Assembly: GCA_021776915.1 (NCBI GenBank)
Contig: JAIQZU010000082.1
Coordinates: 1 to 64,000 of the forward strand
Source of the DNA: Candidatus Scalindua sp.
GTDB taxonomy: Bacteria > Planctomycetota > Brocadiia > Brocadiales > Scalinduaceae
DNA: 64,000 bases
Reading direction: 5' to 3'
The notes beneath the pieces were generated by a model. That model had not been told where the DNA came from. It saw only the letters and a list, made by a program, of their open reading frames with translations, and did not search any database. Positions 1-64,000 of this stretch are shown piece after piece. The position numbers were made by a program, and so were the translations under genes. Each line of letters begins with the position of its first letter. Position 1 is the first letter of the stretch.

Positions 1-707
1 TTCTCATGACTGATTGAGTGGCATTCCTTGCATGACAAATCCTTTACGGGATGCTGTGAGTGTCTGAAGGATACAGTCCATGAAAGACTGCCCTTCCTTT
101 CTATATCTACATTATGATACTTGTCCATGTCATCTTTGTGACACTTTACGCAATCTAAATCCGGAGTTGTATGGTGGCATTTAACGCAATTGATTTCTTC
201 GTTTTTTATCGAAGCATTCTGGTCATTAACATGACATAACCCACAGTCAACATCACTTTCCGCCGTAAACCCGTGTAGGAATTTTTCCTTTTTATATTTC
301 ATAGGATTCTCATCAATTTCATTATGGCATCTTTTACACTTAGATACTTTTAATTCAACATGATGACATTTAAGGCAGTTTTCTTTTTCAATTATTAATT
401 TTCCATGTTCTTTAGTATTAACCTCACTATCGTCATGACAGGATATGCAGTCCATGTCCTGCTCAAACGAATGTGTCTTATGTCTGAATATTTCATCCCT
501 TTTAAGTGATTTAAATTTATTCTCATATGCCATGTAATTGACATGGCATCTTTCCGTACAGGAATCTGTTTTCTCTGTAAGCGTCTGCAACGGAACATGC
601 CCAACCTCACCTAATGTCTCTGTAGCAGAAGCAATCTTGCCTTCTGAAGGAAGAGGTAAAAGAAACAGAGCCAGAAGTAAACTAATACTTGATACGATTT
701 TGCGCAT
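1..707 (-). CDS. Multihaem c-type cytochrome, 3'-truncated by window edge
   Basis: The frame is open from an ATG at 707 to the window edge, giving 235 residues and no stop. An N-terminal hydrophobic stretch (about residues 4-20) looks like a Sec signal peptide, so the protein should be periplasmic or lie in the anammoxosome lumen. Seven CXXCH haem c sites start near residues 87, 111, 124, 155, 174, 186 and 226. A further Cys50-x3-Cys54-His55 group is a possible non-canonical haem site. His-rich spacers supply likely distal ligands. It is the most downstream gene of the minus-strand cytochrome b6/multihaem cluster, which suggests an electron-transfer role. The exact family is not recognisable from this fragment. 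Confidence 0.85.
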   Translation of the reverse strand, partial: MRKIVSSISLLLALFLLPLPSEGKIASATETLGEVGHVPLQTLTEKTDSCTERCHVNYMAYENKFKSLKRDEIFRHKTHSFEQDMDCISCHDDSEVNTKEHGKLIIEKENCLKCHHVELKVSKCKRCHNEIDENPMKYKKEKFLHGFTAESDVDCGLCHVNDQNASIKNEEINCVKCHHTTPDLDCVKCHKDDMDKYHNVDIERKGSLSWTVSFRHSQHPVKDLSCKECHSISHE

Positions 708-748
708 ATGAATTCTTTCCTACTCCCGCCAGGCGTAGTGGACGCGAA

Positions 749-776
749 GTAAGGGCGAACGGCAGTTCGCCCCTAC
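749..776. repeat. Palindromic intergenic repeat, family A copy 1
   Basis: A 28-bp imperfect palindrome (arms GGGCGAAC and GTTCGCCC, loop GGCA) lies between two cytochrome genes. A second copy at 10393-10420 matches at 25 of 28 positions. It could form an RNA hairpin between the genes. Confidence 0.7.
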
Positions 777-895
777 CTTCAGGAATTCTCATCATTTACT
801 TTCTAAAAATTAATAACTTTGCGTACTTTGCTCCTTCTTGTCCTCCCCGCCTACCGGCAGGCAGGGGCGCCTTTTGTCCGGGAAGCGGTGAACTA

Positions 896-2266
896 TTATT
901 CCAAACGTTGTATACTATAATTAATCAAATCTTTGACATATTTAATATTGTGCACCCCATAGCTTCCATCTTTTACAATCAAATCATAATTATACCGGAT
1001 CCCATCAATCAGTGATTCCGGTACTCCCTGCAATCGTGATTCTATTAACAACTCCGATAACGAGTCTAACATCCCTGCAATATATTCCTTCTGCTCTGCC
1101 ATTGTTTTGTCGAATCCCTTCTCGTGGCAGGTATTACATATCTTTGGATCGATAGCCAGATCTTTGTCTTTGTGACATGCGGTGCAATTGACTGTAGCAA
1201 GATACATCGGGTCAGGACTTCTTTCTACTCCCCTGCCACCATTACCTGCATATAATTCTCTTTGCAACAAATATGGCTCTTTCTCTAAAATGAGTGTTTC
1301 GTCTTTCGCAGTAATAGTATCATCACCTGATATTGCAACCATGGCCATACCTGAAACCTTCTCAATGCCCTTATCTTTATTATCAATATCTCTCATAGGC
1401 AATATATTATTAATGTATTCATCTCCCCACTTATGGGAAAACCCACCATGACAAGGAGAGCATGGGACATTATGTTCTGCCACGTGGTCATTGTGCATTC
1501 TGTCTGCACCCTCATATTCCGCAGGAATCTTTGTATGGCAATAGTAGCAATTCTTCTTTTCTACATCGTTGCCCCTGTTGATAGTCTCAAAATGACAGCT
1601 TGTGCATTCTACTTTCAGTTCCTTCTCAAATTTTAAATGATCAAACTCCTTTTCATATATCATAACCTTTATCTGTACGTCCTTATGGCAGAGTGAACAT
1701 CCATCTACATTCTTTTTATCATTAGTAGTAAGTAAAGGGGTTTCTCCTTTTATGAAATGACAGACAAAACAAGCATCCTCATCTATACCAAAATGTCTTG
1801 TTTCTACCCCTTCCTCTACCTCTCTGCCCATATACGAATGGCATCCAATACAACGTAACTTAAGATTAGTAGGGAATTCTTTCAAGTGTGTTTCATGATT
1901 AAAAGAAAACACATCCTTGTATTTTGAGAAATCAGAGGTAAGTTTTTCGACAGGATGGCAATCGGTTTTTGTACAGTTACTATCCTCAATCTCAACAGAC
2001 AATGTCCTGCCGCTACCATCATGTGTGTGACAATTCAGAAAGTCTGTATTACAGGAAACCGTCTCTTTCCAGGTATTATAAGACGTCTGCATACTGTGAC
2101 ATCTTGCACAGAATTTTGGAGAGTCCGGTTTATGTGCAGCTATCTCAAACAACGTAATACAACATATTACAGACAGAATTGTCACTATGGACAGTATCTT
2201 GACGCTCTTTCTATCTCTTTTTCTGATATTCTCCAGCATAGTATGTGGTAGTGGGTATAACTGCAT
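896..2266 (-). CDS. Membrane-anchored multihaem c-type cytochrome (at least nine haems)
   Basis: The 456-residue protein has one N-terminal membrane helix (about residues 22-44) that probably anchors it facing the lumen or periplasm. Nine CXXCH sites are visible (CARCH, CIGCH, CFVCH, CSLCH, CTSCH, CYYCH, CSPCH, CTACH, CNTCH). There is also a CX4CH group (CTKTDCH) and a Cys-x6-Cys-His group near residues 70-80. The anchor followed closely by CARCH recalls NapC/NirT-type quinol-oxidising cytochromes, but the protein is much longer. The C-terminal 80 residues are haem-free and helical. It sits downstream of the pentahaem cytochrome and b6/IV genes, so it may carry electrons from that complex. 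The start could instead be the ATG at 2239; neither start has a clear Shine-Dalgarno. Confidence 0.88.
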   Translation of the reverse strand: MQLYPLPHTMLENIRKRDRKSVKILSIVTILSVICCITLFEIAAHKPDSPKFCARCHSMQTSYNTWKETVSCNTDFLNCHTHDGSGRTLSVEIEDSNCTKTDCHPVEKLTSDFSKYKDVFSFNHETHLKEFPTNLKLRCIGCHSYMGREVEEGVETRHFGIDEDACFVCHFIKGETPLLTTNDKKNVDGCSLCHKDVQIKVMIYEKEFDHLKFEKELKVECTSCHFETINRGNDVEKKNCYYCHTKIPAEYEGADRMHNDHVAEHNVPCSPCHGGFSHKWGDEYINNILPMRDIDNKDKGIEKVSGMAMVAISGDDTITAKDETLILEKEPYLLQRELYAGNGGRGVERSPDPMYLATVNCTACHKDKDLAIDPKICNTCHEKGFDKTMAEQKEYIAGMLDSLSELLIESRLQGVPESLIDGIRYNYDLIVKDGSYGVHNIKYVKDLINYSIQRLE

Positions 2267-2268
2267 CC

Positions 2269-2392
2269 AAGTTTGAAGTGACTAAAGTGACTAAAGTGAG
2301 CTAAAGTGCCTAAAGTTAAAAAAAAAGATTTGTTTTTTACCACAACTTTAGCTCACTTGAAACTTTAGGCACTTTTAACTTTTAATGACAAA
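2269..2392. repeat. Intergenic inverted-repeat element, family B copy 1
   Basis: Arms built from short units such as AAGTGAGCTAAAGTG and CTTTAGCTCACTT face each other across an A/T-rich centre. The left side also has tandem copies of a GACTAAAGT unit. Related elements lie at 35668-35775 and 36578-36698. There are no coding features; it looks like a dispersed non-autonomous palindromic repeat. Confidence 0.65.
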
Positions 2393-2496
2393 AAAACTTT
2401 CTAAAGCTTGTTCTCATGTAAATGGGGAAAAGAAGTTTTTACAAAGTAATAGTATATAGCGATCCCCGGACAAACTGCGCCGAGGACTTTACGCCC

Positions 2497-3582
2497 CTAC
2501 TGTGAACTCTGCGATGGACTCAATTCCAACTCTACCTTTGCAAGCAAAGTTTTCTTAGTTCTATTAAAATTCGTCCTGAAAAGAACGGCCTCTAACTCTT
2601 TCACACCATTCTCGCCATCTATATCAAACTCAAAACTATAAATCTTCTTATCTCCCGGTTTCAGTTGAGTGCCCATTTCAACAAACATACTCTCCTGTTT
2701 AGATTTGACTATCAGCCCAAAGTTATCCTTGAGATTGATTAACAAAAGAACCTCTCTATATCCGTATTTTCCGGTAGGGATTGAGTGGTTAACCTTAGTA
2801 TTCAGAATCTCCACGTTACCTTTTATCTGGTTTTTGTTGTCATTTAATTCAGTAAATGCCAATTCTATAAAGTCTTTATTACTTTCCAAGGCACTTAAAC
2901 TGGAAAAAGTATGTGCCTTCCCTTCCTTCTTTACATGTAATTTCTGCCACGGCTCATTCTGGATCAGTTTACGCCTGACGGCTGGCATATGGCAATCCTG
3001 GCATGTTTCATCATTACCGTTTCCCACAAACGTTAAATACTCTTCGTATGTATCAACATGACATTTACCGCAAAGCTCGCTCCCTTTATACAACTCTTCT
3101 TTTTTCTCTATAGGATGTGGAGAGATTCCCGCATGTGGGCCAGCGAGCGTGCAATCTACAGTAAGATGACAGCCATGACAATCAACTCCATCATTCAGAT
3201 TGTAATCCCTTGACGCTATTTCACCATTCTTTGGTTTAGACAAAGAGATTGCCGTTTTGTCAGGATCAACTTCCAATGATGTAAATATAGTTTCCGGCAC
3301 ATGACATCTTATGCAGAATTTAAATTCATAATTGTTAGTGGCGACTCTAAACTCTTCACTGGTGTAACTCTTCGAATGTGAAGACTCCACCCATTCATTG
3401 TAAATATCGACATGGCATTCACCGCATTTATGCGACCCTATAGAATCTTCTCCCCTCATAACGAGTTCGGGATGCAGGTTCTCGATTAATTTGCAGCCGG
3501 AAAATATGGCCATAATTGTAATTATAGCTACCATACCGAACACAAGTGGAAAGGGGTTTTTACACATGCGTTTATAAATCAT
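2497..3582 (-). CDS. Pentahaem c-type cytochrome lipoprotein (cytochrome c554-like)
   Basis: The protein has 361 residues. An N-terminal helix ends in a lipobox-like FSGC, so Cys30 is probably lipidated. Five CXXCH motifs follow: CGECH, CIRCH, CHGCH, CGKCH and CQDCH. The 'SHKCGECH..IYNEW..S.H' pattern is typical of the cytochrome c554/MtrA-like family. The C-terminal 150 residues lack haem sites and look like a beta-sandwich. Only two bases separate it from the upstream subunit-IV-like gene, which implies co-transcription and a role as electron acceptor or donor of the b6/IV complex. Confidence 0.88.
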   Translation of the reverse strand: MIYKRMCKNPFPLVFGMVAIITIMAIFSGCKLIENLHPELVMRGEDSIGSHKCGECHVDIYNEWVESSHSKSYTSEEFRVATNNYEFKFCIRCHVPETIFTSLEVDPDKTAISLSKPKNGEIASRDYNLNDGVDCHGCHLTVDCTLAGPHAGISPHPIEKKEELYKGSELCGKCHVDTYEEYLTFVGNGNDETCQDCHMPAVRRKLIQNEPWQKLHVKKEGKAHTFSSLSALESNKDFIELAFTELNDNKNQIKGNVEILNTKVNHSIPTGKYGYREVLLLINLKDNFGLIVKSKQESMFVEMGTQLKPGDKKIYSFEFDIDGENGVKELEAVLFRTNFNRTKKTLLAKVELELSPSQSSQ

Positions 3583-3584
3583 TT

Positions 3585-3983
3585 TTATAAATGAAATTTA
3601 ATTAAACCAAATACAATAATCATTAATAAATTAATAATGACTATAGAGAGAAAGATCGGTTTCTTCCATAAACTCCTTTCAGAATTTCTATCCAGGAAAG
3701 GAATACTGATAAAGGTTATTGCATAAATCGCAAGAGTGGTAACATGCCAAATCTTATTATTAATTAAACTGGAACAGTGATAGAAAGGGAGCAAAAACCA
3801 CGGGGGTCTGGTTGGAAATGAGGCAAATTCATCTGTTGATTTCTGGAATGATTCGGGAAAAAACATTACCCCAAGCATGACAGCACTTATAAAAAGAAAT
3901 GTCAATAAAGTGTGCCTGAGGATCTCGTTAGGATAAAAAGCCTCCAGTTCTTCTTCACTTCTTCCTTTACTGTAGTCCACCAT
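3585..3983 (-). CDS. Cytochrome b C-terminal domain / b6f subunit IV-like protein
   Basis: The 132-residue protein has three predicted membrane helices and resembles PetD (subunit IV). It has an N-terminal 'YPNEILRHT' segment, a Qo-loop region and a 'FLDRN' turn before the last helix. In place of the conserved PEWY motif it has PPWF (residues 60-63), so the Glu important for quinol oxidation in bc complexes is missing. It should pair with the b6-like protein at 4225-4905. The two genes are unusually far apart, with 241 bp of hairpin-bearing DNA between them. Confidence 0.8.
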   Translation of the reverse strand: MVDYSKGRSEEELEAFYPNEILRHTLLTFLFISAVMLGVMFFPESFQKSTDEFASFPTRPPWFLLPFYHCSSLINNKIWHVTTLAIYAITFISIPFLDRNSERSLWKKPIFLSIVIINLLMIIVFGLIKFHL

Positions 3984-4224
3984 GTATTAAATAGGATGCT
4001 CCCGCCAAACAAGTCGCCCGCCCGGATGAATCCGTTCGGACTGGGACAGGGATTGTCGTAGATGGTTAAATGTTACGAATTACGAAGCCCCGCTGAGCGG
4101 GGCGAAGCAAGATAGACGAAAGACGAGACAATCGTCCTTCATCAATCGTTTACCGTAACACGAAACTAGAAAACTAAATCTGTACAATAACTCTGTATCC
4201 AAAATAGAAATCCTATACATTAAA
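3984..4224. other. Intergenic spacer with a strong hairpin
   Basis: This spacer separates the b6-like and subunit-IV-like genes. At 4087-4103 GCCCCGCT and AGCGGGGC form an almost loopless palindrome. GC-rich stretches near 4000-4060 resemble decayed copies of dispersed palindromic repeats. No gene was found. Confidence 0.5.
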
Positions 4225-4905
4225 TTAAAGCGGTTCTGAAACACCAGTTCTGCGTATCATTAAGAAATGAAACCCCATTATAATACACATCATTATTGGT
4301 ATACAAGCAATATGCAATGCATAGACAGCAACAAGATTACGATTAGAAACTGTCCCCCCATCATGATAGGACCCTACCGTGTGATCAGTCACCATAGTGG
4401 GCATTGCAACTTCACCACCAACTGAACTTACACCCCAATATGACAGACTGTTAGCAGGAAGGAAGGTGCCCGTATAACATATAACCAACGTCAGCACCAG
4501 CAGTAATGCGCCTGATACCCAATGCAACTCCCGTGGGTTTTTGTAGAGACCCTTAAACAATATCCTTATCATATGCACAACTAATGCGACAACCATAAAG
4601 TGTGGAGCTACGGCATGAACCTTCTGAATCAACCATCCATAGGAAACGGTATGCCTTATGTACTGAACACTATTAAATGCTTCGCTGGCAGAAGGCACAT
4701 AATAAAAGACTAAAAAAATACCCGTACCGACTTGCATTAAAAATGCAATCAGCGCAAATCCCCCCATACAGCGAAACCAGCTAATCCCCTTTGGTATTAA
4801 CTTTTTTGTCAGGTTTTTCTCAATTACATCCTCAAGCTGGTATCGTTCCTCAAACCAATTATTAATATTTTGTGAGAATTTATTTTTTTTGCAGGTCTTA
4901 CTCAT
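4225..4905 (-). CDS. Cytochrome b6-like protein (N-terminal cytochrome b, diheme)
   Basis: The 226-residue protein has four membrane helices. Helix B carries a His pair spaced 14 apart (within 'KVHAVAPH...VVHMIR'). Helix D carries a His pair spaced 15 apart (within 'ALHIACIP...GFHFLM'), the spacing typical of b6 rather than mitochondrial cytochrome b. These bind the two b haems. With the subunit-IV-like protein it should form a quinol:cytochrome oxidoreductase core. No Rieske gene is nearby, so the multihaem cytochromes downstream may be the partners. I chose the ATG at 4905; an upstream in-frame ATG at 4986 would add 27 polar residues encoded by repeat-like DNA. Confidence 0.88.
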   Translation of the reverse strand: MSKTCKKNKFSQNINNWFEERYQLEDVIEKNLTKKLIPKGISWFRCMGGFALIAFLMQVGTGIFLVFYYVPSASEAFNSVQYIRHTVSYGWLIQKVHAVAPHFMVVALVVHMIRILFKGLYKNPRELHWVSGALLLVLTLVICYTGTFLPANSLSYWGVSSVGGEVAMPTMVTDHTVGSYHDGGTVSNRNLVAVYALHIACIPIMMCIIMGFHFLMIRRTGVSEPL

Positions 4906-4995
4906 AATTATTATGGATGACGATGTATCTAAATCTTGGATTCCCCGTGAAAACGGGGCTAAACCTCTCTTTCGAGAGGATTCCAAAATAATAAT

Positions 4996-6339
4996 CTATT
5001 TCTGTTGCTTCTCAACATAGCACAACGCACCGTCAAGCACATTAACCAATTCGTCAATATTATCTTCAGTTATTATCAGAGAAGGTTGAAATGTCAGAAC
5101 ATTACGGCTGGCCCCCGTCTTTCCTATAAGAACGCCCTTATCTTTCATATATTCCAGGATTATGTCTGTCTCCTGTACAGCAGGTTCTTTACCCTGGTCA
5201 ACAATTTCCGCTCCCAACATCAAACCCTTTCCTCGGACATCACCAATTAATACATGTTTATCTTGAAGTTCTTTCAACCTTTCCTTGAGATACGCACCCA
5301 TGTTTTTTGCATTATCTACCAGACTGTATTTGTTTATTACATCCAGAGTAGCTAATGCAGACACACTCGTAACAGGATTACCACCGAATGTAGATGCGCC
5401 CGGTCTTTGGTACGATGCCGCAATTTTATCAGAGGTTATAAAACCGCCAACAGGTGTTCCATTTGATATTGCCTTGGCAAATGTCATAATATCCGGCTCA
5501 ACTCCTGAATGTTCGATGGCAAACATCTTACCGGTTCTTCCAAAGCCAGTCTGTACCTCATCCGTAATGAACAATATTCCATACTTATCCAGAATATCTC
5601 TCACCACTTTAAAATATTCATCAGGAGGCGTAATAATACCTCCATTACCCTGAATAGGCTCAGCAATAAATGCCGCAACCTCTCCTGATGTGGAAGTTTC
5701 TATGACATTCTCTATCTGTCTTGCACATTCAATATTACAGTCAGGATATTTAAGATTAAAGGCACATCGGTAACAATAGGCATCAGGCACGAAACTTATG
5801 CCTCCAACAGGATTAGTATCTGTTCTCCAGAATTTCAGCCCCGTTATGCTCATCGTTAATTTCGTTCTGCCATGCAATCCGTTATAGAGGGAAAGAAACT
5901 CATGTTTCCCCGTATATAGTTGAGCAAGCAGTAATGCCCCCTCGTTAGCCTCTGACCCGCTTGCACAAAAGAAACTTTTCTTCAGGCTTTGAGGAGTAAT
6001 CTGTGCAAGTCTCTCGGCAAGATCTACTATCGGTTGAGTCAGGTATATGGTTGTAGTATGCTGAAGGGTTTTCACCTGCTCACATATCTTATCAACAATC
6101 TCAGGGTGACAATGCCCCGCATTCAATACTGAAACACCACCATAAAAATCCAGGTATCTTTTGTCCTGATGGTCAAAGAGGTACTGCCCTTCTCCCCTTA
6201 CGACCTGCATAGGTTCTTTATAAAAGTGATAAACACAGGGAATCAGGTATTCGCTCTTTTTACGAATGATTTCCTGTGGGCCGATATATGATTCTTTATT
6301 TTGCATGATTAAATTTTCAATTACGGTAAAATCCTCCAT
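4996..6339 (-). CDS. Class III pyridoxal-phosphate aminotransferase
   Basis: The 447-residue protein has the full class III (ornithine/acetylornithine, AGXT2-like) layout. A 'GAGSEAN'-like PLP phosphate site appears as 'CASGSEAN', followed by 'ITDEVQTGFGRTG' with the PLP-binding Asp. The Schiff-base Lys lies in 'TFAKAISNG', and the C-terminal 'GKTG' loop is present. Sequence flavour is closest to alanine-glyoxylate aminotransferase 2-type enzymes, but the substrate cannot be fixed. A short Cys cluster (CYRCAFNLKYPDCNIEC, near residues 190-206) is typical of one subgroup. It ends only about 10 bp before the longest b6 frame. An internal ATG at 6306 is an alternative start. Confidence 0.9.
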   Translation of the reverse strand: MEDFTVIENLIMQNKESYIGPQEIIRKKSEYLIPCVYHFYKEPMQVVRGEGQYLFDHQDKRYLDFYGGVSVLNAGHCHPEIVDKICEQVKTLQHTTTIYLTQPIVDLAERLAQITPQSLKKSFFCASGSEANEGALLLAQLYTGKHEFLSLYNGLHGRTKLTMSITGLKFWRTDTNPVGGISFVPDAYCYRCAFNLKYPDCNIECARQIENVIETSTSGEVAAFIAEPIQGNGGIITPPDEYFKVVRDILDKYGILFITDEVQTGFGRTGKMFAIEHSGVEPDIMTFAKAISNGTPVGGFITSDKIAASYQRPGASTFGGNPVTSVSALATLDVINKYSLVDNAKNMGAYLKERLKELQDKHVLIGDVRGKGLMLGAEIVDQGKEPAVQETDIILEYMKDKGVLIGKTGASRNVLTFQPSLIITEDNIDELVNVLDGALCYVEKQQK

Positions 6340-6416
6340 TTCTGGAGGAGTCCAGTACTGGATTCATTCCGAAAGGAAGGATGTGCTACAAACTCCAGCT
6401 TGTGAACGAAGGCCTA

Positions 6417-7184
6417 CTATTTTGAAAACATAAGTTGGTCCAGGAAAAATCTGGCTTCCGGATTGTCTGGATTAATTTCCAATAGGCGCTTAAACGTATT
6501 TATGGCCTTTTCTGCTTCACCATTTTTCTGATACGCAATACCTAAATTTATATACCCTTTTTCCAATCCCGGGTTGTCCTTTACAACAGTATTAAGGATT
6601 TCTATTCCTTTATTTATATCCCCTCCGAGCAGCCCGGGTTTGTTAATAAATTTTCTTGCATTCTCTATATGAGCCATAGCATTTTTATCGTCAATCTGCA
6701 AAGCCATGTCTATTTCCTCCTCTGCCAGACCCCCGTTCCTCATCCCTGAAAACATACCGGATATCCTGTTTGATATAAGAGCACCCCTGACCCTGTGTGA
6801 ATCTGAAAAATCACTTTTAAGAGTAATAGATTTATCAGCGTATGGTATTCCTTCCTCTGCAATAGCAACTCTTTCAGCTTTCAGAGCCTTCTTTTCTTTC
6901 TTTACTGAACACTTTGCAATTTCAAAGTTCTTCAGGTCACAAAATTCAAGGTGGGTCAATGCAACATAGTGAACATAAATATAATCAGAAGGATTCTCCT
7001 TGATCAGTTGAAGGAAAATCTTTTTTGCATCATGCAATAATTGCTCGCTATATGTATGAATCCCATTATCAAGATGTTTTTTTGCCTGTTCAAATCTGTC
7101 ATTCTCGGCCTCAGAAGTACCTGCTACTAAATATATTGCGAGGAAAAAAAATATCGAAATACATGCAGTTTTGAATATTTTCAT
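6417..7184 (-). CDS. Secreted TPR-repeat protein
   Basis: The 255-residue protein has an N-terminal hydrophobic signal (about residues 5-22, ending near GTSEA) and is probably exported. TPR-type helical pairs are visible, clearest at the C-terminus ('KGYINLGIAYQKNGEAEKAINTF..LLEINPDNPEA'). The middle (residues 75-130) is Lys-rich and less regular. It probably acts as a protein-protein scaffold. It starts 13 bp after the U32 gene ends, so the two are probably co-transcribed. Confidence 0.8.
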   Translation of the reverse strand: MKIFKTACISIFFFLAIYLVAGTSEAENDRFEQAKKHLDNGIHTYSEQLLHDAKKIFLQLIKENPSDYIYVHYVALTHLEFCDLKNFEIAKCSVKKEKKALKAERVAIAEEGIPYADKSITLKSDFSDSHRVRGALISNRISGMFSGMRNGGLAEEEIDMALQIDDKNAMAHIENARKFINKPGLLGGDINKGIEILNTVVKDNPGLEKGYINLGIAYQKNGEAEKAINTFKRLLEINPDNPEARFFLDQLMFSK

Positions 7185-7197
7185 TTTATGTCACGTA

Positions 7198-9207
7198 TTA
7201 ATTGGCCTGCGCTGCTGTTTTCATAACTTCCAGGGTACTTCTTGAGCGTGTAATATCCTGAGCATAAGCGCATAAGCTCAAACCTCTCGGGCATTTTTCT
7301 ACCAGGCTGTTCCACTCAGATTCAGGCAAAGGATAGAAAACTTCCGGGTCTTCCATTAACAAATCCATACGTTTTCGATATTGACTTACTACTTCTTCTA
7401 CCAGGTCATCTTCATAATACTGTGCTTCAATTCTAAAAACTTCAACATCTGTCATCAAAAAAGAATTAAGATAAGGCAACACACATAAATCTGTAGCAAA
7501 CATAATATGATTCCTGCAATACTGGTCAACTTCTATCGGTCTGATCTCCCCCTTCTCATCCTTAAGAGCATAGTTGATATAACGACAAGGTAACCTGCAA
7601 CTACTTTTAGCATTAGTTTTGGTAACCAACATCGCCGGTAAACAATGCTCAAGCAGCATACTGGGAAGAGAGCCATGCACTATACACTCGACAGGGATGC
7701 TTGACTCATCTGCAAGGTTATAAAGATCAGTAAATGATGATTCAATAGACGAAGTTATCCTTTTAACACCTAACTTTTCCAGCATATTAACGGAACCTGC
7801 ATTTAAGACATTAAATGAGAAATCGGTGATTATGTCCAGGTCAAAACGTTTGGCACAATGCAATGCACCCAGGTTATGAATAAGCACGCCATCAACCCCT
7901 ATTCCCTCTGCTACCTCAAAGAGCCATTCAATCTCTGATAATTCCCGTGATGTGCATATTCGCGGTGTTCCGAATACAATTTCCCTGCCTTTATCATGTA
8001 CCAAACTAACTGCCTCATGCAAAAGGTCTTTCGTCCAACCTTCTCCCCTGATAGGAGACACCTCCGCTCCCAGGTATATGTAATCTGCACCGGCACTCAA
8101 TGCTCTTTTTACAGCATTTACATTAGAAATCTTTACGGCAAGAGACTTTCTGCTTTTCAGATTACCATTAGATATTCCAAATGGATTGTCATTCAGGTCT
8201 TCGAGAGTCAGATTCTTTTCAACTGCTCCACGGCTTAAGAATAGAGGTTCTCTGGTACCTGTATAATCAAATACATTTGACGTTGCATGTGAGAATGCCA
8301 TTGAAGTAGTAAAGTCCCTGACCCTGTCTTTATACATTTTTTCAAAATCTTCTGTCTTATGCCAATACGTAAATGGTGAATCCAGATAATCATCAATTGC
8401 TTTACGATATAATCCGACAACCGGTTTAAGGAAATCTTCATGCCGCATCCTTCCTTCTATCTTAAAGGAACTTACTCCGGCCTGAATTAACTCCGGTATA
8501 TGTTGAAACATACACATGTCCTTCATAGCAAGAAGGTAGCCATTTGGCAAATCCCCAATCTTCTCTCCGGATTTACTCTCCACTATACTATATTTCCATC
8601 TACATGGCTTCATGCATTCACCACGATTCGCACTTTTGCCGAATATTACACCGCTGGAGTGACACTGGCCGCTCTGACTGACGCACATGTCGCCATGAAT
8701 AAAATACTCGGTTTCAATATCACATTTTTCTCCTATTTCTTTTACCTGAGAAAGAGTAATGTCACGAGAGGTAATGATCCTTGATACACCAAGATTCTTC
8801 AATTCAATTGCCATCTCTACACTATGCACGTTCATCATTGTGCTGGCATGCATTGGTATAGTAAGCTTAGCCTCATTAACAAGGTTGATAACTCCCAGAT
8901 CATGAACTATTACAGCATCCACAAAAATATCCTGAAGATATTTCAGGTAATCATAAAGCCCGTTTATTTCATTATTGCTAATCAGATTATTTACTGTTAC
9001 ATATATCTTTACATTACGCTCGTGAGCATATTCCACGGCTTGCGCTAATTGCCCGTTAGTAAAATTGAAATCTGATCGATGTGCGCGCATGTTATACCGT
9101 TTACCGGCAAGGTAGACCGCATCCGCCCCTGCACCTACTACAGCCTCCAAAACATCCCATTTACCGGCAGGGGCGAGTAATTCCACTTTGGTCTGTGATA
9201 ATTTCAT
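7198..9207 (-). CDS. Tandem U32-family protein (RlhA/peptidase U32-like)
   Basis: The 669 residues hold two U32-type barrel halves. The first begins 'VELLAPAGKWDVLEAVVGAGADAVYL' and carries family Cys groups ('CVSQSGQC', 'NRGECMKPCR'). The second (from about residue 360) has 'AGADYIYLGAEVSPIRGEGW' and Cys residues in 'SSCRLPCR'. Family members include RlhA, UbiU/UbiV and YegQ, which use a Fe-S cluster for tRNA/rRNA or quinone hydroxylation; true peptidase activity is doubtful. This double-length form resembles RlhA-type proteins. An RNA-modification role is the best guess. Confidence 0.85.
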   Translation of the reverse strand: MKLSQTKVELLAPAGKWDVLEAVVGAGADAVYLAGKRYNMRAHRSDFNFTNGQLAQAVEYAHERNVKIYVTVNNLISNNEINGLYDYLKYLQDIFVDAVIVHDLGVINLVNEAKLTIPMHASTMMNVHSVEMAIELKNLGVSRIITSRDITLSQVKEIGEKCDIETEYFIHGDMCVSQSGQCHSSGVIFGKSANRGECMKPCRWKYSIVESKSGEKIGDLPNGYLLAMKDMCMFQHIPELIQAGVSSFKIEGRMRHEDFLKPVVGLYRKAIDDYLDSPFTYWHKTEDFEKMYKDRVRDFTTSMAFSHATSNVFDYTGTREPLFLSRGAVEKNLTLEDLNDNPFGISNGNLKSRKSLAVKISNVNAVKRALSAGADYIYLGAEVSPIRGEGWTKDLLHEAVSLVHDKGREIVFGTPRICTSRELSEIEWLFEVAEGIGVDGVLIHNLGALHCAKRFDLDIITDFSFNVLNAGSVNMLEKLGVKRITSSIESSFTDLYNLADESSIPVECIVHGSLPSMLLEHCLPAMLVTKTNAKSSCRLPCRYINYALKDEKGEIRPIEVDQYCRNHIMFATDLCVLPYLNSFLMTDVEVFRIEAQYYEDDLVEEVVSQYRKRMDLLMEDPEVFYPLPESEWNSLVEKCPRGLSLCAYAQDITRSRSTLEVMKTAAQAN

Positions 9208-9241
9208 ATATTTACATCTCCAATAAATTACATTTAAATTA

Positions 9242-10381
9242 TTAATACAATCCTGTTTTAACTAACTTATCATTATTCTTCAGTAATGTAGGATTCCTTA
9301 CACCATCCTGAGTAATTCCATACTCTATTGCCGTAGAAGTTGGAGGTATTCGGACAGCTTTGTCTCGTTCAAACATATTTGGTATAAAGAAGCTTTCATC
9401 AAGTCTGTGAAATACCACCTGCCCTTCCTCCTCATAGTCAACTGTCTTTGAAAGACGTTCATAACCTGGCTTATGCCCATCATCCGTAGACACTACCTGC
9501 ACTATCATTCTTGGCCCAAGCGGAAAGTAATCCAGATCGTATACGGAGGACTCTTCCACTTCCAGGCATAGGCCAAAAAGAGTATTACCGTACCCGGAAA
9601 TATGAACTGCTTCAGGAAAGTTTTCCTCCTTGAATCTCTTGTATGCATCTTTTCCTATTGAAATACCACCGTAATGCACCCCTTTGATTCCCATTCGCTT
9701 TTGAGCGCTCATCCGCATGGCTAATGCATCCAGAACAGGTGGCGTGGTGTACAAGACATCTATTTCCTGTGTCTCTATGATGTCCAAAGCCTGTTCCAGG
9801 ACATGTTCCAGGTAACGTTTGCTTCCGATTGATTCAGGCTGCAGCTTCTTTGCCCACCTGGGATCAAAATCTATGGAAAAAGGATCCATGCTCCCCATTC
9901 TGTTTGCGACATGCCCTACTGCCTTACCAATTATGTGCGGGCCGCCTGGCCCGATCCATAACCAGTTGCCTCCAGCCGGAAACCCCCGCATCCCGGCAAT
10001 ATAAACAAACCAGTCAACAAAGGCTGTAAGGAATTCATCTCTTCTGTAAGCAGTAACCTTAGGCCTGCCTGTAGTACCGGCAGTCTCTCCCAGAACAAGA
10101 GAAGTCTTCTGGTTCAAATAAAATTTTGGAATAAAATGTTCAATCGGATATTTTCTTAAATCATCCTCGCACATTGGCCCGAGGATTTTAAGATCGTCAA
10201 GAGTCTTTATCTCTTTTATCGCATTAATCCCAAGCTCTTTCTCTTTATTGAGCCAGTATTGGCTACCATGGTGAGGATCAAAGTGTATTGAAATAACTAC
10301 CGGCAGCCATTCATCTGGCGACAAGCCAAACCACTTTGCATTTCGGAACTGAAATGAATCAACTCTTTTTAGATTAAGCAT
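9242..10381 (-). CDS. AMP-dependent acyl/aryl ligase-like protein (PaaK-like)
   Basis: The 379-residue protein has the adenylation P-loop 'AGTTGRPK' (residues 101-108) and a 'YGNT' segment like the ANL A5 region. It resembles the phenylacetate-CoA ligase (PaaK) group but is shorter than usual for that group, with a reduced C-terminal mobile domain. It presumably activates a carboxylate as an acyl-adenylate, for transfer to CoA or a carrier. It sits downstream of the RND/MMPL transporter in the possible lipid cluster. The substrate is unknown. Confidence 0.75.
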   Translation of the reverse strand: MLNLKRVDSFQFRNAKWFGLSPDEWLPVVISIHFDPHHGSQYWLNKEKELGINAIKEIKTLDDLKILGPMCEDDLRKYPIEHFIPKFYLNQKTSLVLGETAGTTGRPKVTAYRRDEFLTAFVDWFVYIAGMRGFPAGGNWLWIGPGGPHIIGKAVGHVANRMGSMDPFSIDFDPRWAKKLQPESIGSKRYLEHVLEQALDIIETQEIDVLYTTPPVLDALAMRMSAQKRMGIKGVHYGGISIGKDAYKRFKEENFPEAVHISGYGNTLFGLCLEVEESSVYDLDYFPLGPRMIVQVVSTDDGHKPGYERLSKTVDYEEEGQVVFHRLDESFFIPNMFERDKAVRIPPTSTAIEYGITQDGVRNPTLLKNNDKLVKTGLY

Positions 10382-10392
10382 TTTTCAAGTGT

Positions 10393-10420
10393 GTAGGGAC
10401 GAACGGCCGTTCGCCCCTAC
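10393..10420. repeat. Palindromic intergenic repeat, family A copy 2
   Basis: This 28-bp near-palindrome (GTAGGGACGAACGG and its complement, one mismatched pair) lies between the ligase and transporter genes. It matches the copy at 749-776 at 25 of 28 positions. Confidence 0.75.
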
Positions 10421-10435
10421 ATAGGGTAATTAGAT

Positions 10436-12763
10436 TTAAGCAAATCTTGGTTTAAAAAGTAGAATACATGAAGGTAATATAAACAGGTTTGCGGCCAAAG
10501 CGCTTATCATCGATACACCAGTCAGCAGCCCGAAATATTGAATGGGCTTAAAGCTAGATAGACAAAAAATAAGAAATCCACATGTTGCAACAACAGTAGT
10601 AAAAATCAATGCCCTGCCCACTCCGGAGAGAGTGCGTTGTATTGCAAGATAATGATCCCCGTCTTTCTGAAATTCACTTTTAAAACGGTATAGGAAATGG
10701 ATTGTATCATCGACTGATATGCCGATTGCCACACTCGCTATCATAATAGTTGCAACGTCCAGGTTTATACCCAGATATCCCATAACACCCAGTGTAAAAG
10801 CAATGGGGATAAGGCTTGGTATCATACTCATCATGCCAATCCTCACTGATTTCAATAACAAGGCGATACATATGAAAATCAGGATAAAGGCAAGCGTAAA
10901 TGTCTTTATCTGGCTTTCAATCAAGTAGCCCTGCATATCCATAAGGAGCGGCACTATACCTGTAATCGTACAACCTATACTTATAGGCAAATTTGCCTTA
11001 ATAAATCCTTCAATATTCTCTACTATCTCCTGATATCTGGAAGAATCAACATTTTTCATTCTTACCGTAATCCGCCCTTCGTTATTATCTTCAGTGTAAA
11101 GACTTTTAACTATATTGTCCCCATGTAATGAGGCCAGCTTTACATAATCAACTGCCTTATCCCTGGTTATCACCTGATTGTCTGGCTTATCCTTGTTCAG
11201 TAGCTTGTTAATATTTCTTACATAATCAACTACAGATATGCTCTTTGTTACTTCTGGTATACTGCTTAAATAATCCTGTAAGTCTTCCACCTTAGCAAGA
11301 ACTTCCGGTTGAAAAACACCTCCGGCATTTACTGCGTTTATGACAATCTCCATGGGGAGAAGTCCCATCAAGTTATTCTCGATATGCGTTGTTGATCTTG
11401 ATATCTCACTACTTTCAGGAAATGACTCGAAGACGTTTGATTCAGCTTTTGTCTTTGTGATTCCATAAATTGCGAAACCAACGAATATTAAACTTAAAGT
11501 AAAGACATATATAGTATTCTTCTTAACAAACCTGCCGATAAATCCATAAATACCACTAAATGCTCTCTTACTTACCCCATCATCCTCTTGAATGTTTACG
11601 GAAGAACTCATTAATCCCGGAAAAAGAGAAAGGATGCCCGGAACAAGTGTTATACACACAAAGAAGGACATCATAATTCCTGCTGCCATAAATATACCCG
11701 TGATCTTAACAGGTGTTACATCACTAACCATCAACGAAAGGAAGCCAATTGAAGTAGTTAAGCATGTAAAAAGACAAGGTACGCATATATGTTTGACTGT
11801 TGCCAGTATACTCTTTCGCCTGTCTCCAGTAAGCCTGACCTCCTGATAAAACCTGTTAAGAATATGCACAGTAGTTGCCAGAGAAATTATGAAGATAAGA
11901 GGTATAAGCATCCCTGAAACCATATTCACCTTATTATTAAAAACAACAAACAAACCAACAGCCCAAATAATATTAATGCTGATTGTTACAGCAGGAATTA
12001 ACACACCGGAAATATTCCTGAATAGAATTACAAGAATAACAAGGGATACCGCAAACATTACCGGAGTGAAAGTCTTCATGTCCTTTTGTGACATTCTATC
12101 AAGTTCAGCATTTACAATAGATGGGCCAGCCAGAAAGAAATCTTTCGGCGACCTTTTCGCATCCCCCATTCCTTCTATTAACAGAGGCTGAGATGAATTA
12201 TCTTTCTTTTCCATTCCCGCAGTCATAATGATTTCTCTCGTTTCTTTTGCCAGTTTAACCCTTGATTCCGTCGACCCTTTGGCCACAGTAGCCACAATTG
12301 CAGTAGTTTCACCATCACTTGATATCACATTGTTAACGTACACAGGATCATCCAAAACCTCTTCTTTAAAGACTTCAGTAACGGACACTGACTTGTTTTT
12401 CTTCAGAATTTCTTTAAAGTATGGAGCCGATAACTTGTCCTTGTAGACACTTGCTAAAGATATTACGTCCCTGACTCCTTCAACCTCCTTAAGCCGGTTT
12501 GCAATATTGCTAATTAACCTGATTTCTTTACCGGCAAAAAGATCGTTACCGTCAATTACAATTATGAGAAACTCTTCATCCCCAAACTTATCTATGAAAT
12601 CATAATAATAATCAAGCTTCGGATCGTCTTGCTTTAACCAAACCTCAATGGAATTATCAGTCTTTACTTTAATTGCATAATATCCAAAGAGCCCCGTTAA
12701 AAGCGCTATCAGGACAAAAAACAATATACGATATCTCAGTACTATGCTGGCAATCCGTTCCAT
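10436..12763 (-). CDS. RND superfamily (MMPL/HpnN-like) membrane transporter
   Basis: The 775-residue protein has the duplicated RND plan. There is one helix near the N-terminus, then a large extracytoplasmic loop (about residues 35-225) and five helices (about 230-385). A second helix, loop and helix block follows (about 405-770). The Asp-containing 'SVAIGISVDDTIHFLYRF' near residue 685 is the proton-relay type segment of lipid-exporting MMPL/HpnN proteins. These proteins move lipids such as hopanoids or mycolates. Here it lies among acyl-activating, reductase and SCP2 genes, so a lipid cargo is likely. The substrate is inferred. Confidence 0.85.
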   Translation of the reverse strand: MERIASIVLRYRILFFVLIALLTGLFGYYAIKVKTDNSIEVWLKQDDPKLDYYYDFIDKFGDEEFLIIVIDGNDLFAGKEIRLISNIANRLKEVEGVRDVISLASVYKDKLSAPYFKEILKKNKSVSVTEVFKEEVLDDPVYVNNVISSDGETTAIVATVAKGSTESRVKLAKETREIIMTAGMEKKDNSSQPLLIEGMGDAKRSPKDFFLAGPSIVNAELDRMSQKDMKTFTPVMFAVSLVILVILFRNISGVLIPAVTISINIIWAVGLFVVFNNKVNMVSGMLIPLIFIISLATTVHILNRFYQEVRLTGDRRKSILATVKHICVPCLFTCLTTSIGFLSLMVSDVTPVKITGIFMAAGIMMSFFVCITLVPGILSLFPGLMSSSVNIQEDDGVSKRAFSGIYGFIGRFVKKNTIYVFTLSLIFVGFAIYGITKTKAESNVFESFPESSEISRSTTHIENNLMGLLPMEIVINAVNAGGVFQPEVLAKVEDLQDYLSSIPEVTKSISVVDYVRNINKLLNKDKPDNQVITRDKAVDYVKLASLHGDNIVKSLYTEDNNEGRITVRMKNVDSSRYQEIVENIEGFIKANLPISIGCTITGIVPLLMDMQGYLIESQIKTFTLAFILIFICIALLLKSVRIGMMSMIPSLIPIAFTLGVMGYLGINLDVATIMIASVAIGISVDDTIHFLYRFKSEFQKDGDHYLAIQRTLSGVGRALIFTTVVATCGFLIFCLSSFKPIQYFGLLTGVSMISALAANLFILPSCILLFKPRFA

Positions 12764-12819
12764 ATAAATTCAGACGTTAATCTACAAACATCTTCAGGTT
12801 TTTATTCCTGCAGAATATA

Positions 12820-12850
12820 CCCTGACCCCATTTAAAATTACTTCCGGCAA
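12820..12850. repeat. Short dispersed repeat, family C copy 1
   Basis: A segment with the pattern ACCCCATT-AATT-CCGGCA recurs at 14410-14440 with one single-base indel and a few substitutions. Both copies lie in the short gaps upstream of minus-strand genes of the same cluster. The function is unknown. Confidence 0.45.
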
Positions 12851-12915
12851 ATAACCGTATCCCCTGAAATGAAAGAAAGACTCAAATATTAACAGCTATT
12901 AAAACCCTGGGTAGA

Positions 12916-14373
12916 TCATCTATTATCATTTAAAATATCCCTTTTATTGCCGTCTATTATCTCCCCACTACTCCCATCCTCTGTATACTTAACTAACTCC
13001 ACCCTTCCTTTTGCCCTCTCTACATATGCCGAATCTTCTACTTCCAATCTTTCGAAATATTTCCCAGATACATCTTCATACAAATCAATATTATAAAGAG
13101 GTGTACCATTGAAATTATAATCATTAGAAAGGCTTAAGAGTCCATCTTTCCCATAGACAGTGTATTTCCCTTTCTCATTCTTGTATCCAACATAATATCG
13201 CCCTGCCTCTTTATGATATACATCCGCATTCATTGGGTAAAGTTTGTCACCCACTTTCTCAAGAAACACATTACCCTCAATTACGTATGTCTTGCCTGCA
13301 TTAGATAATGTCCATTCAGAAGTCATTCTATCTGGGCTGTGGACTAATATAGTCCCGTCTCTTTTCAAAAAAGTATTTTCCAGCTTTTCATAGTCTGTGT
13401 GAACAACGCTATTTCTCATTGATACATCGTGTACAACAGCTGCATCATTATATGCATTCACTGCCTCTTTATATCTTTCCTCACTCCATGCTCGTTCTAT
13501 ATAGTCATTAATATCACCATAGATTATGGACGAAGACACAAACTCTTCTTTTGATAGATTATCGAAATTCTGCTCTATTTTCTCTGTATAAAGCTGTTTC
13601 CACAACACATCATCATTAACCGTATCAGAACTGAATACTAAGCTCTCATTATCAGTCTTCACTCTTATCCCTATACCAGGTAAGCCATGCCAAACAGGCG
13701 CTTTGACTGCCTCAATGGTATCTCCTTCTCCATTATCAAGTACATTCTTGTTATTCTCATAAAAAACATCTGAAGAGAAAGGATAAAAGCTTTCAGGCTC
13801 AACCCATTCTCCTTGGACAGGGTCTTTAAAAAGCATCCTCGGCTTTCCTGTTTTTGTGCTTATAACTATCTTCGCAGTATCAGGGCCTGCGACACTACCA
13901 TCTCTGCCCATAACATAAAGACTTGTTTTACCGCCACCGTCATCCCTGGATACTAACTTATACCTGGCATGAGGCCCAATTGTCCGGAAATCTATATAGT
14001 CCTCATAGGGAATATCCTCTATCTTTTTTCTACAAAATGAAAGACTGTTGTTAAGAGCTGGGCCAGAGGAACATTTCAACTCATCATTGATTATGTCTGT
14101 TGTATAAAGTGTAAGCTTGTGTGTGAAATCTGGTGCATACTTATAAAAGAGGGCAAGGTCAGTAAACCATCTTTTATGATCGTCATGGCAATGTGTAATG
14201 AATAGACCCTTAATATCTTTGAGTCCGTGACCCCCTATTTGCTTGAAAAGAGGCGCCCCACAATCTACTAAATAGCTGGATTTGCCAATATCTACACGAT
14301 ATCCTATGCTTTTACCTTCCCTTGAAAAGGGACCATAATCACCGAGTACCTTTAACGTGATACTATTACTCAT
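12916..14373 (-). CDS. Metallo-beta-lactamase-fold hydrolase with long C-terminal region
   Basis: The 485-residue protein carries the metal-binding motif His61-x-His63-x-Asp65-His66 (HCHDDH), preceded by the 'VDCGAP' strand. A later His ('PVWHGLPG') and 'VFSSDTVND' could supply remaining ligands. The motif predicts a binuclear-metal hydrolase. About 70 residues (near 150-215) look like an insertion. The last 120 residues, rich in Tyr and Gly, do not match a domain I know. A good Shine-Dalgarno (AAAGGAGG) precedes the ATG. It lies between the SCP2 and transporter genes, so an acyl-thioester or ester substrate is possible. Confidence 0.75.
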   Translation of the reverse strand: MSNSITLKVLGDYGPFSREGKSIGYRVDIGKSSYLVDCGAPLFKQIGGHGLKDIKGLFITHCHDDHKRWFTDLALFYKYAPDFTHKLTLYTTDIINDELKCSSGPALNNSLSFCRKKIEDIPYEDYIDFRTIGPHARYKLVSRDDGGGKTSLYVMGRDGSVAGPDTAKIVISTKTGKPRMLFKDPVQGEWVEPESFYPFSSDVFYENNKNVLDNGEGDTIEAVKAPVWHGLPGIGIRVKTDNESLVFSSDTVNDDVLWKQLYTEKIEQNFDNLSKEEFVSSSIIYGDINDYIERAWSEERYKEAVNAYNDAAVVHDVSMRNSVVHTDYEKLENTFLKRDGTILVHSPDRMTSEWTLSNAGKTYVIEGNVFLEKVGDKLYPMNADVYHKEAGRYYVGYKNEKGKYTVYGKDGLLSLSNDYNFNGTPLYNIDLYEDVSGKYFERLEVEDSAYVERAKGRVELVKYTEDGSSGEIIDGNKRDILNDNR

Positions 14374-14409
14374 AAATCAGTACCTCCTTTCCAGATTCTT
14401 CGTAACATG

Positions 14410-14440
14410 CCTTAACCCCATTAGAATTGCTCCCGGCATA
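14410..14440. repeat. Short dispersed repeat, family C copy 2
   Basis: This is an imperfect copy of the 12820-12850 element, in the gap between the SCP2-like gene and the metallo-beta-lactamase-fold gene. Confidence 0.45.
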
Positions 14441-14449
14441 ATTAAGATA

Positions 14450-14935
14450 CTACAAATAATTAACAAGGACGTTCATCTTAAGCGCAATTGCTATGTCGCC
14501 TTCAATCTGAACCATTTTCTTGAAAAATGCCTGTTGCGGCGTAATTTCCTTTCTTATAATAGACATCAAGGTCTCACTGTTCATTAGAAATGTTGATGAT
14601 GGCACCAACACAGCCTCACTAGATGGCGAACTGGTAGCAGTGTAATTTCTTACAACACGTTTTAAGAGTCCGGCTTCCACTTCAATAGTCCAGCTGCCCG
14701 CGTTGTCACCGGCAATTACAAATCTGATAACAGCGTTAAGACTCTCAATCTTTGACAATGAACACAAATTCACTCTGGCAAACATTAACTCTTCAAAATA
14801 TTCTACAGGAGTTGTTTCACTTGTAATATCCGGCCGTTTTTCGGTATTCTCTGGTTTAATATCAATTGTCTGGCAAGCTTTATTGTTCATAACTAATACG
14901 TTCTTTTCAAATATTGTTATAAAAAAACTCAACAC
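14450..14935 (-). CDS. SCP2 sterol/lipid-transfer domain protein
   Basis: The 161-residue protein has a C-terminal SCP2-like fold. It shows the 'VIAGDNAGSWTIEVEAG' strands and the typical ending 'ITPQQAFFKKMVQIEGDIAIALKM'. SCP2 domains hold hydrophobic ligands such as fatty acyl chains or sterols in a tunnel. No signal peptide is clear. An internal ATG at 14890 would remove a hydrophobic N-terminal stretch of 15 residues and may be the true start. Neighbours are a thioester-reductase-like SDR and a hydrolase, which supports lipid handling. Confidence 0.75.
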   Translation of the reverse strand: MLSFFITIFEKNVLVMNNKACQTIDIKPENTEKRPDITSETTPVEYFEELMFARVNLCSLSKIESLNAVIRFVIAGDNAGSWTIEVEAGLLKRVVRNYTATSSPSSEAVLVPSSTFLMNSETLMSIIRKEITPQQAFFKKMVQIEGDIAIALKMNVLVNYL

Positions 14936-14956
14936 ACTTGAAATAAAATCTCAACA

Positions 14957-16225
14957 CTAACAAGCTATCTCAGCTTTCTGTGATGCTGTTTGTTTTGCAT
15001 CCCCCCAGTTGTGAGATATAGCAAAATCTACTAATACCTTGACTAAATCTCTTGTAATGGCCGGGCAAACTATACCGGCACTCTCCAATACACCCTGAGT
15101 ATTTCTGCAATCAAACCGCAATCTGCTAAACAGATAAGAGTAATAAGTCTTTGTATGGCGAAGGAATAATCTCTCGATTGCACTCAAACGTTTGTGTTCC
15201 ACTTGTCCATCAATCTTCACATTTATCCCCTTGATTCCCAGAACTGGCATTAACAAATCTCTTAATTCACTGAGTTCCGGTGGATCTGGATTTGTAATAT
15301 GAAAGATTTTGTTAATACTCTCCTTAACCTTTAAGATTGCAACAATGGCATCGGCAACATAATCTATAGGCACCAGATTGATCAGGGCATTTGGAACTCC
15401 GGGCACCCTTACGGAAATATCGTTTAGATTCTCACTTTTGTGATCAATAACGCTATTCCTGATATTGAGTAAAACCTTTGCAAAAATGTATATATTATCA
15501 AATTTACAGGTAGCCCCCGTTTTAGAATTTCCTACTATTATACTCGGACGGTATATCGTATAAGGAATTTCATTACTTTTTGCATACTGAATCACAACTT
15601 GTTCGGCAATGAATTTACTCCTTTCGTACTCATTATTAAATAGAGGCTCTTCATCAACCAGTTCGTTTTCGTAAACAATTTCATTTTGTTTGCCTGCCAC
15701 ATACGCTGTGCTGACATAATGAAATCTCTTTTGCTTACCGGTACTGGCAAACTGCAGCATATTTTCCGTCCCTTTAACGTTGACGGTCACAAGCTCGTCC
15801 GCTTGTTGATTCTCAAAGTGTGTAGCTGCCGCACAATGAAAGACTTCGTCTACTTCATTACACAACCTTTTGTGTTCTTGTTTCTCTAATCCCAAATAAC
15901 TGGAAGTTATATCTCCTTCGAATATTTCTACATTATTCAAAAACAAATTATATAGTGATTCATCTGCATTTGTCCAGATGCCATTAATACTGTGCTGTTC
16001 CTGCAAGTATTCATTCGGCTGACTTCCAAGAATAAGTTCCTTTATCGTACTCTCCCACCCAAATGAGGTTGGCGAAGTATCATAATTTCTTTTCCTTATT
16101 AATAACCTCAGCTTATAACCAGAAGTCAAAAACCTCCGCGTAATTGCACTCCCGAGAAAACCTGTTGCCCCAGTTACCAAAACTATTTTTTCTCTTTTCT
16201 CCATATTAAATTGGTCCCTCTCCAT
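14957..16225 (-). CDS. Thioester-reductase-like SDR (fatty acyl reductase family)
   Basis: The 422-residue protein opens with an NAD(P) fold ('VTGATGFLGSAITRRFL'). It has 'DEVFHCAAATHF' and the YxxxK pair in 'NEYERSKFIAEQ', and it matches extended SDRs of the NAD_binding_4/thioester-reductase group. Such domains reduce acyl-CoA or carrier-bound thioesters to aldehydes or alcohols. The C-terminal 130 residues should form the substrate cap. An ATG at 16204 with AGAGGGA upstream is an alternative start. It lies directly after the receiver gene and before the SCP2 gene, with 18-21 bp gaps, so co-transcription is likely. Confidence 0.8.
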   Translation of the reverse strand: MERDQFNMEKREKIVLVTGATGFLGSAITRRFLTSGYKLRLLIRKRNYDTSPTSFGWESTIKELILGSQPNEYLQEQHSINGIWTNADESLYNLFLNNVEIFEGDITSSYLGLEKQEHKRLCNEVDEVFHCAAATHFENQQADELVTVNVKGTENMLQFASTGKQKRFHYVSTAYVAGKQNEIVYENELVDEEPLFNNEYERSKFIAEQVVIQYAKSNEIPYTIYRPSIIVGNSKTGATCKFDNIYIFAKVLLNIRNSVIDHKSENLNDISVRVPGVPNALINLVPIDYVADAIVAILKVKESINKIFHITNPDPPELSELRDLLMPVLGIKGINVKIDGQVEHKRLSAIERLFLRHTKTYYSYLFSRLRFDCRNTQGVLESAGIVCPAITRDLVKVLVDFAISHNWGDAKQTASQKAEIAC

Positions 16226-16243
16226 AGCTAAAATAGAAACATA

Positions 16244-16618
16244 TCATTTATTATCTGCTTTCACCTTGACCGCTTCACGAATAGCCTCTTCAATCTCATT
16301 ACAATCAACTGGTTTCTGAAACAATCTGAAAGATTCGTGAATAATTGAAGACACGGAAGATAAAGGTTCGTTAATGTCAGTAATAACTATGACCGGCAGT
16401 TTATAATCTATCGTTCTTATTGCTGAGAAAATCTGTATACCGTTCGTATCGTCAGATTGCAGGCAAAAGACTATTACATCAAACACTTCATTCAACACAT
16501 ACTTTACGGCTTCACCTGGCCTGGATGCTTCTTGTATGTAAAAGTCTTCTGATTTAAGTGCACTCCTTAAATTGCATCTAAACAACTCGTCCGAATCACA
16601 GATAAGAATTTTTTGCAT
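16244..16618 (-). CDS. Stand-alone receiver-domain protein with Cys at the phosphoacceptor site
   Basis: The 124-residue protein is a single CheY-like receiver. The acid pair (Asp8, Asp10), the conserved Thr ('VIVITDI') and Lys ('FQKPV') are present. However, the strand-3 position that normally holds the phosphorylated Asp is Cys52 ('DVIVFCLQ'). It should not take up phosphate in the usual way, unless Asp56 or Asp57 substitutes. It has no output domain. It is the first gene of the lipid-type cluster, so it may be a phosphorylation-independent or redox-responsive regulator. Confidence 0.8.
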   Translation of the reverse strand: MQKILICDSDELFRCNLRSALKSEDFYIQEASRPGEAVKYVLNEVFDVIVFCLQSDDTNGIQIFSAIRTIDYKLPVIVITDINEPLSSVSSIIHESFRLFQKPVDCNEIEEAIREAVKVKADNK

Positions 16619-16756
16619 TTTTAGTAATTACAACTTTTATAAATTGAAATTGGTCACATCACTTTCTTGTTTTTTTTGGCCTTTGAAAAGAATAACTCTG
16701 AATCCTCTTCTCCCTATTAAAGTTTACTTGTCATAATCACATGTTAAGCAACTATC

Positions 16757-16771
16757 GCAATAGATATGCCG
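16757..16771 (-). promoter_or_regulatory. Possible sigma-54 promoter for the receiver/lipid cluster
   Basis: On the minus strand the sequence reads CGGCAT-N5-TTGC. The GG and GC pairs are separated by exactly 10 bases, as in -24/-12 promoters. Only the leading T of TGGCA differs. It would start transcription about 130 bases before the receiver ATG at 16618. Confidence 0.4.
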
Positions 16772-16891
16772 CACGCAGGAAAGGAGAAGAGTCGAGCGGG
16801 AATTGTCCTGACAAATGTATGAATTCTAATACCTTATGACAAACAGCTATATTTTGTCATATTAAGAGAAATCGCATTAGATAAAATGAAT

Positions 16892-16930
16892 AATGTAAAT
16901 ATTACATGATCAGTTTGTAATATTTACATT
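16892..16930. promoter_or_regulatory. Tandem palindromes, possible operator pair or hairpin
   Basis: TGTAAATATTACA (16894-16906) and TGTAATATTTACA (16916-16928) are each near-palindromic and start 22 bp apart, about two helical turns. Together they also form a perfect 15-bp inverted repeat with a 9-base loop, followed on the plus strand by TTATTTTT. They lie about 120 bp upstream of the sigma-54-like site, where an activator would bind. Confidence 0.5.
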
Positions 16931-17433
16931 TATTTTTAAAAAATATAGACGGAAGTTATTTGAAGGATCAAGAACTGAAATATAATACTTTAAAGTAAAC
17001 ATCTTTTTACAACTCAGCTAAATCACCAACTTTATAAATATTGTTGAAAAACAAAATGTGATCTCATTAAAATAAGTAAAAACAACAATTTTGTAAAGAT
17101 AAGGTAATGAATGAATTTAAGTCCTACTTCACTCATCACCTTAAAACATCTGGCTGATATCTGACAGTCTTTATAAGGTAATATTAGAAATTTATTCTAC
17201 CAATAAATAAATCATAAAACCCAGTTTGTCGGTTTCATGCAATTCGCCACAATACCACCATCCTGCCTCTTTTATATATGTCCTTTCATTATATAACCTT
17301 AGAAGCACACAAGGCACCTTACATAACCAATAAATAAATCCCAACCAAATTATCCAATTCTTTCAAATGTCAACGCTCTTCGCTATTAAGATGTTTGGTA
17401 CTAATTTTGCTCTGATAAAGAAAAGACACCATA

Positions 17434-18354
17434 TTAAATTCCTTTTACTACGCGATCAGCAAGATCAAATGGGAGTCCGGCTTTAAGAATTTTTTTCTTT
17501 ACTATCTCTGTATTATACTCTGCCTTCTTTAGAAAGGTTATTTGTGAATGAGTATCATAAATCATATAAGAGGCTTTGGGAGTGCCGTCTCGTGGTTGGC
17601 CAACCGAACCGGGGTTAATATAGTAACGCTGGCTGGGACTCAATGAGACATTGAATCTTTCCAACCTTTCCATTGATTCTCTTTCAACAAGCATTAGCCT
17701 GTTATCGAATTGGTCTACCGGGAGAAAGACAGAGGCGGAGACGTTTCTTTTTTCTTTTGTATATAGATACGCCGCAGGCTTGTGTGTGTGACCGGAAAAG
17801 GTTATGCTAGAATATAGTAATTCATATTTTAGAGTTGCCGCATTCTTTATATATAAATAACCCTGTGGGTAATCTGGGGTGCTGTGAACTAATTCAATAC
17901 CAAATCTCCTTAGCTTTTTCCTGAGCCATAGAGAGTTAAGAAATCGCACATTAGTCTTATGGAGAACTTTAGTTGTCCACCTTGCAGCATTGCCTGCAGA
18001 AGTCGACATTGTACTACATAGTGAAGGTTGTCCAATTACCTCTCTGTCATGGTTACCTGCTACTACGTTAGCCTTTTTGCCCAGAGAGAAAATATAATCG
18101 GTTATGTTTTTTTTGTCAGTATCATCAATATCAATTTCTTGAATAATTGACTGAATTTCATTTTTCAAGGATGATTTACCGCTCTTTAAAAATTTAACGA
18201 TGGTACAGCATTCATTGGGATTTGCACCGTATCCAACAATATCGCCAGGTATCAAAACTCTATCTATTTTTTCGTTACTATTATGAAGGTCTGAAAAAAC
18301 TGAGACAAGGGCTTCAAGGTTGCTATGAATGTCTGAAATAATTAAGAATCTCAT
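17434..18354 (-). CDS. Calcineurin-like metallophosphoesterase
   Basis: The 306-residue protein has the dimetal phosphoesterase motifs in order: 'DIHSNLEAL' (DxH), 'PGDIVGYGANP' (GD), 'VAGNHDRE' (GNHD), 'FSGHTHKPA' (GHxH) and 'INPGSVGQPRDG'. It belongs to the YfcE/MJ0936-like group, usually phosphodiesterases and sometimes protein phosphatases. A roughly 45-residue Lys/Asp-rich insert sits between the GD and GNHD motifs. It ends the operon whose first gene is the kinase-like protein, 8 bp upstream. The pairing suggests it might oppose the kinase, but this is inference. Confidence 0.88.
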   Translation of the reverse strand: MRFLIISDIHSNLEALVSVFSDLHNSNEKIDRVLIPGDIVGYGANPNECCTIVKFLKSGKSSLKNEIQSIIQEIDIDDTDKKNITDYIFSLGKKANVVAGNHDREVIGQPSLCSTMSTSAGNAARWTTKVLHKTNVRFLNSLWLRKKLRRFGIELVHSTPDYPQGYLYIKNAATLKYELLYSSITFSGHTHKPAAYLYTKEKRNVSASVFLPVDQFDNRLMLVERESMERLERFNVSLSPSQRYYINPGSVGQPRDGTPKASYMIYDTHSQITFLKKAEYNTEIVKKKILKAGLPFDLADRVVKGI

Positions 18355-18362
18355 TTTTTACC

Positions 18363-19175
18363 TCATGTAATGTTTTCTAACAATTGTTTTAGTTGTTTTG
18401 CGGTGGCAATCCTATTGGCAGGATCTTCCTCCAGTGTTGCCATTACGACATCTTCCAGTTTTTGAGGTACTGATTTATTAACTTTTCTTGGAGGGAGTTT
18501 TATCTCCTTCCATTTTTTATTGGTTACGGTCTCATACATAACTGCGCCTAATGAATATATATCCGACTGATCATTCAGGGACAGGAAGAATGCAATTGCT
18601 TCCAGAGGAACACCTTCAGGTGGATTCCTTAAATCTTTTAACAGTGACTTTTGTTCAGGTGAAGCGTAATCCTGACTAATGCCTTTTAAAAGTCCGGCTT
18701 TTTTAATTGCAAGTTCGTAATCAATTAAATAAACTGTGCAGGTATCTGGCTCTATCATCAGATGGCCTGGTTTGATATCACAGTGTAAATAATTTTTTGA
18801 ATGTAAATAATCCAGTGGGTCACAAGCGCTTATAAAGCATTTAATAATATGCTCTAATTGCCCCTTGAAATCCTGAGATGTTTTTTCCTTGAAATAACCA
18901 ACAAGATCTATACTGTTCGTGTGATCGAGTACTATAAAGTGCTGTTTTAGTACATATTTATCATCTTTGTAAAGAGTATCGTTTCCATAATCATAAACCT
19001 TAGGGATTTGTTTATGGTCTAATCCTTGCAATATAATAAACTCATCTTCAAAGTCTAGAGAAGGGTTGTATTTAATACCGAGAGACTGGTCATCTTCTAA
19101 TACAGCATAATTTGACTTGTGCAAGTCTGCGTCAAGTTTAAAAGTACTAAATGTGTAGTTTTTAATTTTATACAT
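18363..19175 (-). CDS. Ser/Thr protein kinase-like protein, atypical active site (copy 1)
   Basis: The 270-residue protein is a single kinase fold with no membrane anchor. The VAIK Lys is probably Lys35 ('LGIKYNP'). The catalytic loop reads 'HCDIKPGH', so Asp133 and Lys135 are kept but the metal-binding Asn is His138. The DFG triplet is Asp152-Tyr-Glu. No Gly-rich loop is evident. 'DYASPEQ' (APE region) and 'SDIYSLGAVMYE' are clear. A paralogue at 23171-23980 shares all these changes, so they are probably selected. It lies divergent to an ammonium transporter gene. Confidence 0.85.
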   Translation of the reverse strand: MYKIKNYTFSTFKLDADLHKSNYAVLEDDQSLGIKYNPSLDFEDEFIILQGLDHKQIPKVYDYGNDTLYKDDKYVLKQHFIVLDHTNSIDLVGYFKEKTSQDFKGQLEHIIKCFISACDPLDYLHSKNYLHCDIKPGHLMIEPDTCTVYLIDYELAIKKAGLLKGISQDYASPEQKSLLKDLRNPPEGVPLEAIAFFLSLNDQSDIYSLGAVMYETVTNKKWKEIKLPPRKVNKSVPQKLEDVVMATLEEDPANRIATAKQLKQLLENIT

Positions 19176-19359
19176 ATTTTAAAGCCATGGGAGGTGGTGT
19201 AATGTAAACATACATATAATGCTTTTAAGGTGGGTTAACGCCTTTCATCCTAGCAGAAATTCTAATACTTGTAAATTGTTTTTTTGTCTAACTGACTGAA
19301 TTTAATCAGGATTATCAATCGGATTTAATAATTATAAATTTAGTGAAGGAGGTGAATAT
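19176..19359. promoter_or_regulatory. Divergent control region between kinase-like gene and amt
   Basis: A 184-bp A/T-rich gap separates the divergent genes and must carry both promoters. A strong Shine-Dalgarno (AAGGAGGTGA) precedes the amt ATG at 19360. A GTTAAC-centred imperfect palindrome lies near 19230. No sigma-54 consensus was found. Confidence 0.5.
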
Positions 19360-20943
19360 ATGGGGTATCTTTTAAGAGGTTTAAGAAGACCAAACATAAT
19401 ATGTTCTTTTTTGTTCATGTTATGCCTGCTGCTTTTTTGTACTAATATGGCGTGGGCAGGCGAGCATACAATCGCAAGCGACCCAACCGGCGAGCATACA
19501 TTTGCACTGGACTTCAGAGGCGTAGATATGTCAGAAAGCTTTGGATGGGTTTTGTTGACAGGTTTCACAATATTGTTTATGCAGGTAGGTTTCATATTTT
19601 TAGGCGGGCTCCTTCAGGCAAAAAATGTTTTGAGTTATATGACTCATTGTTTTCTCGCTACCACATTAGGAGCGCTTATATACTTTGTTGCAGGATTCGC
19701 ATTAATGTTTGGCGGGTTTGAATTTTTAGGAAAGCATCTGGGTGGAGGCAATGCATTCATTGGATGGAGCGGTTTTCTTTTATTGGGTGATTCTTATGAC
19801 GTAAGAACGATAATGATGTTCCTGTTCCAGGCGGTTATAGCAACATTCATAGGAAGCATAATTGCCGGGGCTGTTGCAGAAAGAATGAAACTAGGAGCTT
19901 ATGTCATTTCATTTTTCTTTATATACACAATTATATATCCACTATATGGCCACTGGGTATGGGGAGAAGGATGGTTGTGGAATCTGCCGTTTGGTTCAGG
20001 TGTAAGAGACTTCGCAGGCTCAGGAGTAGTCCATGCAATCGGAGGAACTCTGGCTTTTGTAGGCGCTCTCTTCCTGGGGCCAAGAATTGGCAAATTCAGT
20101 AAGGATGGTACACCGGGGTTCTTTCCCGGCCATAATGTAGGCTACATGGTAATTGGAACAGTACTCCTGGCATTTGGGTGGCTGGGTTATGACGCAGGAA
20201 GCACCCTTGCAGCAGGAGATTTACGCGCCTCAGTCGTAGCGGCTAATACATTTATTGCAGGAGCAATGGGAGCGGTTACAGTACTTTATTATTCATACCT
20301 GAAGACCGGTGCTGCGGATATAGGCGAGGCATGCAATGGATTCCTGGCCGGACTTGTTGCTATTTCCGCTCCATGTGCTTATGTGGCTCCGTGGGCTGCT
20401 GTTACAATTGGTTTATTGGGAGCAATAGTATATATGACAAACTTATGGTTTGTTGAAGAGAAACTAAAAGTAGACGACCCTCTTGGCGCTGTATCTGTAC
20501 ATGGTGCAAATGGCCTATGGGGATTACTTGCAATTGGTATTTTTGCTGATGGTTCGTATGGTGGAGTTTCCGGGCTGATAACAGGAAACGGTGGACAGTT
20601 ATTGTCACAATTTATTGCATGTATTGTCGCTCTGGCATGGGCTGGCGGCCTTGGCAGTCTGATGTTCTTTATACTTAAAAATACCATTGGAATAAGAGTG
20701 TCTGAAAGAGTAGAATCAGAGGGTCTAGACGTAAACATCCATGGTTCACCTTGTTATCGACTACAAACAGGGGCAGAAGCTCCTTTAGGCGCAGAAATCG
20801 AAGGAGCAGCGGAAGACACAGAAGGACAAAAAAACACTGAAATACTGGAAGCTGCATTTGCCAAAGATGCCAAAAGAGAGAAGATTTACTCAGAAAAACT
20901 TGGCATCTGGATAACGGCAAAGCCAAAAGAGACTGAAAAGTAA
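19360..20943 (+). CDS. amt: Ammonium transporter (Amt1) with signal peptide and long C-tail
   Basis: The 527-residue Amt family protein starts with a cleavable-looking signal (cut near AWA-GE, residue 33). The twin pore histidines are His225 ('GVVHAIGG') and His381 ('VSVHGANG'). About eleven helices are visible. After the usual PII-contact C-tail ('ERVESEGLDVNIHGSPCY') there is an extra charged tail of about 60 residues, absent from the other three Amts here. It imports or senses ammonium, the anammox substrate. It is followed by a PII gene, the usual amt-glnK pairing. Confidence 0.95.
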   Translation: MGYLLRGLRRPNIICSFLFMLCLLLFCTNMAWAGEHTIASDPTGEHTFALDFRGVDMSESFGWVLLTGFTILFMQVGFIFLGGLLQAKNVLSYMTHCFLATTLGALIYFVAGFALMFGGFEFLGKHLGGGNAFIGWSGFLLLGDSYDVRTIMMFLFQAVIATFIGSIIAGAVAERMKLGAYVISFFFIYTIIYPLYGHWVWGEGWLWNLPFGSGVRDFAGSGVVHAIGGTLAFVGALFLGPRIGKFSKDGTPGFFPGHNVGYMVIGTVLLAFGWLGYDAGSTLAAGDLRASVVAANTFIAGAMGAVTVLYYSYLKTGAADIGEACNGFLAGLVAISAPCAYVAPWAAVTIGLLGAIVYMTNLWFVEEKLKVDDPLGAVSVHGANGLWGLLAIGIFADGSYGGVSGLITGNGGQLLSQFIACIVALAWAGGLGSLMFFILKNTIGIRVSERVESEGLDVNIHGSPCYRLQTGAEAPLGAEIEGAAEDTEGQKNTEILEAAFAKDAKREKIYSEKLGIWITAKPKETEK

Positions 20944-21043
20944 ATCTTAATGTATTTTAGTATTTAAAGTTTCTCAATTTGAATATAATTGTGTTATATT
21001 ATTTATTAAAAACATAGGCATATTACCAAAGGAGGAGTCATTT

Positions 21044-21382
21044 ATGAAAAAGATAGAAGCTATTATTCGTCCTGAAAAATTTGATATTATCAAAGATGCT
21101 CTGACAGAGAAAGGCTATGGAGGAATGTCTGTTACAGAGATAAAGGGACATGGTAATCAGAAGGGTGTAAGTGAGGTTTGGAGGGGAAAGAGGTATAAAG
21201 TGGATCTGCTTCCAAAGATAAAGGTTGAACTAGCTGTTGCAGACGAAGTCTGTGACGAGGTAGTTCAAACTATTATTTCAGAAGGTCAAACCGGTAGTAT
21301 TGGAGATGGAAAGATATTCGTTTCCGAGCTTTCAAACGTCTATAGAATAAGAACAGCAGAGCAAGGTGATTCTGCTATTTAA
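21044..21382 (+). CDS. glnK: PII nitrogen regulatory protein (1)
   Basis: The 112-residue PII protein has a T-loop 'GHGNQKGVSEVWRGKRYKVD' with the uridylylation-type Tyr51; residue 46 is Trp where GlnB has Tyr. The C-terminal signature '[11 protein letters not shown]' is present. PII trimers bind ATP/ADP and 2-oxoglutarate and block Amt pores. It lies about 100 bp after amt1, with a GGAGGAG ribosome site, and is probably co-transcribed and paired with it. Confidence 0.96.
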   Translation: MKKIEAIIRPEKFDIIKDALTEKGYGGMSVTEIKGHGNQKGVSEVWRGKRYKVDLLPKIKVELAVADEVCDEVVQTIISEGQTGSIGDGKIFVSELSNVYRIRTAEQGDSAI

Positions 21383-21412
21383 GACGTTATACGTTGTCAG
21401 CTCACAATAATC

Positions 21413-21465
21413 AATCAGCGGCCAAACGGTTGAGTAAAAGTTTACACAACCTCTGGCCGCTGATT
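21413..21465 (+). terminator. Long hairpin after the PII gene
   Basis: AATCAGCGGCCA (21413-21424) pairs perfectly with TGGCCGCTGATT (21454-21465). An inner stem (GGTTG/CAACC and AGTAAA/TTTAC) continues it, and TTCCTT follows. It is a likely terminator or processing hairpin that separates amt1-glnK from the next amt. Confidence 0.75.
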
Positions 21466-21555
21466 TTCCTTCTATGTTCGCTTAGTTGTCATTAAATTAC
21501 CCATCACAACAACCAGGATATTTAGTAATTTTCAAATCCTTAAAATAAAAAATCA

Positions 21556-22938
21556 ATGAAAAATCAATACTTAGCCTGGATAGTATTTTCAATTATTATA
21601 GCTTTTGTTTTATTCTCTGCCTTTAATACTACTGAAGCTGGTGATCAGAAAGACAGCTTCACAATGTACTCAGAGACCAGAGACATAGAAGGGCTAAAGA
21701 TAGCTGTTAACCTTGCGTGGACGTTATTGTGTGGATTTCTTATCTTTAACATGCAGGCAGGATTTGCATTTCTGGGTGCGGGGTTCCTGCAGAAGAAAAA
21801 TACATTAAATTACTTAACGATGAGTTTTATGGATTTCTGTGTTGGCGCCCTTATTTTCTGGGCGTTTGGCTTCGCATTAATGTACGGCGGCTCATCTCTC
21901 GCCTCTGGTCTGGAGAAGGGAAATGCCTTTATTGGTTTTAGTGGATTCTTTCTCGCCGGTAATGCTTATGATTTTTCTACTTCATCGGTATGGTTATTTC
22001 ATATGATGTTTGCTGTCGCTACCTGTACTATTATAGCCGGTGCTGTTGCCGAACGCTTTAAGTTTCATGTTCATCTGATATACGCCATGATACTTTGTGG
22101 GTTCTTGTATCCGGTTTTCGGCCACTGGGTATGGGGTGGAGGCTGGCTTGCACACCTGCCATTTGGATCAGGAATGAAAGATTTTGCCGGAGGAGGTGTG
22201 GTTCATGGTATGGGCGGTGTGATGGCATTTGTAGGTGCATGGATGGTTGGCCCGAGGTTTGGTAAATACAACCCTGATGGTACTCCAAACATCATTCACG
22301 GACACAATCTTTCTTATATAGCACTTGGAACACTCTTTTTACTGTTTGGCTGGTTCGGATTTAATGCCGGAAGCACTTTAGCTGCTACTGATTTAAGGAT
22401 TTCAATAATTGCAACTAATATGTTCCTTTCTGCCATCACTGGAGCGATAACTGTTTTGTACATTTCATATTTTAAAACCAGGAAATCAGACACTGTCATG
22501 ACATGCAATGGCGCTCTGGCTGGTTGCGTGGCTATAACTGCATCCGCCGCTTATGTACCACATTGGGCTGCCGTGATTATTGGCATAACTGCCGGTCTAA
22601 TATTAAAGGCTTCCCTGCATATAATGGAATTCAAACTACGTATAGACGATCCTGTCGGAGCTATATCCGTTCACGGCGCAAACGGGCTATGGAGTCTGCT
22701 TACCGTAGGGATCTTTGCCGATGGTTCATATTCAGAAGTAAAAGGATTAATAACAGGTTCTGGATGGCAACTTCTGGCACAGTTTATTGGCCTCGTTACT
22801 CTTCTAGCCTGGTCGCTGGGAACTGGTTATTTAATCTTTTTCCTTTTAAAGAAAACAATAGGATTAAGAGTACCTGTTAAAGAAGAAAATACCGGACTTG
22901 ATTTATATGAACACGGACTTAATTGCTATTCTGGCTGA
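21556..22938 (+). CDS. amt: Ammonium transporter (Amt2)
   Basis: The 460-residue Amt has an N-terminal signal-like helix (residues 5-22). The twin histidines are His217 ('GVVHGMGG') and His373 ('ISVHGANG'). The C-tail ends at '...GLDLYEHGLNCYSG', the normal PII-contact length. It is closest in motif pattern to Amt1 and Amt4 rather than Amt3. No good Shine-Dalgarno precedes the ATG. It has no PII gene directly after it; a kinase-like gene follows about 230 bp downstream on the same strand. Confidence 0.94.
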   Translation: MKNQYLAWIVFSIIIAFVLFSAFNTTEAGDQKDSFTMYSETRDIEGLKIAVNLAWTLLCGFLIFNMQAGFAFLGAGFLQKKNTLNYLTMSFMDFCVGALIFWAFGFALMYGGSSLASGLEKGNAFIGFSGFFLAGNAYDFSTSSVWLFHMMFAVATCTIIAGAVAERFKFHVHLIYAMILCGFLYPVFGHWVWGGGWLAHLPFGSGMKDFAGGGVVHGMGGVMAFVGAWMVGPRFGKYNPDGTPNIIHGHNLSYIALGTLFLLFGWFGFNAGSTLAATDLRISIIATNMFLSAITGAITVLYISYFKTRKSDTVMTCNGALAGCVAITASAAYVPHWAAVIIGITAGLILKASLHIMEFKLRIDDPVGAISVHGANGLWSLLTVGIFADGSYSEVKGLITGSGWQLLAQFIGLVTLLAWSLGTGYLIFFLLKKTIGLRVPVKEENTGLDLYEHGLNCYSG

Positions 22939-23170
22939 TAATCTTTACTGCTTTATACTTTATGTACATTTCCTACATCAGCTTTTCCACTTCTTGTTTT
23001 ATCTAGTACTATACCCTGCCCTGGATGATATAGCAGAATGTACTCTTTATGAAAGTCTCTAAATTGAGGATGCATGTAAGGTTTCTTGATGAATATAATA
23101 GTAGATGATGTAATTTATAACTTTTATGGTTTTAATTTATAGACTAACAGAATAATTTAAGAGGTACAAT

Positions 23171-23980
23171 ATGTATAATTTAGGAAAATACCAATTTGAG
23201 CGTTTTAAATACAGGCCGGGACACAGAGCAAACTACGCAGTGCTGTCTGAACCAGGAAGCGGAGAATGGGGAATCAAGTACTCACCCACTTACAGCTACT
23301 TCAGTGAATACGATGTGCTGAAGAACTTTTCTCATCCACAGATTCCAAAAAGATATGATTCAGGGAGAGAAGAATTGTTCGAAAACGATAAACTAGTATT
23401 AAAAGAACATTTCATTGTCTTAGAGCACTTTGAAGGTGAGGACATTGTAGAATATTACAAGCAGAAGGGCTTGCCAGATTCTGATGAGATAGAAAATATT
23501 GTTAAATACTTTGCAAGCATCTCCGAGCCGTTACAATATCTCCATTCAAAAGGATATGCTCATACCGATATTAAACCGGGCCATCTTATTCTGAATCCCA
23601 GCACAGGAACAGTTGGCCTGATTGATTTAGAACTATCCATAAAAGCAGGAGAGCTTATAAAGGGGTTAACTATAGAATATGCGTCACCGGAACAAAAACA
23701 GATGAATGACTTATTGAAAGATGTCACAGACAGAAAAGGTGAAAAGGCGGTGTTAAGGCAGGTGCAGATTGACGGGAGAGCCGATTTATACACGATTGGA
23801 TTAATATTGTATGAAGTGCTGACAGGCAAATTACGGACAAAAACTAATCAGCCGCCAATCGAGTTTAATAATGCTATACCGCCGAAATTAAACGAAATAG
23901 CCATGGCTCTCATTGAAGAAGACCCATCAAAGAGAATGCCTTCGGCAGAGATACTTAAAGATGAATTAAAGAACGTGTGA
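23171..23980 (+). CDS. Ser/Thr protein kinase-like protein, atypical active site (copy 2)
   Basis: The 269-residue protein is a paralogue of the one at 18363-19175. It has the same 'HFIVL-H' hinge, 'YLHSK-Y-H-DIKPGHL' catalytic loop (Asp133, Lys135, His138 for Asn), Asp152-Leu-Glu for DFG, and 'YASPEQK'. The ATP-anchoring Lys is probably Lys36. No transmembrane or sensor domain is present. It sits between Amt2 and Amt3, so both copies border amt genes. ATP hydrolysis and targets are uncertain; Amt or PII proteins are obvious candidates. Confidence 0.85.
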   Translation: MYNLGKYQFERFKYRPGHRANYAVLSEPGSGEWGIKYSPTYSYFSEYDVLKNFSHPQIPKRYDSGREELFENDKLVLKEHFIVLEHFEGEDIVEYYKQKGLPDSDEIENIVKYFASISEPLQYLHSKGYAHTDIKPGHLILNPSTGTVGLIDLELSIKAGELIKGLTIEYASPEQKQMNDLLKDVTDRKGEKAVLRQVQIDGRADLYTIGLILYEVLTGKLRTKTNQPPIEFNNAIPPKLNEIAMALIEEDPSKRMPSAEILKDELKNV

Positions 23981-24084
23981 TACAGGGAATGGTTATTGAT
24001 AAAACAAATTCTGTTATTAATAACTGAGAAAACAATGCCTTTATAACTTACAGTAGAAATTGAAGGATATTTCAAACAAAAATA

Positions 24085-24118
24085 AGGCGTCGTCTATTTC
24101 TTAAAATAGACGACGCCT
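24085..24118. terminator. Bidirectional terminator between convergent genes
   Basis: A perfect 15-bp inverted repeat (AGGCGTCGTCTATTT and its complement) with a CTTA loop lies between the kinase-like gene (+) and amt3 (-). Flanking sequence is A/T-rich. Confidence 0.85.
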
Positions 24119-24204
24119 CTAAACTACACCATAAAACTCGTCTTAACTAAAAACTCATGTAAGCCCGAATCAAAGGTTTACAAAGTGTTTTAGCCAGAAA
24201 CCTC

Positions 24205-25539
24205 TTATCTCCTCAGTGTACTTGTTGCTTCTAATTGCAGATGATAGGCAATCTCTCCATGTTGCGTAATATCAAGTCCCTTTTCTTCATCTGCCTCAGT
24301 CGTCCTTAACCCTACCGTGTACTTAACAATTAATGCTATAATAACACAAACGGCAACGGTAAATCCCCATGTAGCCAGAATGCCTACGCACTGCTTACCC
24401 AATTGTGTGAGACCTTCAGCGCCCCATCCAATGAATAAACCATCAACACCATCCGGCCCCATTACCATTTTAGTACAATAAAGCCCTGCAGCAAATGTGC
24501 CGATAGTGCCCCCAATAGCATGTACTCCAACAACATCCAGTGCATCATCAAAGCCAAAAAGAGGTTTTAGCTTTGTCACAGCAAAGTAGCAGCCTACACC
24601 AGCCATAATTCCAATCTGCAAGGCACCTAGAGGTCCGACAAAACCAGAGGCAGGTGTAATAGTCGCAAGCCCTGCAATTGCTCCGGTAAGCGCACCCAGA
24701 AATGTCGGCTTCCCTGTCTCTAGCCACTCACATACTATCCATACAAAAGCAGCAGTAGCTGCAGCGGTATTTGTCACAGTAAATGCAAAAGCGGCCCTCC
24801 CATCAGCAGCCAAAGCACTGCCACCATTGAAACCAAACCAGCCAAACCATAGTAAACCTGTTCCCAGGCATACCATTGGGAGATTACAAGGGGGTGTTAT
24901 ATTTTGTCTCTTACGCGACCCCAACATTACTGCAAGTGTAAGCGCACCGGCTCCACAACATACGTGTACAACCAGTCCCCCGGCAAAATCCAAAACTCCC
25001 CATTTGTACATCCAGCCGGTTTCACACCATTGCCAATGACAAATAGGATCGTACACGAAAGTAGCGAAAAGAGGAACAAAGAGCAACACGGCACTAAACT
25101 TCATCCGCCCCTCAACAGCCCCCAATACCAGAGCAGCTGTGATAACTGCAAACATACACTGAAAGATCATGAACGTGTATTCCGGTATTGTTCCTGAGAG
25201 TGAGTCGGGTGTTATCCCCATTAAACCAACTTTAGAAAGACCTCCAATAAACCAGTTTCCGCCACTAAAAGACAAACTATACCCCCATAAAATCCACTGA
25301 ACACTTACAATGGAAATGCACATAAAACACATCATGAGCATATTAACTATATTTCTTACAGAACATAAACCACCATAAAATAAACAGAGACCGGGTGTCA
25401 TAAGAAGAACAAGGGCTGCAGATGTAAGTATCCATGCATTATCAGCTTTATCAAGAGCACTCTCATCTGCCCATAACGTTGAAGATGCGACCACCATAAA
25501 GACCGATATTAAGATTGTTATATAACCAATTTTTCTCAT
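24205..25539 (-). CDS. amt: Ammonium transporter (Amt3, AmtB clade)
   Basis: The 444-residue Amt has a signal-like N-terminus (ends near STLWADE) and the classic AmtB pattern. The first pore His lies in 'LVVHVCCGAGAL', and the second in 'VVGVHAIGGTIGTFAAG'. The C-tail 'TTEADEEKGLDITQHGE' is the conserved PII-contact segment. Its motifs differ from the three other Amts here, pointing to a separate subfamily. It follows a PII gene by 76 bp and has AAGGAGG before the ATG. Confidence 0.95.
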   Translation of the reverse strand: MRKIGYITILISVFMVVASSTLWADESALDKADNAWILTSAALVLLMTPGLCLFYGGLCSVRNIVNMLMMCFMCISIVSVQWILWGYSLSFSGGNWFIGGLSKVGLMGITPDSLSGTIPEYTFMIFQCMFAVITAALVLGAVEGRMKFSAVLLFVPLFATFVYDPICHWQWCETGWMYKWGVLDFAGGLVVHVCCGAGALTLAVMLGSRKRQNITPPCNLPMVCLGTGLLWFGWFGFNGGSALAADGRAAFAFTVTNTAAATAAFVWIVCEWLETGKPTFLGALTGAIAGLATITPASGFVGPLGALQIGIMAGVGCYFAVTKLKPLFGFDDALDVVGVHAIGGTIGTFAAGLYCTKMVMGPDGVDGLFIGWGAEGLTQLGKQCVGILATWGFTVAVCVIIALIVKYTVGLRTTEADEEKGLDITQHGEIAYHLQLEATSTLRR

Positions 25540-25615
25540 TCGTTTAACCTCCTTTAAAGAATAGCCCTCTATATATCCTTGTTTTAGAAATCAAGCTATA
25601 TAAAGACATATTATT

Positions 25616-25996
<381 letters not shown>

Positions 25997-26038
25997 CTAA
26001 TGTATAAAATTATAAAGTGTCCTCTAATCTTTCAGTTT

Positions 26039-26054
26039 TGTATGCGAGCATACA
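26039..26054. promoter_or_regulatory. Operator-like palindrome upstream of glnK(2)-amt3
   Basis: TGTATGC-GA-GCATACA is a perfect 7-bp inverted repeat with a 2-bp centre, 85 bp upstream of the PII start codon. Size and position suit a dimeric regulator. Confidence 0.45.
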
Positions 26055-26705
26055 CATAGTTATACCCACCACATTGTGCAAACACATTATTTTATCAATA
26101 GAAATTATTCTGCTTATACATCGCATCTTACAAAACTTTTCAAATTTAAAACGTACCGTGTTTAAAAAGAATTTCATTCATGACCCAAGTTATGCAATAT
26201 ATATACCATAACATGCAATAACAATAACTGAACATGCATAATCGCTGTGGCAGCCGACACTTGCAATACCCACATTATTTGCATAGTGTTAATTCACCAA
26301 TTCATAATGTGGTGTATATCTGCCAATATGAAGATATCGCATACTCAGTCTTATATTGAAATATGGATTGCATAAAACTAAAGTTTTTCTAAATACAAGC
26401 TCCCCCGACAGAGCCGGATATCTGCTGATTTCTGAATTGGCCTGAAAGTGCGAATCCGCCTCTAGTGTGGTTTTACCGGGCCTTCCAGGGTGAAAAATAT
26501 CACTGTATTGCTGTATTTAAAGACCTGTTCAAGTTAGCAGTGGACGTGTGCTTTATATCTCAAAAATATATAGCATAGCATCACTGTTATCTATTTTTTT
26601 TTAGCTTTTTAAAAGGTGTGAGTCCGGTGCTTTTAGAGAATTATCTGAGAAATCACCGAAGCAATATATGAACAATCAACCATGAATAGCCTGGAGTAAT
26701 CTGTT

Positions 26706-26736
26706 GTAGTCGCCCGCCACACTGACGGGCGACTAC
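26706..26736. terminator. Hairpin downstream of amt4
   Basis: GTAGTCGCCCG and its perfect complement flank a 9-base loop, about 100 bp after the amt4 stop codon. No T-run follows, so it may be a dispersed palindromic repeat serving as a terminator. Confidence 0.5.
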
Positions 26737-26832
26737 CTACCCTACTATTCAATTGGGTACAGATAGTTTAATGTTTACAAGAGATTACTTTACTACGCTT
26801 TCTGATCATGCTACGTAGCAAACGTCTACCCC

Positions 26833-28224
26833 TTATGATTGTTCAGGGTAACATGCTGTACCGTGAATGTGCTGATCAAGACCCTCTTTCTCTATATCAT
26901 CAGATACCCTCATCTTCGAATGACTATTACCTTTGCCTCCGATCAATTTGAACAACACAAATGCCATTCCTCCAGCCCATACAAATGCAACTACGGCTGC
27001 AATAGACTGTGAGGCTAACTGTCCGTAATGTCCGGTTATTACACCATAAACTCCGCCATACGAACCATCAGCAAAGATACCCAGGGCAATCAACCCCCAG
27101 AAGCCATTGGCACCATGAACTGAGCATGCACCAAGTGGATCGTCAACTTTAAATTTATTTCCAATAATCCAGAAAGAAATCAGATATAATACGGCACCCA
27201 GGAATCCTATTAGAACTGCTGCCCAGGGTGCGACATATGCACATGGTGCAGAGATCGCAACAAAACCAGCCAGAGCACCATTACATGCTTCACCAACATC
27301 AGTATGGCCAGATAACAAGTAAGTAAGAAAGAGAACCGTCACAGCTCCAATTGAACCTGCAAGGGCTGTATTCGCAGCTACTACAGACATCCTCAAATCG
27401 CCTGCTGCCAATGTACTTCCGGCATCATAAAACAACCATCCAAATGCAAGAATTATCGTTCCGATAATCATATATCCAACATTATGACCCGGTATGGAAT
27501 TAGATGAACCATCCTCATTATACTTACCGGCTCTTGGTCCTAGAAAACATGCACCAACGAAGCCGATAGTTCCGCCAATTGCATGAACCACCCCTGACCC
27601 CGCAAAGTCTCTCACTCCGGCACCATAAGGCAGATTCCACAGCCATCCTTCTCCCCATACCCAATGTCCATATACAGGATAAATAAAGATATATACGAAG
27701 ATAAACATAAGAACATAAGAGCAGAGTTTCATCCTCTCAGCGACAGCGCCGGCAATTATACTACCGATAAATGTTGCTACACATGCCTGAAAAATAAACA
27801 ATAATATTGTCTTGACGTCATATGCATCTCCCAGAAGCATAAAACCGCTCAGGCCCATAAAAGCATTACCTTTTCCCACATGATGTCCCAGAAATTCAAA
27901 TCCACCAAACATCACTCCAAAGCCAACAAACCAGTAGATAATAACGCCGAGTGTTGTGGCAATAAAGCAGTGTGTCATGTAGCTGAGCATATTCTTAGCT
28001 GGTAATAAACCTCCTAATAACGCAAACCCTACCTGCATGAACCAAATCACAAAGCCACATACTAAAATCCACGTAAAGTTATTGGACATGTTAATACCCC
28101 TGATGTCCAACGCAAAAGTCTTGTCACCTGTGGGATCTGCCGCCTCTGAAACGCCAAACATCAGGAATACAGCAGCAACTGCAACCAACAGAAGCCACAT
28201 TACATTTTTTGGTTTAAAATGCAT
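26833..28224 (-). CDS. amt: Ammonium transporter (Amt4)
   Basis: The 463-residue Amt has a signal peptide (cut near SEA-AD). The twin histidines lie in 'GSGVVHAIGGTIGF' and 'ACSVHGANGFWG'. It is very close to Amt1 along its length, including 'EFLGHHVGKGNAF' and 'GDLRMSVVAANT', but lacks Amt1's extra charged tail. The C-tail ends '...EKEGLDQHIHGTACYPEQS'. Strong ribosome site (GGAAGGAGGG). It has no adjacent PII gene and stands alone between two long non-coding stretches. Confidence 0.95.
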   Translation of the reverse strand: MHFKPKNVMWLLLVAVAAVFLMFGVSEAADPTGDKTFALDIRGINMSNNFTWILVCGFVIWFMQVGFALLGGLLPAKNMLSYMTHCFIATTLGVIIYWFVGFGVMFGGFEFLGHHVGKGNAFMGLSGFMLLGDAYDVKTILLFIFQACVATFIGSIIAGAVAERMKLCSYVLMFIFVYIFIYPVYGHWVWGEGWLWNLPYGAGVRDFAGSGVVHAIGGTIGFVGACFLGPRAGKYNEDGSSNSIPGHNVGYMIIGTIILAFGWLFYDAGSTLAAGDLRMSVVAANTALAGSIGAVTVLFLTYLLSGHTDVGEACNGALAGFVAISAPCAYVAPWAAVLIGFLGAVLYLISFWIIGNKFKVDDPLGACSVHGANGFWGLIALGIFADGSYGGVYGVITGHYGQLASQSIAAVVAFVWAGGMAFVLFKLIGGKGNSHSKMRVSDDIEKEGLDQHIHGTACYPEQS

Positions 28225-28913
28225 GTACTTCCCTCCTTCCTATTTCTTGTTAATTTTGTTTAGAAATAAAGTAAAGTAAGCTAATACATACTGACCGATC
28301 AAATTGTTTTGCATAAACACTAAATCATCTTTTGACTATAGCAACAAAAGCAAATGGACGTTTCCTATTGGGATAGATTTAGATGCTAAAGACAATAACT
28401 TATGGAAGGTATGTTTCTTGCGGATATTAAAATTAGGAATTTGCATATCCATTTGTTAACGTACGTAAGATAAAGTTCACAACAACCTTAAATTAAAAAT
28501 ATTTATAAATATTTAACGCACAAAAAACACAATCAAAATGTCACTTAACGCAACGGATATACCAAAACGTAAAAACAACAAAAGAAGTTAGCTCTAACAT
28601 TCAAACATAAAACTACTTACTACATATTCAATAACTACACTTTTATTCTGAGCATTTGATGATTCTGGTGCAAATCTGCCATGCACAAAAAAAAATCTCA
28701 CCTAAGACTTGACGTTATAAATACTTACCGCACTCAGTTGATAATATGGTAATTGTGTAGAGTTTTAGCCAATCCAAATCGCAGTTAGAACAACAAAAGA
28801 CCTCCCCTGTTTGAAGCGGATTATATTGCAGTATCCCCTGTTAAGTCAACAAAATTATGCGGATACGCTAGTTTTACCTTTTTATAAAATAGCTACACAC
28901 TCCGTGATTAACA
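28225..28913. other. 689-bp gene-free region upstream of amt4
   Basis: The region is strongly A/T-rich and holds the amt4 promoter. A perfect 18-bp palindrome AAATATTTATAAATATTT lies at 28497-28514, about 270 bp upstream of the start. No gene and no convincing sigma-54 site were seen; a TGGCA near 28680 has the wrong spacing. Confidence 0.55.
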
Positions 28914-29705
28914 TCAAATTTTTATTTTATTCCAGATATCATCTAATTCTTTTAAAGAACATTCTTCTATTTTTTTCCCTGCATCAGCAATTTGCACCTC
29001 TACCTTCTTAAACCTACCTATAAATTTGGATATGCTTTTTCGTAATAAATCTTCCGAATCCAGTTTAAGAAATCTCGAAAGGTTCACCACTGCAAACAGT
29101 AAATCACCAATCTCTTCAGCTACCTGCTCCCTTTCTTTATTATTGATTGCATCCTTGACCTCCTCTAGCTCTTCATGAACCTTTGCTATAACATCTTCAA
29201 TTACTTCCCAATCAAAACCTACTCGCGCAACCTTCTTCTGAACCTTTTGTGCCTTTTGCAAAGCCGGCATATGCCTTGGAATATTATCCACGATTGATTT
29301 CTTTTTGTTAGTTTTGCCACCTTCTTTTGCCTCTGCTTCTTGCTTCTTTATTTCGTTCCATTGGTTTAAGGCTTCATTTGCATTTCCTGCTGTCTTATCT
29401 CCAAAGACATGAGGGTGCCTTCTGATCATCTTTTCTAAACATGCTTCAAGGACATTATTTATATCAAAATTTTTACTGTCATCGGCTACTTTACAATAGA
29501 ATATTATCAGAAAAAACAGGTCTGCAAGTTCTTCCTTTAGCTGTTCAGGATCTCTTGAGTCCACTGCATCAACTATCTCATAAACCTCCTCAATCAAACA
29601 GGATTTCAACGACTCATGCGTCTGCTCTTTGTCCCAGGGACATCCTTCATCACTTCTGAGCCTTTCCATTATCCCAATAAGAGCCTTAAAGTTACTACTC
29701 AACAA
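28914..29705 (-). CDS. mazG: Nucleoside triphosphate pyrophosphohydrolase MazG
   Basis: The protein has 263 residues from the chosen start and two MazG helical repeats. The first begins 'MERLRSDEGCPWDKEQTHESL' with 'EEVYEIVDAVD' and 'EELADLFFLIIFY' (metal-binding Glu/Asp). The second has 'VHEELEEVKDAIN' and 'EEIGDLLFAVVNL'. It hydrolyses NTPs to NMP and pyrophosphate, cleaning the nucleotide pool. I chose the TTG at 29705, preceded by GGAAGGAG at 8 bases. The longer frame (TTG at 29774) would overlap the exbD-like gene by 38 bases. Confidence 0.9.
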   Translation of the reverse strand: MLSSNFKALIGIMERLRSDEGCPWDKEQTHESLKSCLIEEVYEIVDAVDSRDPEQLKEELADLFFLIIFYCKVADDSKNFDINNVLEACLEKMIRRHPHVFGDKTAGNANEALNQWNEIKKQEAEAKEGGKTNKKKSIVDNIPRHMPALQKAQKVQKKVARVGFDWEVIEDVIAKVHEELEEVKDAINNKEREQVAEEIGDLLFAVVNLSRFLKLDSEDLLRKSISKFIGRFKKVEVQIADAGKKIEECSLKELDDIWNKIKI

Positions 29706-29736
29706 ATTACATACTCCTTCCTGATATTTTTTGTTA

Positions 29737-30150
29737 CTATTTCCCTGATTCTTCTTCCATAATTGTTGGAGCAATTACCTTTTTAAAGCCTGCCCCTTTA
29801 ACTGTATCCATAATATCAATCACTACACCATAAGGCACAAATTTATCAGCCTTCAATACCAGCACCTCATCACCGGTGTCCAGAATTACTCTTCTGAGTT
29901 CTTTTTCGAGGGTTTTTTTATCAACCGGCCTATCTTGCAAAAATAATCCTCCATCACGAGCTATGGTTAATACCATATTCTCTATCTTGGTTACCTCGGA
30001 ATGCCTGGTGGAAGGTAATTCCAATTTAATATTCGGTTGTTCTACAAATGCAGAGGTAACCATAAAGAATATTAAAAGCAAAAAAAGTACATCCACCAGA
30101 GAAGCAATATTTATTACCGGTTTTATGTATCGTTTTATACGAAATTGCAT
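29737..30150 (-). CDS. ExbD/TolR biopolymer transport protein
   Basis: The 137-residue protein has one N-terminal membrane helix with the functional Asp ('SLVDVLFLLLIFFMVTSAF') and a periplasmic domain. It should form the proton-driven complex with the ExbB/TolQ protein encoded just upstream (2-bp gap). The cargo could be TonB- or Tol-like; the adjacent TonB-like gene favours ExbD. Confidence 0.88.
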   Translation of the reverse strand: MQFRIKRYIKPVINIASLVDVLFLLLIFFMVTSAFVEQPNIKLELPSTRHSEVTKIENMVLTIARDGGLFLQDRPVDKKTLEKELRRVILDTGDEVLVLKADKFVPYGVVIDIMDTVKGAGFKKVIAPTIMEEESGK

Positions 30151-30152
30151 AG

Positions 30153-30788
30153 TTATTCCTTCTCAGAACTCATGCTGTTCTCAGCTTTCCTTGTAGAATA
30201 AATCCTGTTCAAGAGCAACATTGAGTATTTCTCCATCTCCAGTACCAGGTTATCAACCTTTCTATCAAAACTACTGTACGCTATTAAAGATGGTATTGCC
30301 ACCCCCAGTCCAATTATGGTAGTCCTGAGGGCTTGTGCTATTCCACCGGAAAAAGCTTTTGTCTGCCCCAATCCCACTTCTGATATTACGTCAAAAACCT
30401 GGCTCATACCAAGTACCGTTCCAAGTAATCCAAGTAGCGGAGAAATTGCCGTAATAACCTCCAGCACTATTAGCATTCTCTCCAGGTTTCTGGCCTCCTG
30501 CCTTCCTGCGGCCTGAATATCCAGCACCTTTTCCTCTCTTGACAAATGTGTATTGGAGATTGTACGTTTGATTATATTGGAAAATGGCCCTTTTATAATA
30601 TCGCATCTGTTAATTACCGCCTGGATATCTTTTGGGCCCTTAATAACATTAATAATGTAGATTAGTTCCGGCTTTATAACTCTGCTCCTCCTCAGGCTAA
30701 TAGTACGCTCCAGGATAACGGCGAGTGCCAGGACAGAACAAATAAACAAAGGTATCATTATTGGGCCTCCGCCCATTAACCATTCCAA
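30153..30788 (-). CDS. MotA/TolQ/ExbB proton channel protein
   Basis: The 211-residue protein has three helices, with the conserved block 'ISPLLGLLGTVLGMSQVF' and 'GIAQALRTTIIGLGVAIPSLI'. It is the motor partner of the ExbD protein and converts proton flow to force on a TonB-type protein. It lies between the tonB-like and exbD-like genes, with gaps of 15 and 2 bp. Confidence 0.9.
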   Translation of the reverse strand: MEWLMGGGPIMIPLFICSVLALAVILERTISLRRSRVIKPELIYIINVIKGPKDIQAVINRCDIIKGPFSNIIKRTISNTHLSREEKVLDIQAAGRQEARNLERMLIVLEVITAISPLLGLLGTVLGMSQVFDVISEVGLGQTKAFSGGIAQALRTTIIGLGVAIPSLIAYSSFDRKVDNLVLEMEKYSMLLLNRIYSTRKAENSMSSEKE

Positions 30789-30803
30789 TATATTGCCTCC
30801 GTT

Positions 30804-32219
30804 TTAAAAGAAGTAGTAACTGAATTTAACATTTATATACTTTTCATCTATATATTCCGGAAATTTATCTAATATAGTATTTTGAATCGATGCCTGTACT
30901 TTAGAAGCTAAAAGTTCATTTCCTGCTGAATCTTCAATTATTACATCGGCTATTTTACCAGAAGGAAGCGCCTTAAATGTCACAACTACAGGTTTAAACT
31001 CATTGGTTACCTGATTTATAGAGGCATCTGTGCCGTATTGCAACAACCAGTATAATCTTATTTTATCCTTTATGTGTTTGTAATAAGGAGCGTATTCATG
31101 TTTTTTTATATTAAAAGATTCTGCACCGGTATTTCGTGAATTTGATATATTATCTTCAAAGAAAGGAGCATCATTTCCGGCAGGTATATTGTTTGCCTGA
31201 GGATCAGAAGCTGTAATATTGTTTTGAACTTTGTTTGCAATACTCTCCTTGCTGCCTTCGATTATTTCTTTCATCATTGCCTTTGGAATTGAAGCTGTTT
31301 CTGTATATTCCTCGACAGGCTCGACTATCTTTTCTTTTTCTTCTTCCGCAACAGCAACATCAGCTTCTATATTCTTCAATGGTTCTGTCTCAGTGATAAC
31401 TACGTGTGACTCCAGTGTTACAGACTCTATTTTATCAATATTCTCCAATTGTTCTTTATCAGATTTATTGTTAAGAGTTTGAGAATCCATTGCTTCAAGA
31501 TTCTCTGCTTTGATATCTTTATAGACAGGCACATTCTGCGTCTCATCATCTATCAAGACCAGCTGTTCAGAATGAGAAGCTTCGACTACTTCACTGTCAA
31601 CAGGCGACTCTTCACCATCTCTCACTTCAGGTACTTCAGGCAAGCTATCGGCTGTTTGCTCCTCAACTACAGGTTGGGAAGAATCCTCCGACACAACTTC
31701 TGAGGATTCACCGTAACTGGCATCTACGGGAAAACCTGATTCTTGAAATGCAGTGGAGGCAAGTTCTTCAGGGACCTCTCCGTGAAAATCAGCATCACTC
31801 TCTAATCTGGGCTTGTCATTTACATTATCATCCCCTGTATACATGTCTCTTGCGATAGACCCTTTTTCTCCTATTTTATTAGTATCCGTTTGAGTTTCTT
31901 CGTCTACGGCATTATCAGGTGTATCTACAAAAAGCTGTCTCTTCTCTTTCGGGATATCTTCTTTATCCGCTTCTACCTCTTCCTTTGACTCTTCTTCGTT
32001 TTGAACGATTTTTTCTTCTTCCTTTTCGGATTCAAGATCTATCTCGATTACATAGTTCCTCTTCTTCGAAGCATTATCACTGAAGTCAAACGAAGGTTTT
32101 AGGAGATGGCTTACACTGGATGAGGAAAAGATAAAGATGAGGTGTATTATGCCGGATATTGTTAGAAAATAAACAAAAACCGTTTTATTTTCATAAACAA
32201 AGTGATGTTTTGAATGCAT
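30804..32219 (-). CDS. TonB/TolA-like energy-transducing protein with long acidic linker
   Basis: The 471-residue protein has an N-terminal helix (about residues 13-35) and a long Glu/Asp/Ser-rich, Pro-poor stretch of about 330 residues. A small C-terminal domain ('YKHIKDKIRLYWLLQYG...') resembles TonB/TolA C-termini. The linker is highly acidic, unlike the Pro/Lys-rich linker of classic TonB. Context (first gene of the exbB-exbD set) is the main support for function. Sequence in the linker is low in complexity, so remote matches there are unreliable. Confidence 0.7.
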   Translation of the reverse strand: MHSKHHFVYENKTVFVYFLTISGIIHLIFIFSSSSVSHLLKPSFDFSDNASKKRNYVIEIDLESEKEEEKIVQNEEESKEEVEADKEDIPKEKRQLFVDTPDNAVDEETQTDTNKIGEKGSIARDMYTGDDNVNDKPRLESDADFHGEVPEELASTAFQESGFPVDASYGESSEVVSEDSSQPVVEEQTADSLPEVPEVRDGEESPVDSEVVEASHSEQLVLIDDETQNVPVYKDIKAENLEAMDSQTLNNKSDKEQLENIDKIESVTLESHVVITETEPLKNIEADVAVAEEEKEKIVEPVEEYTETASIPKAMMKEIIEGSKESIANKVQNNITASDPQANNIPAGNDAPFFEDNISNSRNTGAESFNIKKHEYAPYYKHIKDKIRLYWLLQYGTDASINQVTNEFKPVVVTFKALPSGKIADVIIEDSAGNELLASKVQASIQNTILDKFPEYIDEKYINVKFSYYFF

Positions 32220-32452
32220 AAATTTTTATCAAAGGAAGATCGTTTATGCTCATTCTAATGAGGGCTGTAATAAAATTAGCGATTTGATATATTTAATATA
32301 GCAGTTTATCAACACAACTTAATTCAATGGGGTAAGTGCGAGATGCAGCCAGACCTGTTATACGTTCAGTTTAAAAAAAAATATAAAACCTTTTCCAACT
32401 CACTCTTTGGCTTCGTAGAATTTTTACTAATTGGCCAATACCTGTCCTTCAC

Positions 32453-33436
32453 TTACTGACCGGACAAAATATCAGGAGGTTCCTCTTTTCCAATATAACC
32501 CTTTAAATACTGATAATAATCACTATCAGTGCTTAAATACAAATGAGTGTTCTTGTCAATCGTTTTTTCATATGTTTCAAGGGTCTTTGTAAAAGAATAA
32601 AATTCAGGAGCTTTCCCATACGTATCTGCATATATTTTGATTGCCTCAGCATCCGCCTCTCCTCTAGTTTCAGTTGCTATCTTATAGCCTTCGGATTCTA
32701 TCTTCTCCAACTCCTTTTTCATATACCCCAATATTTGCGCCTCTTCCCTTCTGCCCTCAGATTCGTATTTATTTGCAATCCTGATTCTTTCTGAGCGCAT
32801 CCTGTCAAATATTTTAGGTATAACAGCCGGAACATAATTAATGTGCTTTATCCTGACATCAACCAGTTCCATGCCGTATCTCTCACTTAATTCTTCATTG
32901 GCCATTTTATGTATTTCTTTAACCAGGTTCTCCCTGCCATTAACAATTTCCACCTTCTTATCCAATTCCGCCTTTTCCAACTCTACTGTCGTGTATACAA
33001 GCTTCCGATTAGTATTTCTGAGAATCTCATTTAAAGGATACGAACTTACTATGTTTTTTACAGCAGATCCTATAACCTCGTCCAATACACCTTGCCCTCT
33101 ATCTTCCGTTCCTAATGATGTATAAAATTTTAGTGGTTCATTTATCTTCCAACGAGCCCATGTATTAATACCGATGTTTTCCTTATCTCTTGTCAAGATA
33201 TCACTTGACTCTCCGTCCCACTCGATGATCCTCTTTTCGAAGTATTTCGTCTTTTGGATAAAAGGCGTTTTTATATTTAATCCCGGTTCCTTTACAACCT
33301 TGACCGGCCTGCCAAACTGGGTAATCACATATTGTGATTTAATGTCAACCACATAAAAAGAGTTACTGGCTATGATAATTATTGCCAATACTGCTACCAT
33401 GGCTATTATAATGTATATTTGTGCTGTTTGCTTCAT
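32453..33436 (-). CDS. hflC: HflC-like band-7 membrane protein
   Basis: The 327-residue protein has an N-terminal anchor and a SPFH/band-7 domain ('SQYVITQFGRPVKVVKEPGLNIKTPF'). A helical region follows ('RGEADAEAIKIYADTYGKAPEFYSF', typical of HflC). With HflK it forms the ring that encloses FtsH protease. Its start overlaps the hflK stop by 4 bp, so the pair is translationally coupled. Confidence 0.92.
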   Translation of the reverse strand: MKQTAQIYIIIAMVAVLAIIIIASNSFYVVDIKSQYVITQFGRPVKVVKEPGLNIKTPFIQKTKYFEKRIIEWDGESSDILTRDKENIGINTWARWKINEPLKFYTSLGTEDRGQGVLDEVIGSAVKNIVSSYPLNEILRNTNRKLVYTTVELEKAELDKKVEIVNGRENLVKEIHKMANEELSERYGMELVDVRIKHINYVPAVIPKIFDRMRSERIRIANKYESEGRREEAQILGYMKKELEKIESEGYKIATETRGEADAEAIKIYADTYGKAPEFYSFTKTLETYEKTIDKNTHLYLSTDSDYYQYLKGYIGKEEPPDILSGQ

Positions 33437-34428
33437 TTCGTCACCCTGCTCTCTCCCAGGTTAAGTATTGGTAAAATCCCTTTTTGATCTTTATCAATTA
33501 TATAAATCTCTTCACATTTCGGTATTACCCTTTCCATTGTTTCAAGGTAGAGTCTTCTTCTGGTTACGTCCTTTGCTTTCTCATACTCTTTCCAAACGGC
33601 AAGAAACGCCTTTGTATCTCCTGTTGCCTCGTTTATCCTCTTTATTTTATATCCTTCTGCCTCACTAATCGCCTGTTCCTTTTTTCCCATTGCAGCCGGT
33701 ATAACCTTGTTCCTCCTTCCCTCAGCTTCATTTGTAATCTGATCTCTCAATTGCACCGCCTTGTTTACAGCATCAAAGGCATCCTTAACCTGTCCCGGCG
33801 GATTGACGCCTTTCAGATTTACCGCCTGCACATCGATTCCACAGCCATATGAGTCAAGTATTGTTTCTATTTCAGTTTCTGCAACACCCTCTATTTGCCT
33901 TCTTCCTATAGTCAGTACCTCATCAATGGACTTGTCACCTACAATCCTTCTCATCACAGCTTCGGAGACATCCCTTATAGCACTTTTCACATCCCTCACA
34001 TTAAAAAGAAACTCTTTCAGATCTTTAATCTTATATCTTACTACCCAATGCACCTCGGCACAATTTCTGTCCCCGGTCAACATTAGAGAAACCTCCTGTG
34101 CACCTCTAAAATTATAGTCAATCACACTTTCCCTACCAGACCGAAGAGTTCTGTAACCGAATTCCTCATTGTATATACGCTTAACCTCTCCAACATATAC
34201 CCTGTCAATACCAAATGGCAACTTAAAATGTAATCCCGGCCCAACAGTCTCCAGATACTTACCAAACCTCAACATTGCAGCTTCCTCATTTGCCTTTACA
34301 GTAAATACAGTAGAGTACCCAAGAATGATAATACCTATAACAATTGCTATGGGTATTATAAACTTCTTAAATGGTTCAAGTTGTATTTTATCAAATTTGA
34401 ATTCCGGTTGGTCTCCATAACCATTCAT
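33433..34428 (-). CDS. hflK: HflK-like band-7 membrane protein
   Basis: The 331-residue protein has one membrane helix (about residues 26-45), then the band-7 domain ('EEAAMLRFGKYLETVGPGLHFKLPF'). A coiled region contains 'AEGRRNKVIPAAMGKKEQAISEAEGYKIKRIN'. It forms hetero-oligomers with HflC in regulating FtsH. The N-terminal Gly/Gln-rich part of classic HflK is reduced to about 20 residues. Confidence 0.92.
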   Translation of the reverse strand: MNGYGDQPEFKFDKIQLEPFKKFIIPIAIVIGIIILGYSTVFTVKANEEAAMLRFGKYLETVGPGLHFKLPFGIDRVYVGEVKRIYNEEFGYRTLRSGRESVIDYNFRGAQEVSLMLTGDRNCAEVHWVVRYKIKDLKEFLFNVRDVKSAIRDVSEAVMRRIVGDKSIDEVLTIGRRQIEGVAETEIETILDSYGCGIDVQAVNLKGVNPPGQVKDAFDAVNKAVQLRDQITNEAEGRRNKVIPAAMGKKEQAISEAEGYKIKRINEATGDTKAFLAVWKEYEKAKDVTRRRLYLETMERVIPKCEEIYIIDKDQKGILPILNLGESRVTK

Positions 34429-34595
34429 AATCTACCTTTCAGACAATTGTTCAAGTGTTATTATAACAAGCACTTACGATCAATAAATTCCATTAGCGTG
34501 TCCCTGTGCTGATAACTGTAATACTACAAGCAATATCTATGAGTGTCAAGCTTATTATAATAATCAGAGCAAGTTACACGTATCCATCTTTTGAT

Positions 34596-35603
34596 TTATA
34601 TGATTCTGGTAATTTCGTCTACTTCAAAAAAAGGCAAATCACTCGCCTCTCTGTTTCTAATTATTTTCAGGCCATCCTCTTTATCAGTCAATTTGCCAAT
34701 TACCGAACACTCAATACCATTTTCCGCAAGTTTACTTAACACAGATTCTCTGTCATCAGGGTTTATTACTATTAATAACGCACCGGAAGCTATAACGCCC
34801 ATCGGATCAAGATTATACTCAGAGCATAAAACCCTCGCTTCATCCAGGCACTTAATCTTCTCTTCATAAATTATAACACCTGTGTTCGATACCCTTGCAA
34901 GTTCGAATAATCCTGTTGCCAGGCCTCCCTCTGTAGGGTCGTGCATCGCATGAATATCAGCCGCTTGATTTGCGATAAGAGCCTCCTTTACAACGCTGAT
35001 CCCTGGATCATGCAAAAAGTTCTGAACTTTCCTGACAAACAAATTTCCATATTTTACAGACAACTCCTTTTCTTTTTCTCTCGCAAGAAGCGCCATCCCC
35101 TCGATTGCAATACCCTTGGTCAATATAATATCATCTCCCACCTTCGCATTTGAATTCTGCACTAATTTTCCTTTATCCACCTCGCCAAGCATATGCCCTG
35201 ATACTATAGGCCTATCCAACCCCTGAGTAATTTCTGTATGTCCGCCACAAAGAACTATCCCTAATTCTTCAGCAGCCATTTCAATATCGTGGAATATTTC
35301 CTCAACCAGTTTGCTATCCGTTTTGTTTTCCGGCAGGAAGATTGACGCAAGAAGCCACTTTGGCGCCCCCCCCATAGTTGCAATATCGTTTGCGTTTACA
35401 TTAACCGTATACCATCCAATCTTATAAGATGTAAATGTAATGGGGTCAGTTGTTGCAATAAGATACTTATCTCCAAAATCTATTACCGCAGCATCTTCAC
35501 CAACCTTCGGGCCTACAATAACCCGTGGATCTCTATTTTTAACAGCACCCAGTAATTCGCCAAGGAGATTTGTATTTAACTTGCCAACTGGAAATGTATT
35601 CAT
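34596..35603 (-). CDS. AIR synthase-related (HypE/ThiL-like) protein
   Basis: The 335-residue protein has the PurM-like fold motifs. These include 'VGEDAAVIDFGDKYLIATTDPITF' (ATP/Mg site), 'NVNANDIATMGGAPKWLL' and 'HDPTEGGLATGLFELA'. Family members include HypE, ThiL and SelD. It lacks the C-terminal Cys of HypE, and no other hydrogenase maturation genes are present, so the exact role is open. Confidence 0.8.
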   Translation of the reverse strand: MNTFPVGKLNTNLLGELLGAVKNRDPRVIVGPKVGEDAAVIDFGDKYLIATTDPITFTSYKIGWYTVNVNANDIATMGGAPKWLLASIFLPENKTDSKLVEEIFHDIEMAAEELGIVLCGGHTEITQGLDRPIVSGHMLGEVDKGKLVQNSNAKVGDDIILTKGIAIEGMALLAREKEKELSVKYGNLFVRKVQNFLHDPGISVVKEALIANQAADIHAMHDPTEGGLATGLFELARVSNTGVIIYEEKIKCLDEARVLCSEYNLDPMGVIASGALLIVINPDDRESVLSKLAENGIECSVIGKLTDKEDGLKIIRNREASDLPFFEVDEITRII

Positions 35604-35667
35604 TTGCCTTTAATTAAGGAATTTAGGGATTGCAATGATACTATTTATGCCCTCAATCCATCATAAT

Positions 35668-35775
35668 AAGTTTGAAGTTTAAAGTGAACTAAAGTTGCGG
35701 AAACCACGCTAAGCGTGGTAACAGTTTATCTGACTTTAGGCGCTTTTAGTTCACTTCAAACTTTAGACACTTTTA
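35668..35775. repeat. Intergenic inverted-repeat element, family B copy 2
   Basis: Arms AGTTTGAAGTTTAAAGTGAACT and AGTTCACTTCAAACTTTA face each other, with a central ACCACGCT-AAGCGTGGT hairpin. It shares the GAAGTG-A-CTAAAGT unit with copies at 2269-2392 and 36578-36698. It lies between the AIR-synthase-like and PIG-L genes. Confidence 0.65.
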
Positions 35776-35833
35776 TTAAGTATCGAGTTTCCCCAATCCC
35801 TTAATTCCTAAATTCTTTAATCCCTAAATTTCT

Positions 35834-36532
35834 TTAAATCAAGTCTCTTATATCTCTCAATCCCAATTTTTCACGGCTTGCAAATGGCTCCCCATATTGC
35901 TTTCCAATCAATGACCCATAATACTGACCGTATGAATGCAATTGCCTATTCACATCTTTCCATCTATCTTCATTAAATACAAATTGGGACTTATATGATT
36001 TGACTACTTCAACCTTGCTTTCAAATTCATCACTAATATCAATAATAAAGGCCGGCTCCAGATGCACCCTCTGATGAGACCACAGATAATAAAGAATACG
36101 CCCGGGATACCACGGTTCTCCCGCTAAATCGGTTTTTGTCAGCTTTGCATAGAATCTTGCCGCCTCACCAATCTGTGTTGCCTGTATATGATCAGGGTGG
36201 GCATCTTCCCAATAAGGTAAAAACATGATGCCAGGCCTCACCCTGCGAATAACCTCGGCTACCGCATTTCTCGATTCTGTATTGTCAAAAAGATAACGGT
36301 TTGGCAGTCCCAGTGTTGTTCTGCCTGTTACGCCAAGTAAGGCAGTTGCATCTTTGCATTCTACACTCCTTATTTCCGGAGTACCATGCGGAGTGGGCTC
36401 CCCGTTTGTAAGGTCTAGAATATGAACTTCATGACCAAGTTTCAGGAATTTTATTATACTGCCACCCATCCCCCCCTCAACGTCATCAGGATGTGGGCCT
36501 ATAGCGAGAACTTTTATTTTCTTATCCGGCAT
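35834..36532 (-). CDS. PIG-L family N-acetyl deacetylase (BshB1-like)
   Basis: The 232-residue protein has the zinc site 'PHPDDVE' (AHPDD in most) and 'PYWEDAHPDHI' with the His-x-x-x-His pattern. 'GLPNRYLFD' suits BshB1/MshB-type enzymes that remove N-acetyl groups from GlcNAc-type substrates. A bacillithiol role is possible but no bshA or bshC is present. No signal peptide. Confidence 0.88.
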   Translation of the reverse strand: MPDKKIKVLAIGPHPDDVEGGMGGSIIKFLKLGHEVHILDLTNGEPTPHGTPEIRSVECKDATALLGVTGRTTLGLPNRYLFDNTESRNAVAEVIRRVRPGIMFLPYWEDAHPDHIQATQIGEAARFYAKLTKTDLAGEPWYPGRILYYLWSHQRVHLEPAFIIDISDEFESKVEVVKSYKSQFVFNEDRWKDVNRQLHSYGQYYGSLIGKQYGEPFASREKLGLRDIRDLI

Positions 36533-36577
36533 TATATTATTACTTGTTTGAGAAAGTTTTTTGAGTCTCAGAAAAAG

Positions 36578-36698
36578 TCAAAAGTGCCTACCCGCCTGCC
36601 AATCAGTTCGGGCAGGAAGTTTGAAGTGAGCTAAAGTTACGGAAAAATATTTTTTTAACTTTAGGCATTTCAGGCACTTTAAACTGGGAACTTTTATG
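36578..36698. repeat. Intergenic inverted-repeat element, family B copy 3
   Basis: Contains AAGTTTGAAGTGAGCTAAAG on one side and ACTTTAGGCATTTCAGGCAC on the other, as in family B. An extra CCTGCC/GGCAGG hairpin is inserted near 36597. It lies between the PIG-L and DICT-like genes. Confidence 0.6.
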
Positions 36699-37277
36699 TT
36701 AGATATTAAAATAGGTTTGTTTGCCTGAGATTGTGGCATCACTCAGTATATTCTTTTCATTTAAGATGTTTACAGCTTTTTCAGTAAGAGACTTACTGTT
36801 TGTATAAAAGCCAACATACCTTTCGTGATGCTTCTGAGAAGGTACTTCCTGTGCTATCAGCGTAATATGGATATTATGGTTTTTAATTATTGATATCCAA
36901 TTCTCGCGAATTATATCCGCATTCTTTGTCAGGACATGAACGTTGTCCGCTACCTTTTCAATAGGTGAGTCTGCGATGCCTATAATGAATATTTGATCAG
37001 CATGACTCGCCAATTTTGCATATCTTTCACTGTGTTCCTTAAATCTGCTTAGTTCCTGATATCCGGAATATAATGTACACCGTTTTTTATGTAACTTCAA
37101 GGAGTCTTCGATAACCCTGCTCATCATAAATAATGTTTTCTTTGATGTCGTAAAATGATACTCACCATCAATTGAGTCTGTATGGAGGTCTTCAAAAAGC
37201 AGACTGGGGTCGTGGGATTCTGTTAATGCCCTTACTTCTACTATCAAATCATGAAAAATGTTGTTTTTGTTTAACAT
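36699..37277 (-). CDS. DICT-like sensory domain protein
   Basis: The 192-residue soluble protein resembles DICT domains: 'TTSKKTLFMMSRVIED' near the start, 'RYAKLASHADQIFIIGIAD' in the middle and 'FYTNSKSLTEKAVNIL' near the end. DICT domains are found next to diguanylate cyclases and two-component proteins and are thought to sense small signals. Here it stands alone, without an output domain. It ends the operon that begins with the polyferredoxin gene. Confidence 0.5.
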   Translation of the reverse strand: MLNKNNIFHDLIVEVRALTESHDPSLLFEDLHTDSIDGEYHFTTSKKTLFMMSRVIEDSLKLHKKRCTLYSGYQELSRFKEHSERYAKLASHADQIFIIGIADSPIEKVADNVHVLTKNADIIRENWISIIKNHNIHITLIAQEVPSQKHHERYVGFYTNSKSLTEKAVNILNEKNILSDATISGKQTYFNI

Positions 37278-37306
37278 AGATAAATCAACAACAGAAAGAA
37301 GCTAAT

Positions 37307-38602
37307 TTATTCAACTTTAAACTCTCCCTGCTTATGTTCATACTTAGGATTATCTAAGTCTGATATTCTTTCCATATATTCCGGCAATGGTATGTTATTG
37401 TACCAGTATCCGGTAACACGCGCCGTATTCATAAATATTACGAATAAACCAACAACCAAGCCGGCATAAACAGCGTAATGTATCTTCCTGCCATATCCCA
37501 GAAGCTTCATATCAAGAGTATCGTCTACAGGGCACGAATCAACACAATCGTAACATCCCAGACATTCCGGATTATAAACGGTATTCTTTTTCTCTACTTC
37601 AATATGTACCGGACAGGCAACAGTACATTTGCTGCAATCAATACATGTTTTCTTGTTTCTAACTATTCTAAACACACTGGCCCATCCTAAAACGCCAACC
37701 AGGGCACCATAAGGGCAAAAATATCTACACCAGTAATTCTTTGTGAAAAAGGAAAAGACGAAAATAATCGATAATATAATTGCTGCAAGCATAGACATAT
37801 CGGTAAAAAATTTCAGCATCCTGACATCTGCAACCTTCATAAATGGAACATTCGTAAACATTATTTCAAGCTGTTGCGCAGGCATCTTAATCACAATAGT
37901 AACTGCAAAAAAAGCGAGTATAGAATATTTCCATGCACGCGCAATAGAATCTTCCACACGTGCAGGCCATATTTTCCTTGGAAGAGCAAAAGGTATAATA
38001 ATGGCTGCAATCATAAGAGGATAAATAAACTTCATATTTGGCGAGCCGAATGATGCAAAACTTATAATATCAAGGAGCATCAAAGCAACTATCGGAGTAG
38101 AAATCATGCTGAGGCCGCATGTAAGTTTTACAGGAAATGCTTCTACCCAATATTTAACACCCTTATTGAACTTGGATTTTATGCGGTCTCCAATCCTCCA
38201 TGCCCATTCCGACATTGTACCGGCAGGGCATATCCAACTGCAAAAGCCCCTTTGAAAAAGAAAAGAGGTTAGCAATATTGCCGCAAAAATAATAAAGCCT
38301 GCCGGATGCAAAGGGTCAACCTTGCCAGTACCCAGAAAATACTTGAGACCCATAAAGGCTCCTATAGGCAAAAATGCCTCTACCCCTGGCGGCCTGGGTA
38401 CAAAGACAGTAGCACCGCCGGTTTCACAGTATCTTACAAATAAATAAAACATCCACCCTATGTATATTGTTAAAACAAAGAATGAAATCTGTGACATCCA
38501 TCTGAATCTTAGAGAAGTCATCCATGATAACGATTTACGTTTCTTCTTAGATACATTTGATGAGTCAGATTTCTGTATAGATTTCTCATTCTGTGAAGCC
38601 AA
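37307..38602 (-). CDS. NapH/NosR-type polyferredoxin membrane protein
   Basis: The 431-residue protein has six or seven helices. Two [4Fe-4S] ferredoxin motifs lie in the C-terminal half ('CIDCSKCTVACP', 'CLGCYDCVDSCP'). Membrane-side Cys pairs occur in 'FCSWICPAG' and 'WCRYFCPYG', as in NapH, NosR and FixG/CcoG relatives. These proteins pass electrons from quinol or reductant to periplasmic enzymes. The start is TTG at 38602, supported by GGAGGT five bases upstream. Partner genes are not adjacent. Confidence 0.88.
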   Translation of the reverse strand: MASQNEKSIQKSDSSNVSKKKRKSLSWMTSLRFRWMSQISFFVLTIYIGWMFYLFVRYCETGGATVFVPRPPGVEAFLPIGAFMGLKYFLGTGKVDPLHPAGFIIFAAILLTSFLFQRGFCSWICPAGTMSEWAWRIGDRIKSKFNKGVKYWVEAFPVKLTCGLSMISTPIVALMLLDIISFASFGSPNMKFIYPLMIAAIIIPFALPRKIWPARVEDSIARAWKYSILAFFAVTIVIKMPAQQLEIMFTNVPFMKVADVRMLKFFTDMSMLAAIILSIIFVFSFFTKNYWCRYFCPYGALVGVLGWASVFRIVRNKKTCIDCSKCTVACPVHIEVEKKNTVYNPECLGCYDCVDSCPVDDTLDMKLLGYGRKIHYAVYAGLVVGLFVIFMNTARVTGYWYNNIPLPEYMERISDLDNPKYEHKQGEFKVE

Positions 38603-38905
38603 GTCGCACCTCCATTCTTAATGATAAGCACGTAACCCATTAAAGTGCATACCAATGTAATATTTTTCTATTTTTACCATATTATTCACCTGTTTCCTGC
38701 TTAAAATATATCATAAGCCGTGACAAGGAAGTGTCAAGTATTTTGTTTAATTCACACTTTCACTCAAACAATCACTTGTTGATGAGAAACAAAGAGCATC
38801 ATTGTTCGGTTGTGTTCATGCATGATATTATAACTTGAGTTTATATAAAAAGCTGTTAGAATGAGTTCGTTAAATTCGATATTAACAATTATATACAGCC
38901 TTTAA
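38603..38905. promoter_or_regulatory. Divergent control region (polyferredoxin / ispG)
   Basis: This 303-bp A/T-rich gap lies between divergent genes. The GGAGGT ribosome site of the minus-strand gene is at its left end. No clear hairpin, palindrome or additional gene was found. Confidence 0.4.
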
Positions 38906-39955
38906 ATGTTAAATAGACGTAAAACAAGAACAGTCATGGTTGGTTCAGTAGCGATTGGTGGTAATGCACCAATCGCTATTCAATCAATGACAAATACTCA
39001 CACAGACGACATCGAGGCAACAGTAAAGCAGATCCACGAACTGGAAGCACTTAAGTGCAATATTATCAGGGTTGCAGTTCCTGATGTTAAAACAGTAAAA
39101 TGCCTTGGTGAAATCAAAAAGAGGATAAACATACCACTGGTCGCAGACATACATTTTGGACATAATCTAGCCATAGAAGCCATCAAACAAGGTGTAGACA
39201 AAATTCGTATCAATCCCGGCAATATGAAAAAGAAAGATAAGCTGGAGGAAATTGTACACCTTGCAAAGGACAAAGGTATCCCCATTCGAATAGGAGTTAA
39301 TTCCGGTTCTATCAGAAGCAATGATGGACATGAAGAGGATCTTGTCGAATTAATGGTTAAGACAACATTAAGATATTGTGAACATTTCGAGTCATTGGGT
39401 TTTAAGGATATAATTGTCTCATTGAAGGCATCGGATGTACAGAAAACAATGGATGCATACAGGTCTATAGCGAAACAATGTGACTATCCCCTGCATCTCG
39501 GTATTACGGCTGCAGGCGCACCGGATGACGCAATAATAAAATCCGCAATCGGTATTGGGGGTATGCTTTCAGAAGGAATTGGAGATACGCTGAGAGTCTC
39601 TTTTACAGGCCCTCCTCATCAGGAAGTAATGGCAGGTTATAAGATTCTGGAAGCGCTTGGACTATCGAAAAGAACGGACGCAGAAATAATATCGTGTCCC
39701 ACCTGTGGGCGCTGCGAAATAGATCTTCTGAACATTGTTAATGAAGTAAAGAAGAGGCTCCCTTCTCAAAAAAGATCTGTACAGATTGCCGTTATGGGAT
39801 GTATTGTTAACGGCCCCGGAGAGGCGATGGAGGCAGACATAGGGATTGCCGGCGGAAAAGGCGTCGGCTTTTTATTTAAAAAAGGCGAAAAAATAAGAAA
39901 GATTCCAGAAAGTGAAATGGTTTCTACATTGCTGGAAGAAATCGAAACGATATAA
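38906..39955 (+). CDS. ispG: 4-hydroxy-3-methylbut-2-enyl diphosphate synthase
   Basis: The 349-residue protein is the short bacterial form of IspG (GcpE). The TIM-barrel half carries 'VADIHFGHNLAIEA' and 'RINPGN'. The [4Fe-4S] Cys residues lie in 'CPTCGRCEIDLLN' and 'MGCIVNGPGEAMEADIG'. It converts MEcPP to HMBPP in the DXP pathway. Two bases separate it from dxr. Confidence 0.97.
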   Translation: MLNRRKTRTVMVGSVAIGGNAPIAIQSMTNTHTDDIEATVKQIHELEALKCNIIRVAVPDVKTVKCLGEIKKRINIPLVADIHFGHNLAIEAIKQGVDKIRINPGNMKKKDKLEEIVHLAKDKGIPIRIGVNSGSIRSNDGHEEDLVELMVKTTLRYCEHFESLGFKDIIVSLKASDVQKTMDAYRSIAKQCDYPLHLGITAAGAPDDAIIKSAIGIGGMLSEGIGDTLRVSFTGPPHQEVMAGYKILEALGLSKRTDAEIISCPTCGRCEIDLLNIVNEVKKRLPSQKRSVQIAVMGCIVNGPGEAMEADIGIAGGKGVGFLFKKGEKIRKIPESEMVSTLLEEIETI

Positions 39956-39957
39956 AT

Positions 39958-41106
39958 ATGAAGAATGTCGTCATCCTCGGATCAACCGGTTCAATAGGTA
40001 AAAGTGCTCTGGACGTTATAAGAAACCTGAAGCATAAATATAAGGTTGTGGCATTGTCGGCAAATTCACAATGGGAATTATTATCGAAACAGGTTAACGA
40101 GTTTAAGCCGGAAAGTGTATCACTTGCGGATGAAAGATGTGTAGAGTCACTAAGAAATAGCCTATCAGGCAATACTGTACAAATTCTTAATGGCAAAGAC
40201 AGTGTCAGGGAGATGGTTTCCAAAGAAAATGTAGACATAGTCCTTTCGGCTATAGTGGGAGCAGCAGGACTTCCTGCTGCTATTGAAGTAGTTAAAAACA
40301 GAAAAACCCTCGCCCTGGCAAATAAAGAAGCTTTAGTTATGGCGGGTGGGTTGATTATGCCTATGGCAAAAGAGAATGGTACGAGCATCATCCCTGTTGA
40401 TAGCGAACACAGTGCAGTGCTTCAGGCATTAAGGGCAGGACATCGTGATGAGGTAAAAAAAATTATAATTACGGCCTCCGGAGGGCCGTTTCGCAATCAC
40501 CAGAAGGAGAAGCTGTCGGAAGTCACAAGAGAAGAAGCACTAAACCACCCAACATGGAACATGGGGAAGAAAATAACAATTGACTCCGCAACATTGATGA
40601 ATAAAGCCCTTGAAGTAATTGAAGCAAAATGGCTTTTTGGCCTGGACGCTACTCAGATAGAGGTGGTCATACACCCTGAGTCAATAATCCATTCGCTTGT
40701 AGAGTTCTGTGACGGTTCTGTCATCGCACAAATGGGATTACCTGATATGAAGGTGCCTATACAATTCGCACTGACATACCCTGACAGAGAAAACGGCAAT
40801 GTCAAATCACTTGACCTTGCAAAGCTGGGCACTCTTAATTTCCAAAAGCCGGATATGGACAAATTCCCGGCATTAAGATTAGGATACGAAGTAGTTGAAA
40901 AAGGCGGTACTATGGGCGCTACATTTAACGCAGCAAACGAAGTAGCTGTCCAGGCATTTTTAGATAATAAAATCAAATTTACAGATATCACAAAGGCGGT
41001 AGAACACGTTATGAAAGAACATAATTTTATAAATGACCCCACTTTACAGGATATCATAGATGCGGACGAATACGCTCGCAAGGAGACGAAAACATGCCTA
41101 TCATAG
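39958..41106 (+). CDS. dxr: 1-deoxy-D-xylulose-5-phosphate reductoisomerase
   Basis: The 382-residue protein has the NADPH motif 'GSTGSIGKSALDVIR', the active-site 'ANKEALVMAGG' and 'PVDSEHSAV', and the flexible loop 'NHPTWNMGKKITIDSATLMNKALEVIEA'-type segment. It makes MEP from DXP, two steps before the CDP-linked steps and upstream of IspG. It overlaps rseP by 13 bp. Confidence 0.97.
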   Translation: MKNVVILGSTGSIGKSALDVIRNLKHKYKVVALSANSQWELLSKQVNEFKPESVSLADERCVESLRNSLSGNTVQILNGKDSVREMVSKENVDIVLSAIVGAAGLPAAIEVVKNRKTLALANKEALVMAGGLIMPMAKENGTSIIPVDSEHSAVLQALRAGHRDEVKKIIITASGGPFRNHQKEKLSEVTREEALNHPTWNMGKKITIDSATLMNKALEVIEAKWLFGLDATQIEVVIHPESIIHSLVEFCDGSVIAQMGLPDMKVPIQFALTYPDRENGNVKSLDLAKLGTLNFQKPDMDKFPALRLGYEVVEKGGTMGATFNAANEVAVQAFLDNKIKFTDITKAVEHVMKEHNFINDPTLQDIIDADEYARKETKTCLS

Positions 41107-42908
41107 GAATATCATCTAACATTGTTCTAGTAATAATTGGTATAGGTTTACTTATTTTTGTTCATGAGCTTGGACACTTTTTAGTGGCCAAAAAGATTGG
41201 TGTAAGAGTACACGCATTCTCACTTGGATTTGGCCCTGCAATCTTCAGAAAGCAAATAGGTGAAACAGATTACAGGATTTCACTCATCCCATTAGGAGGT
41301 TACGTAAAACTAGCAGGAGAGCAAAGAGAGGAATCGAACACGGGTGAAGAATGGGAATTTATGTCTAAAAAGCCATGGCAACGTGCCGCAGTACTCATAG
41401 CAGGTGTCTCTTGCAATACAATTTTAGCGTTTGTTGCCTTTATCATTGCTTTCAGGGTCGGAGTCCCTTTCATTACCCCGGAAATAGGACGTACAATGCC
41501 GGGATGGCCTGCCTGGGAAGCCGGCATAAGACCGGGCGACAAAATTGTCAAGATAAATAACGTCTCCGATCCTGATTTTGAAGATATCTTCATTTCAGTA
41601 GCGCTTAATGGTTCTCCTGAAGGCATTAATATGGAGATCGAAAGAGACGATCATGTATTCAACGTAAATGTTGTGCCAAGATATGACCCTTCAGTTGGTA
41701 TCCAACGTATAGGAATCGCACCGGCAACCACTCTGGAGGTACACAAGATTTTTGCTATAAAGAACTCAGATGCACCTGCTCAGAATTCTGGATTGCAGGT
41801 TAAAGATAAGATACTGGAAGTCAACGGTAAAAAGATCACTACAGAAGATGATTTTAGAGAGATAGAACAGACAAACCCAGGCAAAGAGGTTATCCTTACC
41901 GTATTACGCAATGATACAATAGTAGACTTAAAGGTTACTCCATCAGTTGTCTCCAGATGGATGATAGGGCTTTCATGTGCTACAACAAAGCTTGATGGCG
42001 TAAAGCAGGATAGCCTGGGACATTCACTGGGACTGCAAAAAGGAGATAAGATAGTTAAAGTAAACTCGCAGGAGGTTCAAGGCTTTACAGAATTAATAAA
42101 CACAATAAATGATTCACCAGATGGAATAGTCACATTACAGGTTGCAAGAGGCAATAACACAAAATACATAAAATTAACAAAATCCGGAGAAGAAACAGTA
42201 AAGGAATTAGCAGAAGGCATCTTCCCTCACTATGGATTGATAGTAGATTCAACGGTAGAAGGTTTTCCTGCTGAAAAAATTGGCATAAAACCCGGCGATA
42301 CTATCACATCAATTGGAGGAGAAAATGTTTCAGAATGGAATCAGCTATTAACATTAGTTACCGCCAGTCAGGGCAAACAATTTGAGATCTCGTGGATGCA
42401 CAATTACGAAACGATCACCAAGACAATTATACCTAAGAAAAACGAAAAAAATGCACAGGGATTGCTAGGGATTAAGTTCAAAGAAAAAAAGATAATACGA
42501 AAATATGGCTTAGCCAAATCATGTATTGTGGGTACGCATAAAACGATAGTGAATATCAAAAGAATCTACATGACCATACAGGGATTTGTATCTAAGAAAT
42601 TATCAACAAAGGCATTAGGAGGCCCTGTACTTATCGCTCAGGCCTCTTATGAATCTGCAAAATCCGGGATTGGCAAGCTCATGTATTTCATGGCTATCAT
42701 CAGCATTAACCTGGCTGTCATCAATATACTTCCTATCCCTGTACTGGATGGTGGACATCTTCTGTTCCTTGGTATTGAAAAAATCAAGGGTTCTCCCATA
42801 AGTGAAAAAACAATGGCAATTGCAAACTACATCGGCTTGGGATTAATACTCTCCCTTATGATCTATGCTACCAAGAATGACATCATGAGGCTTTTTAATA
42901 TACTCTGA
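41094..42908 (+). CDS. rseP: Site-2 metalloprotease RseP with four PDZ-like domains
   Basis: The 604-residue intramembrane protease has HELGH (His24, Glu25, His28) and the second metal-binding motif 'LDGG' (about residues 551-554). Between them lie four PDZ-like units near residues 125-195, 205-285, 290-365 and 380-450, each with a 'G-KVNGDKIL-VNG'-type core. E. coli RseP (450 residues) has two. It cleaves membrane anti-sigma factors. The start overlaps dxr, so it shares the ispG-dxr operon, a common bacterial arrangement. Confidence 0.93.
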   Translation: MPIIGISSNIVLVIIGIGLLIFVHELGHFLVAKKIGVRVHAFSLGFGPAIFRKQIGETDYRISLIPLGGYVKLAGEQREESNTGEEWEFMSKKPWQRAAVLIAGVSCNTILAFVAFIIAFRVGVPFITPEIGRTMPGWPAWEAGIRPGDKIVKINNVSDPDFEDIFISVALNGSPEGINMEIERDDHVFNVNVVPRYDPSVGIQRIGIAPATTLEVHKIFAIKNSDAPAQNSGLQVKDKILEVNGKKITTEDDFREIEQTNPGKEVILTVLRNDTIVDLKVTPSVVSRWMIGLSCATTKLDGVKQDSLGHSLGLQKGDKIVKVNSQEVQGFTELINTINDSPDGIVTLQVARGNNTKYIKLTKSGEETVKELAEGIFPHYGLIVDSTVEGFPAEKIGIKPGDTITSIGGENVSEWNQLLTLVTASQGKQFEISWMHNYETITKTIIPKKNEKNAQGLLGIKFKEKKIIRKYGLAKSCIVGTHKTIVNIKRIYMTIQGFVSKKLSTKALGGPVLIAQASYESAKSGIGKLMYFMAIISINLAVINILPIPVLDGGHLLFLGIEKIKGSPISEKTMAIANYIGLGLILSLMIYATKNDIMRLFNIL

Positions 42909-42939
42909 TCCCCCTGATTCCACATTTATTAAAGGGGGA
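42909..42939. terminator. Bidirectional terminator between rseP and the DUF374 gene
   Basis: TCCCCCT (42909-42915) pairs with AGGGGGA (42933-42939) across a 17-base loop, in the 44-bp gap between convergent genes. Confidence 0.65.
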
Positions 42940-42952
42940 GGACAGAAAAATC

Positions 42953-43612
42953 TTATATGTCATCAACCATGCGTTCTGTCTCATTTCCCAGCTTAACAAG
43001 CACCCTCTCCAATGATGACCGGTACTCCTCCACATCAGACTTTTCCAGTTTAGGCGGTACCATAATATGCTCTCCATAAAAAATTCTCGCCTTAGAAAAA
43101 GGCTTGGGTATGCAAAACCTGTCCCAGCTTGGAAGTTCCCAATACTTTGCCATATATATCATCATCGGAATTATGGGATATTGTGTCTTCTGCCCTAATA
43201 GTATTGCTCCTGATTGAGCAACAAATCTGGGGCCTTTCGGACCGTCTGGCGTTATTGCCAAAGATATCGATTCCTCTTTTATCTTCTTTATCATTTTTAG
43301 CAACGCCTTTGCACCTCCCCTGGTTGTAGACCCCCTGGCAACACTGTAGCCTAACCTCTGAACAATCTGTGCAATATATTCACCATCACGATGCTGGCTT
43401 ATCAAAACCTTTACATTACGTCGTCTGCCTACGTAAGCCGGAAGCAGCATATGCGCATGCCAGAACGCGTATATCGCATGTTTACCCTGACGCTCCAGGT
43501 TTCGTGAATAACCACCCGGAATTTCTTTAATACTCATTGTACTAAACAAAAGTCTGATAAAAATCGAGCCAAAAATACCTACTAAGAAATACTTAATGCT
43601 TTGCAAATTCAT
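42953..43612 (-). CDS. DUF374 family acyltransferase (LPLAT superfamily)
   Basis: The 219-residue protein has an N-terminal helix and the DUF374/LPLAT pattern: 'YAFWHAHMLLPAY' (replacing the usual H-x4-D), 'STTRGGAKALL' and 'TPDGPKGPRFVAQSGAI'. It may transfer acyl chains to lipid A-like or phospholipid acceptors. It is convergent with rseP and probably co-transcribed with the upstream DUF2851 gene. Confidence 0.82.
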   Translation of the reverse strand: MNLQSIKYFLVGIFGSIFIRLLFSTMSIKEIPGGYSRNLERQGKHAIYAFWHAHMLLPAYVGRRRNVKVLISQHRDGEYIAQIVQRLGYSVARGSTTRGGAKALLKMIKKIKEESISLAITPDGPKGPRFVAQSGAILLGQKTQYPIIPMMIYMAKYWELPSWDRFCIPKPFSKARIFYGEHIMVPPKLEKSDVEEYRSSLERVLVKLGNETERMVDDI

Positions 43613-43656
43613 TCTCTTTTCACCGTGTCCTTGTGTGATTCCTTTATTAAAATAAC

Positions 43657-45279
43657 CTATACCATTGAATTAATTGACTGCAAAAGTACACATCTTTTGC
43701 ATGCAATATCATCACTTTCGCAAAAATCCTTAAATACCTGCAAAAGCCCCTGCTGGCGCCTTGCCGTGTTCACGACGTCTTCTTTCTGTGTATCTTTTCC
43801 CAGGATTCTATAGTTCATAAACCTCGTAATATTATTAGGCGATAATTTTGAATGCAGCTTATAAGCCTTAAACAACCTCTCCTCTAATACCGCATCGTCC
43901 ATTTTTCGTGCGTATGCCAGTAATACCGGAATAATTATGTTAATGAATATGACTGAAGACCGTTCCCTGCCAATCAATCTTCCCCTGATTTTCAACCTTC
44001 TCCCTCCAAATATATAGTAATAGGACCAGTATTCATCGTATAGCTCTAAAAGAATAGACTCTGTATTTCTAATGATAGCCTTAATTCCTGCTATTCCACT
44101 CTTGCTATTATTTCTCTGCTCAAAAGACTTTAAAATCACTCTGAATATCCCAGTCTCAAAGTTTTCTGCAAGGAGACTGCTGATCGCAGCAATCCTCCTT
44201 GTCGGATAATTACCAGGCCTGGAATATTTAAAACTCCATAACCTTCCATCCATCGGTTTATTTTCAATATCATTTTTGATTACTGACCATATCTGTTCAA
44301 CTTCCTTGATATAATCAAGAGAAAGGCTATCCTTAGCGCTTGCGTATCTGGGTAACTGGCTGGGCAAAAGTCCAGACATACCAAATAACAGTGCCTGTAT
44401 CTTTCGGCTTCTTTCCTGTATGGAAACATCCGATGGTATTAAACTTTTTATCTCATTTATTGAGGCAATAGTCCCCAAATGTTTGAACTGCTCTTTATTA
44501 TTCTTATAGCCAAGTGATTCCATAATTGCTTCATACAGAACCTGCTCGAATGTCTGCGTGTTCAAGCGTTTCCTAAATCTGCCGGCCTTAACCAATATCC
44601 TTTCATCACCTGCATAATCAAGAAAGTACCCAACCCATTTGTCATCAAGTGAAATTGCGCTCAGTCTCTTCTGGCAAGGCCCGGCATTAGCGCTGCCGGT
44701 GTGTGGATAGTTCTCGATATCGATCATATCGGAAAGTTTGTCCAATCTATATTTCAAGTAATTATAAAGCTCTAACTGAGGGACCAGCCGGTTCTTTAAT
44801 TTAACATATTTATTCTTCCTGTCATTCCACATAAAGACGTGCAGACACACACCTTCATACTCCTTTTGTTTACTGTGTCCATGGCGCACCCAATCACCCG
44901 AACAGACATGTATTTCAACGTCCCCTTTTACAACACCCTTTCCTTCTAAAAGAATTTCAGCGTCTTTGAAATCGGGGCCTTCTTCCAGATTCCACAGGCC
45001 GGATGAAATAACCTCCATCCTTAATCCATCCTCAGTATACATTTTGTCCTTTTTAAAAAGCTGTTCAGACCATATGCATTTTACTAACTGCTCCTTAATT
45101 TTCTTACCATTTACACTATACTGAAGGTCTCCATCTTCTTTAATGCTGCAAAATCGTCTGACAAGTTCACGATAATGTAACGTACAGAAATTATCAGCAT
45201 AGTCCTTCTTTTCAAGCATGATTCTTTTCCCGGCTATAGTGACTTTACCACAAACGTCTACGCATATTTCGAGTGGCAT
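43657..45279 (-). CDS. DUF2851 family protein
   Basis: The 540-residue soluble protein carries the DUF2851 hallmark 'LWNLEEGPDFKDAEIL', 'KGDVEIHVCSGDWVRHGH' and 'VCLHVFMW'. The function of the family is unknown; the conserved Asp/Glu/His pattern recalls nuclease-like folds, but that is only a hint. The ATG at 45219 is an alternative start. It begins 5 bp after the VanZ-like gene stop. Confidence 0.85.
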   Translation of the reverse strand: MPLEICVDVCGKVTIAGKRIMLEKKDYADNFCTLHYRELVRRFCSIKEDGDLQYSVNGKKIKEQLVKCIWSEQLFKKDKMYTEDGLRMEVISSGLWNLEEGPDFKDAEILLEGKGVVKGDVEIHVCSGDWVRHGHSKQKEYEGVCLHVFMWNDRKNKYVKLKNRLVPQLELYNYLKYRLDKLSDMIDIENYPHTGSANAGPCQKRLSAISLDDKWVGYFLDYAGDERILVKAGRFRKRLNTQTFEQVLYEAIMESLGYKNNKEQFKHLGTIASINEIKSLIPSDVSIQERSRKIQALLFGMSGLLPSQLPRYASAKDSLSLDYIKEVEQIWSVIKNDIENKPMDGRLWSFKYSRPGNYPTRRIAAISSLLAENFETGIFRVILKSFEQRNNSKSGIAGIKAIIRNTESILLELYDEYWSYYYIFGGRRLKIRGRLIGRERSSVIFINIIIPVLLAYARKMDDAVLEERLFKAYKLHSKLSPNNITRFMNYRILGKDTQKEDVVNTARRQQGLLQVFKDFCESDDIACKRCVLLQSINSMV

Positions 45280-45284
45280 ATTTG

Positions 45285-45875
45285 TTATGAACTATCTGTA
45301 TGATCAACCAACACAACTTTCCTCTTACTTATCACCATCGCTATTAACAACTGTACCAATATACCTGCAGTCCCATTCATTATTATATCTCTTATATCAA
45401 AGACCCTATTAGGTAATAACCACTGAATTCCCTCATCAATAGCCCCAAAAACAAATACTATAATTGACGAGAAAATATATATAGATACATTATTTATGTC
45501 ATGCGTAAGAGCCAGATAAATCAAGGCACTTAGAACTCCGTATTCAATATAATGCACCTGCTCCTCTGGCAGTTCAAGAATATAGATAACAAGCCCGTAC
45601 AAACAACTTATAAATGAAAACCACAAATATTGGCTCACGCTATAACGTTCACGGTTACTAATGATATGAGCTAAGACAAGAGATAATATTATAAGAAACA
45701 TTATACCAACACTCAGGTTCAGGTAGCCCTTTAAGGTCATCTTCAAGAAATTCAGGATAGGCCTCATTATGTAAAGTGTCGAGTAAATGAGCGTAACGTA
45801 ACAGGCTATCAAAGACCATAAGAACGTCTTGTTTTGGAACCATTTACTATACTTTTTCGTACTATGTATATACAT
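45285..45875 (-). CDS. VanZ-like membrane protein
   Basis: The 196-residue protein has five or six helices and the VanZ-type C-terminal motif 'DEGIQWLLPNRVFDIRDIIMNGTAG'. VanZ-like proteins confer mild glycopeptide tolerance in some species; most have no known role. It is the first gene of the VanZ-DUF2851-DUF374 run. Confidence 0.75.
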   Translation of the reverse strand: MYIHSTKKYSKWFQNKTFLWSLIACYVTLIYSTLYIMRPILNFLKMTLKGYLNLSVGIMFLIILSLVLAHIISNRERYSVSQYLWFSFISCLYGLVIYILELPEEQVHYIEYGVLSALIYLALTHDINNVSIYIFSSIIVFVFGAIDEGIQWLLPNRVFDIRDIIMNGTAGILVQLLIAMVISKRKVVLVDHTDSS

Positions 45876-46587
45876 TTAAGCAAAAGGTAATAAAATCAAA
45901 TACTAAAATCAAGGTAATAGTTCACCGCTTAGCAAAGCTCGCAAAGTTATTATTTTCTAAAAGTAAGTGATGAAAATTGCTGAACAATCCTGAAATTATG
46001 TTGTTTTAAATTTTTCCAAAGTTTTCTTGCGTTCTGCGCTCTTGCGGTGCGCTAGACTGTGACAAATCAAGCAGTTTAATTTGCACGTATGAATCGGGGT
46101 TCCATTTCGAAACGGCACGGGCGGGAAAAAACGTAAACCCGTACAACAAAATTTCGGATAGACACTGAAATGAAGTGCATTGGTGCATCGGCGATGCTAT
46201 TAACCTCGAAAGTATTATTTCTGTGTCATTTCGTGCCCGCCCGGACAGGTCGTTCGGACAGGTATTTCGTAGACTCTTTTGAAATTCGAGGACAGTAAAT
46301 TAATCAATAAAAAAAGAGGGCAATAAATATCCACCACCCTCTTTGACTGAGACATTATCGATAATTCAAACTGGTGCTATTACTGTCATAACATTTTTAG
46401 TCTCTATCTAACGACGTGGCAAATTTCATGGCTGAAAAAGAAAGATTGATATTCAGGAGAGGATTATAAACTCAGGAGTAAACGGCACAAGTATCATTAA
46501 AGGGTAATGGACAGTAGCTTTTAACCAATTACTTTTTGAGTAGGTTAACTTGCAACTGAAGAAACTGTAGATATCATGATGCCCATG
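45876..46587. other. 712-bp region without a supported gene
   Basis: The stretch 46020-46280 is GC-richer and holds several short related segments (GCACGGGCGGG, GTGCCCGCCCGG, CGTTCGGACAGG) like decayed palindromic repeats. An 8-bp stem (AAAGAGGG/CCCTCTTT) lies at 46313-46344. A short minus-strand frame at 46006-46188 has no ribosome site and was not accepted. Confidence 0.5.
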
Positions 46588-46773
46588 CTAAAATAAATAC
46601 ATAGTAGAAAAATCCATAATGGGCTTATAGAGAACAACCAGGACAATAAAGATACATGTGTAAACTAAGGCCATCTCATTTGTCAATGGAAGAATCCCTA
46701 ATTGTGCTAAAAGTCTTCTTAGAAACGGTTTCTTTTTTTGTTTCCTTTTACGGTACTTATTATCGACAGGCAT
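46588..46773 (-). CDS. Small basic single-helix membrane protein, hypothetical
   Basis: The 61-residue frame starts with a cluster of Lys/Arg (residues 6-20) followed by a hydrophobic helix (residues 36-50). This is a plausible small membrane protein with a positively charged cytoplasmic head. The ribosome site is poor (only AGAAA). No family was recognised. Confidence 0.4.
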   Translation of the reverse strand: MPVDNKYRKRKQKKKPFLRRLLAQLGILPLTNEMALVYTCIFIVLVVLYKPIMDFSTMYLF

Positions 46774-46917
46774 TGATTTCTACTTGTTATGAAAGAAAAA
46801 ATAGTTGTAAAAGCTATATCTATAATAATCGGTTAATATCTTTATAACTTTAGTCAAATTCAGTCTATACCGCATACAATAAAGCAAGTACGAAACTGAT
46901 CATACAATCAACCATTT

Positions 46918-47112
46918 TTAGCTATGCAAAGCAGATGCAGTCCCTTTTACCAAACCACTTATTTGATTTCTAACTTTTCGAGTATTTTCCATGTATCTGA
47001 AGTGTAGTTTCTGTTCATATCCATTGTTTATATTTCCACCTTTAATGATTGTTAACATAAATAATATACACAATGCCCAAACTATAAATCCGACTATAAA
47101 CCAGAGAACCAT
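46918..47112 (-). CDS. Small membrane protein, hypothetical
   Basis: The 64-residue protein has an N-terminal helix (residues 2-24) and a polar tail with a basic-aromatic stretch. A very strong Shine-Dalgarno (AGGAGGTGGGAG) lies directly upstream of the ATG, which makes it a likely real gene. It is divergent from nothing obvious; no family was recognised. Confidence 0.65.
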   Translation of the reverse strand: MVLWFIVGFIVWALCILFMLTIIKGGNINNGYEQKLHFRYMENTRKVRNQISGLVKGTASALHS

Positions 47113-47487
47113 TTTCTCCCACCTCCTGACTTAAAACTTGCAATTTACTAGTTGAAAAATGTTATATTAATTGCACATTTAATGCTTAATTCGCAACAAC
47201 CGTACCATTTCTTCACTTATTGCATGCAATATCATTCCAAAATACCACACTTTCGAGACAATGCCTGTAACACCTTGCTACCGTATTGCTTACGAATGCC
47301 ACCCTATCAGATTATTGCTTCCGGCTGTTACTTCTCTAAAAACAGCCTTCAACATTTAGCTTAAAAGTGTCCATTAATTCATCAATTGCCATGTTTAATT
47401 CAAAGGTGTACGATGGAATATAAACTGCAGGCCTGACATGCCTTTTGGCGGAGGGAGATGTGGTTCGTGGTAAAGAAGGTTCACCAT
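47113..47487. other. 375-bp region without a supported gene
   Basis: Apart from the ribosome site of the small membrane protein at its left end, the region holds no clear gene, hairpin or repeat. A short plus-strand frame (47152-47364) has no ribosome site. Confidence 0.4.
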
Positions 47488-48687
47488 CTACAACGAAAAG
47501 TATAAGCAACAATAATCAAATAACTCGGATAACCAGGCTACATGATCACGTTGTTTCACAGTACGAACCGGACGGGCATAGAAGTAGTTGTCATCGTACC
47601 ACACGACGAGACTGTAATTGAAGTACACACCCCATGCTGCGGATTCCGAACTATGGCTATCGCCGGTCCACATCCATCTTTGCTCTTTGCTGAATACAGG
47701 CTCTATATACAGGTCGCCATTCTTTCTACTCAATTCCAACAATGATACAGCTTCCTCTAAAGTCGGTAACCGCCAATCATTATACCCGGCGTACCCCCTC
47801 TCTCTTAAGCCACTCACCCACTGCGTTGCCTCCTGCCATGTCACAGGTTCGGAAGAACCGGACTGAAACCACATCAAGTTAGTTACATTGTCTACAACGA
47901 CCTTGTCACCATTTATTATCTTTAACGCATAATTATGATTAATCGTACTGCAACCATAAAACCCCTTTTCATGTTTTTTGTGTATTGTTATAGTCCCCAT
48001 TGCCTGTGCTTCAGATACAGACAATTTTTTATAGGAGGAACGCAGTGCCACATGTTGCACAAAATGGCTTTCGTCTGACTCTGGCCATTCAGGGTTAATT
48101 AAAACCCTCAGTCTAATGAAACTTGCGTCCAGTTGACTAAGCATGTTTTTTATAAATGATTCATCCAGTACTATTGTCTCTCCACGAACATCAGTAAAAG
48201 ACTTATTATTTGTGATCGAATGCAGTATTATACCTGCATTCTTTTTTGACACTTCTAATTGACTGACAAATGATTTACTAAAAGCAGAATATCCAGCGCT
48301 CTCTTCTACAAAAGGAACTTCTCCATTAATCCATTTATCCAATTCACCTTCCAACTCAATCAACCTTCCGGTTTTTACTAATTTACCGTAAACTTGCGAA
48401 ATCATAACACTTTCCCAAAGTTCTTTCTGGTACTCATTTAGAAAAGTTGTCTGACTGATTAACCATTTTTGCAACGGAATCCATTCTTCCTTGCTAAGAG
48501 CAGGCGCCTCAACCCAAAAATTCCGGTGCATTTCCCTATCAATACAACCATCGTCAGCCAGCACCTGTTGCAGTATCAATACTTGTTCCTGTGTAAATGA
48601 CTGAGCATTCGCCACAAGGGGAAACAGCAAACAGATAAATATGAGTACCAGTCTTTTCAGCCTTATCACCTCCAACCGGCACAACAT
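47488..48687 (-). CDS. DUF1566 (Lcl C-terminal) domain secreted protein
   Basis: The C-terminal 120 residues match the DUF1566 pattern ('NLMWFQSGSSEPVTWQEATQWV', 'YNDWRLPTLEEA', 'YARPVRTV'), seen in secreted or surface proteins of unknown role. The N-terminal 240 residues are helical with no known domain. A Sec signal peptide (ends near VANA-QS) follows the start. Start choice is open: ATG at 48687 (weak AAGAG), GTG at 48669, or CTG at 48660. The CTG has the best-placed ribosome site (GGAGGTGAT). Confidence 0.72.
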   Translation of the reverse strand: MLCRLEVIRLKRLVLIFICLLFPLVANAQSFTQEQVLILQQVLADDGCIDREMHRNFWVEAPALSKEEWIPLQKWLISQTTFLNEYQKELWESVMISQVYGKLVKTGRLIELEGELDKWINGEVPFVEESAGYSAFSKSFVSQLEVSKKNAGIILHSITNNKSFTDVRGETIVLDESFIKNMLSQLDASFIRLRVLINPEWPESDESHFVQHVALRSSYKKLSVSEAQAMGTITIHKKHEKGFYGCSTINHNYALKIINGDKVVVDNVTNLMWFQSGSSEPVTWQEATQWVSGLRERGYAGYNDWRLPTLEEAVSLLELSRKNGDLYIEPVFSKEQRWMWTGDSHSSESAAWGVYFNYSLVVWYDDNYFYARPVRTVKQRDHVAWLSELFDYCCLYFSL

Positions 48688-48849
48688 TACTCTTATATTA
48701 CTGTGATAAAAGCTAATCACTCTACAGAACTGTTTCGTATAAATGAGTTTTTTCCAGATTTCCATTTAAAAAGATATGCCCATAATTACACTTGATAAGT
48801 TAATGGTGTTTAAGGGAAATGATAATGGTATAGGATGAACCATTCCATC

Positions 48850-49209
48850 TTAGCCTTTCAACCAGAAGTCTAATTCGTCCGTGATCTTGTCATAGTCACC
48901 GACATTAAGGCTTAGTAGATTCCTGAGATGTGTCATTGTACCTACGTCTTCTCTCAGGAATTTAAATCCCAGATTATTCTTGTGTATGTGTGTAAGCTCA
49001 GCTTCAAATATCAACTTAATATCAGAAGAATGAAGATAGATTATTAATGTGCAGCCGTCATGCATTTTCAGAGGAATTTGATCTTTAAAGCTTAATAATG
49101 CCCCCCTCAAAGACAAATCTAACAGATCTCCTTCATAAACATTGTCATTGAACTCTATTTGAGTCCTGGCAGTAAAATTGATACGGCTGAAATATCGTTT
49201 ATCATCCAT
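48850..49209 (-). CDS. PilZ domain protein (1)
   Basis: The 119-residue protein is a single PilZ domain with the c-di-GMP-binding 'RYFSRINF' (RxxxR) and 'DLSLRGALL' (D/NxSxxG) motifs. It probably binds c-di-GMP and alters a partner's activity. No other domain is present. It is divergently placed to the YkgJ-like gene. Confidence 0.85.
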   Translation of the reverse strand: MDDKRYFSRINFTARTQIEFNDNVYEGDLLDLSLRGALLSFKDQIPLKMHDGCTLIIYLHSSDIKLIFEAELTHIHKNNLGFKFLREDVGTMTHLRNLLSLNVGDYDKITDELDFWLKG

Positions 49210-49277
49210 CTTCTTATCCTCCTATAAAGACCTTGTTTAAACATATATATTTACGAAAAGGCTACCACTGAAGAAGA

Positions 49278-49757
49278 ATGTTTTCAAGACAAATTTCTAT
49301 TTGTACTATTGAAACAATTTATATTAGAATAGCACAAGTTATGAACCATCTTCCTGTTAACAACCCGGCAATCGTTGAAATATACAAAGAACTCGAGGCA
49401 GAACTTGCGGGTATCAATCCAGGCTGTAATACCTGTGGAACCTGTTGTCATTTTGATGAATTTAACCATGTATTGTATGCTTCAACCATTGAAACAGACT
49501 ATATCCTGAAAAACGTAGAAATACCACCTTTTGACCCTGACCAGGGGACATGCCCATTTCTTTCAGACAATAAGTGCACAATAAGAGAACACAGGGCACT
49601 TGGATGCCGGGTCTTTTTCTGCAACCCTGATTACACAGAAACCCTGCAGGATATATACGAGAAATATTATACGAAGATTAAGGATCTGGCCGTAAAGAAT
49701 CAAACCGAATGGAACTATGCGCCAATGATGAAGCTGCTTAAGCAAAATGATGGCTAA
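49278..49757 (+). CDS. YkgJ-type Cys-cluster protein
   Basis: The 159-residue protein has the N-terminal CxxCxxCC motif ('GCNTCGTCC') and later Cys residues ('CPFLSDNKCTIREHRALGC'). This pattern suits zinc- or Fe-S-binding YkgJ/UPF0153 proteins. Catalytic role unknown. The first 21 residues may not be part of the protein; the ATG at 49341 is an alternative start. Confidence 0.82.
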   Translation: MFSRQISICTIETIYIRIAQVMNHLPVNNPAIVEIYKELEAELAGINPGCNTCGTCCHFDEFNHVLYASTIETDYILKNVEIPPFDPDQGTCPFLSDNKCTIREHRALGCRVFFCNPDYTETLQDIYEKYYTKIKDLAVKNQTEWNYAPMMKLLKQNDG

Positions 49758-49805
49758 TTTCTTACAACCAGCAAAGCAGACACAATCTTGCAGACAAATA
49801 AAATC

Positions 49806-50720
49806 TCAAATCGCAAATCGTGAATCCATTAACACCCCATATCTCAAACCCCTTGAGCTTATACTGCAGTTTGGAAATCTCAATTTCTCCATCGTTCTCC
49901 ACATAATCATCGCCCCTGCCAGTAAGACGTCTGCACGTTTTGGTTCGATACCAACCTGCTCTCGTCTTTCAGCAACTGTCATGGACTTCAGGTCTGCAAC
50001 CATTTGTTGCAAATTCTCCTTCGACAACTGAACTTTCTCTACTTTGGCAGCATCAAACACATCTTGCTCCAGATGCCATGAAGCGAGTGTAGTTGCAGTA
50101 CCCGCCACAGCCAGCATTTGCATATCTGCCGGAATAGAATTTCGCCAGTCCACAAGTTCATCAAGCTTATTATCTATTTTATCAAGGCAGACCACATATT
50201 CTTCATCGGCTACTGGATCAGACTTCAGATATCTTTCCGTAAAACGTACAGACCCTAAATCCACACTTCGATCCTCTTCTGCCGCCACAAACTCGGTACT
50301 TCCGCCTCCTATATCCACCACAGTATAGTTAGACGGGGCCATGCCGGGAAGCAGAGAACCCAAGAAACTCAAACGCGCTTCGTCCTTCCCGGAAAGAACT
50401 GTGAACCTGAAGCCGTAATCTGATTCAACCTTATCAAAAAAAACTACACCGTTTGAGGCATCCCTTGCCTGACTGGTAGCCACGCATACCACATCGCCAG
50501 GCGATATACCGGCTTCAGAGATTATCTCTTTATATTCGGCAAGGCATGTAAGTGTTCTTTCCATAGCCTTCGGCTGCAGACTTCTGGTTTTGTCCACACC
50601 TTCACCCAGACGAATAATTCGGGCATAATCGCCCATCACCTTCTTTATCTGTCCAGACTCAACCTTCGCCAGAAGCATAAGACAGGTATTAGTCCCTAAA
50701 TCAATTGACGCTCTCAGCAT
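49806..50720 (-). CDS. Ppx/GppA exopolyphosphatase family protein
   Basis: The 304-residue protein has the ASKHA-type phosphate motifs 'SIDLGTNTCLMLLA' and 'VVDIGGGSTEFV'. It is the short form with only the two catalytic domains. It may degrade polyphosphate or pppGpp, and cannot be told apart further. Confidence 0.9.
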   Translation of the reverse strand: MLRASIDLGTNTCLMLLAKVESGQIKKVMGDYARIIRLGEGVDKTRSLQPKAMERTLTCLAEYKEIISEAGISPGDVVCVATSQARDASNGVVFFDKVESDYGFRFTVLSGKDEARLSFLGSLLPGMAPSNYTVVDIGGGSTEFVAAEEDRSVDLGSVRFTERYLKSDPVADEEYVVCLDKIDNKLDELVDWRNSIPADMQMLAVAGTATTLASWHLEQDVFDAAKVEKVQLSKENLQQMVADLKSMTVAERREQVGIEPKRADVLLAGAMIMWRTMEKLRFPNCSISSRGLRYGVLMDSRFAI

Positions 50721-51001
50721 TTAATTTCCTTTTATTCCCTATAATAGCCCTAGCTCATCCAGAAGTATAACTTTTGTCAGAAACCAACATCATTTTGTCT
50801 CCTAATAGAATTTGCTATACATTATTATCAGAGACTATGCATATACTATATATTCCAAAAGTATTTTCCAGAGCTTTTTATGTATATTCTCTGATTCTAT
50901 TCTGAAATAGTTCATTTTATTACGCATGTTACATAGCCGTCCCATAGCAAACTTTACCTGTTGACATTGTGTCTTCAAAAATTTTGAGTGGCAATATTAT
51001 A

Positions 51002-51018
51002 TTTGACATTCTGTCAAA
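51002..51018. promoter_or_regulatory. Operator-like palindrome
   Basis: TTTGACA-TTC-TGTCAAA is a perfect 7-bp inverted repeat with a 3-bp centre. It lies about 130 bp upstream of the sigma-54 site, a typical distance for an activator. Confidence 0.45.
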
Positions 51019-51135
51019 CGTGTGTCGTGTTTAGGTTGTATTGAAAATAAACATATAATTAATAATTTTTATATCTATATATATTTAGCTGTACTTACAG
51101 AAAACAAGATTATGTTTTTTGTGCCTTTTTGATTT

Positions 51136-51150
51136 TGGCACTATAGTTGC
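51136..51150 (+). promoter_or_regulatory. Sigma-54 promoter
   Basis: TGGCAC-N5-TTGC matches the -24/-12 consensus at all conserved positions (GG and GC ten bases apart). Transcription would start near 51162. No protein frame begins within 150 bases, so it drives either a short RNA or a long yceI leader. Confidence 0.75.
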
Positions 51151-51161
51151 GAAAATCAAAA

Positions 51162-51287
51162 TACTTCGTTGTACTTGATTTTTATTAATGTGTATTATTT
51201 TACCAAAAATCGCTTTTACATATATGCTCCAAACACGTAGTCTTTCTATGATTCAATCATTCCGTCATAGTGACGGCTTTTTATTTT
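51162..51287 (+). ncRNA. Putative short transcript or attenuator leader
   Basis: The stretch runs from the predicted sigma-54 start to the end of an intrinsic terminator, giving about 125 bases. No protein of useful length is seen in it. It could be a small RNA or a leader whose terminator is conditionally bypassed into the yceI-like gene 30 bp further on. Confidence 0.5.
51262..51287 (+). terminator. Intrinsic terminator just upstream of the yceI-like gene
   Basis: CCGTCA-TAG-TGACGG forms a perfect 6-bp stem, followed by CTTTTTATTTT. The position, 30 bp before the start codon and after the sigma-54 promoter, suggests attenuation. Confidence 0.75.
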
Positions 51288-51316
51288 AAAAAAGAAGAAA
51301 CTGAGGAGGAAAGATC

Positions 51317-51874
51317 ATGTCTTTAAAAACTGGTACGTATAGTTTGAATGGCAATTCCGGTAAGGTGTCTGCTTATACTTTTAAGTCAGGTTTACTTAGT
51401 AAAATAGCACACGATTTATTAATTGATATAAATGATTTCAAAGTTGATGTAGACGTGCCTGAGGGTGGTTTTGCTTCCGGAAGCCTGAAACTGGAAATAC
51501 AGACTAATTCTCTAAAAGTAGATTGTGCAATGAAAGATGGAGAACGCAATCCGGGCACATTAAAAGAAAAGGATATAGCAGATATTGAAGCAGATATGGC
51601 CAAGAAGGTTTTACATCCGGACAAATATTCTACTGCCAGTTTCAGTTCCAAGTCTATTCAGGAAAATGGTGACAGTTGTCATGTAAGCGGAGATTTAAGT
51701 CTGCACGGAGTTACCAAGCCTATAGATTTTGATATAGATACAAGCAGTGGCGGTTTAAAAGGAAGATTTACCATAGTCCAGACAGACTACGGAATTAAAC
51801 CTTTCAAGGCTATGATGGGGACTTTGAAGATAAAAGACGAGATGGATATCGGCTTTGATTTGTCTTTAGGCTGA
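51317..51874 (+). CDS. YceI family lipid-binding-like protein (cytoplasmic form)
   Basis: The 185-residue protein is a YceI-type beta-barrel ('HDLLIDINDFKVDVDV', 'LHPDKYSTASF', 'LSLHGVTKPIDF'). YceI barrels bind polyisoprenoid lipids. Unlike typical members it has no signal peptide, so it should be cytoplasmic. A GAGGAGG ribosome site precedes the ATG. It is convergent with the next gene (13 bp gap). Confidence 0.9.
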   Translation: MSLKTGTYSLNGNSGKVSAYTFKSGLLSKIAHDLLIDINDFKVDVDVPEGGFASGSLKLEIQTNSLKVDCAMKDGERNPGTLKEKDIADIEADMAKKVLHPDKYSTASFSSKSIQENGDSCHVSGDLSLHGVTKPIDFDIDTSSGGLKGRFTIVQTDYGIKPFKAMMGTLKIKDEMDIGFDLSLG

Positions 51875-51887
51875 ATAAATATGGATT

Positions 51888-52325
51888 TTATCCTACAAAT
51901 GCCTTTTGTTCCCAGAAAACATAACTGCTCCATATCAGAGCGATAGCAATGCTGAAATCCAATATAGCCACGCCTAGCAGGATGTAGTAGTTGTCATGTG
52001 CCAGTCTGGATAAGGTTGCACCAGTTGTAATCATGGCGGCTAAGAACACAAAGAACCATGGCCTGAAGATTTGCCAGACCTTTGGCTGTTCCAGGGAGCG
52101 TATTCTGGCCAGATTATTCTGGCAGCATTTGCTGAAAATAAATTTACTTTTTAACCCGCCAATGATTGACCCTGCAGCAACGGCAAGCCAGATCCAACAC
52201 ATATCCGGATTCAGTAACTGTGCTTCAGTCAGCAAGCAATACCCCTTTAGAAGCAATACGATACCGCCAATATACCAGATTAATGCGGCTAGAATATTAA
52301 GGATACGAGTGGATGCGGTTAACAT
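51888..52325 (-). CDS. Small membrane protein, hypothetical
   Basis: The 145-residue protein has four hydrophobic helices (about residues 8-25, 40-58, 85-105, 115-135). No family was recognised from motifs. It lies between the yceI-like and RRM genes and has no recognisable partner. Confidence 0.65.
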   Translation of the reverse strand: MLTASTRILNILAALIWYIGGIVLLLKGYCLLTEAQLLNPDMCWIWLAVAAGSIIGGLKSKFIFSKCCQNNLARIRSLEQPKVWQIFRPWFFVFLAAMITTGATLSRLAHDNYYILLGVAILDFSIAIALIWSSYVFWEQKAFVG

Positions 52326-52436
52326 TGATATTTAATAAATATATGCAGGATACAAACTCCGGGGATATCAGATCGGAATGCTTCTTACTGTTTTGCCTCA
52401 CCAAACAGCTTCGCCCGTCAAAAAAATCATCGGGAG

Positions 52437-52470
52437 GGACGTTGCCAACCGGTACCGGTTAGTAACGTCC
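52437..52470. terminator. Strong palindromic hairpin downstream of the RRM gene
   Basis: GGACGTT and AACGTCC flank the self-complementary AACCGGTACCGGTT. On the minus strand a TTTTTTT run follows about 10 bases later, as in a terminator of the RRM gene that ends at 52508. Confidence 0.65.
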
Positions 52471-52507
52471 ACTGCAACCCTTTGATTAATAAAGTAGGTT
52501 GGGTATA

Positions 52508-52780
52508 TTAATACCTCTCACTACGCCTTGGACGATCCTCCTTGGGTTTTGCCTGATTAACTTTAATATTTCTACCTTTTAGGTCACTTTCGTTTAAAGT
52601 CTTAATGGCTTCCTCAGCCTCTGCCTGATTAGGCATTTCTACAAAACCGAACCCTTTTGACTGGCCGGAATATTTATCCTTTATGATTGATAGACTTGAT
52701 ATTTCACCATATGGTGAAAAAATATCCCTGACTTCATCTTCCGTAACCTCATAAGAAAGGTTTCCTACATATATATTCAT
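52508..52780 (-). CDS. RRM RNA-binding protein
   Basis: The 90-residue protein is a single RRM with RNP-2 ('NIYVGNLSY') and RNP-1 ('KGFGFVEMP'). A short basic Arg/Ser-rich tail follows. It resembles cyanobacterial-type cold-response Rbp proteins. A GAGGAG ribosome site precedes the ATG. Confidence 0.93.
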   Translation of the reverse strand: MNIYVGNLSYEVTEDEVRDIFSPYGEISSLSIIKDKYSGQSKGFGFVEMPNQAEAEEAIKTLNESDLKGRNIKVNQAKPKEDRPRRSERY

Positions 52781-52924
52781 TTCTGCTCCTCTAAATCCTG
52801 TGTATTGATCAAGTAAACATTACCGTATAACCAACACACGTATTATGCGATAAAGGCCTGTTTCAATGGCTGATTTTTCGTGTTTTAGACACCTGAAGCT
52901 TGCTCCTGCAAGCCGGTAACCCGC

Positions 52925-53206
52925 TTATTCCGTACGATCAGTAATCTCTATCAGGTGATATCCGAAATCGGTTTTAATGGGGCCATGAACCTTTCCGACT
53001 TGATCACTGAAAACGACTTGATCAAATTCTTTTACCATTTGGCCGGGACTGAACTCTCCTAAATCTCCTCCACTTTTTCCTGATGGGCATGTTGAGTGCT
53101 CCTTTGCCACATCCGCAAAGTCCGTCCCATTTTCGATTTGTTCTTTTAACTTGTCACACTCTTCCTGACTTGATACCAATATGTGACGTGCTTTGGCTGT
53201 TGCCAT
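52925..53206 (-). CDS. Parvulin-type peptidyl-prolyl cis-trans isomerase
   Basis: The 93-residue protein is a stand-alone PpiC-like rotamase ('ARHILVSSQEECDKL', 'DLGEFSPGQMVKEFD', 'FGYHLIEI'). It catalyses prolyl isomerisation in protein folding. It has no signal, so it is cytoplasmic. A good ribosome site (AGAAGGGAG) is present. Confidence 0.93.
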   Translation of the reverse strand: MATAKARHILVSSQEECDKLKEQIENGTDFADVAKEHSTCPSGKSGGDLGEFSPGQMVKEFDQVVFSDQVGKVHGPIKTDFGYHLIEITDRTE

Positions 53207-53345
53207 TTCTCTCTCCCTTCTGAAATTAATAAGACTTCTTAATTAGACCAGTGTAAAAGCTTAATTGTAATGTTTGTAATCATCTTGTCAATTGATTTCC
53301 GTACACTCCGCTCCTTTTAAACCACACTCTCTACTAAAAGACAAT

Positions 53346-53849
53346 TTACAGCAAATTCTTCAATACAGGCTTAAGTACCAACTTTATAGCCGACAATGAA
53401 ATAATTCCAACAAAAACAACAACAATCGTCAAGAAACTCCACTCATTAAGAATGAGTCCCAATGCTAAACCCGCTGCGGGAGAATGTTCCGTATCCGTAA
53501 TTACCATCACAAACATCGCCAATCCTACAGACATTGCACCAAACACTACATGCGGGGACTCATGAATAAATGATGTCCACGACATTAATGACCATAAAGA
53601 TAAATAGTGACACAGACAACCCGCAGCTATGCCGACTATATATCCACCTATCATAAACCTTGGTCTTGATATCTGTGCCTCAGGCATTGTAAATGTTAAA
53701 AATGCACTCGACCCCAAAGCGGCAATTATGACCGCATTCGTCACAACATCAAGCACCATCAGCACAATAAAAACTGATATAGTTGCAAGCGCGCATTGAG
53801 AAATATATATTGTTATGTTTTTCCTGAAGTTTTCATCCAATATTCGCAT
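53346..53849 (-). CDS. HPP family membrane protein
   Basis: The 167-residue protein has four or five helices. The HPP motif appears as 'HSPAAGLALGLIL' (Ser in place of the second Pro). The family includes plastid nitrite/nitrate-type transporters, so nitrite handling is possible in an anammox-like cell, but this is inference. It stands about 95 bp downstream of the ABC-2 permease pair. Confidence 0.75.
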   Translation of the reverse strand: MRILDENFRKNITIYISQCALATISVFIVLMVLDVVTNAVIIAALGSSAFLTFTMPEAQISRPRFMIGGYIVGIAAGCLCHYLSLWSLMSWTSFIHESPHVVFGAMSVGLAMFVMVITDTEHSPAAGLALGLILNEWSFLTIVVVFVGIISLSAIKLVLKPVLKNLL

Positions 53850-53945
53850 ATCGCACCCCTCTCCATTTAGTTATTATGGTAAACATTGAAAAGTTTTTTT
53901 TTATTTGTATTGAACAACAAAGATATATTTCTGCCAGAATGGATT

Positions 53946-54746
53946 TCATGAACCCGTACTCTGGTAATGGTTAACACCCACTTTCCATGTGAAGGCTGAT
54001 ACAGTAAACACAATAATGCCTACAATTGGAGTTCCCATCTCTAACGCCGGATACAGGAGACCTTCCCCCGAACGGTCTAAAAAATAATGTGCAGGGTAAA
54101 AGTTGATAAATGCTATCGGGAATATAAATGTCAGAAAATACTGCATTCCCATGTTATAAATATTTATCGGATAGTTAATAAACTCCTTGCTTGAAAATAT
54201 AACCGTATGAACCAGAGACCGATTCCTTAGTGTCCAGAAAGCAACTGCCGTCACCATCAGGCGTATTCCGCCGGCAATTAGTACTCCTCCACCAACAATT
54301 ACGGGAAACAACAGAACTTTTTTAAACGTCCACTCTATACCGGCAAGGTGTGTACCAAAATACAGGGCAGTGAACCCGATTACAAGATGTGCCACCGTAG
54401 ACACCTCAAATTTGGAAAATATAATCTGTCCCAGGGGACTAAGTGGCCTGACCAAAACTCTGTCAAACTCACCGTCCACAACCATCTTATCAAAATTAAT
54501 CAGTTGTGAGAAAATCAGATTTGTAAACCCGTAGGCAAATGCATGAAGAGAGTATAAGAAAACCATATCACCCATCGTCCATCCCTTAATTTGATGAAAG
54601 CGGTTCAGGAGTACAAAAAGCAAACCAATCTGCCCGATATAAAAAGTCATTATGGCAAATACATAGAACAGAAAACTTGCTTTGTACTCCATCCTTTCTT
54701 TGATGGATGTTGCAAACAGTGTAAGATAAATCTTGATTAGCTCCAT
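53946..54746 (-). CDS. ABC-2 family permease (2 of 2)
   Basis: The 266-residue protein has six helices and the look of DUF990/ABC2_membrane_6 permeases. It includes 'DKMVVDGEFDRVLVRPLSP', a cytoplasmic coupling segment. It starts directly after the other permease ends (0-bp gap), so they form a heterodimer. The cargo is unknown. Confidence 0.85.
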   Translation of the reverse strand: MELIKIYLTLFATSIKERMEYKASFLFYVFAIMTFYIGQIGLLFVLLNRFHQIKGWTMGDMVFLYSLHAFAYGFTNLIFSQLINFDKMVVDGEFDRVLVRPLSPLGQIIFSKFEVSTVAHLVIGFTALYFGTHLAGIEWTFKKVLLFPVIVGGGVLIAGGIRLMVTAVAFWTLRNRSLVHTVIFSSKEFINYPINIYNMGMQYFLTFIFPIAFINFYPAHYFLDRSGEGLLYPALEMGTPIVGIIVFTVSAFTWKVGVNHYQSTGS

Positions 54747-55547
54747 TTATCCTCCCTGAATAACCAGTTTTTTCTTACCGGCACTCCACATAAGGTTGCA
54801 AATAACTCCCATTATCAATATCCAGATTAATTGTGAGATAATTATCGAATGAACTTCTGCTAACGGAACCCGTCCCGTCAGGATAACGGTCGGAAAATAA
54901 AGCATATACTGAAACGGAAGAAAATTAACCAATGGTTTCAAGAATTCCGGGAAGAAATCTATAGGCACTATTCCTCCGGCAAAAAAGGTGAACAATGCAT
55001 ATTTAAAGAGCATGAAAGGAAAGATTTCTACGAACCAGAATGCAAGCAATCCCGCAGCGAAGTTAAGCATGGAGATTAATATGTAACCGGCAAGAAATGA
55101 GAAAAGAAATGCTAAAAATCTTACAGGTTCAAACGGAATAGAGATATCAAAAAGAAAAATTGACATTATGACGATAGGAAAGGTCCTGGCCATAATGTGA
55201 AAAAGAGAGTGGCCGACATTCTCAGCAAGGTTCATAAAGAAAAATGATGTCGGCCTTATAAGCTCCATTGCGATTGAGCCGTCCATAACTTTCCTGTAGA
55301 TAATTGAATCGTCCATCGTAAAGGATATCCTCACTGCCATTACCAGGACAGCATAAGTTATTATGGCAGTTAATGTAAAACCATTATGCATCGTAGTACC
55401 GAACTGTGAATACAATGCTTTCCATAATGACGTGAATATGAAGACGTATAAGAATCCATTCACGATTCCAATGAAGCAATCAAATCTATACGTAACCTGC
55501 TTCTGGAACGATATGGATACGAATTTAAAGAAAAGCTTTGGATTCAT
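54747..55547 (-). CDS. ABC-2 family permease (1 of 2)
   Basis: The 266-residue protein has six helices with the coupling segment 'SIIYRKVMDGSIAMELIRPTSFF', shared with its downstream partner. Together with the ATPase at 55635-56663 it makes a three-gene exporter. The cargo is unknown. Confidence 0.85.
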   Translation of the reverse strand: MNPKLFFKFVSISFQKQVTYRFDCFIGIVNGFLYVFIFTSLWKALYSQFGTTMHNGFTLTAIITYAVLVMAVRISFTMDDSIIYRKVMDGSIAMELIRPTSFFFMNLAENVGHSLFHIMARTFPIVIMSIFLFDISIPFEPVRFLAFLFSFLAGYILISMLNFAAGLLAFWFVEIFPFMLFKYALFTFFAGGIVPIDFFPEFLKPLVNFLPFQYMLYFPTVILTGRVPLAEVHSIIISQLIWILIMGVICNLMWSAGKKKLVIQGG

Positions 55548-55560
55548 CTCATTAAGTTAG

Positions 55561-55612
55561 ATTCCTCGACTCCGCTCGGAATGACGTCACACTAAGCGGA
55601 GTCGAAGTGTTA
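55561..55612. repeat. Interleaved palindromic repeat, family D copy 1
   Basis: A 52-bp element lies between the permease and ATPase genes; 50 of 52 bases match the copy at 63586-63637. Three inverted repeats overlap in it: ATTCC/GGAAT, CGACTCCGCT/AGCGGAGTCG, and a weaker ACACT/AGTGT. Confidence 0.8.
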
Positions 55613-55634
55613 CTAGCATTAACATTTATAAATA

Positions 55635-56663
55635 TCAAGTTATGGTTTTGCCTGAAGGCAGTGGCAACTTTACACGATTGTCATAAATGTTCCTGATAAT
55701 ACTTTCCACTGACGGCTCTTTTACGGATATATCTTTTATCTTATATCGAAAGGCAATGGCGCCTATAACCTCTCCTATACCGGAACTATCGTTATCAACT
55801 GTCAGCCATTTCTTACATCCCTGTTCCCGCACAACGGTGACTCCGGGTATTCCCTGCATAACACAATCATCTTCGTAAAATTCTACCTCTATTACCTTCT
55901 CATGGACAAATTTTTGTTTCAAAAACCCGGTTTCACCGTCAAATATAATCTTTCCCTCTTCAATTATGATAAGCCGTTTGCAAAGTTGTTCAATATCGTT
56001 CATATCATGAGTAGTAAGAATAATGGTAGTTCCCTCTGTTCTGTTAATTTCCGAGAGAAAATTTCTTACAGATTGTTTTGCCAGCACATCCAGGCCGATT
56101 GTCGGTTCGTCTAGAAAGAGCACCGGAGGGTTGTGAATAAGAGACGCTGCAATATCACATCTCATCCTCTGGCCTAAAGAGAGCTTTCTCACCGGCATCT
56201 CCAGAAGAGGCCTGAGACCCAGCGCTTCGTCCAGTTTTGTCATTTGGCGGTCAAAGTCCAATCTGGACACACGGAATATTACCCTGAGCAAATCAAATGA
56301 CTCACGAACAGGAAGGTCCCACCAAAGCTGAGTTCTCTGGCCAAATACCACACCAATCTTTGCTGCATTCTTTTTTCGGTCCTTAAAAGGAACAATTCCA
56401 TTTACATTTGCAGTTCCGGAGGTCGGCACAAGTATTCCCGTCAGCATCTTTATGGTGGTAGATTTACCGGCTCCATTTTCACCAACATATCCTACAAACT
56501 CCCCACGTCTTATCTTAAAGTCAATATCATTCACAGCCGTAATGATCTTGTGTTTTCTATGGAAAAGCGCTTTTAGTTTACCAAGAAAGCCTTTACCGGA
56601 TGAGCTTAATTTGAATTCTTTTCTTAGTCTTTTAACTTCAATTGCGATATTATCCTGCTGCAT
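55635..56663 (-). CDS. ABC transporter ATP-binding protein
   Basis: The 342-residue ATPase has Walker A 'GENGAGKST', signature 'LSLGQRMR' and Walker B 'VLFLDEPTIGLD', then 'TTHDMND'. The C-terminal 90 residues form a separate small domain. It powers the two DUF990-type permeases downstream. It begins 4 bp after the HyuA gene. Confidence 0.93.
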   Translation of the reverse strand: MQQDNIAIEVKRLRKEFKLSSSGKGFLGKLKALFHRKHKIITAVNDIDFKIRRGEFVGYVGENGAGKSTTIKMLTGILVPTSGTANVNGIVPFKDRKKNAAKIGVVFGQRTQLWWDLPVRESFDLLRVIFRVSRLDFDRQMTKLDEALGLRPLLEMPVRKLSLGQRMRCDIAASLIHNPPVLFLDEPTIGLDVLAKQSVRNFLSEINRTEGTTIILTTHDMNDIEQLCKRLIIIEEGKIIFDGETGFLKQKFVHEKVIEVEFYEDDCVMQGIPGVTVVREQGCKKWLTVDNDSSGIGEVIGAIAFRYKIKDISVKEPSVESIIRNIYDNRVKLPLPSGKTIT

Positions 56664-56667
56664 GTTT

Positions 56668-58641
56668 TTATATCCTTTTTTCTATAATCAGGTTGTCATA
56701 ATCGTCAACATTACAGATATACTCCGGCGTAAGAAAAGTTGTTGAGGTGTCCTCAACTATCAGTGCAGGCCCATTAATCCTTGAATGTTTCTGTATCCTG
56801 TTTCTATCAAAGACATCCGCCCTCAACCATTTTCCCCTGAAAAAGCACTTCGTCTTCTTGCCAATTGGCTGCTCCTTCGCCAAAGAACTTTTCGGTCTTT
56901 TCCCTATCACAGGCTTTCTCTTCTTCCCGTTTACCCTTACCCTGATATTTACTACTTCTATTGAATAATCCCGATTTGCGTAACCATACGAACGCTTATG
57001 GAGTTGATGAAAATCATCGATAAAACTCTTTTTAAATGGCAGATTAAGCTCGTGAGCCTGCCCCATGTATCTCATATCTACGGAATTTTCTATCTTAATC
57101 CTGTTCTTACCTATGCCTTCTGAAAGAACATCCTTTATACCTTTTGATTCTAACGGTTTAAACAATTTCACAAGTTCCCTGTATCCACTCTCTTCCACTC
57201 TTAACAGTACGCTCCTTGAATAATCTTTAACAATATCAGCTACCGTCATACCCAATGCAGACAGTACTCCGGCATTCTTAGGCACGAGAATCTTCTTCAT
57301 TGAAAGACGACCTGCCAACTCACATGCATGAAGTCCCCCCGCACCACCAAAAGAGACCAGTGCATAATCTCTTACATCAAATCCTTTCTCAACTGATATT
57401 ACCTTTATAGCCCTTTCCATATTCGCATTTGCAACATCTATAATCCCTTCAGAAGCCTCTACGGGAGTCGTACCCATCGTCTTTGCAAGGACTTTCATAT
57501 ATTTGAACACCATGTCGGTTTTAAGCTCCATCCTTCCGCCAAGAAAGTGTTCAGGGCTGATTCTTCCCAGAAACAGATTAGCATCAGTAACTGTTATTTT
57601 CTTCCCCTTGCCATAGCAGACAGGTCCCGGATCTGCACCTGCACTCTGCGGCCCTACTCTGAGAGCACCGCCTGGATCAATGTATGCGAGAGATCCGCCC
57701 CCCGCTCCTACTGTATTCATGTCAATAACAGGTATCTTTATGGGCATACCGCTGACAACTGTCTGTGTGGAAAGGCGGATATCACCATCACAGAGAGAAA
57801 CATCTGTCGAAGTTCCGCCCATGTCAAATGATATAATCTTCTTTATACCGGCAAGCCTTGCTACTTCTGACGCCCCGATTACACCTCCTGCAGGGCCGGA
57901 GAGAATGCAGTTAACAGCTTTCTCTTTAGCATTTCCGGTAGAAACAATACCACCATTAGACTGCATTATACTTATATTGTTTGTCCCCAGACCGTCTTCC
58001 AGTGAGGTTATATATCTTGACATAACTGGTGAAACGTATGCATTAACTACAGTAGTACTAAACCTCTCATATTCACGATATTCAGGTAATATCCTGCTGG
58101 AAGCAGAAACATGTATCCCTGATTGCTGCAGCCCATTCATCACGGCCTCTTCATTTGCAGTGTTTTTGTAAGAAAAAAGAAAACACACTGCAACAGACTC
58201 TATCCCTTGCCTTCTTAATTTAGTACTAATCTTTTTTAAATCACTCCTCTTTATTCCGGACACAACTTCACCAGCTGCAGTAACCCTCTCCTTTACTCCC
58301 CATCTGAGTTCTCGCGGTACCAGGGGTGATTCACGGAAAATGAAGAGGTCGTAAAGCGAACTTCTTGCCTGCCGGCCAATTTCTATCACATCCTCATATC
58401 CATTCGTGGTAATCAATGCGACTTTTGCCCCTTTCCTCTCAAGGAACGTGTTTGTTGCAACTGTGGAACCGTGTATTATGCATGTTTGTCTTTTTGACAC
58501 TTTGAGGGAGCTGATTCCTTCAAAAACAGCCTCAGCAGGATAGTGCGGCGTGGATAAAACTTTATGTACCTTTAATTCATTTCCGTCAAACAGTACAAAG
58601 TCTGTAAAAGTACCTCCAATATCAACCCCTAAAACTATCAC
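56668..58641 (-). CDS. Hydantoinase/oxoprolinase subunit A (HyuA-like)
   Basis: The 657-residue protein has the ASKHA-type ATPase motifs 'GVDIGGTFTDFVLFDG' and 'ISFDMGGTSTDVSLCDGD', and 'VSFGGAGGLHACELAG'. HyuA/acetone carboxylase beta-type proteins open hydantoin or 5-oxoproline rings with ATP, usually with a HyuB partner, which is absent here. The GTG start at 58641 has AGGGAG upstream. It is the first gene of the run with the ABC exporter. Confidence 0.9.
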   Translation of the reverse strand: MIVLGVDIGGTFTDFVLFDGNELKVHKVLSTPHYPAEAVFEGISSLKVSKRQTCIIHGSTVATNTFLERKGAKVALITTNGYEDVIEIGRQARSSLYDLFIFRESPLVPRELRWGVKERVTAAGEVVSGIKRSDLKKISTKLRRQGIESVAVCFLFSYKNTANEEAVMNGLQQSGIHVSASSRILPEYREYERFSTTVVNAYVSPVMSRYITSLEDGLGTNNISIMQSNGGIVSTGNAKEKAVNCILSGPAGGVIGASEVARLAGIKKIISFDMGGTSTDVSLCDGDIRLSTQTVVSGMPIKIPVIDMNTVGAGGGSLAYIDPGGALRVGPQSAGADPGPVCYGKGKKITVTDANLFLGRISPEHFLGGRMELKTDMVFKYMKVLAKTMGTTPVEASEGIIDVANANMERAIKVISVEKGFDVRDYALVSFGGAGGLHACELAGRLSMKKILVPKNAGVLSALGMTVADIVKDYSRSVLLRVEESGYRELVKLFKPLESKGIKDVLSEGIGKNRIKIENSVDMRYMGQAHELNLPFKKSFIDDFHQLHKRSYGYANRDYSIEVVNIRVRVNGKKRKPVIGKRPKSSLAKEQPIGKKTKCFFRGKWLRADVFDRNRIQKHSRINGPALIVEDTSTTFLTPEYICNVDDYDNLIIEKRI

Positions 58642-58835
58642 TACTACATCTCCCTACGATTTATTAGAACAGGACACAGATCTTCGCGGTGAAAAGATAG
58701 ATTCCCGATCGAGCCTGAAATGACAATATGGGGGTCTTAAAAAAGCCTCCAATCCATTCTTGTCCTTTTCGGTATATTTTAGTCGGTACAAACTGAAATC
58801 TGTTTTATGATATTTCTATATCCCGACTATCCTGT

Positions 58836-59819
58836 CTAATTATTTTTAATTATAGAAAATATCTTTTTAAATACCCCATTCTTTAAATTTGAATGAAGCT
58901 TCTCTATGTTAGCCTTTAACTTTTCTTCGTTCGAAGCCCTTATGGTTATCCGAATTTCATCTCCTTCAAAATATCTGGAGTGGTTAACACGAACATCATT
59001 ATCCAGCCCAAGTTCCCTGCAGGAATTATCAAATTCGTCCTCCTTCTTACTAATAACAGGATAACGCATGGTCTTTATTAATCTGCAGATTCTTTCTCCT
59101 CTTTGTCTCTTGTTGGATTTATTATCTGAGATTATAAGGCTGATCTCTTTTGAAGAGAGCAATTCAACCATTCCCACTTGTTTTATCTGCTTAAGGTCTA
59201 GCAGGTTTCTAATTGTCTCTTTTGCCTCATTAACGTTAATACTTGATTCTCTAAAGAGAACTCTCCACACAATATCTCTCTCAACACCATCAAGTGTAAT
59301 AAGTAAAAAGGCTTTTTTCGGCTCCAGTTCATCAACGGCCACAGATTTCTTTATTTCAGTATCAAGGGCTAAAATGTCAATATGTTTGACTATAATGTTC
59401 TTATTGGGCGGAACACCAAGGAGTGGAGCTATTTCAGACATCAATCTATCGTAAGAATAACCAGTCTCCAGAAACTTCTTTAAAACGATTGCCTTTTCTA
59501 TTTCATTGAATCCTCTTGAAGATAAATTATCATGAAAGCTTAACAGAAGAAGTCCTTCATCAGTAAAATCATCTACAACCTTTGCTTCAATACTCTCGTA
59601 TCCTGATTCCTGACAAACCTTGATACGTTGATAGCCACATATAATAGAATACGTCTCGTCAGCATCCTGGTTTTTCTTTAATATTACAGGATTAATTAAC
59701 CCCACCTCTTTTATCGAACTCATTAAGGCATTCGAATCTTGTCGATAATTAAATAGATACCTGTCGTGATCTACTGAAGACAAGTCTATATTATTTATCA
59801 AAACTCGATTTATATTCAT
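58836..59819 (-). CDS. ParB-like N-terminal domain protein
   Basis: The protein, 327 residues from the chosen ATG, has a ParB/Sulfiredoxin-like N-terminal part ('SIKEVGLINPVILKKNQ', 'YSIICGYQRIKVCQESGYESIEAKV') and a helix-turn-helix-like middle. No ParA gene is nearby, so it need not be chromosomal ParB; it could bind DNA or regulate. An earlier ATG at 59873 would add 18 residues. Neither start has a clear ribosome site. Confidence 0.72.
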   Translation of the reverse strand: MNINRVLINNIDLSSVDHDRYLFNYRQDSNALMSSIKEVGLINPVILKKNQDADETYSIICGYQRIKVCQESGYESIEAKVVDDFTDEGLLLLSFHDNLSSRGFNEIEKAIVLKKFLETGYSYDRLMSEIAPLLGVPPNKNIIVKHIDILALDTEIKKSVAVDELEPKKAFLLITLDGVERDIVWRVLFRESSINVNEAKETIRNLLDLKQIKQVGMVELLSSKEISLIISDNKSNKRQRGERICRLIKTMRYPVISKKEDEFDNSCRELGLDNDVRVNHSRYFEGDEIRITIRASNEEKLKANIEKLHSNLKNGVFKKIFSIIKNN

Positions 59820-59936
59820 TTTATTGTTGATGAGGAATAACGTAACACATTCCAACGAAGAGTCCCTTGACATGAAAAAGTTGTTATGGCAACAGCTAAA
59901 GATTAGAAGCCGCTTTGACTACAATTCGCAATTGTA

Positions 59937-61202
59937 TCACAGACACAATTGCTGTAATCTTTCAAAGAAATCCGGGAATGTTTTCTCAACACACTCAGGA
60001 TTTTTTATCTTAATCCCTTTCACCCTTAAACCGATGAGGGCAAAGCTCATCGCCATGCGGTGGTCATTGTATGTTGATATTTCTGCAGAATGTGGAGGAG
60101 ATGGATTAATCTCAATACCATCATCAAACTCTTTTACCTCAACTCCGACTTTCTTGAGTTCATTAACAACAGCTGCAATACGGTCCGTTTCCTTGTAACG
60201 GAGGTTACGAACATTCCTTATGCGCGTATTCCCCTCTGCAAATACCGCAACAGATGCAAGGGTCTGCACGACATCGGGAGTATCATTCATGTCCACATCT
60301 ACTCCCCTTAATGTCCCCCCTTCAACCTCCAGCCAGTCCGATGATTTTCTTACACTGCATCCCATCTCTCTCAGGATATCAACAAATTTTGCATCACCTT
60401 GCAGCGAATCTTCACCAAGGCCTTCAACCCTAACCCTGCCGCCTGTTATAGCGGCGGCGGCAAAGAAATATGAGGCGCCTGATGCATCAGGCTCTACCAT
60501 ATATTCACAACCTTTGTAATTCTGGCCTGACTTAACACAAAATTCCTTATAAGAATCCCTTTCCACTCCTACCCCAAACTTACTCATAACATCTATAGTC
60601 ATATCAACGTAATTCTTTGATACGAGGTCATCAATTACTACTATACGAACATCACTTGATGCATAAGGTGCAGCCAAAAGGATAGCGCTGATATACTGAC
60701 TGCTGACATTACCAGATATTTCAACTCTTCCACCCATTAATCCGCTGGCCTTTATCAGAACCGGCGGACAGCCTGTACCTTCCTTTGAAACCACATCAGC
60801 GCCAAGCCGGTTTAAGGCATCAATCAATTGTGCTATGGGCCTCTTCCTCATACGTTCTATACCATCGATCTCAAACTGCCCATTACCAAGAGTCAAGGCC
60901 GCCGTCATAAAGCGTACGACGGTTCCTGCGTTACCGGCATAAAGCATTGCCTTCTCTACCGGTATCGTTCCCTCACATCCTTTTACGATTAAGGCATTTT
61001 CTTCCGGAATGCTACCGACGTCTACACCAATTTCATTAAGACACGAAATCATAATGCGGGTATCTTCACTCAATAAGGCATTCTTTATTGTCGACTCACC
61101 TGTAGCAAGCGAGGCCACTATTAGTGCCCGGTTTGTATAACTTTTCGACCCCGGCACCCTGACCGTGGCATTTACTTTATCAACTGATTTTATTTCTATC
61201 AT
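59937..61202 (-). CDS. aroA: 3-phosphoshikimate 1-carboxyvinyltransferase (EPSP synthase)
   Basis: The 421-residue protein has the AroA motifs 'VPGSKSYTNRALIVASLATGES', 'YAGNAGTVVRFMTAAL', 'SSQYISAILLAAPYA' and 'NDTPDVVQTLASVAVFAEG', 'RYKETDRIAAV'. It joins PEP and shikimate-3-phosphate in aromatic amino acid synthesis. Full length. Confidence 0.96.
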   Translation of the reverse strand: MIEIKSVDKVNATVRVPGSKSYTNRALIVASLATGESTIKNALLSEDTRIMISCLNEIGVDVGSIPEENALIVKGCEGTIPVEKAMLYAGNAGTVVRFMTAALTLGNGQFEIDGIERMRKRPIAQLIDALNRLGADVVSKEGTGCPPVLIKASGLMGGRVEISGNVSSQYISAILLAAPYASSDVRIVVIDDLVSKNYVDMTIDVMSKFGVGVERDSYKEFCVKSGQNYKGCEYMVEPDASGASYFFAAAAITGGRVRVEGLGEDSLQGDAKFVDILREMGCSVRKSSDWLEVEGGTLRGVDVDMNDTPDVVQTLASVAVFAEGNTRIRNVRNLRYKETDRIAAVVNELKKVGVEVKEFDDGIEINPSPPHSAEISTYNDHRMAMSFALIGLRVKGIKIKNPECVEKTFPDFFERLQQLCL

Positions 61203-61390
61203 TTTATTATGGTCCTCTCACCAAGGGAATTATATACTGACACGAAACATTCATCAAGGCTAAAGCCATGAGTTACATACACTAATTACTAAAATGTATT
61301 GACAATGAAAATGATTTATGAGACAAATAGACTTCAAAGAAATTCTCATAAATTCTATTATTATCTAATTATATTCTAAAAAGGAGTGGT

Positions 61391-62341
61391 TTGTTGAAAG
61401 AGCAAAATAAATATATTATTGGTTCAAGAGGCAGCAAACTGGCATTGATTCAGGCCAACTGGGCAAAGTCCAAACTGGAGGAAGCTCACGAGGGGATTGA
61501 ATTCGCTATAGAAATTATTAAGACAACCGGTGATAACATAACCGACGTGCCACTGTCAAAGATTGGAAACATAGGACTGTTCACAAAGGAGCTGGAAAAC
61601 GCCCTTATTGATAAGAAAGTTGATCTGGTTGTCCACAGCGCAAAAGATATGCCTACAGAAATTCCTGACAGTCTCGAAATCGGCGCGGTAACAAAACGTG
61701 AAGACCCGCACGATGCTCTAATCAGCAAAAATCACGTTTCGCTGAAAGACCTTCCTCAAAATGCAAAGCTTGGAACAAGCAGTTTGAGGCGCAGGTCACA
61801 AATCCTTGCCGCCAGGCCAGACCTGGAAATAGTTGATTTGAGAGGTAATCTGGATACCAGATTAAAGAAATTAGACTCAGGCGATCTTGATGCAATACTT
61901 GTGGCGAGGGCAGGCCTTATAAGGCTTGGCCTGGCTGACAAAGCAAGTGAGATCATACCGTATGACATAATGCTTCCCGCCGTAGGCCAGGGAGCGCTGT
62001 GCATAGAGGTTCGGGAAAATGATCAAAAGGTAAAGGATTTAATAAGATTCTTAATTGACTATAATTCCATGTTTGAAGTAAAGGCAGAAAGAGCCCTTCT
62101 TGCAAGGCTCCAGGGAGGATGCCAGATTCCAATAGGCGCTCTCGCAGAAGTCATATATCCATCTAATCTGAAGATAGAAGCAGTTGTGTGCTCACTCGAT
62201 GGAGCCACCGTAATCAGAGATACTGTTGATGGCAAGGTAGATGATTTCTCTACTATGGGTATTGAGCTTGCAAACAAGCTATTAGGAAGAGGAGGGCTAA
62301 AGATACTGGAAGATATAAGAGCAAACCTGGGACAGGAATAA
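61391..62341 (+). CDS. hemC: Porphobilinogen deaminase
   Basis: The 316-residue protein has the HemC signatures 'GSRGSKLALIQANWAKS', 'HSAKDMPTE', 'GTSSLRRRSQI' and the cofactor-binding Cys in 'LQGGCQIPIG'. It polymerises four porphobilinogens to hydroxymethylbilane, supplying haem for the many cytochromes. The start is TTG, either 61391 or the adjacent 61394; AAGGAG at 61381 suits the second slightly better. Confidence 0.96.
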   Translation: MLKEQNKYIIGSRGSKLALIQANWAKSKLEEAHEGIEFAIEIIKTTGDNITDVPLSKIGNIGLFTKELENALIDKKVDLVVHSAKDMPTEIPDSLEIGAVTKREDPHDALISKNHVSLKDLPQNAKLGTSSLRRRSQILAARPDLEIVDLRGNLDTRLKKLDSGDLDAILVARAGLIRLGLADKASEIIPYDIMLPAVGQGALCIEVRENDQKVKDLIRFLIDYNSMFEVKAERALLARLQGGCQIPIGALAEVIYPSNLKIEAVVCSLDGATVIRDTVDGKVDDFSTMGIELANKLLGRGGLKILEDIRANLGQE

Positions 62342-62368
62342 GTTCACTACGGGAATTGGATATTAAAA

Positions 62369-62788
62369 CTATACCTTTTTGTCAACAAGGTGGCGTTGTT
62401 CTTCCAGGAACTCTCCTAACCTCTTTAACTCATTATCAGAGTCTATGAACTTCACATAAAATCCTTCAGGACAATTGAGATTATTGTGATTAGTTTCCAC
62501 TAATTTTCCTTCAAACGTACCGAGGAGTTGCACCTCAGGTGGTATGTAAAAATGCATCACGACGATGGAACCTTTAGGAATTTGTTTGTCAGTCTTGATA
62601 AAAACACCACCCTTACTTATATTCAGGACAAAATCCTGAAATGCATAGCACCTCCTTTCTCCATATTTAATAGCAACAAATACCGGAAAACGCACATGTT
62701 TGCACCTCTCTTTGTCTGCCGAATATTCATCCACTTCACCTCTCCGGCCTACGAAAAACTTATCTATATTATTTCCCTTATCCCCCAT
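62369..62788 (-). CDS. PilZ domain protein (2)
   Basis: The 139-residue protein has a PilZ-type fold with 'RFPVFVAIKYG' and 'LNISKGGVFIKT' (D/NxSxxG). The RxxxR motif is less clear than in the protein at 48850-49209. It probably binds c-di-GMP. It is convergent with hemC (27-bp gap). Confidence 0.75.
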   Translation of the reverse strand: MGDKGNNIDKFFVGRRGEVDEYSADKERCKHVRFPVFVAIKYGERRCYAFQDFVLNISKGGVFIKTDKQIPKGSIVVMHFYIPPEVQLLGTFEGKLVETNHNNLNCPEGFYVKFIDSDNELKRLGEFLEEQRHLVDKKV

Positions 62789-62916
62789 TTCTCTTTAATA
62801 TCTCCTGACACGGACAAACCGGTTGCCTTACACAAATCATTGCTAAAGAAGTTTTAATTTACATATTTTGCGCCTTTGCCACGCTTAGCCGGGCTTTAGA
62901 AGAAACCACAATAACC

Positions 62917-63366
62917 CTAGATTTCAATCATTAGCGGGACTTCATTACAGTCTGGAAATTTGTAGCACTTTACACATTCTGACCAGATCTTGTGAGGCAG
63001 AAGTTCTTTGTCAACACGCTTAAAGCCCATATGCTCAAAAAACTCCGGGATATAAGTAAGGACAAACAACCTGTTTATTCCGAGTACTTTCCCTTCTTCA
63101 AGGCACTTTTGTATAAGTTGTTTACCGATTCCTTTCTTTTGATAGTTTTCTTCGACTGCTACTGATTTAATCTCTGCCAGATCTTTCCAGAAAATATGCA
63201 ATGCTACACATCCCACAACACTACCGTCCTCGACGTATACATAGTAATCACGAATATTCTCATAAAACTCACTCAACGACCTTGGCAACATCAGGTCTGT
63301 TTTAGCAAAGTGGTTTACTAATTTATTCATCCGGTCTACGTCGTTTATGTGCGCGCCTCTTAACAT
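62917..63366 (-). CDS. GNAT-family N-acetyltransferase (ArgA-type)
   Basis: The 149-residue protein has the acetyl-CoA loop 'YQKKGIGKQLIQKC' and 'LTYIPEFFEHMGFKRVDKELLPHKIW', the pattern of ArgA-like N-acetylglutamate synthase GNATs. It probably acetylates glutamate or a related amine. A Cys-rich patch ('ECVKCYKFPDC') near the end is common in that subgroup. AAAAGAGGT lies upstream of the ATG. Confidence 0.85.
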   Translation of the reverse strand: MLRGAHINDVDRMNKLVNHFAKTDLMLPRSLSEFYENIRDYYVYVEDGSVVGCVALHIFWKDLAEIKSVAVEENYQKKGIGKQLIQKCLEEGKVLGINRLFVLTYIPEFFEHMGFKRVDKELLPHKIWSECVKCYKFPDCNEVPLMIEI

Positions 63367-63585
63367 TAAAAATTTACCTCTTTTGTAAAACTATTTTTTT
63401 CATGCTTGATATAATGCTTTCAATCTGATACCTGTATATTCAGATTTGCATCTTAATATTTTGGATAATATTTAGCAAATTATTTATAAGTTGAGGGATT
63501 TATGAATTCAAGGATTTAGGTATTGGGGGATTCCCGACCGACAAACTGGCGGGCAGGTAGAAAGTTAGGTCGCTATCGCGACAAA

Positions 63586-63637
63586 ATTCCTCGACTCCGC
63601 TCGGAATGACGTCACACTGAGCGGAGTCGAAGTGTGA
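63586..63637. repeat. Interleaved palindromic repeat, family D copy 2
   Basis: 50 of 52 bases match the element at 55561-55612. Inverted repeats ATTCC/GGAAT, CGACTCCGCTC/GAGCGGAGTCG and TCACACT/AGTGTGA interleave, so the transcript could form alternative or knotted structures. It lies 20 bp upstream of the TPR gene. Confidence 0.85.
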
Positions 63638-63657
63638 TTAATATTATTGAAATTTCT

Positions 63658-64000
63658 ATGCAGAAATTTATTCCAGGTATGAATTCAATTACATCAATGA
63701 TTAAACACATTACAACATTTGAAAATCATGTATTACGCCCGGCTGCCAACACAATTAAGGTTGCTTTGCTGATAACACTGGCCACACTCTGTATTTTACC
63801 TGTATACGCCACGGAAGATTTGCTAACCGATATGGAGACAAAGGCTCTTGTGCTTCATAAGGAGGGGCGATATTCTGATGCGGTGAGTACCGCTAAAGAA
63901 TCAATAAAAGTTGCCGAGGATACATTTGGTCCTGGTCATCCCAGGTTGGCCAGATCCATGAGCATTCTGGGATTGATTCATTTTTCTCAGGGCAAATATT
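63658..64000 (+). CDS. Secreted TPR protein, 3'-truncated by window edge
   Basis: The frame is open from the ATG at 63658 to the edge (114 residues). A hydrophobic helix (about residues 34-49) with cleavage near YATED suggests export. A TPR-type block follows ('GRYSDAVSTAKESIKVAEDTFGPGHPRLARSMSILGLIHFSQGKY'-like, kinesin light chain type). Later ATGs (63679, 63697) are alternative starts. It would serve as a scaffold, with the rest outside the window. Confidence 0.75.
   Translation, partial: MQKFIPGMNSITSMIKHITTFENHVLRPAANTIKVALLITLATLCILPVYATEDLLTDMETKALVLHKEGRYSDAVSTAKESIKVAEDTFGPGHPRLARSMSILGLIHFSQGKY

Follow-up and report, generated by a model that had tools for sequence, protein, structure and literature searches.

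The yceI-family gene of the window (the whole 64,000-nt stretch of DNA that was analysed) appears to share a sigma-54 regulon with the main nitrite-handling genes of the same marine anammox bacterium, which points to one two-component switch; this is a larger finding than the first-pass annotation of the stretch had described. The probable explanation as a whole, on sequence comparison, is a regulon of the family Scalinduaceae that would be driven by the NtrC-type regulator encoded beside nxr and that yceI would have entered through the duplicated promoter of a cytochrome gene.

Genomes and locus

The closest relatives of the yceI product are found in Ca. Scalindua arabica (90%) and in assemblies of related Brocadiales, which places the window in Candidatus Scalindua (anammox). 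The comparison covered the window's own genome (G000) together with the rest of its family, here called Scalinduaceae (17 genomes, G000–G016), and 42 genomes of other families within Brocadiales (G017–G058). The features of the locus are as follows:

49806–50720, minus strand: ppx/gppA phosphatase gene, divergent, context only (PF02541, E=1.2e-50)
50953–51156, plus strand: promoter module, duplicated from a 957-aa multihaem cytochrome gene (80% identity to the copy on contig C6 in this genome; promoter tree)
50961–50975, plus strand: predicted upstream activating site 1, TTGACATTGTGTCTT, an imperfect dyad (position kept in relatives and in other regulon promoters)
51002–51018, plus strand: predicted upstream activating site 2, the exact 17-bp palindrome TTTGACATTCTGTCAAA (site 1 lies 42 bp away)
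51091–51109, plus strand: conserved block GTACTTACAGAAAACAAGA, situated between the predicted enhancer and the promoter (aligned yceI, cytochrome and bc-complex promoters)
51136–51150, plus strand: sigma-54 −24/−12 promoter TGGCACTATAGTTGC (TGGCAC-TATAG-TTGC; sequence and comparison), predicted +1 at about 51162
51255–51300, plus strand: relic part of the leader, homologous to the start of the cytochrome gene (ribosome-binding site and initial codons; leader alignments)
51262–51276, plus strand: hairpin CCGTCA-TAG-TGACGG, 6-bp stem, −6.5 kcal/mol, a putative terminator, then a good T tract, CTTTTTATTTT, at 51278–51287
51303–51309, plus strand: yceI ribosome-binding site GAGGAGG (sequence)
51317–51874, plus strand: yceI-family gene, 185 aa (PF04264, E=1.7e-17)

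The product scores above the cut-off of the YceI profile PF04264 (64.6 against 23.7 bits) and, judged by eye, has no obvious signal peptide at its N-terminus. The solved relatives 1y0g and 7bwl align with residues 98–140 only. Elsewhere in the window, long membrane-protein genes alternate with 112-aa genes (19360–28224), and by eye these look like ammonium transporters and PII regulators.

The promoter and its paired dyads

The −24 GG and −12 GC elements lie at standard spacing at 51136–51150, exactly where the first-pass annotation had placed a full TGGCAC-N5-TTGC consensus. Judged alone this match is not significant (three matches with at most one mismatch against 1.9 expected), but the locus stands far above chance because of a second dyad and because the whole module recurs in this genome and in relatives. 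The annotation had seen a single 17-bp palindrome and suggested that it may bind the enhancer protein; it is the second of two dyads (TTGACATTNTGTCAA), which lie 42 bp apart, at 50961 (spanning 50961–50973) and at 51003. The tandem palindromic sites are thus helically phased (spacing 40–42 bp) and situated about 120 bp 5' of the promoter. Concerning the conserved block at 51091–51109, a bend or a site for an accessory protein is our guess. The recurrence of paired dyads strongly supports the proposed enhancer role, and comparative genomics likewise gives strong support to the predicted control of yceI by sigma-54.

Distribution of the regulon

The pattern GACANNNTGTC-N28..34-GACANNNTGTC was searched in all genomes (G000–G058), with the reversed pattern as the control. 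Paired dyads are present in 16 of the 17 Scalinduaceae and in none of the 42 other Brocadiales genomes; the reversed pattern has no match in any genome. Single dyad cores occur genome-wide at the control level (53 against 49), so the signal resides in the phased pair. Spacings of 40, 41 or 42 bp are found exclusively, though 39–45 were allowed. An element of the form TGGNA-N6-TTGC lies 100–130 bp from 52 of the 53 distinct pairs, always on one side and never on both, where about one of 110 orientations would be expected to carry it by chance; many of these pairs are orthologous and not independent, the independent target families numbering about 9–11. The sole exception is located at a contig end.

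The window's own genome contains exactly five pairs, which precede nxrCB(A), a FocA/NirC nitrite channel gene (followed by an HPP-family gene), a carboxypeptidase-regulatory-like/Rieske/cytochrome b operon (the bc operon), the 957-aa multihaem cytochrome gene and yceI. Further targets, seen in relatives, are nirS (Cytochrom_D1, E=3.5e-133) and SLAC1. The target families are nxrC, FocA/NirC, Rieske, yceI, the carboxypeptidase-like/Rieske operon, the cytochrome, NirS, SLAC1, HPP and two that are unassigned. This gene content strongly supports a predicted regulon for nitrite/nitrate respiration, for which we infer the signal. The first-pass annotation had linked alternative-sigma control to an isoprenoid-binding protein; the sigma-54 part of that link is strongly supported, and, with nitrite/nitrate respiration and transport as the co-regulated functions, the isoprenoid half is less informative.

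Two more genes of the same genome (L118, 2838–3665; L119, 3173–5590) are preceded by one good dyad and a TGGTATCACGATTGC promoter. One is a cytochrome c gene that lies before a hydrazine-dehydrogenase-like octahaem gene and the other an NfnB/GltA-like gene; both are probable further members of the regulon. A TM_HPP-family gene, of a candidate nitrite transporter type, is found near yceI (window 53346–53849); the window shows no paired dyads for it. A 2026 study reports nitrite-dependent induction of the Scalindua cco genes by an 'unresolved regulatory mechanism' (PMC13253579). A link from the regulon to these nitrite-induced cbb3 oxidase genes was considered and is unsupported: among the genes of haem-copper oxidase type that were found in the window's own genome, not one has paired dyads or lies near a dyad-linked promoter.

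Origin of the yceI promoter

In a DNA search, the segment 50953–51156, which ends just beyond the −12 element, recurs on contig C6 in front of the 957-aa multihaem cytochrome gene, and more copies are found in relatives; another type precedes the carboxypeptidase-regulatory-like/Rieske/cytochrome b operon. The aligned copies share two dyads (TTGACATTNTGTC) 42 bp apart, then TGGCAY-N5-TTGC. The leaders of yceI and of the cytochrome gene align further, through the ribosome-binding site and start (GTTGAGGGCTTTTTTATTATGAAAAAAGAAGAAG versus GTGACGGCTTTTTATTTTAAAAAAGAAGAAAC), and the yceI promoter is evidently a duplicate of that of the cytochrome gene, copied together with the gene's ribosome-binding site and start codon. 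In the promoter tree, the yceI promoters of G000, G001, G002, G003 and G005 nest among the cytochrome promoters, and those of G013 and G014 group with nxr. The gene order in G013, which belongs to another genus, is regulator, paired dyads, promoter, yceI, nxrC and nxrB; in G014 it is regulator, promoter and yceI, up to the contig end. In these two related genera yceI is therefore the first gene behind the dyad promoter, with nxrC next in one of them. Genomes G004, G008–G010 and G012 (a third clade), as well as G011, contain yceI without a dyad promoter, and membership has therefore been lost or gained several times. Taken together, the promoter tree and the gene orders indicate that yceI is a member of the regulon by independent routes.

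Some further arrangements were observed. In G013, a decayed regulator–yceI segment with several stop codons is found on contig C24 (about 1901–3159, L240), and the intact copy is on C44. In G011 (L059 on contig C41, L067 on contig C10), a yceI-type promoter beside ppx drives the cytochrome gene, and yceI sits behind a bc/octahaem operon; the ppx–cytochrome arrangement would be either a recombination between promoter copies or a chimaeric contig.

The leader and its hairpin

The hairpin at 51262, its T tract ending at 51287 and the yceI ATG at 51317 are all where the first-pass annotation had located them. The hairpin overlies the relic translation start. Among the five yceI leaders of this promoter type it is found in three (G000, −6.5 kcal/mol; G001, −4.7; G003, −4.7); it is missing from those of G002 and G005, which keep the promoter, the gene and the old ATG, and it is not formed in five homologous cytochrome leaders. 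The third stem pair is G-C in G000, A-T in G001 and G-T in G003, and the hairpin was gained relative to the cytochrome leaders. Selection on it may operate in the G000/G001/G003 clade, for which three sequences prove little. Based on these comparisons the hairpin appears to be weak and recently evolved, having arisen on the relic in three close relatives only.

The whole leader folds no better than shuffled sequences (z = −0.37 and −0.28), and on these z-scores a structured leader or a riboswitch was rejected; no alternative fold that could act as an antiterminator was seen in it, and the Rfam scan gave no match above the gathering score, its one sub-threshold match being a chance snoRNA. A comparison of the yceI leaders in relatives that keep the promoter revealed no conserved structured leader with a terminator. 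The local scan found seven terminator-like sites against 2.8 expected; in the window such sites are not enriched at gene ends (0.54/kb after stops versus 0.43/kb inside genes). The regulon leaders contain eight terminator-like hairpins against 2.6 in shuffles, five of the eight being orthologous copies from two genes. The FocA/NirC leaders of G008 and G009 have a strong terminator-like hairpin and a long T tract about 40 nt past the sigma-54 start (37–57 nt after the predicted start in L126, minus strand, and 37–61 nt in L152), with arms that have changed and still pair; attenuation of the nitrite channel gene in these two genomes is possible. For the yceI leader, a dampening or end-forming role of the hairpin is possible, and that of a general attenuator is not supported.

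The candidate activator

An NtrC-type response regulator and a histidine kinase are encoded directly 5' of the nxr promoter, in the window's own genome (L195) as in many relatives:

Contig C27, L195 8306–9739: candidate response regulator (Pfam: receiver, Sigma54_activat and Fis-type HTH, HTH_8)

The adjoining kinase contains a PilS-like region of six transmembrane segments and PAS, HisKA and HATPase domains. The GAFTGA motif is seen in the regulator ortholog of G009 (85% identical). The regulator has orthologs in 15 of the 17 Scalinduaceae, and a further genome of the family contains fragments of it at contig ends; among the 42 genomes outside the family a single ortholog is found (62% identity). 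This distribution roughly matches that of the dyads. G003 has the pairs and no regulator ortholog (the genome is 82% complete), and G015 has the regulator and no strict pair. The regulator scores below the NtrC equivalog cut-off (TIGR01818, 425 against 559 bits). It reaches none of the NCBIfam thresholds for AtoC, NtrC or ZraR and stays far below that of the NorR model (308 against 476 bits). There is one rpoN gene in the window's own genome (contig C80, PF04552, E=1.2e-57). The nxr-linked kinase–regulator pair is the likely activator of the regulon, and its assignment is the weakest step because the genome encodes about 15 sigma-54 activators.

Proposed mechanism and alternatives

In the mechanism that we propose, the phosphorylated form of an NtrC-type response regulator, in all likelihood the nxr-linked one with its PilS/PAS-type kinase, would bind the two dyads, which lie four helical turns apart, and contact the sigma-54 polymerase about 120 bp downstream. 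The activating signal would be nitrite or a related nitrogen oxide. Transcription would start near 51162 and reach yceI after a leader of about 155 nt. The gene would have joined the regulon by a duplication that set the promoter and initial codons of the co-regulated multihaem cytochrome gene in front of it. On the leftover translation start the hairpin (51262) would have evolved, and it may trim or dampen the transcript; in relatives the promoter would function in its absence.

The alternative that deserves most weight, though we consider it rather unlikely, keeps the regulon and assigns it to another of the many paralogous sigma-54 activators, for example the ortholog of the one beside yceI in G004 and G010: a different NtrC-type regulator does adjoin yceI and a FocA-like gene in G010, and G004 has a similar regulator, yet yceI itself lacks dyads in both genomes, and among the regulators only the nxr-linked one was checked and tracks the dyads across genomes. 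The first-pass annotation had predicted a sigma-54 RNA of about 125 nt or an attenuated leader. It is improbable that the main product is such an RNA, or a regulated attenuator, with its end at the 51262–51276 hairpin. The hairpin and T tract exist, the stem is kept in G000, G001 and G003, and the regulon leaders exceed shuffles in terminator-like hairpins (8 versus 2.6), but the stem is short and weak, the z-scores are near −0.3, G002 and G005 lack it (leaving three of five leaders), terminator-like sites are not enriched after genes in the window, Rfam gives only the chance match and no antiterminator was seen.

The remaining two readings concern the dyads and the repeated segment themselves. 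Palindromes resembling TTGAC-GTCAA are used by some CRP/FNR-family nitrogen-oxide regulators, and this likeness could suggest that the dyads are sites of a regulator of CRP/FNR type or of a repressor, with TGG-TTGC incidental; the sigma-54 element at a fixed distance after 52 of 53 pairs, against about one expected, makes this very improbable. Scarcely credible is a 200-bp mobile repeat or assembly artefact: the G011 cytochrome gene joined to a yceI-type promoter beside ppx could be a chimaeric contig, but the orthologous arrangement is found in several independent assemblies, and the nxr, FocA and bc promoters share the functional sites alone and not the full sequence.

Returning to the nxr-linked regulon, a wider reading, tentative and on balance doubtful, is that one two-component system sensing nitrite or a nitrogen oxide governs all nitrite handling of marine anammox bacteria, with uptake, NirS, NXR and the bc complexes, through one sigma-54 enhancer code; yceI, ancestrally part of the nxr operon, would be an unrecognised accessory of this machinery, kept in the regulon by capturing a co-regulated cytochrome promoter, and the hairpin on the leftover start would tune its dose.

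Implications and relation to known systems

The enhancer motif, the target list and the candidate kinase–regulator pair make the control of core catabolism directly testable in anammox bacteria, which are responsible for a large part of the nitrogen lost from the sea. The regulon also provides a specific context for yceI, which has had no role in this metabolism, and its promoter illustrates, at the level of sequence, how a gene can stay in a regulon through duplication of the promoter of another member.

Among known systems it comes closest to the NtrC-family two-component/sigma-54 regulons of the NtrB–NtrC, ZraS–ZraR and PilS–PilR type, with which it shares the receiver, AAA+ sigma-54 and Fis-type HTH domains, the adjacent kinase, paired palindromic enhancers and a −24/−12 promoter. 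The NtrC site differs from the GACA-N3-TGTC dyad, and the NtrC regulon serves nitrogen assimilation, whereas the gene set described here serves nitrite/nitrate respiration. NorR likewise activates nitrogen-oxide genes together with sigma-54, at several short dyads. Its site has the core GT-N7-AC, and its GAF domain senses NO with no kinase involved; the present regulator, in contrast, has a receiver domain and a kinase, and the half-sites are in opposite order.

A sigma-54 regulon of anammox bacteria is described in none of the papers found in an open-access full-text library. In Kuenenia, the sigma-54 regulator kuste2857 lies beside the electron-transfer cluster of hydrazine synthesis (PMC12053348); a sigma-54 regulator is linked there to core anammox genes, as it is here, although the neighbourhood differs and the Brocadiaceae have neither paired dyads nor a close regulator ortholog. 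In Nitrospira moscoviensis, sigma-54-dependent and NifA-like regulators adjoin nxrAB, and the passages concerned describe no binding motif or wider regulon (PMC6606698). According to those passages, Nitrospira moscoviensis resembles Scalindua, by position alone, in having sigma-54 activators next to the nitrite oxidoreductase genes (PMC6606698).
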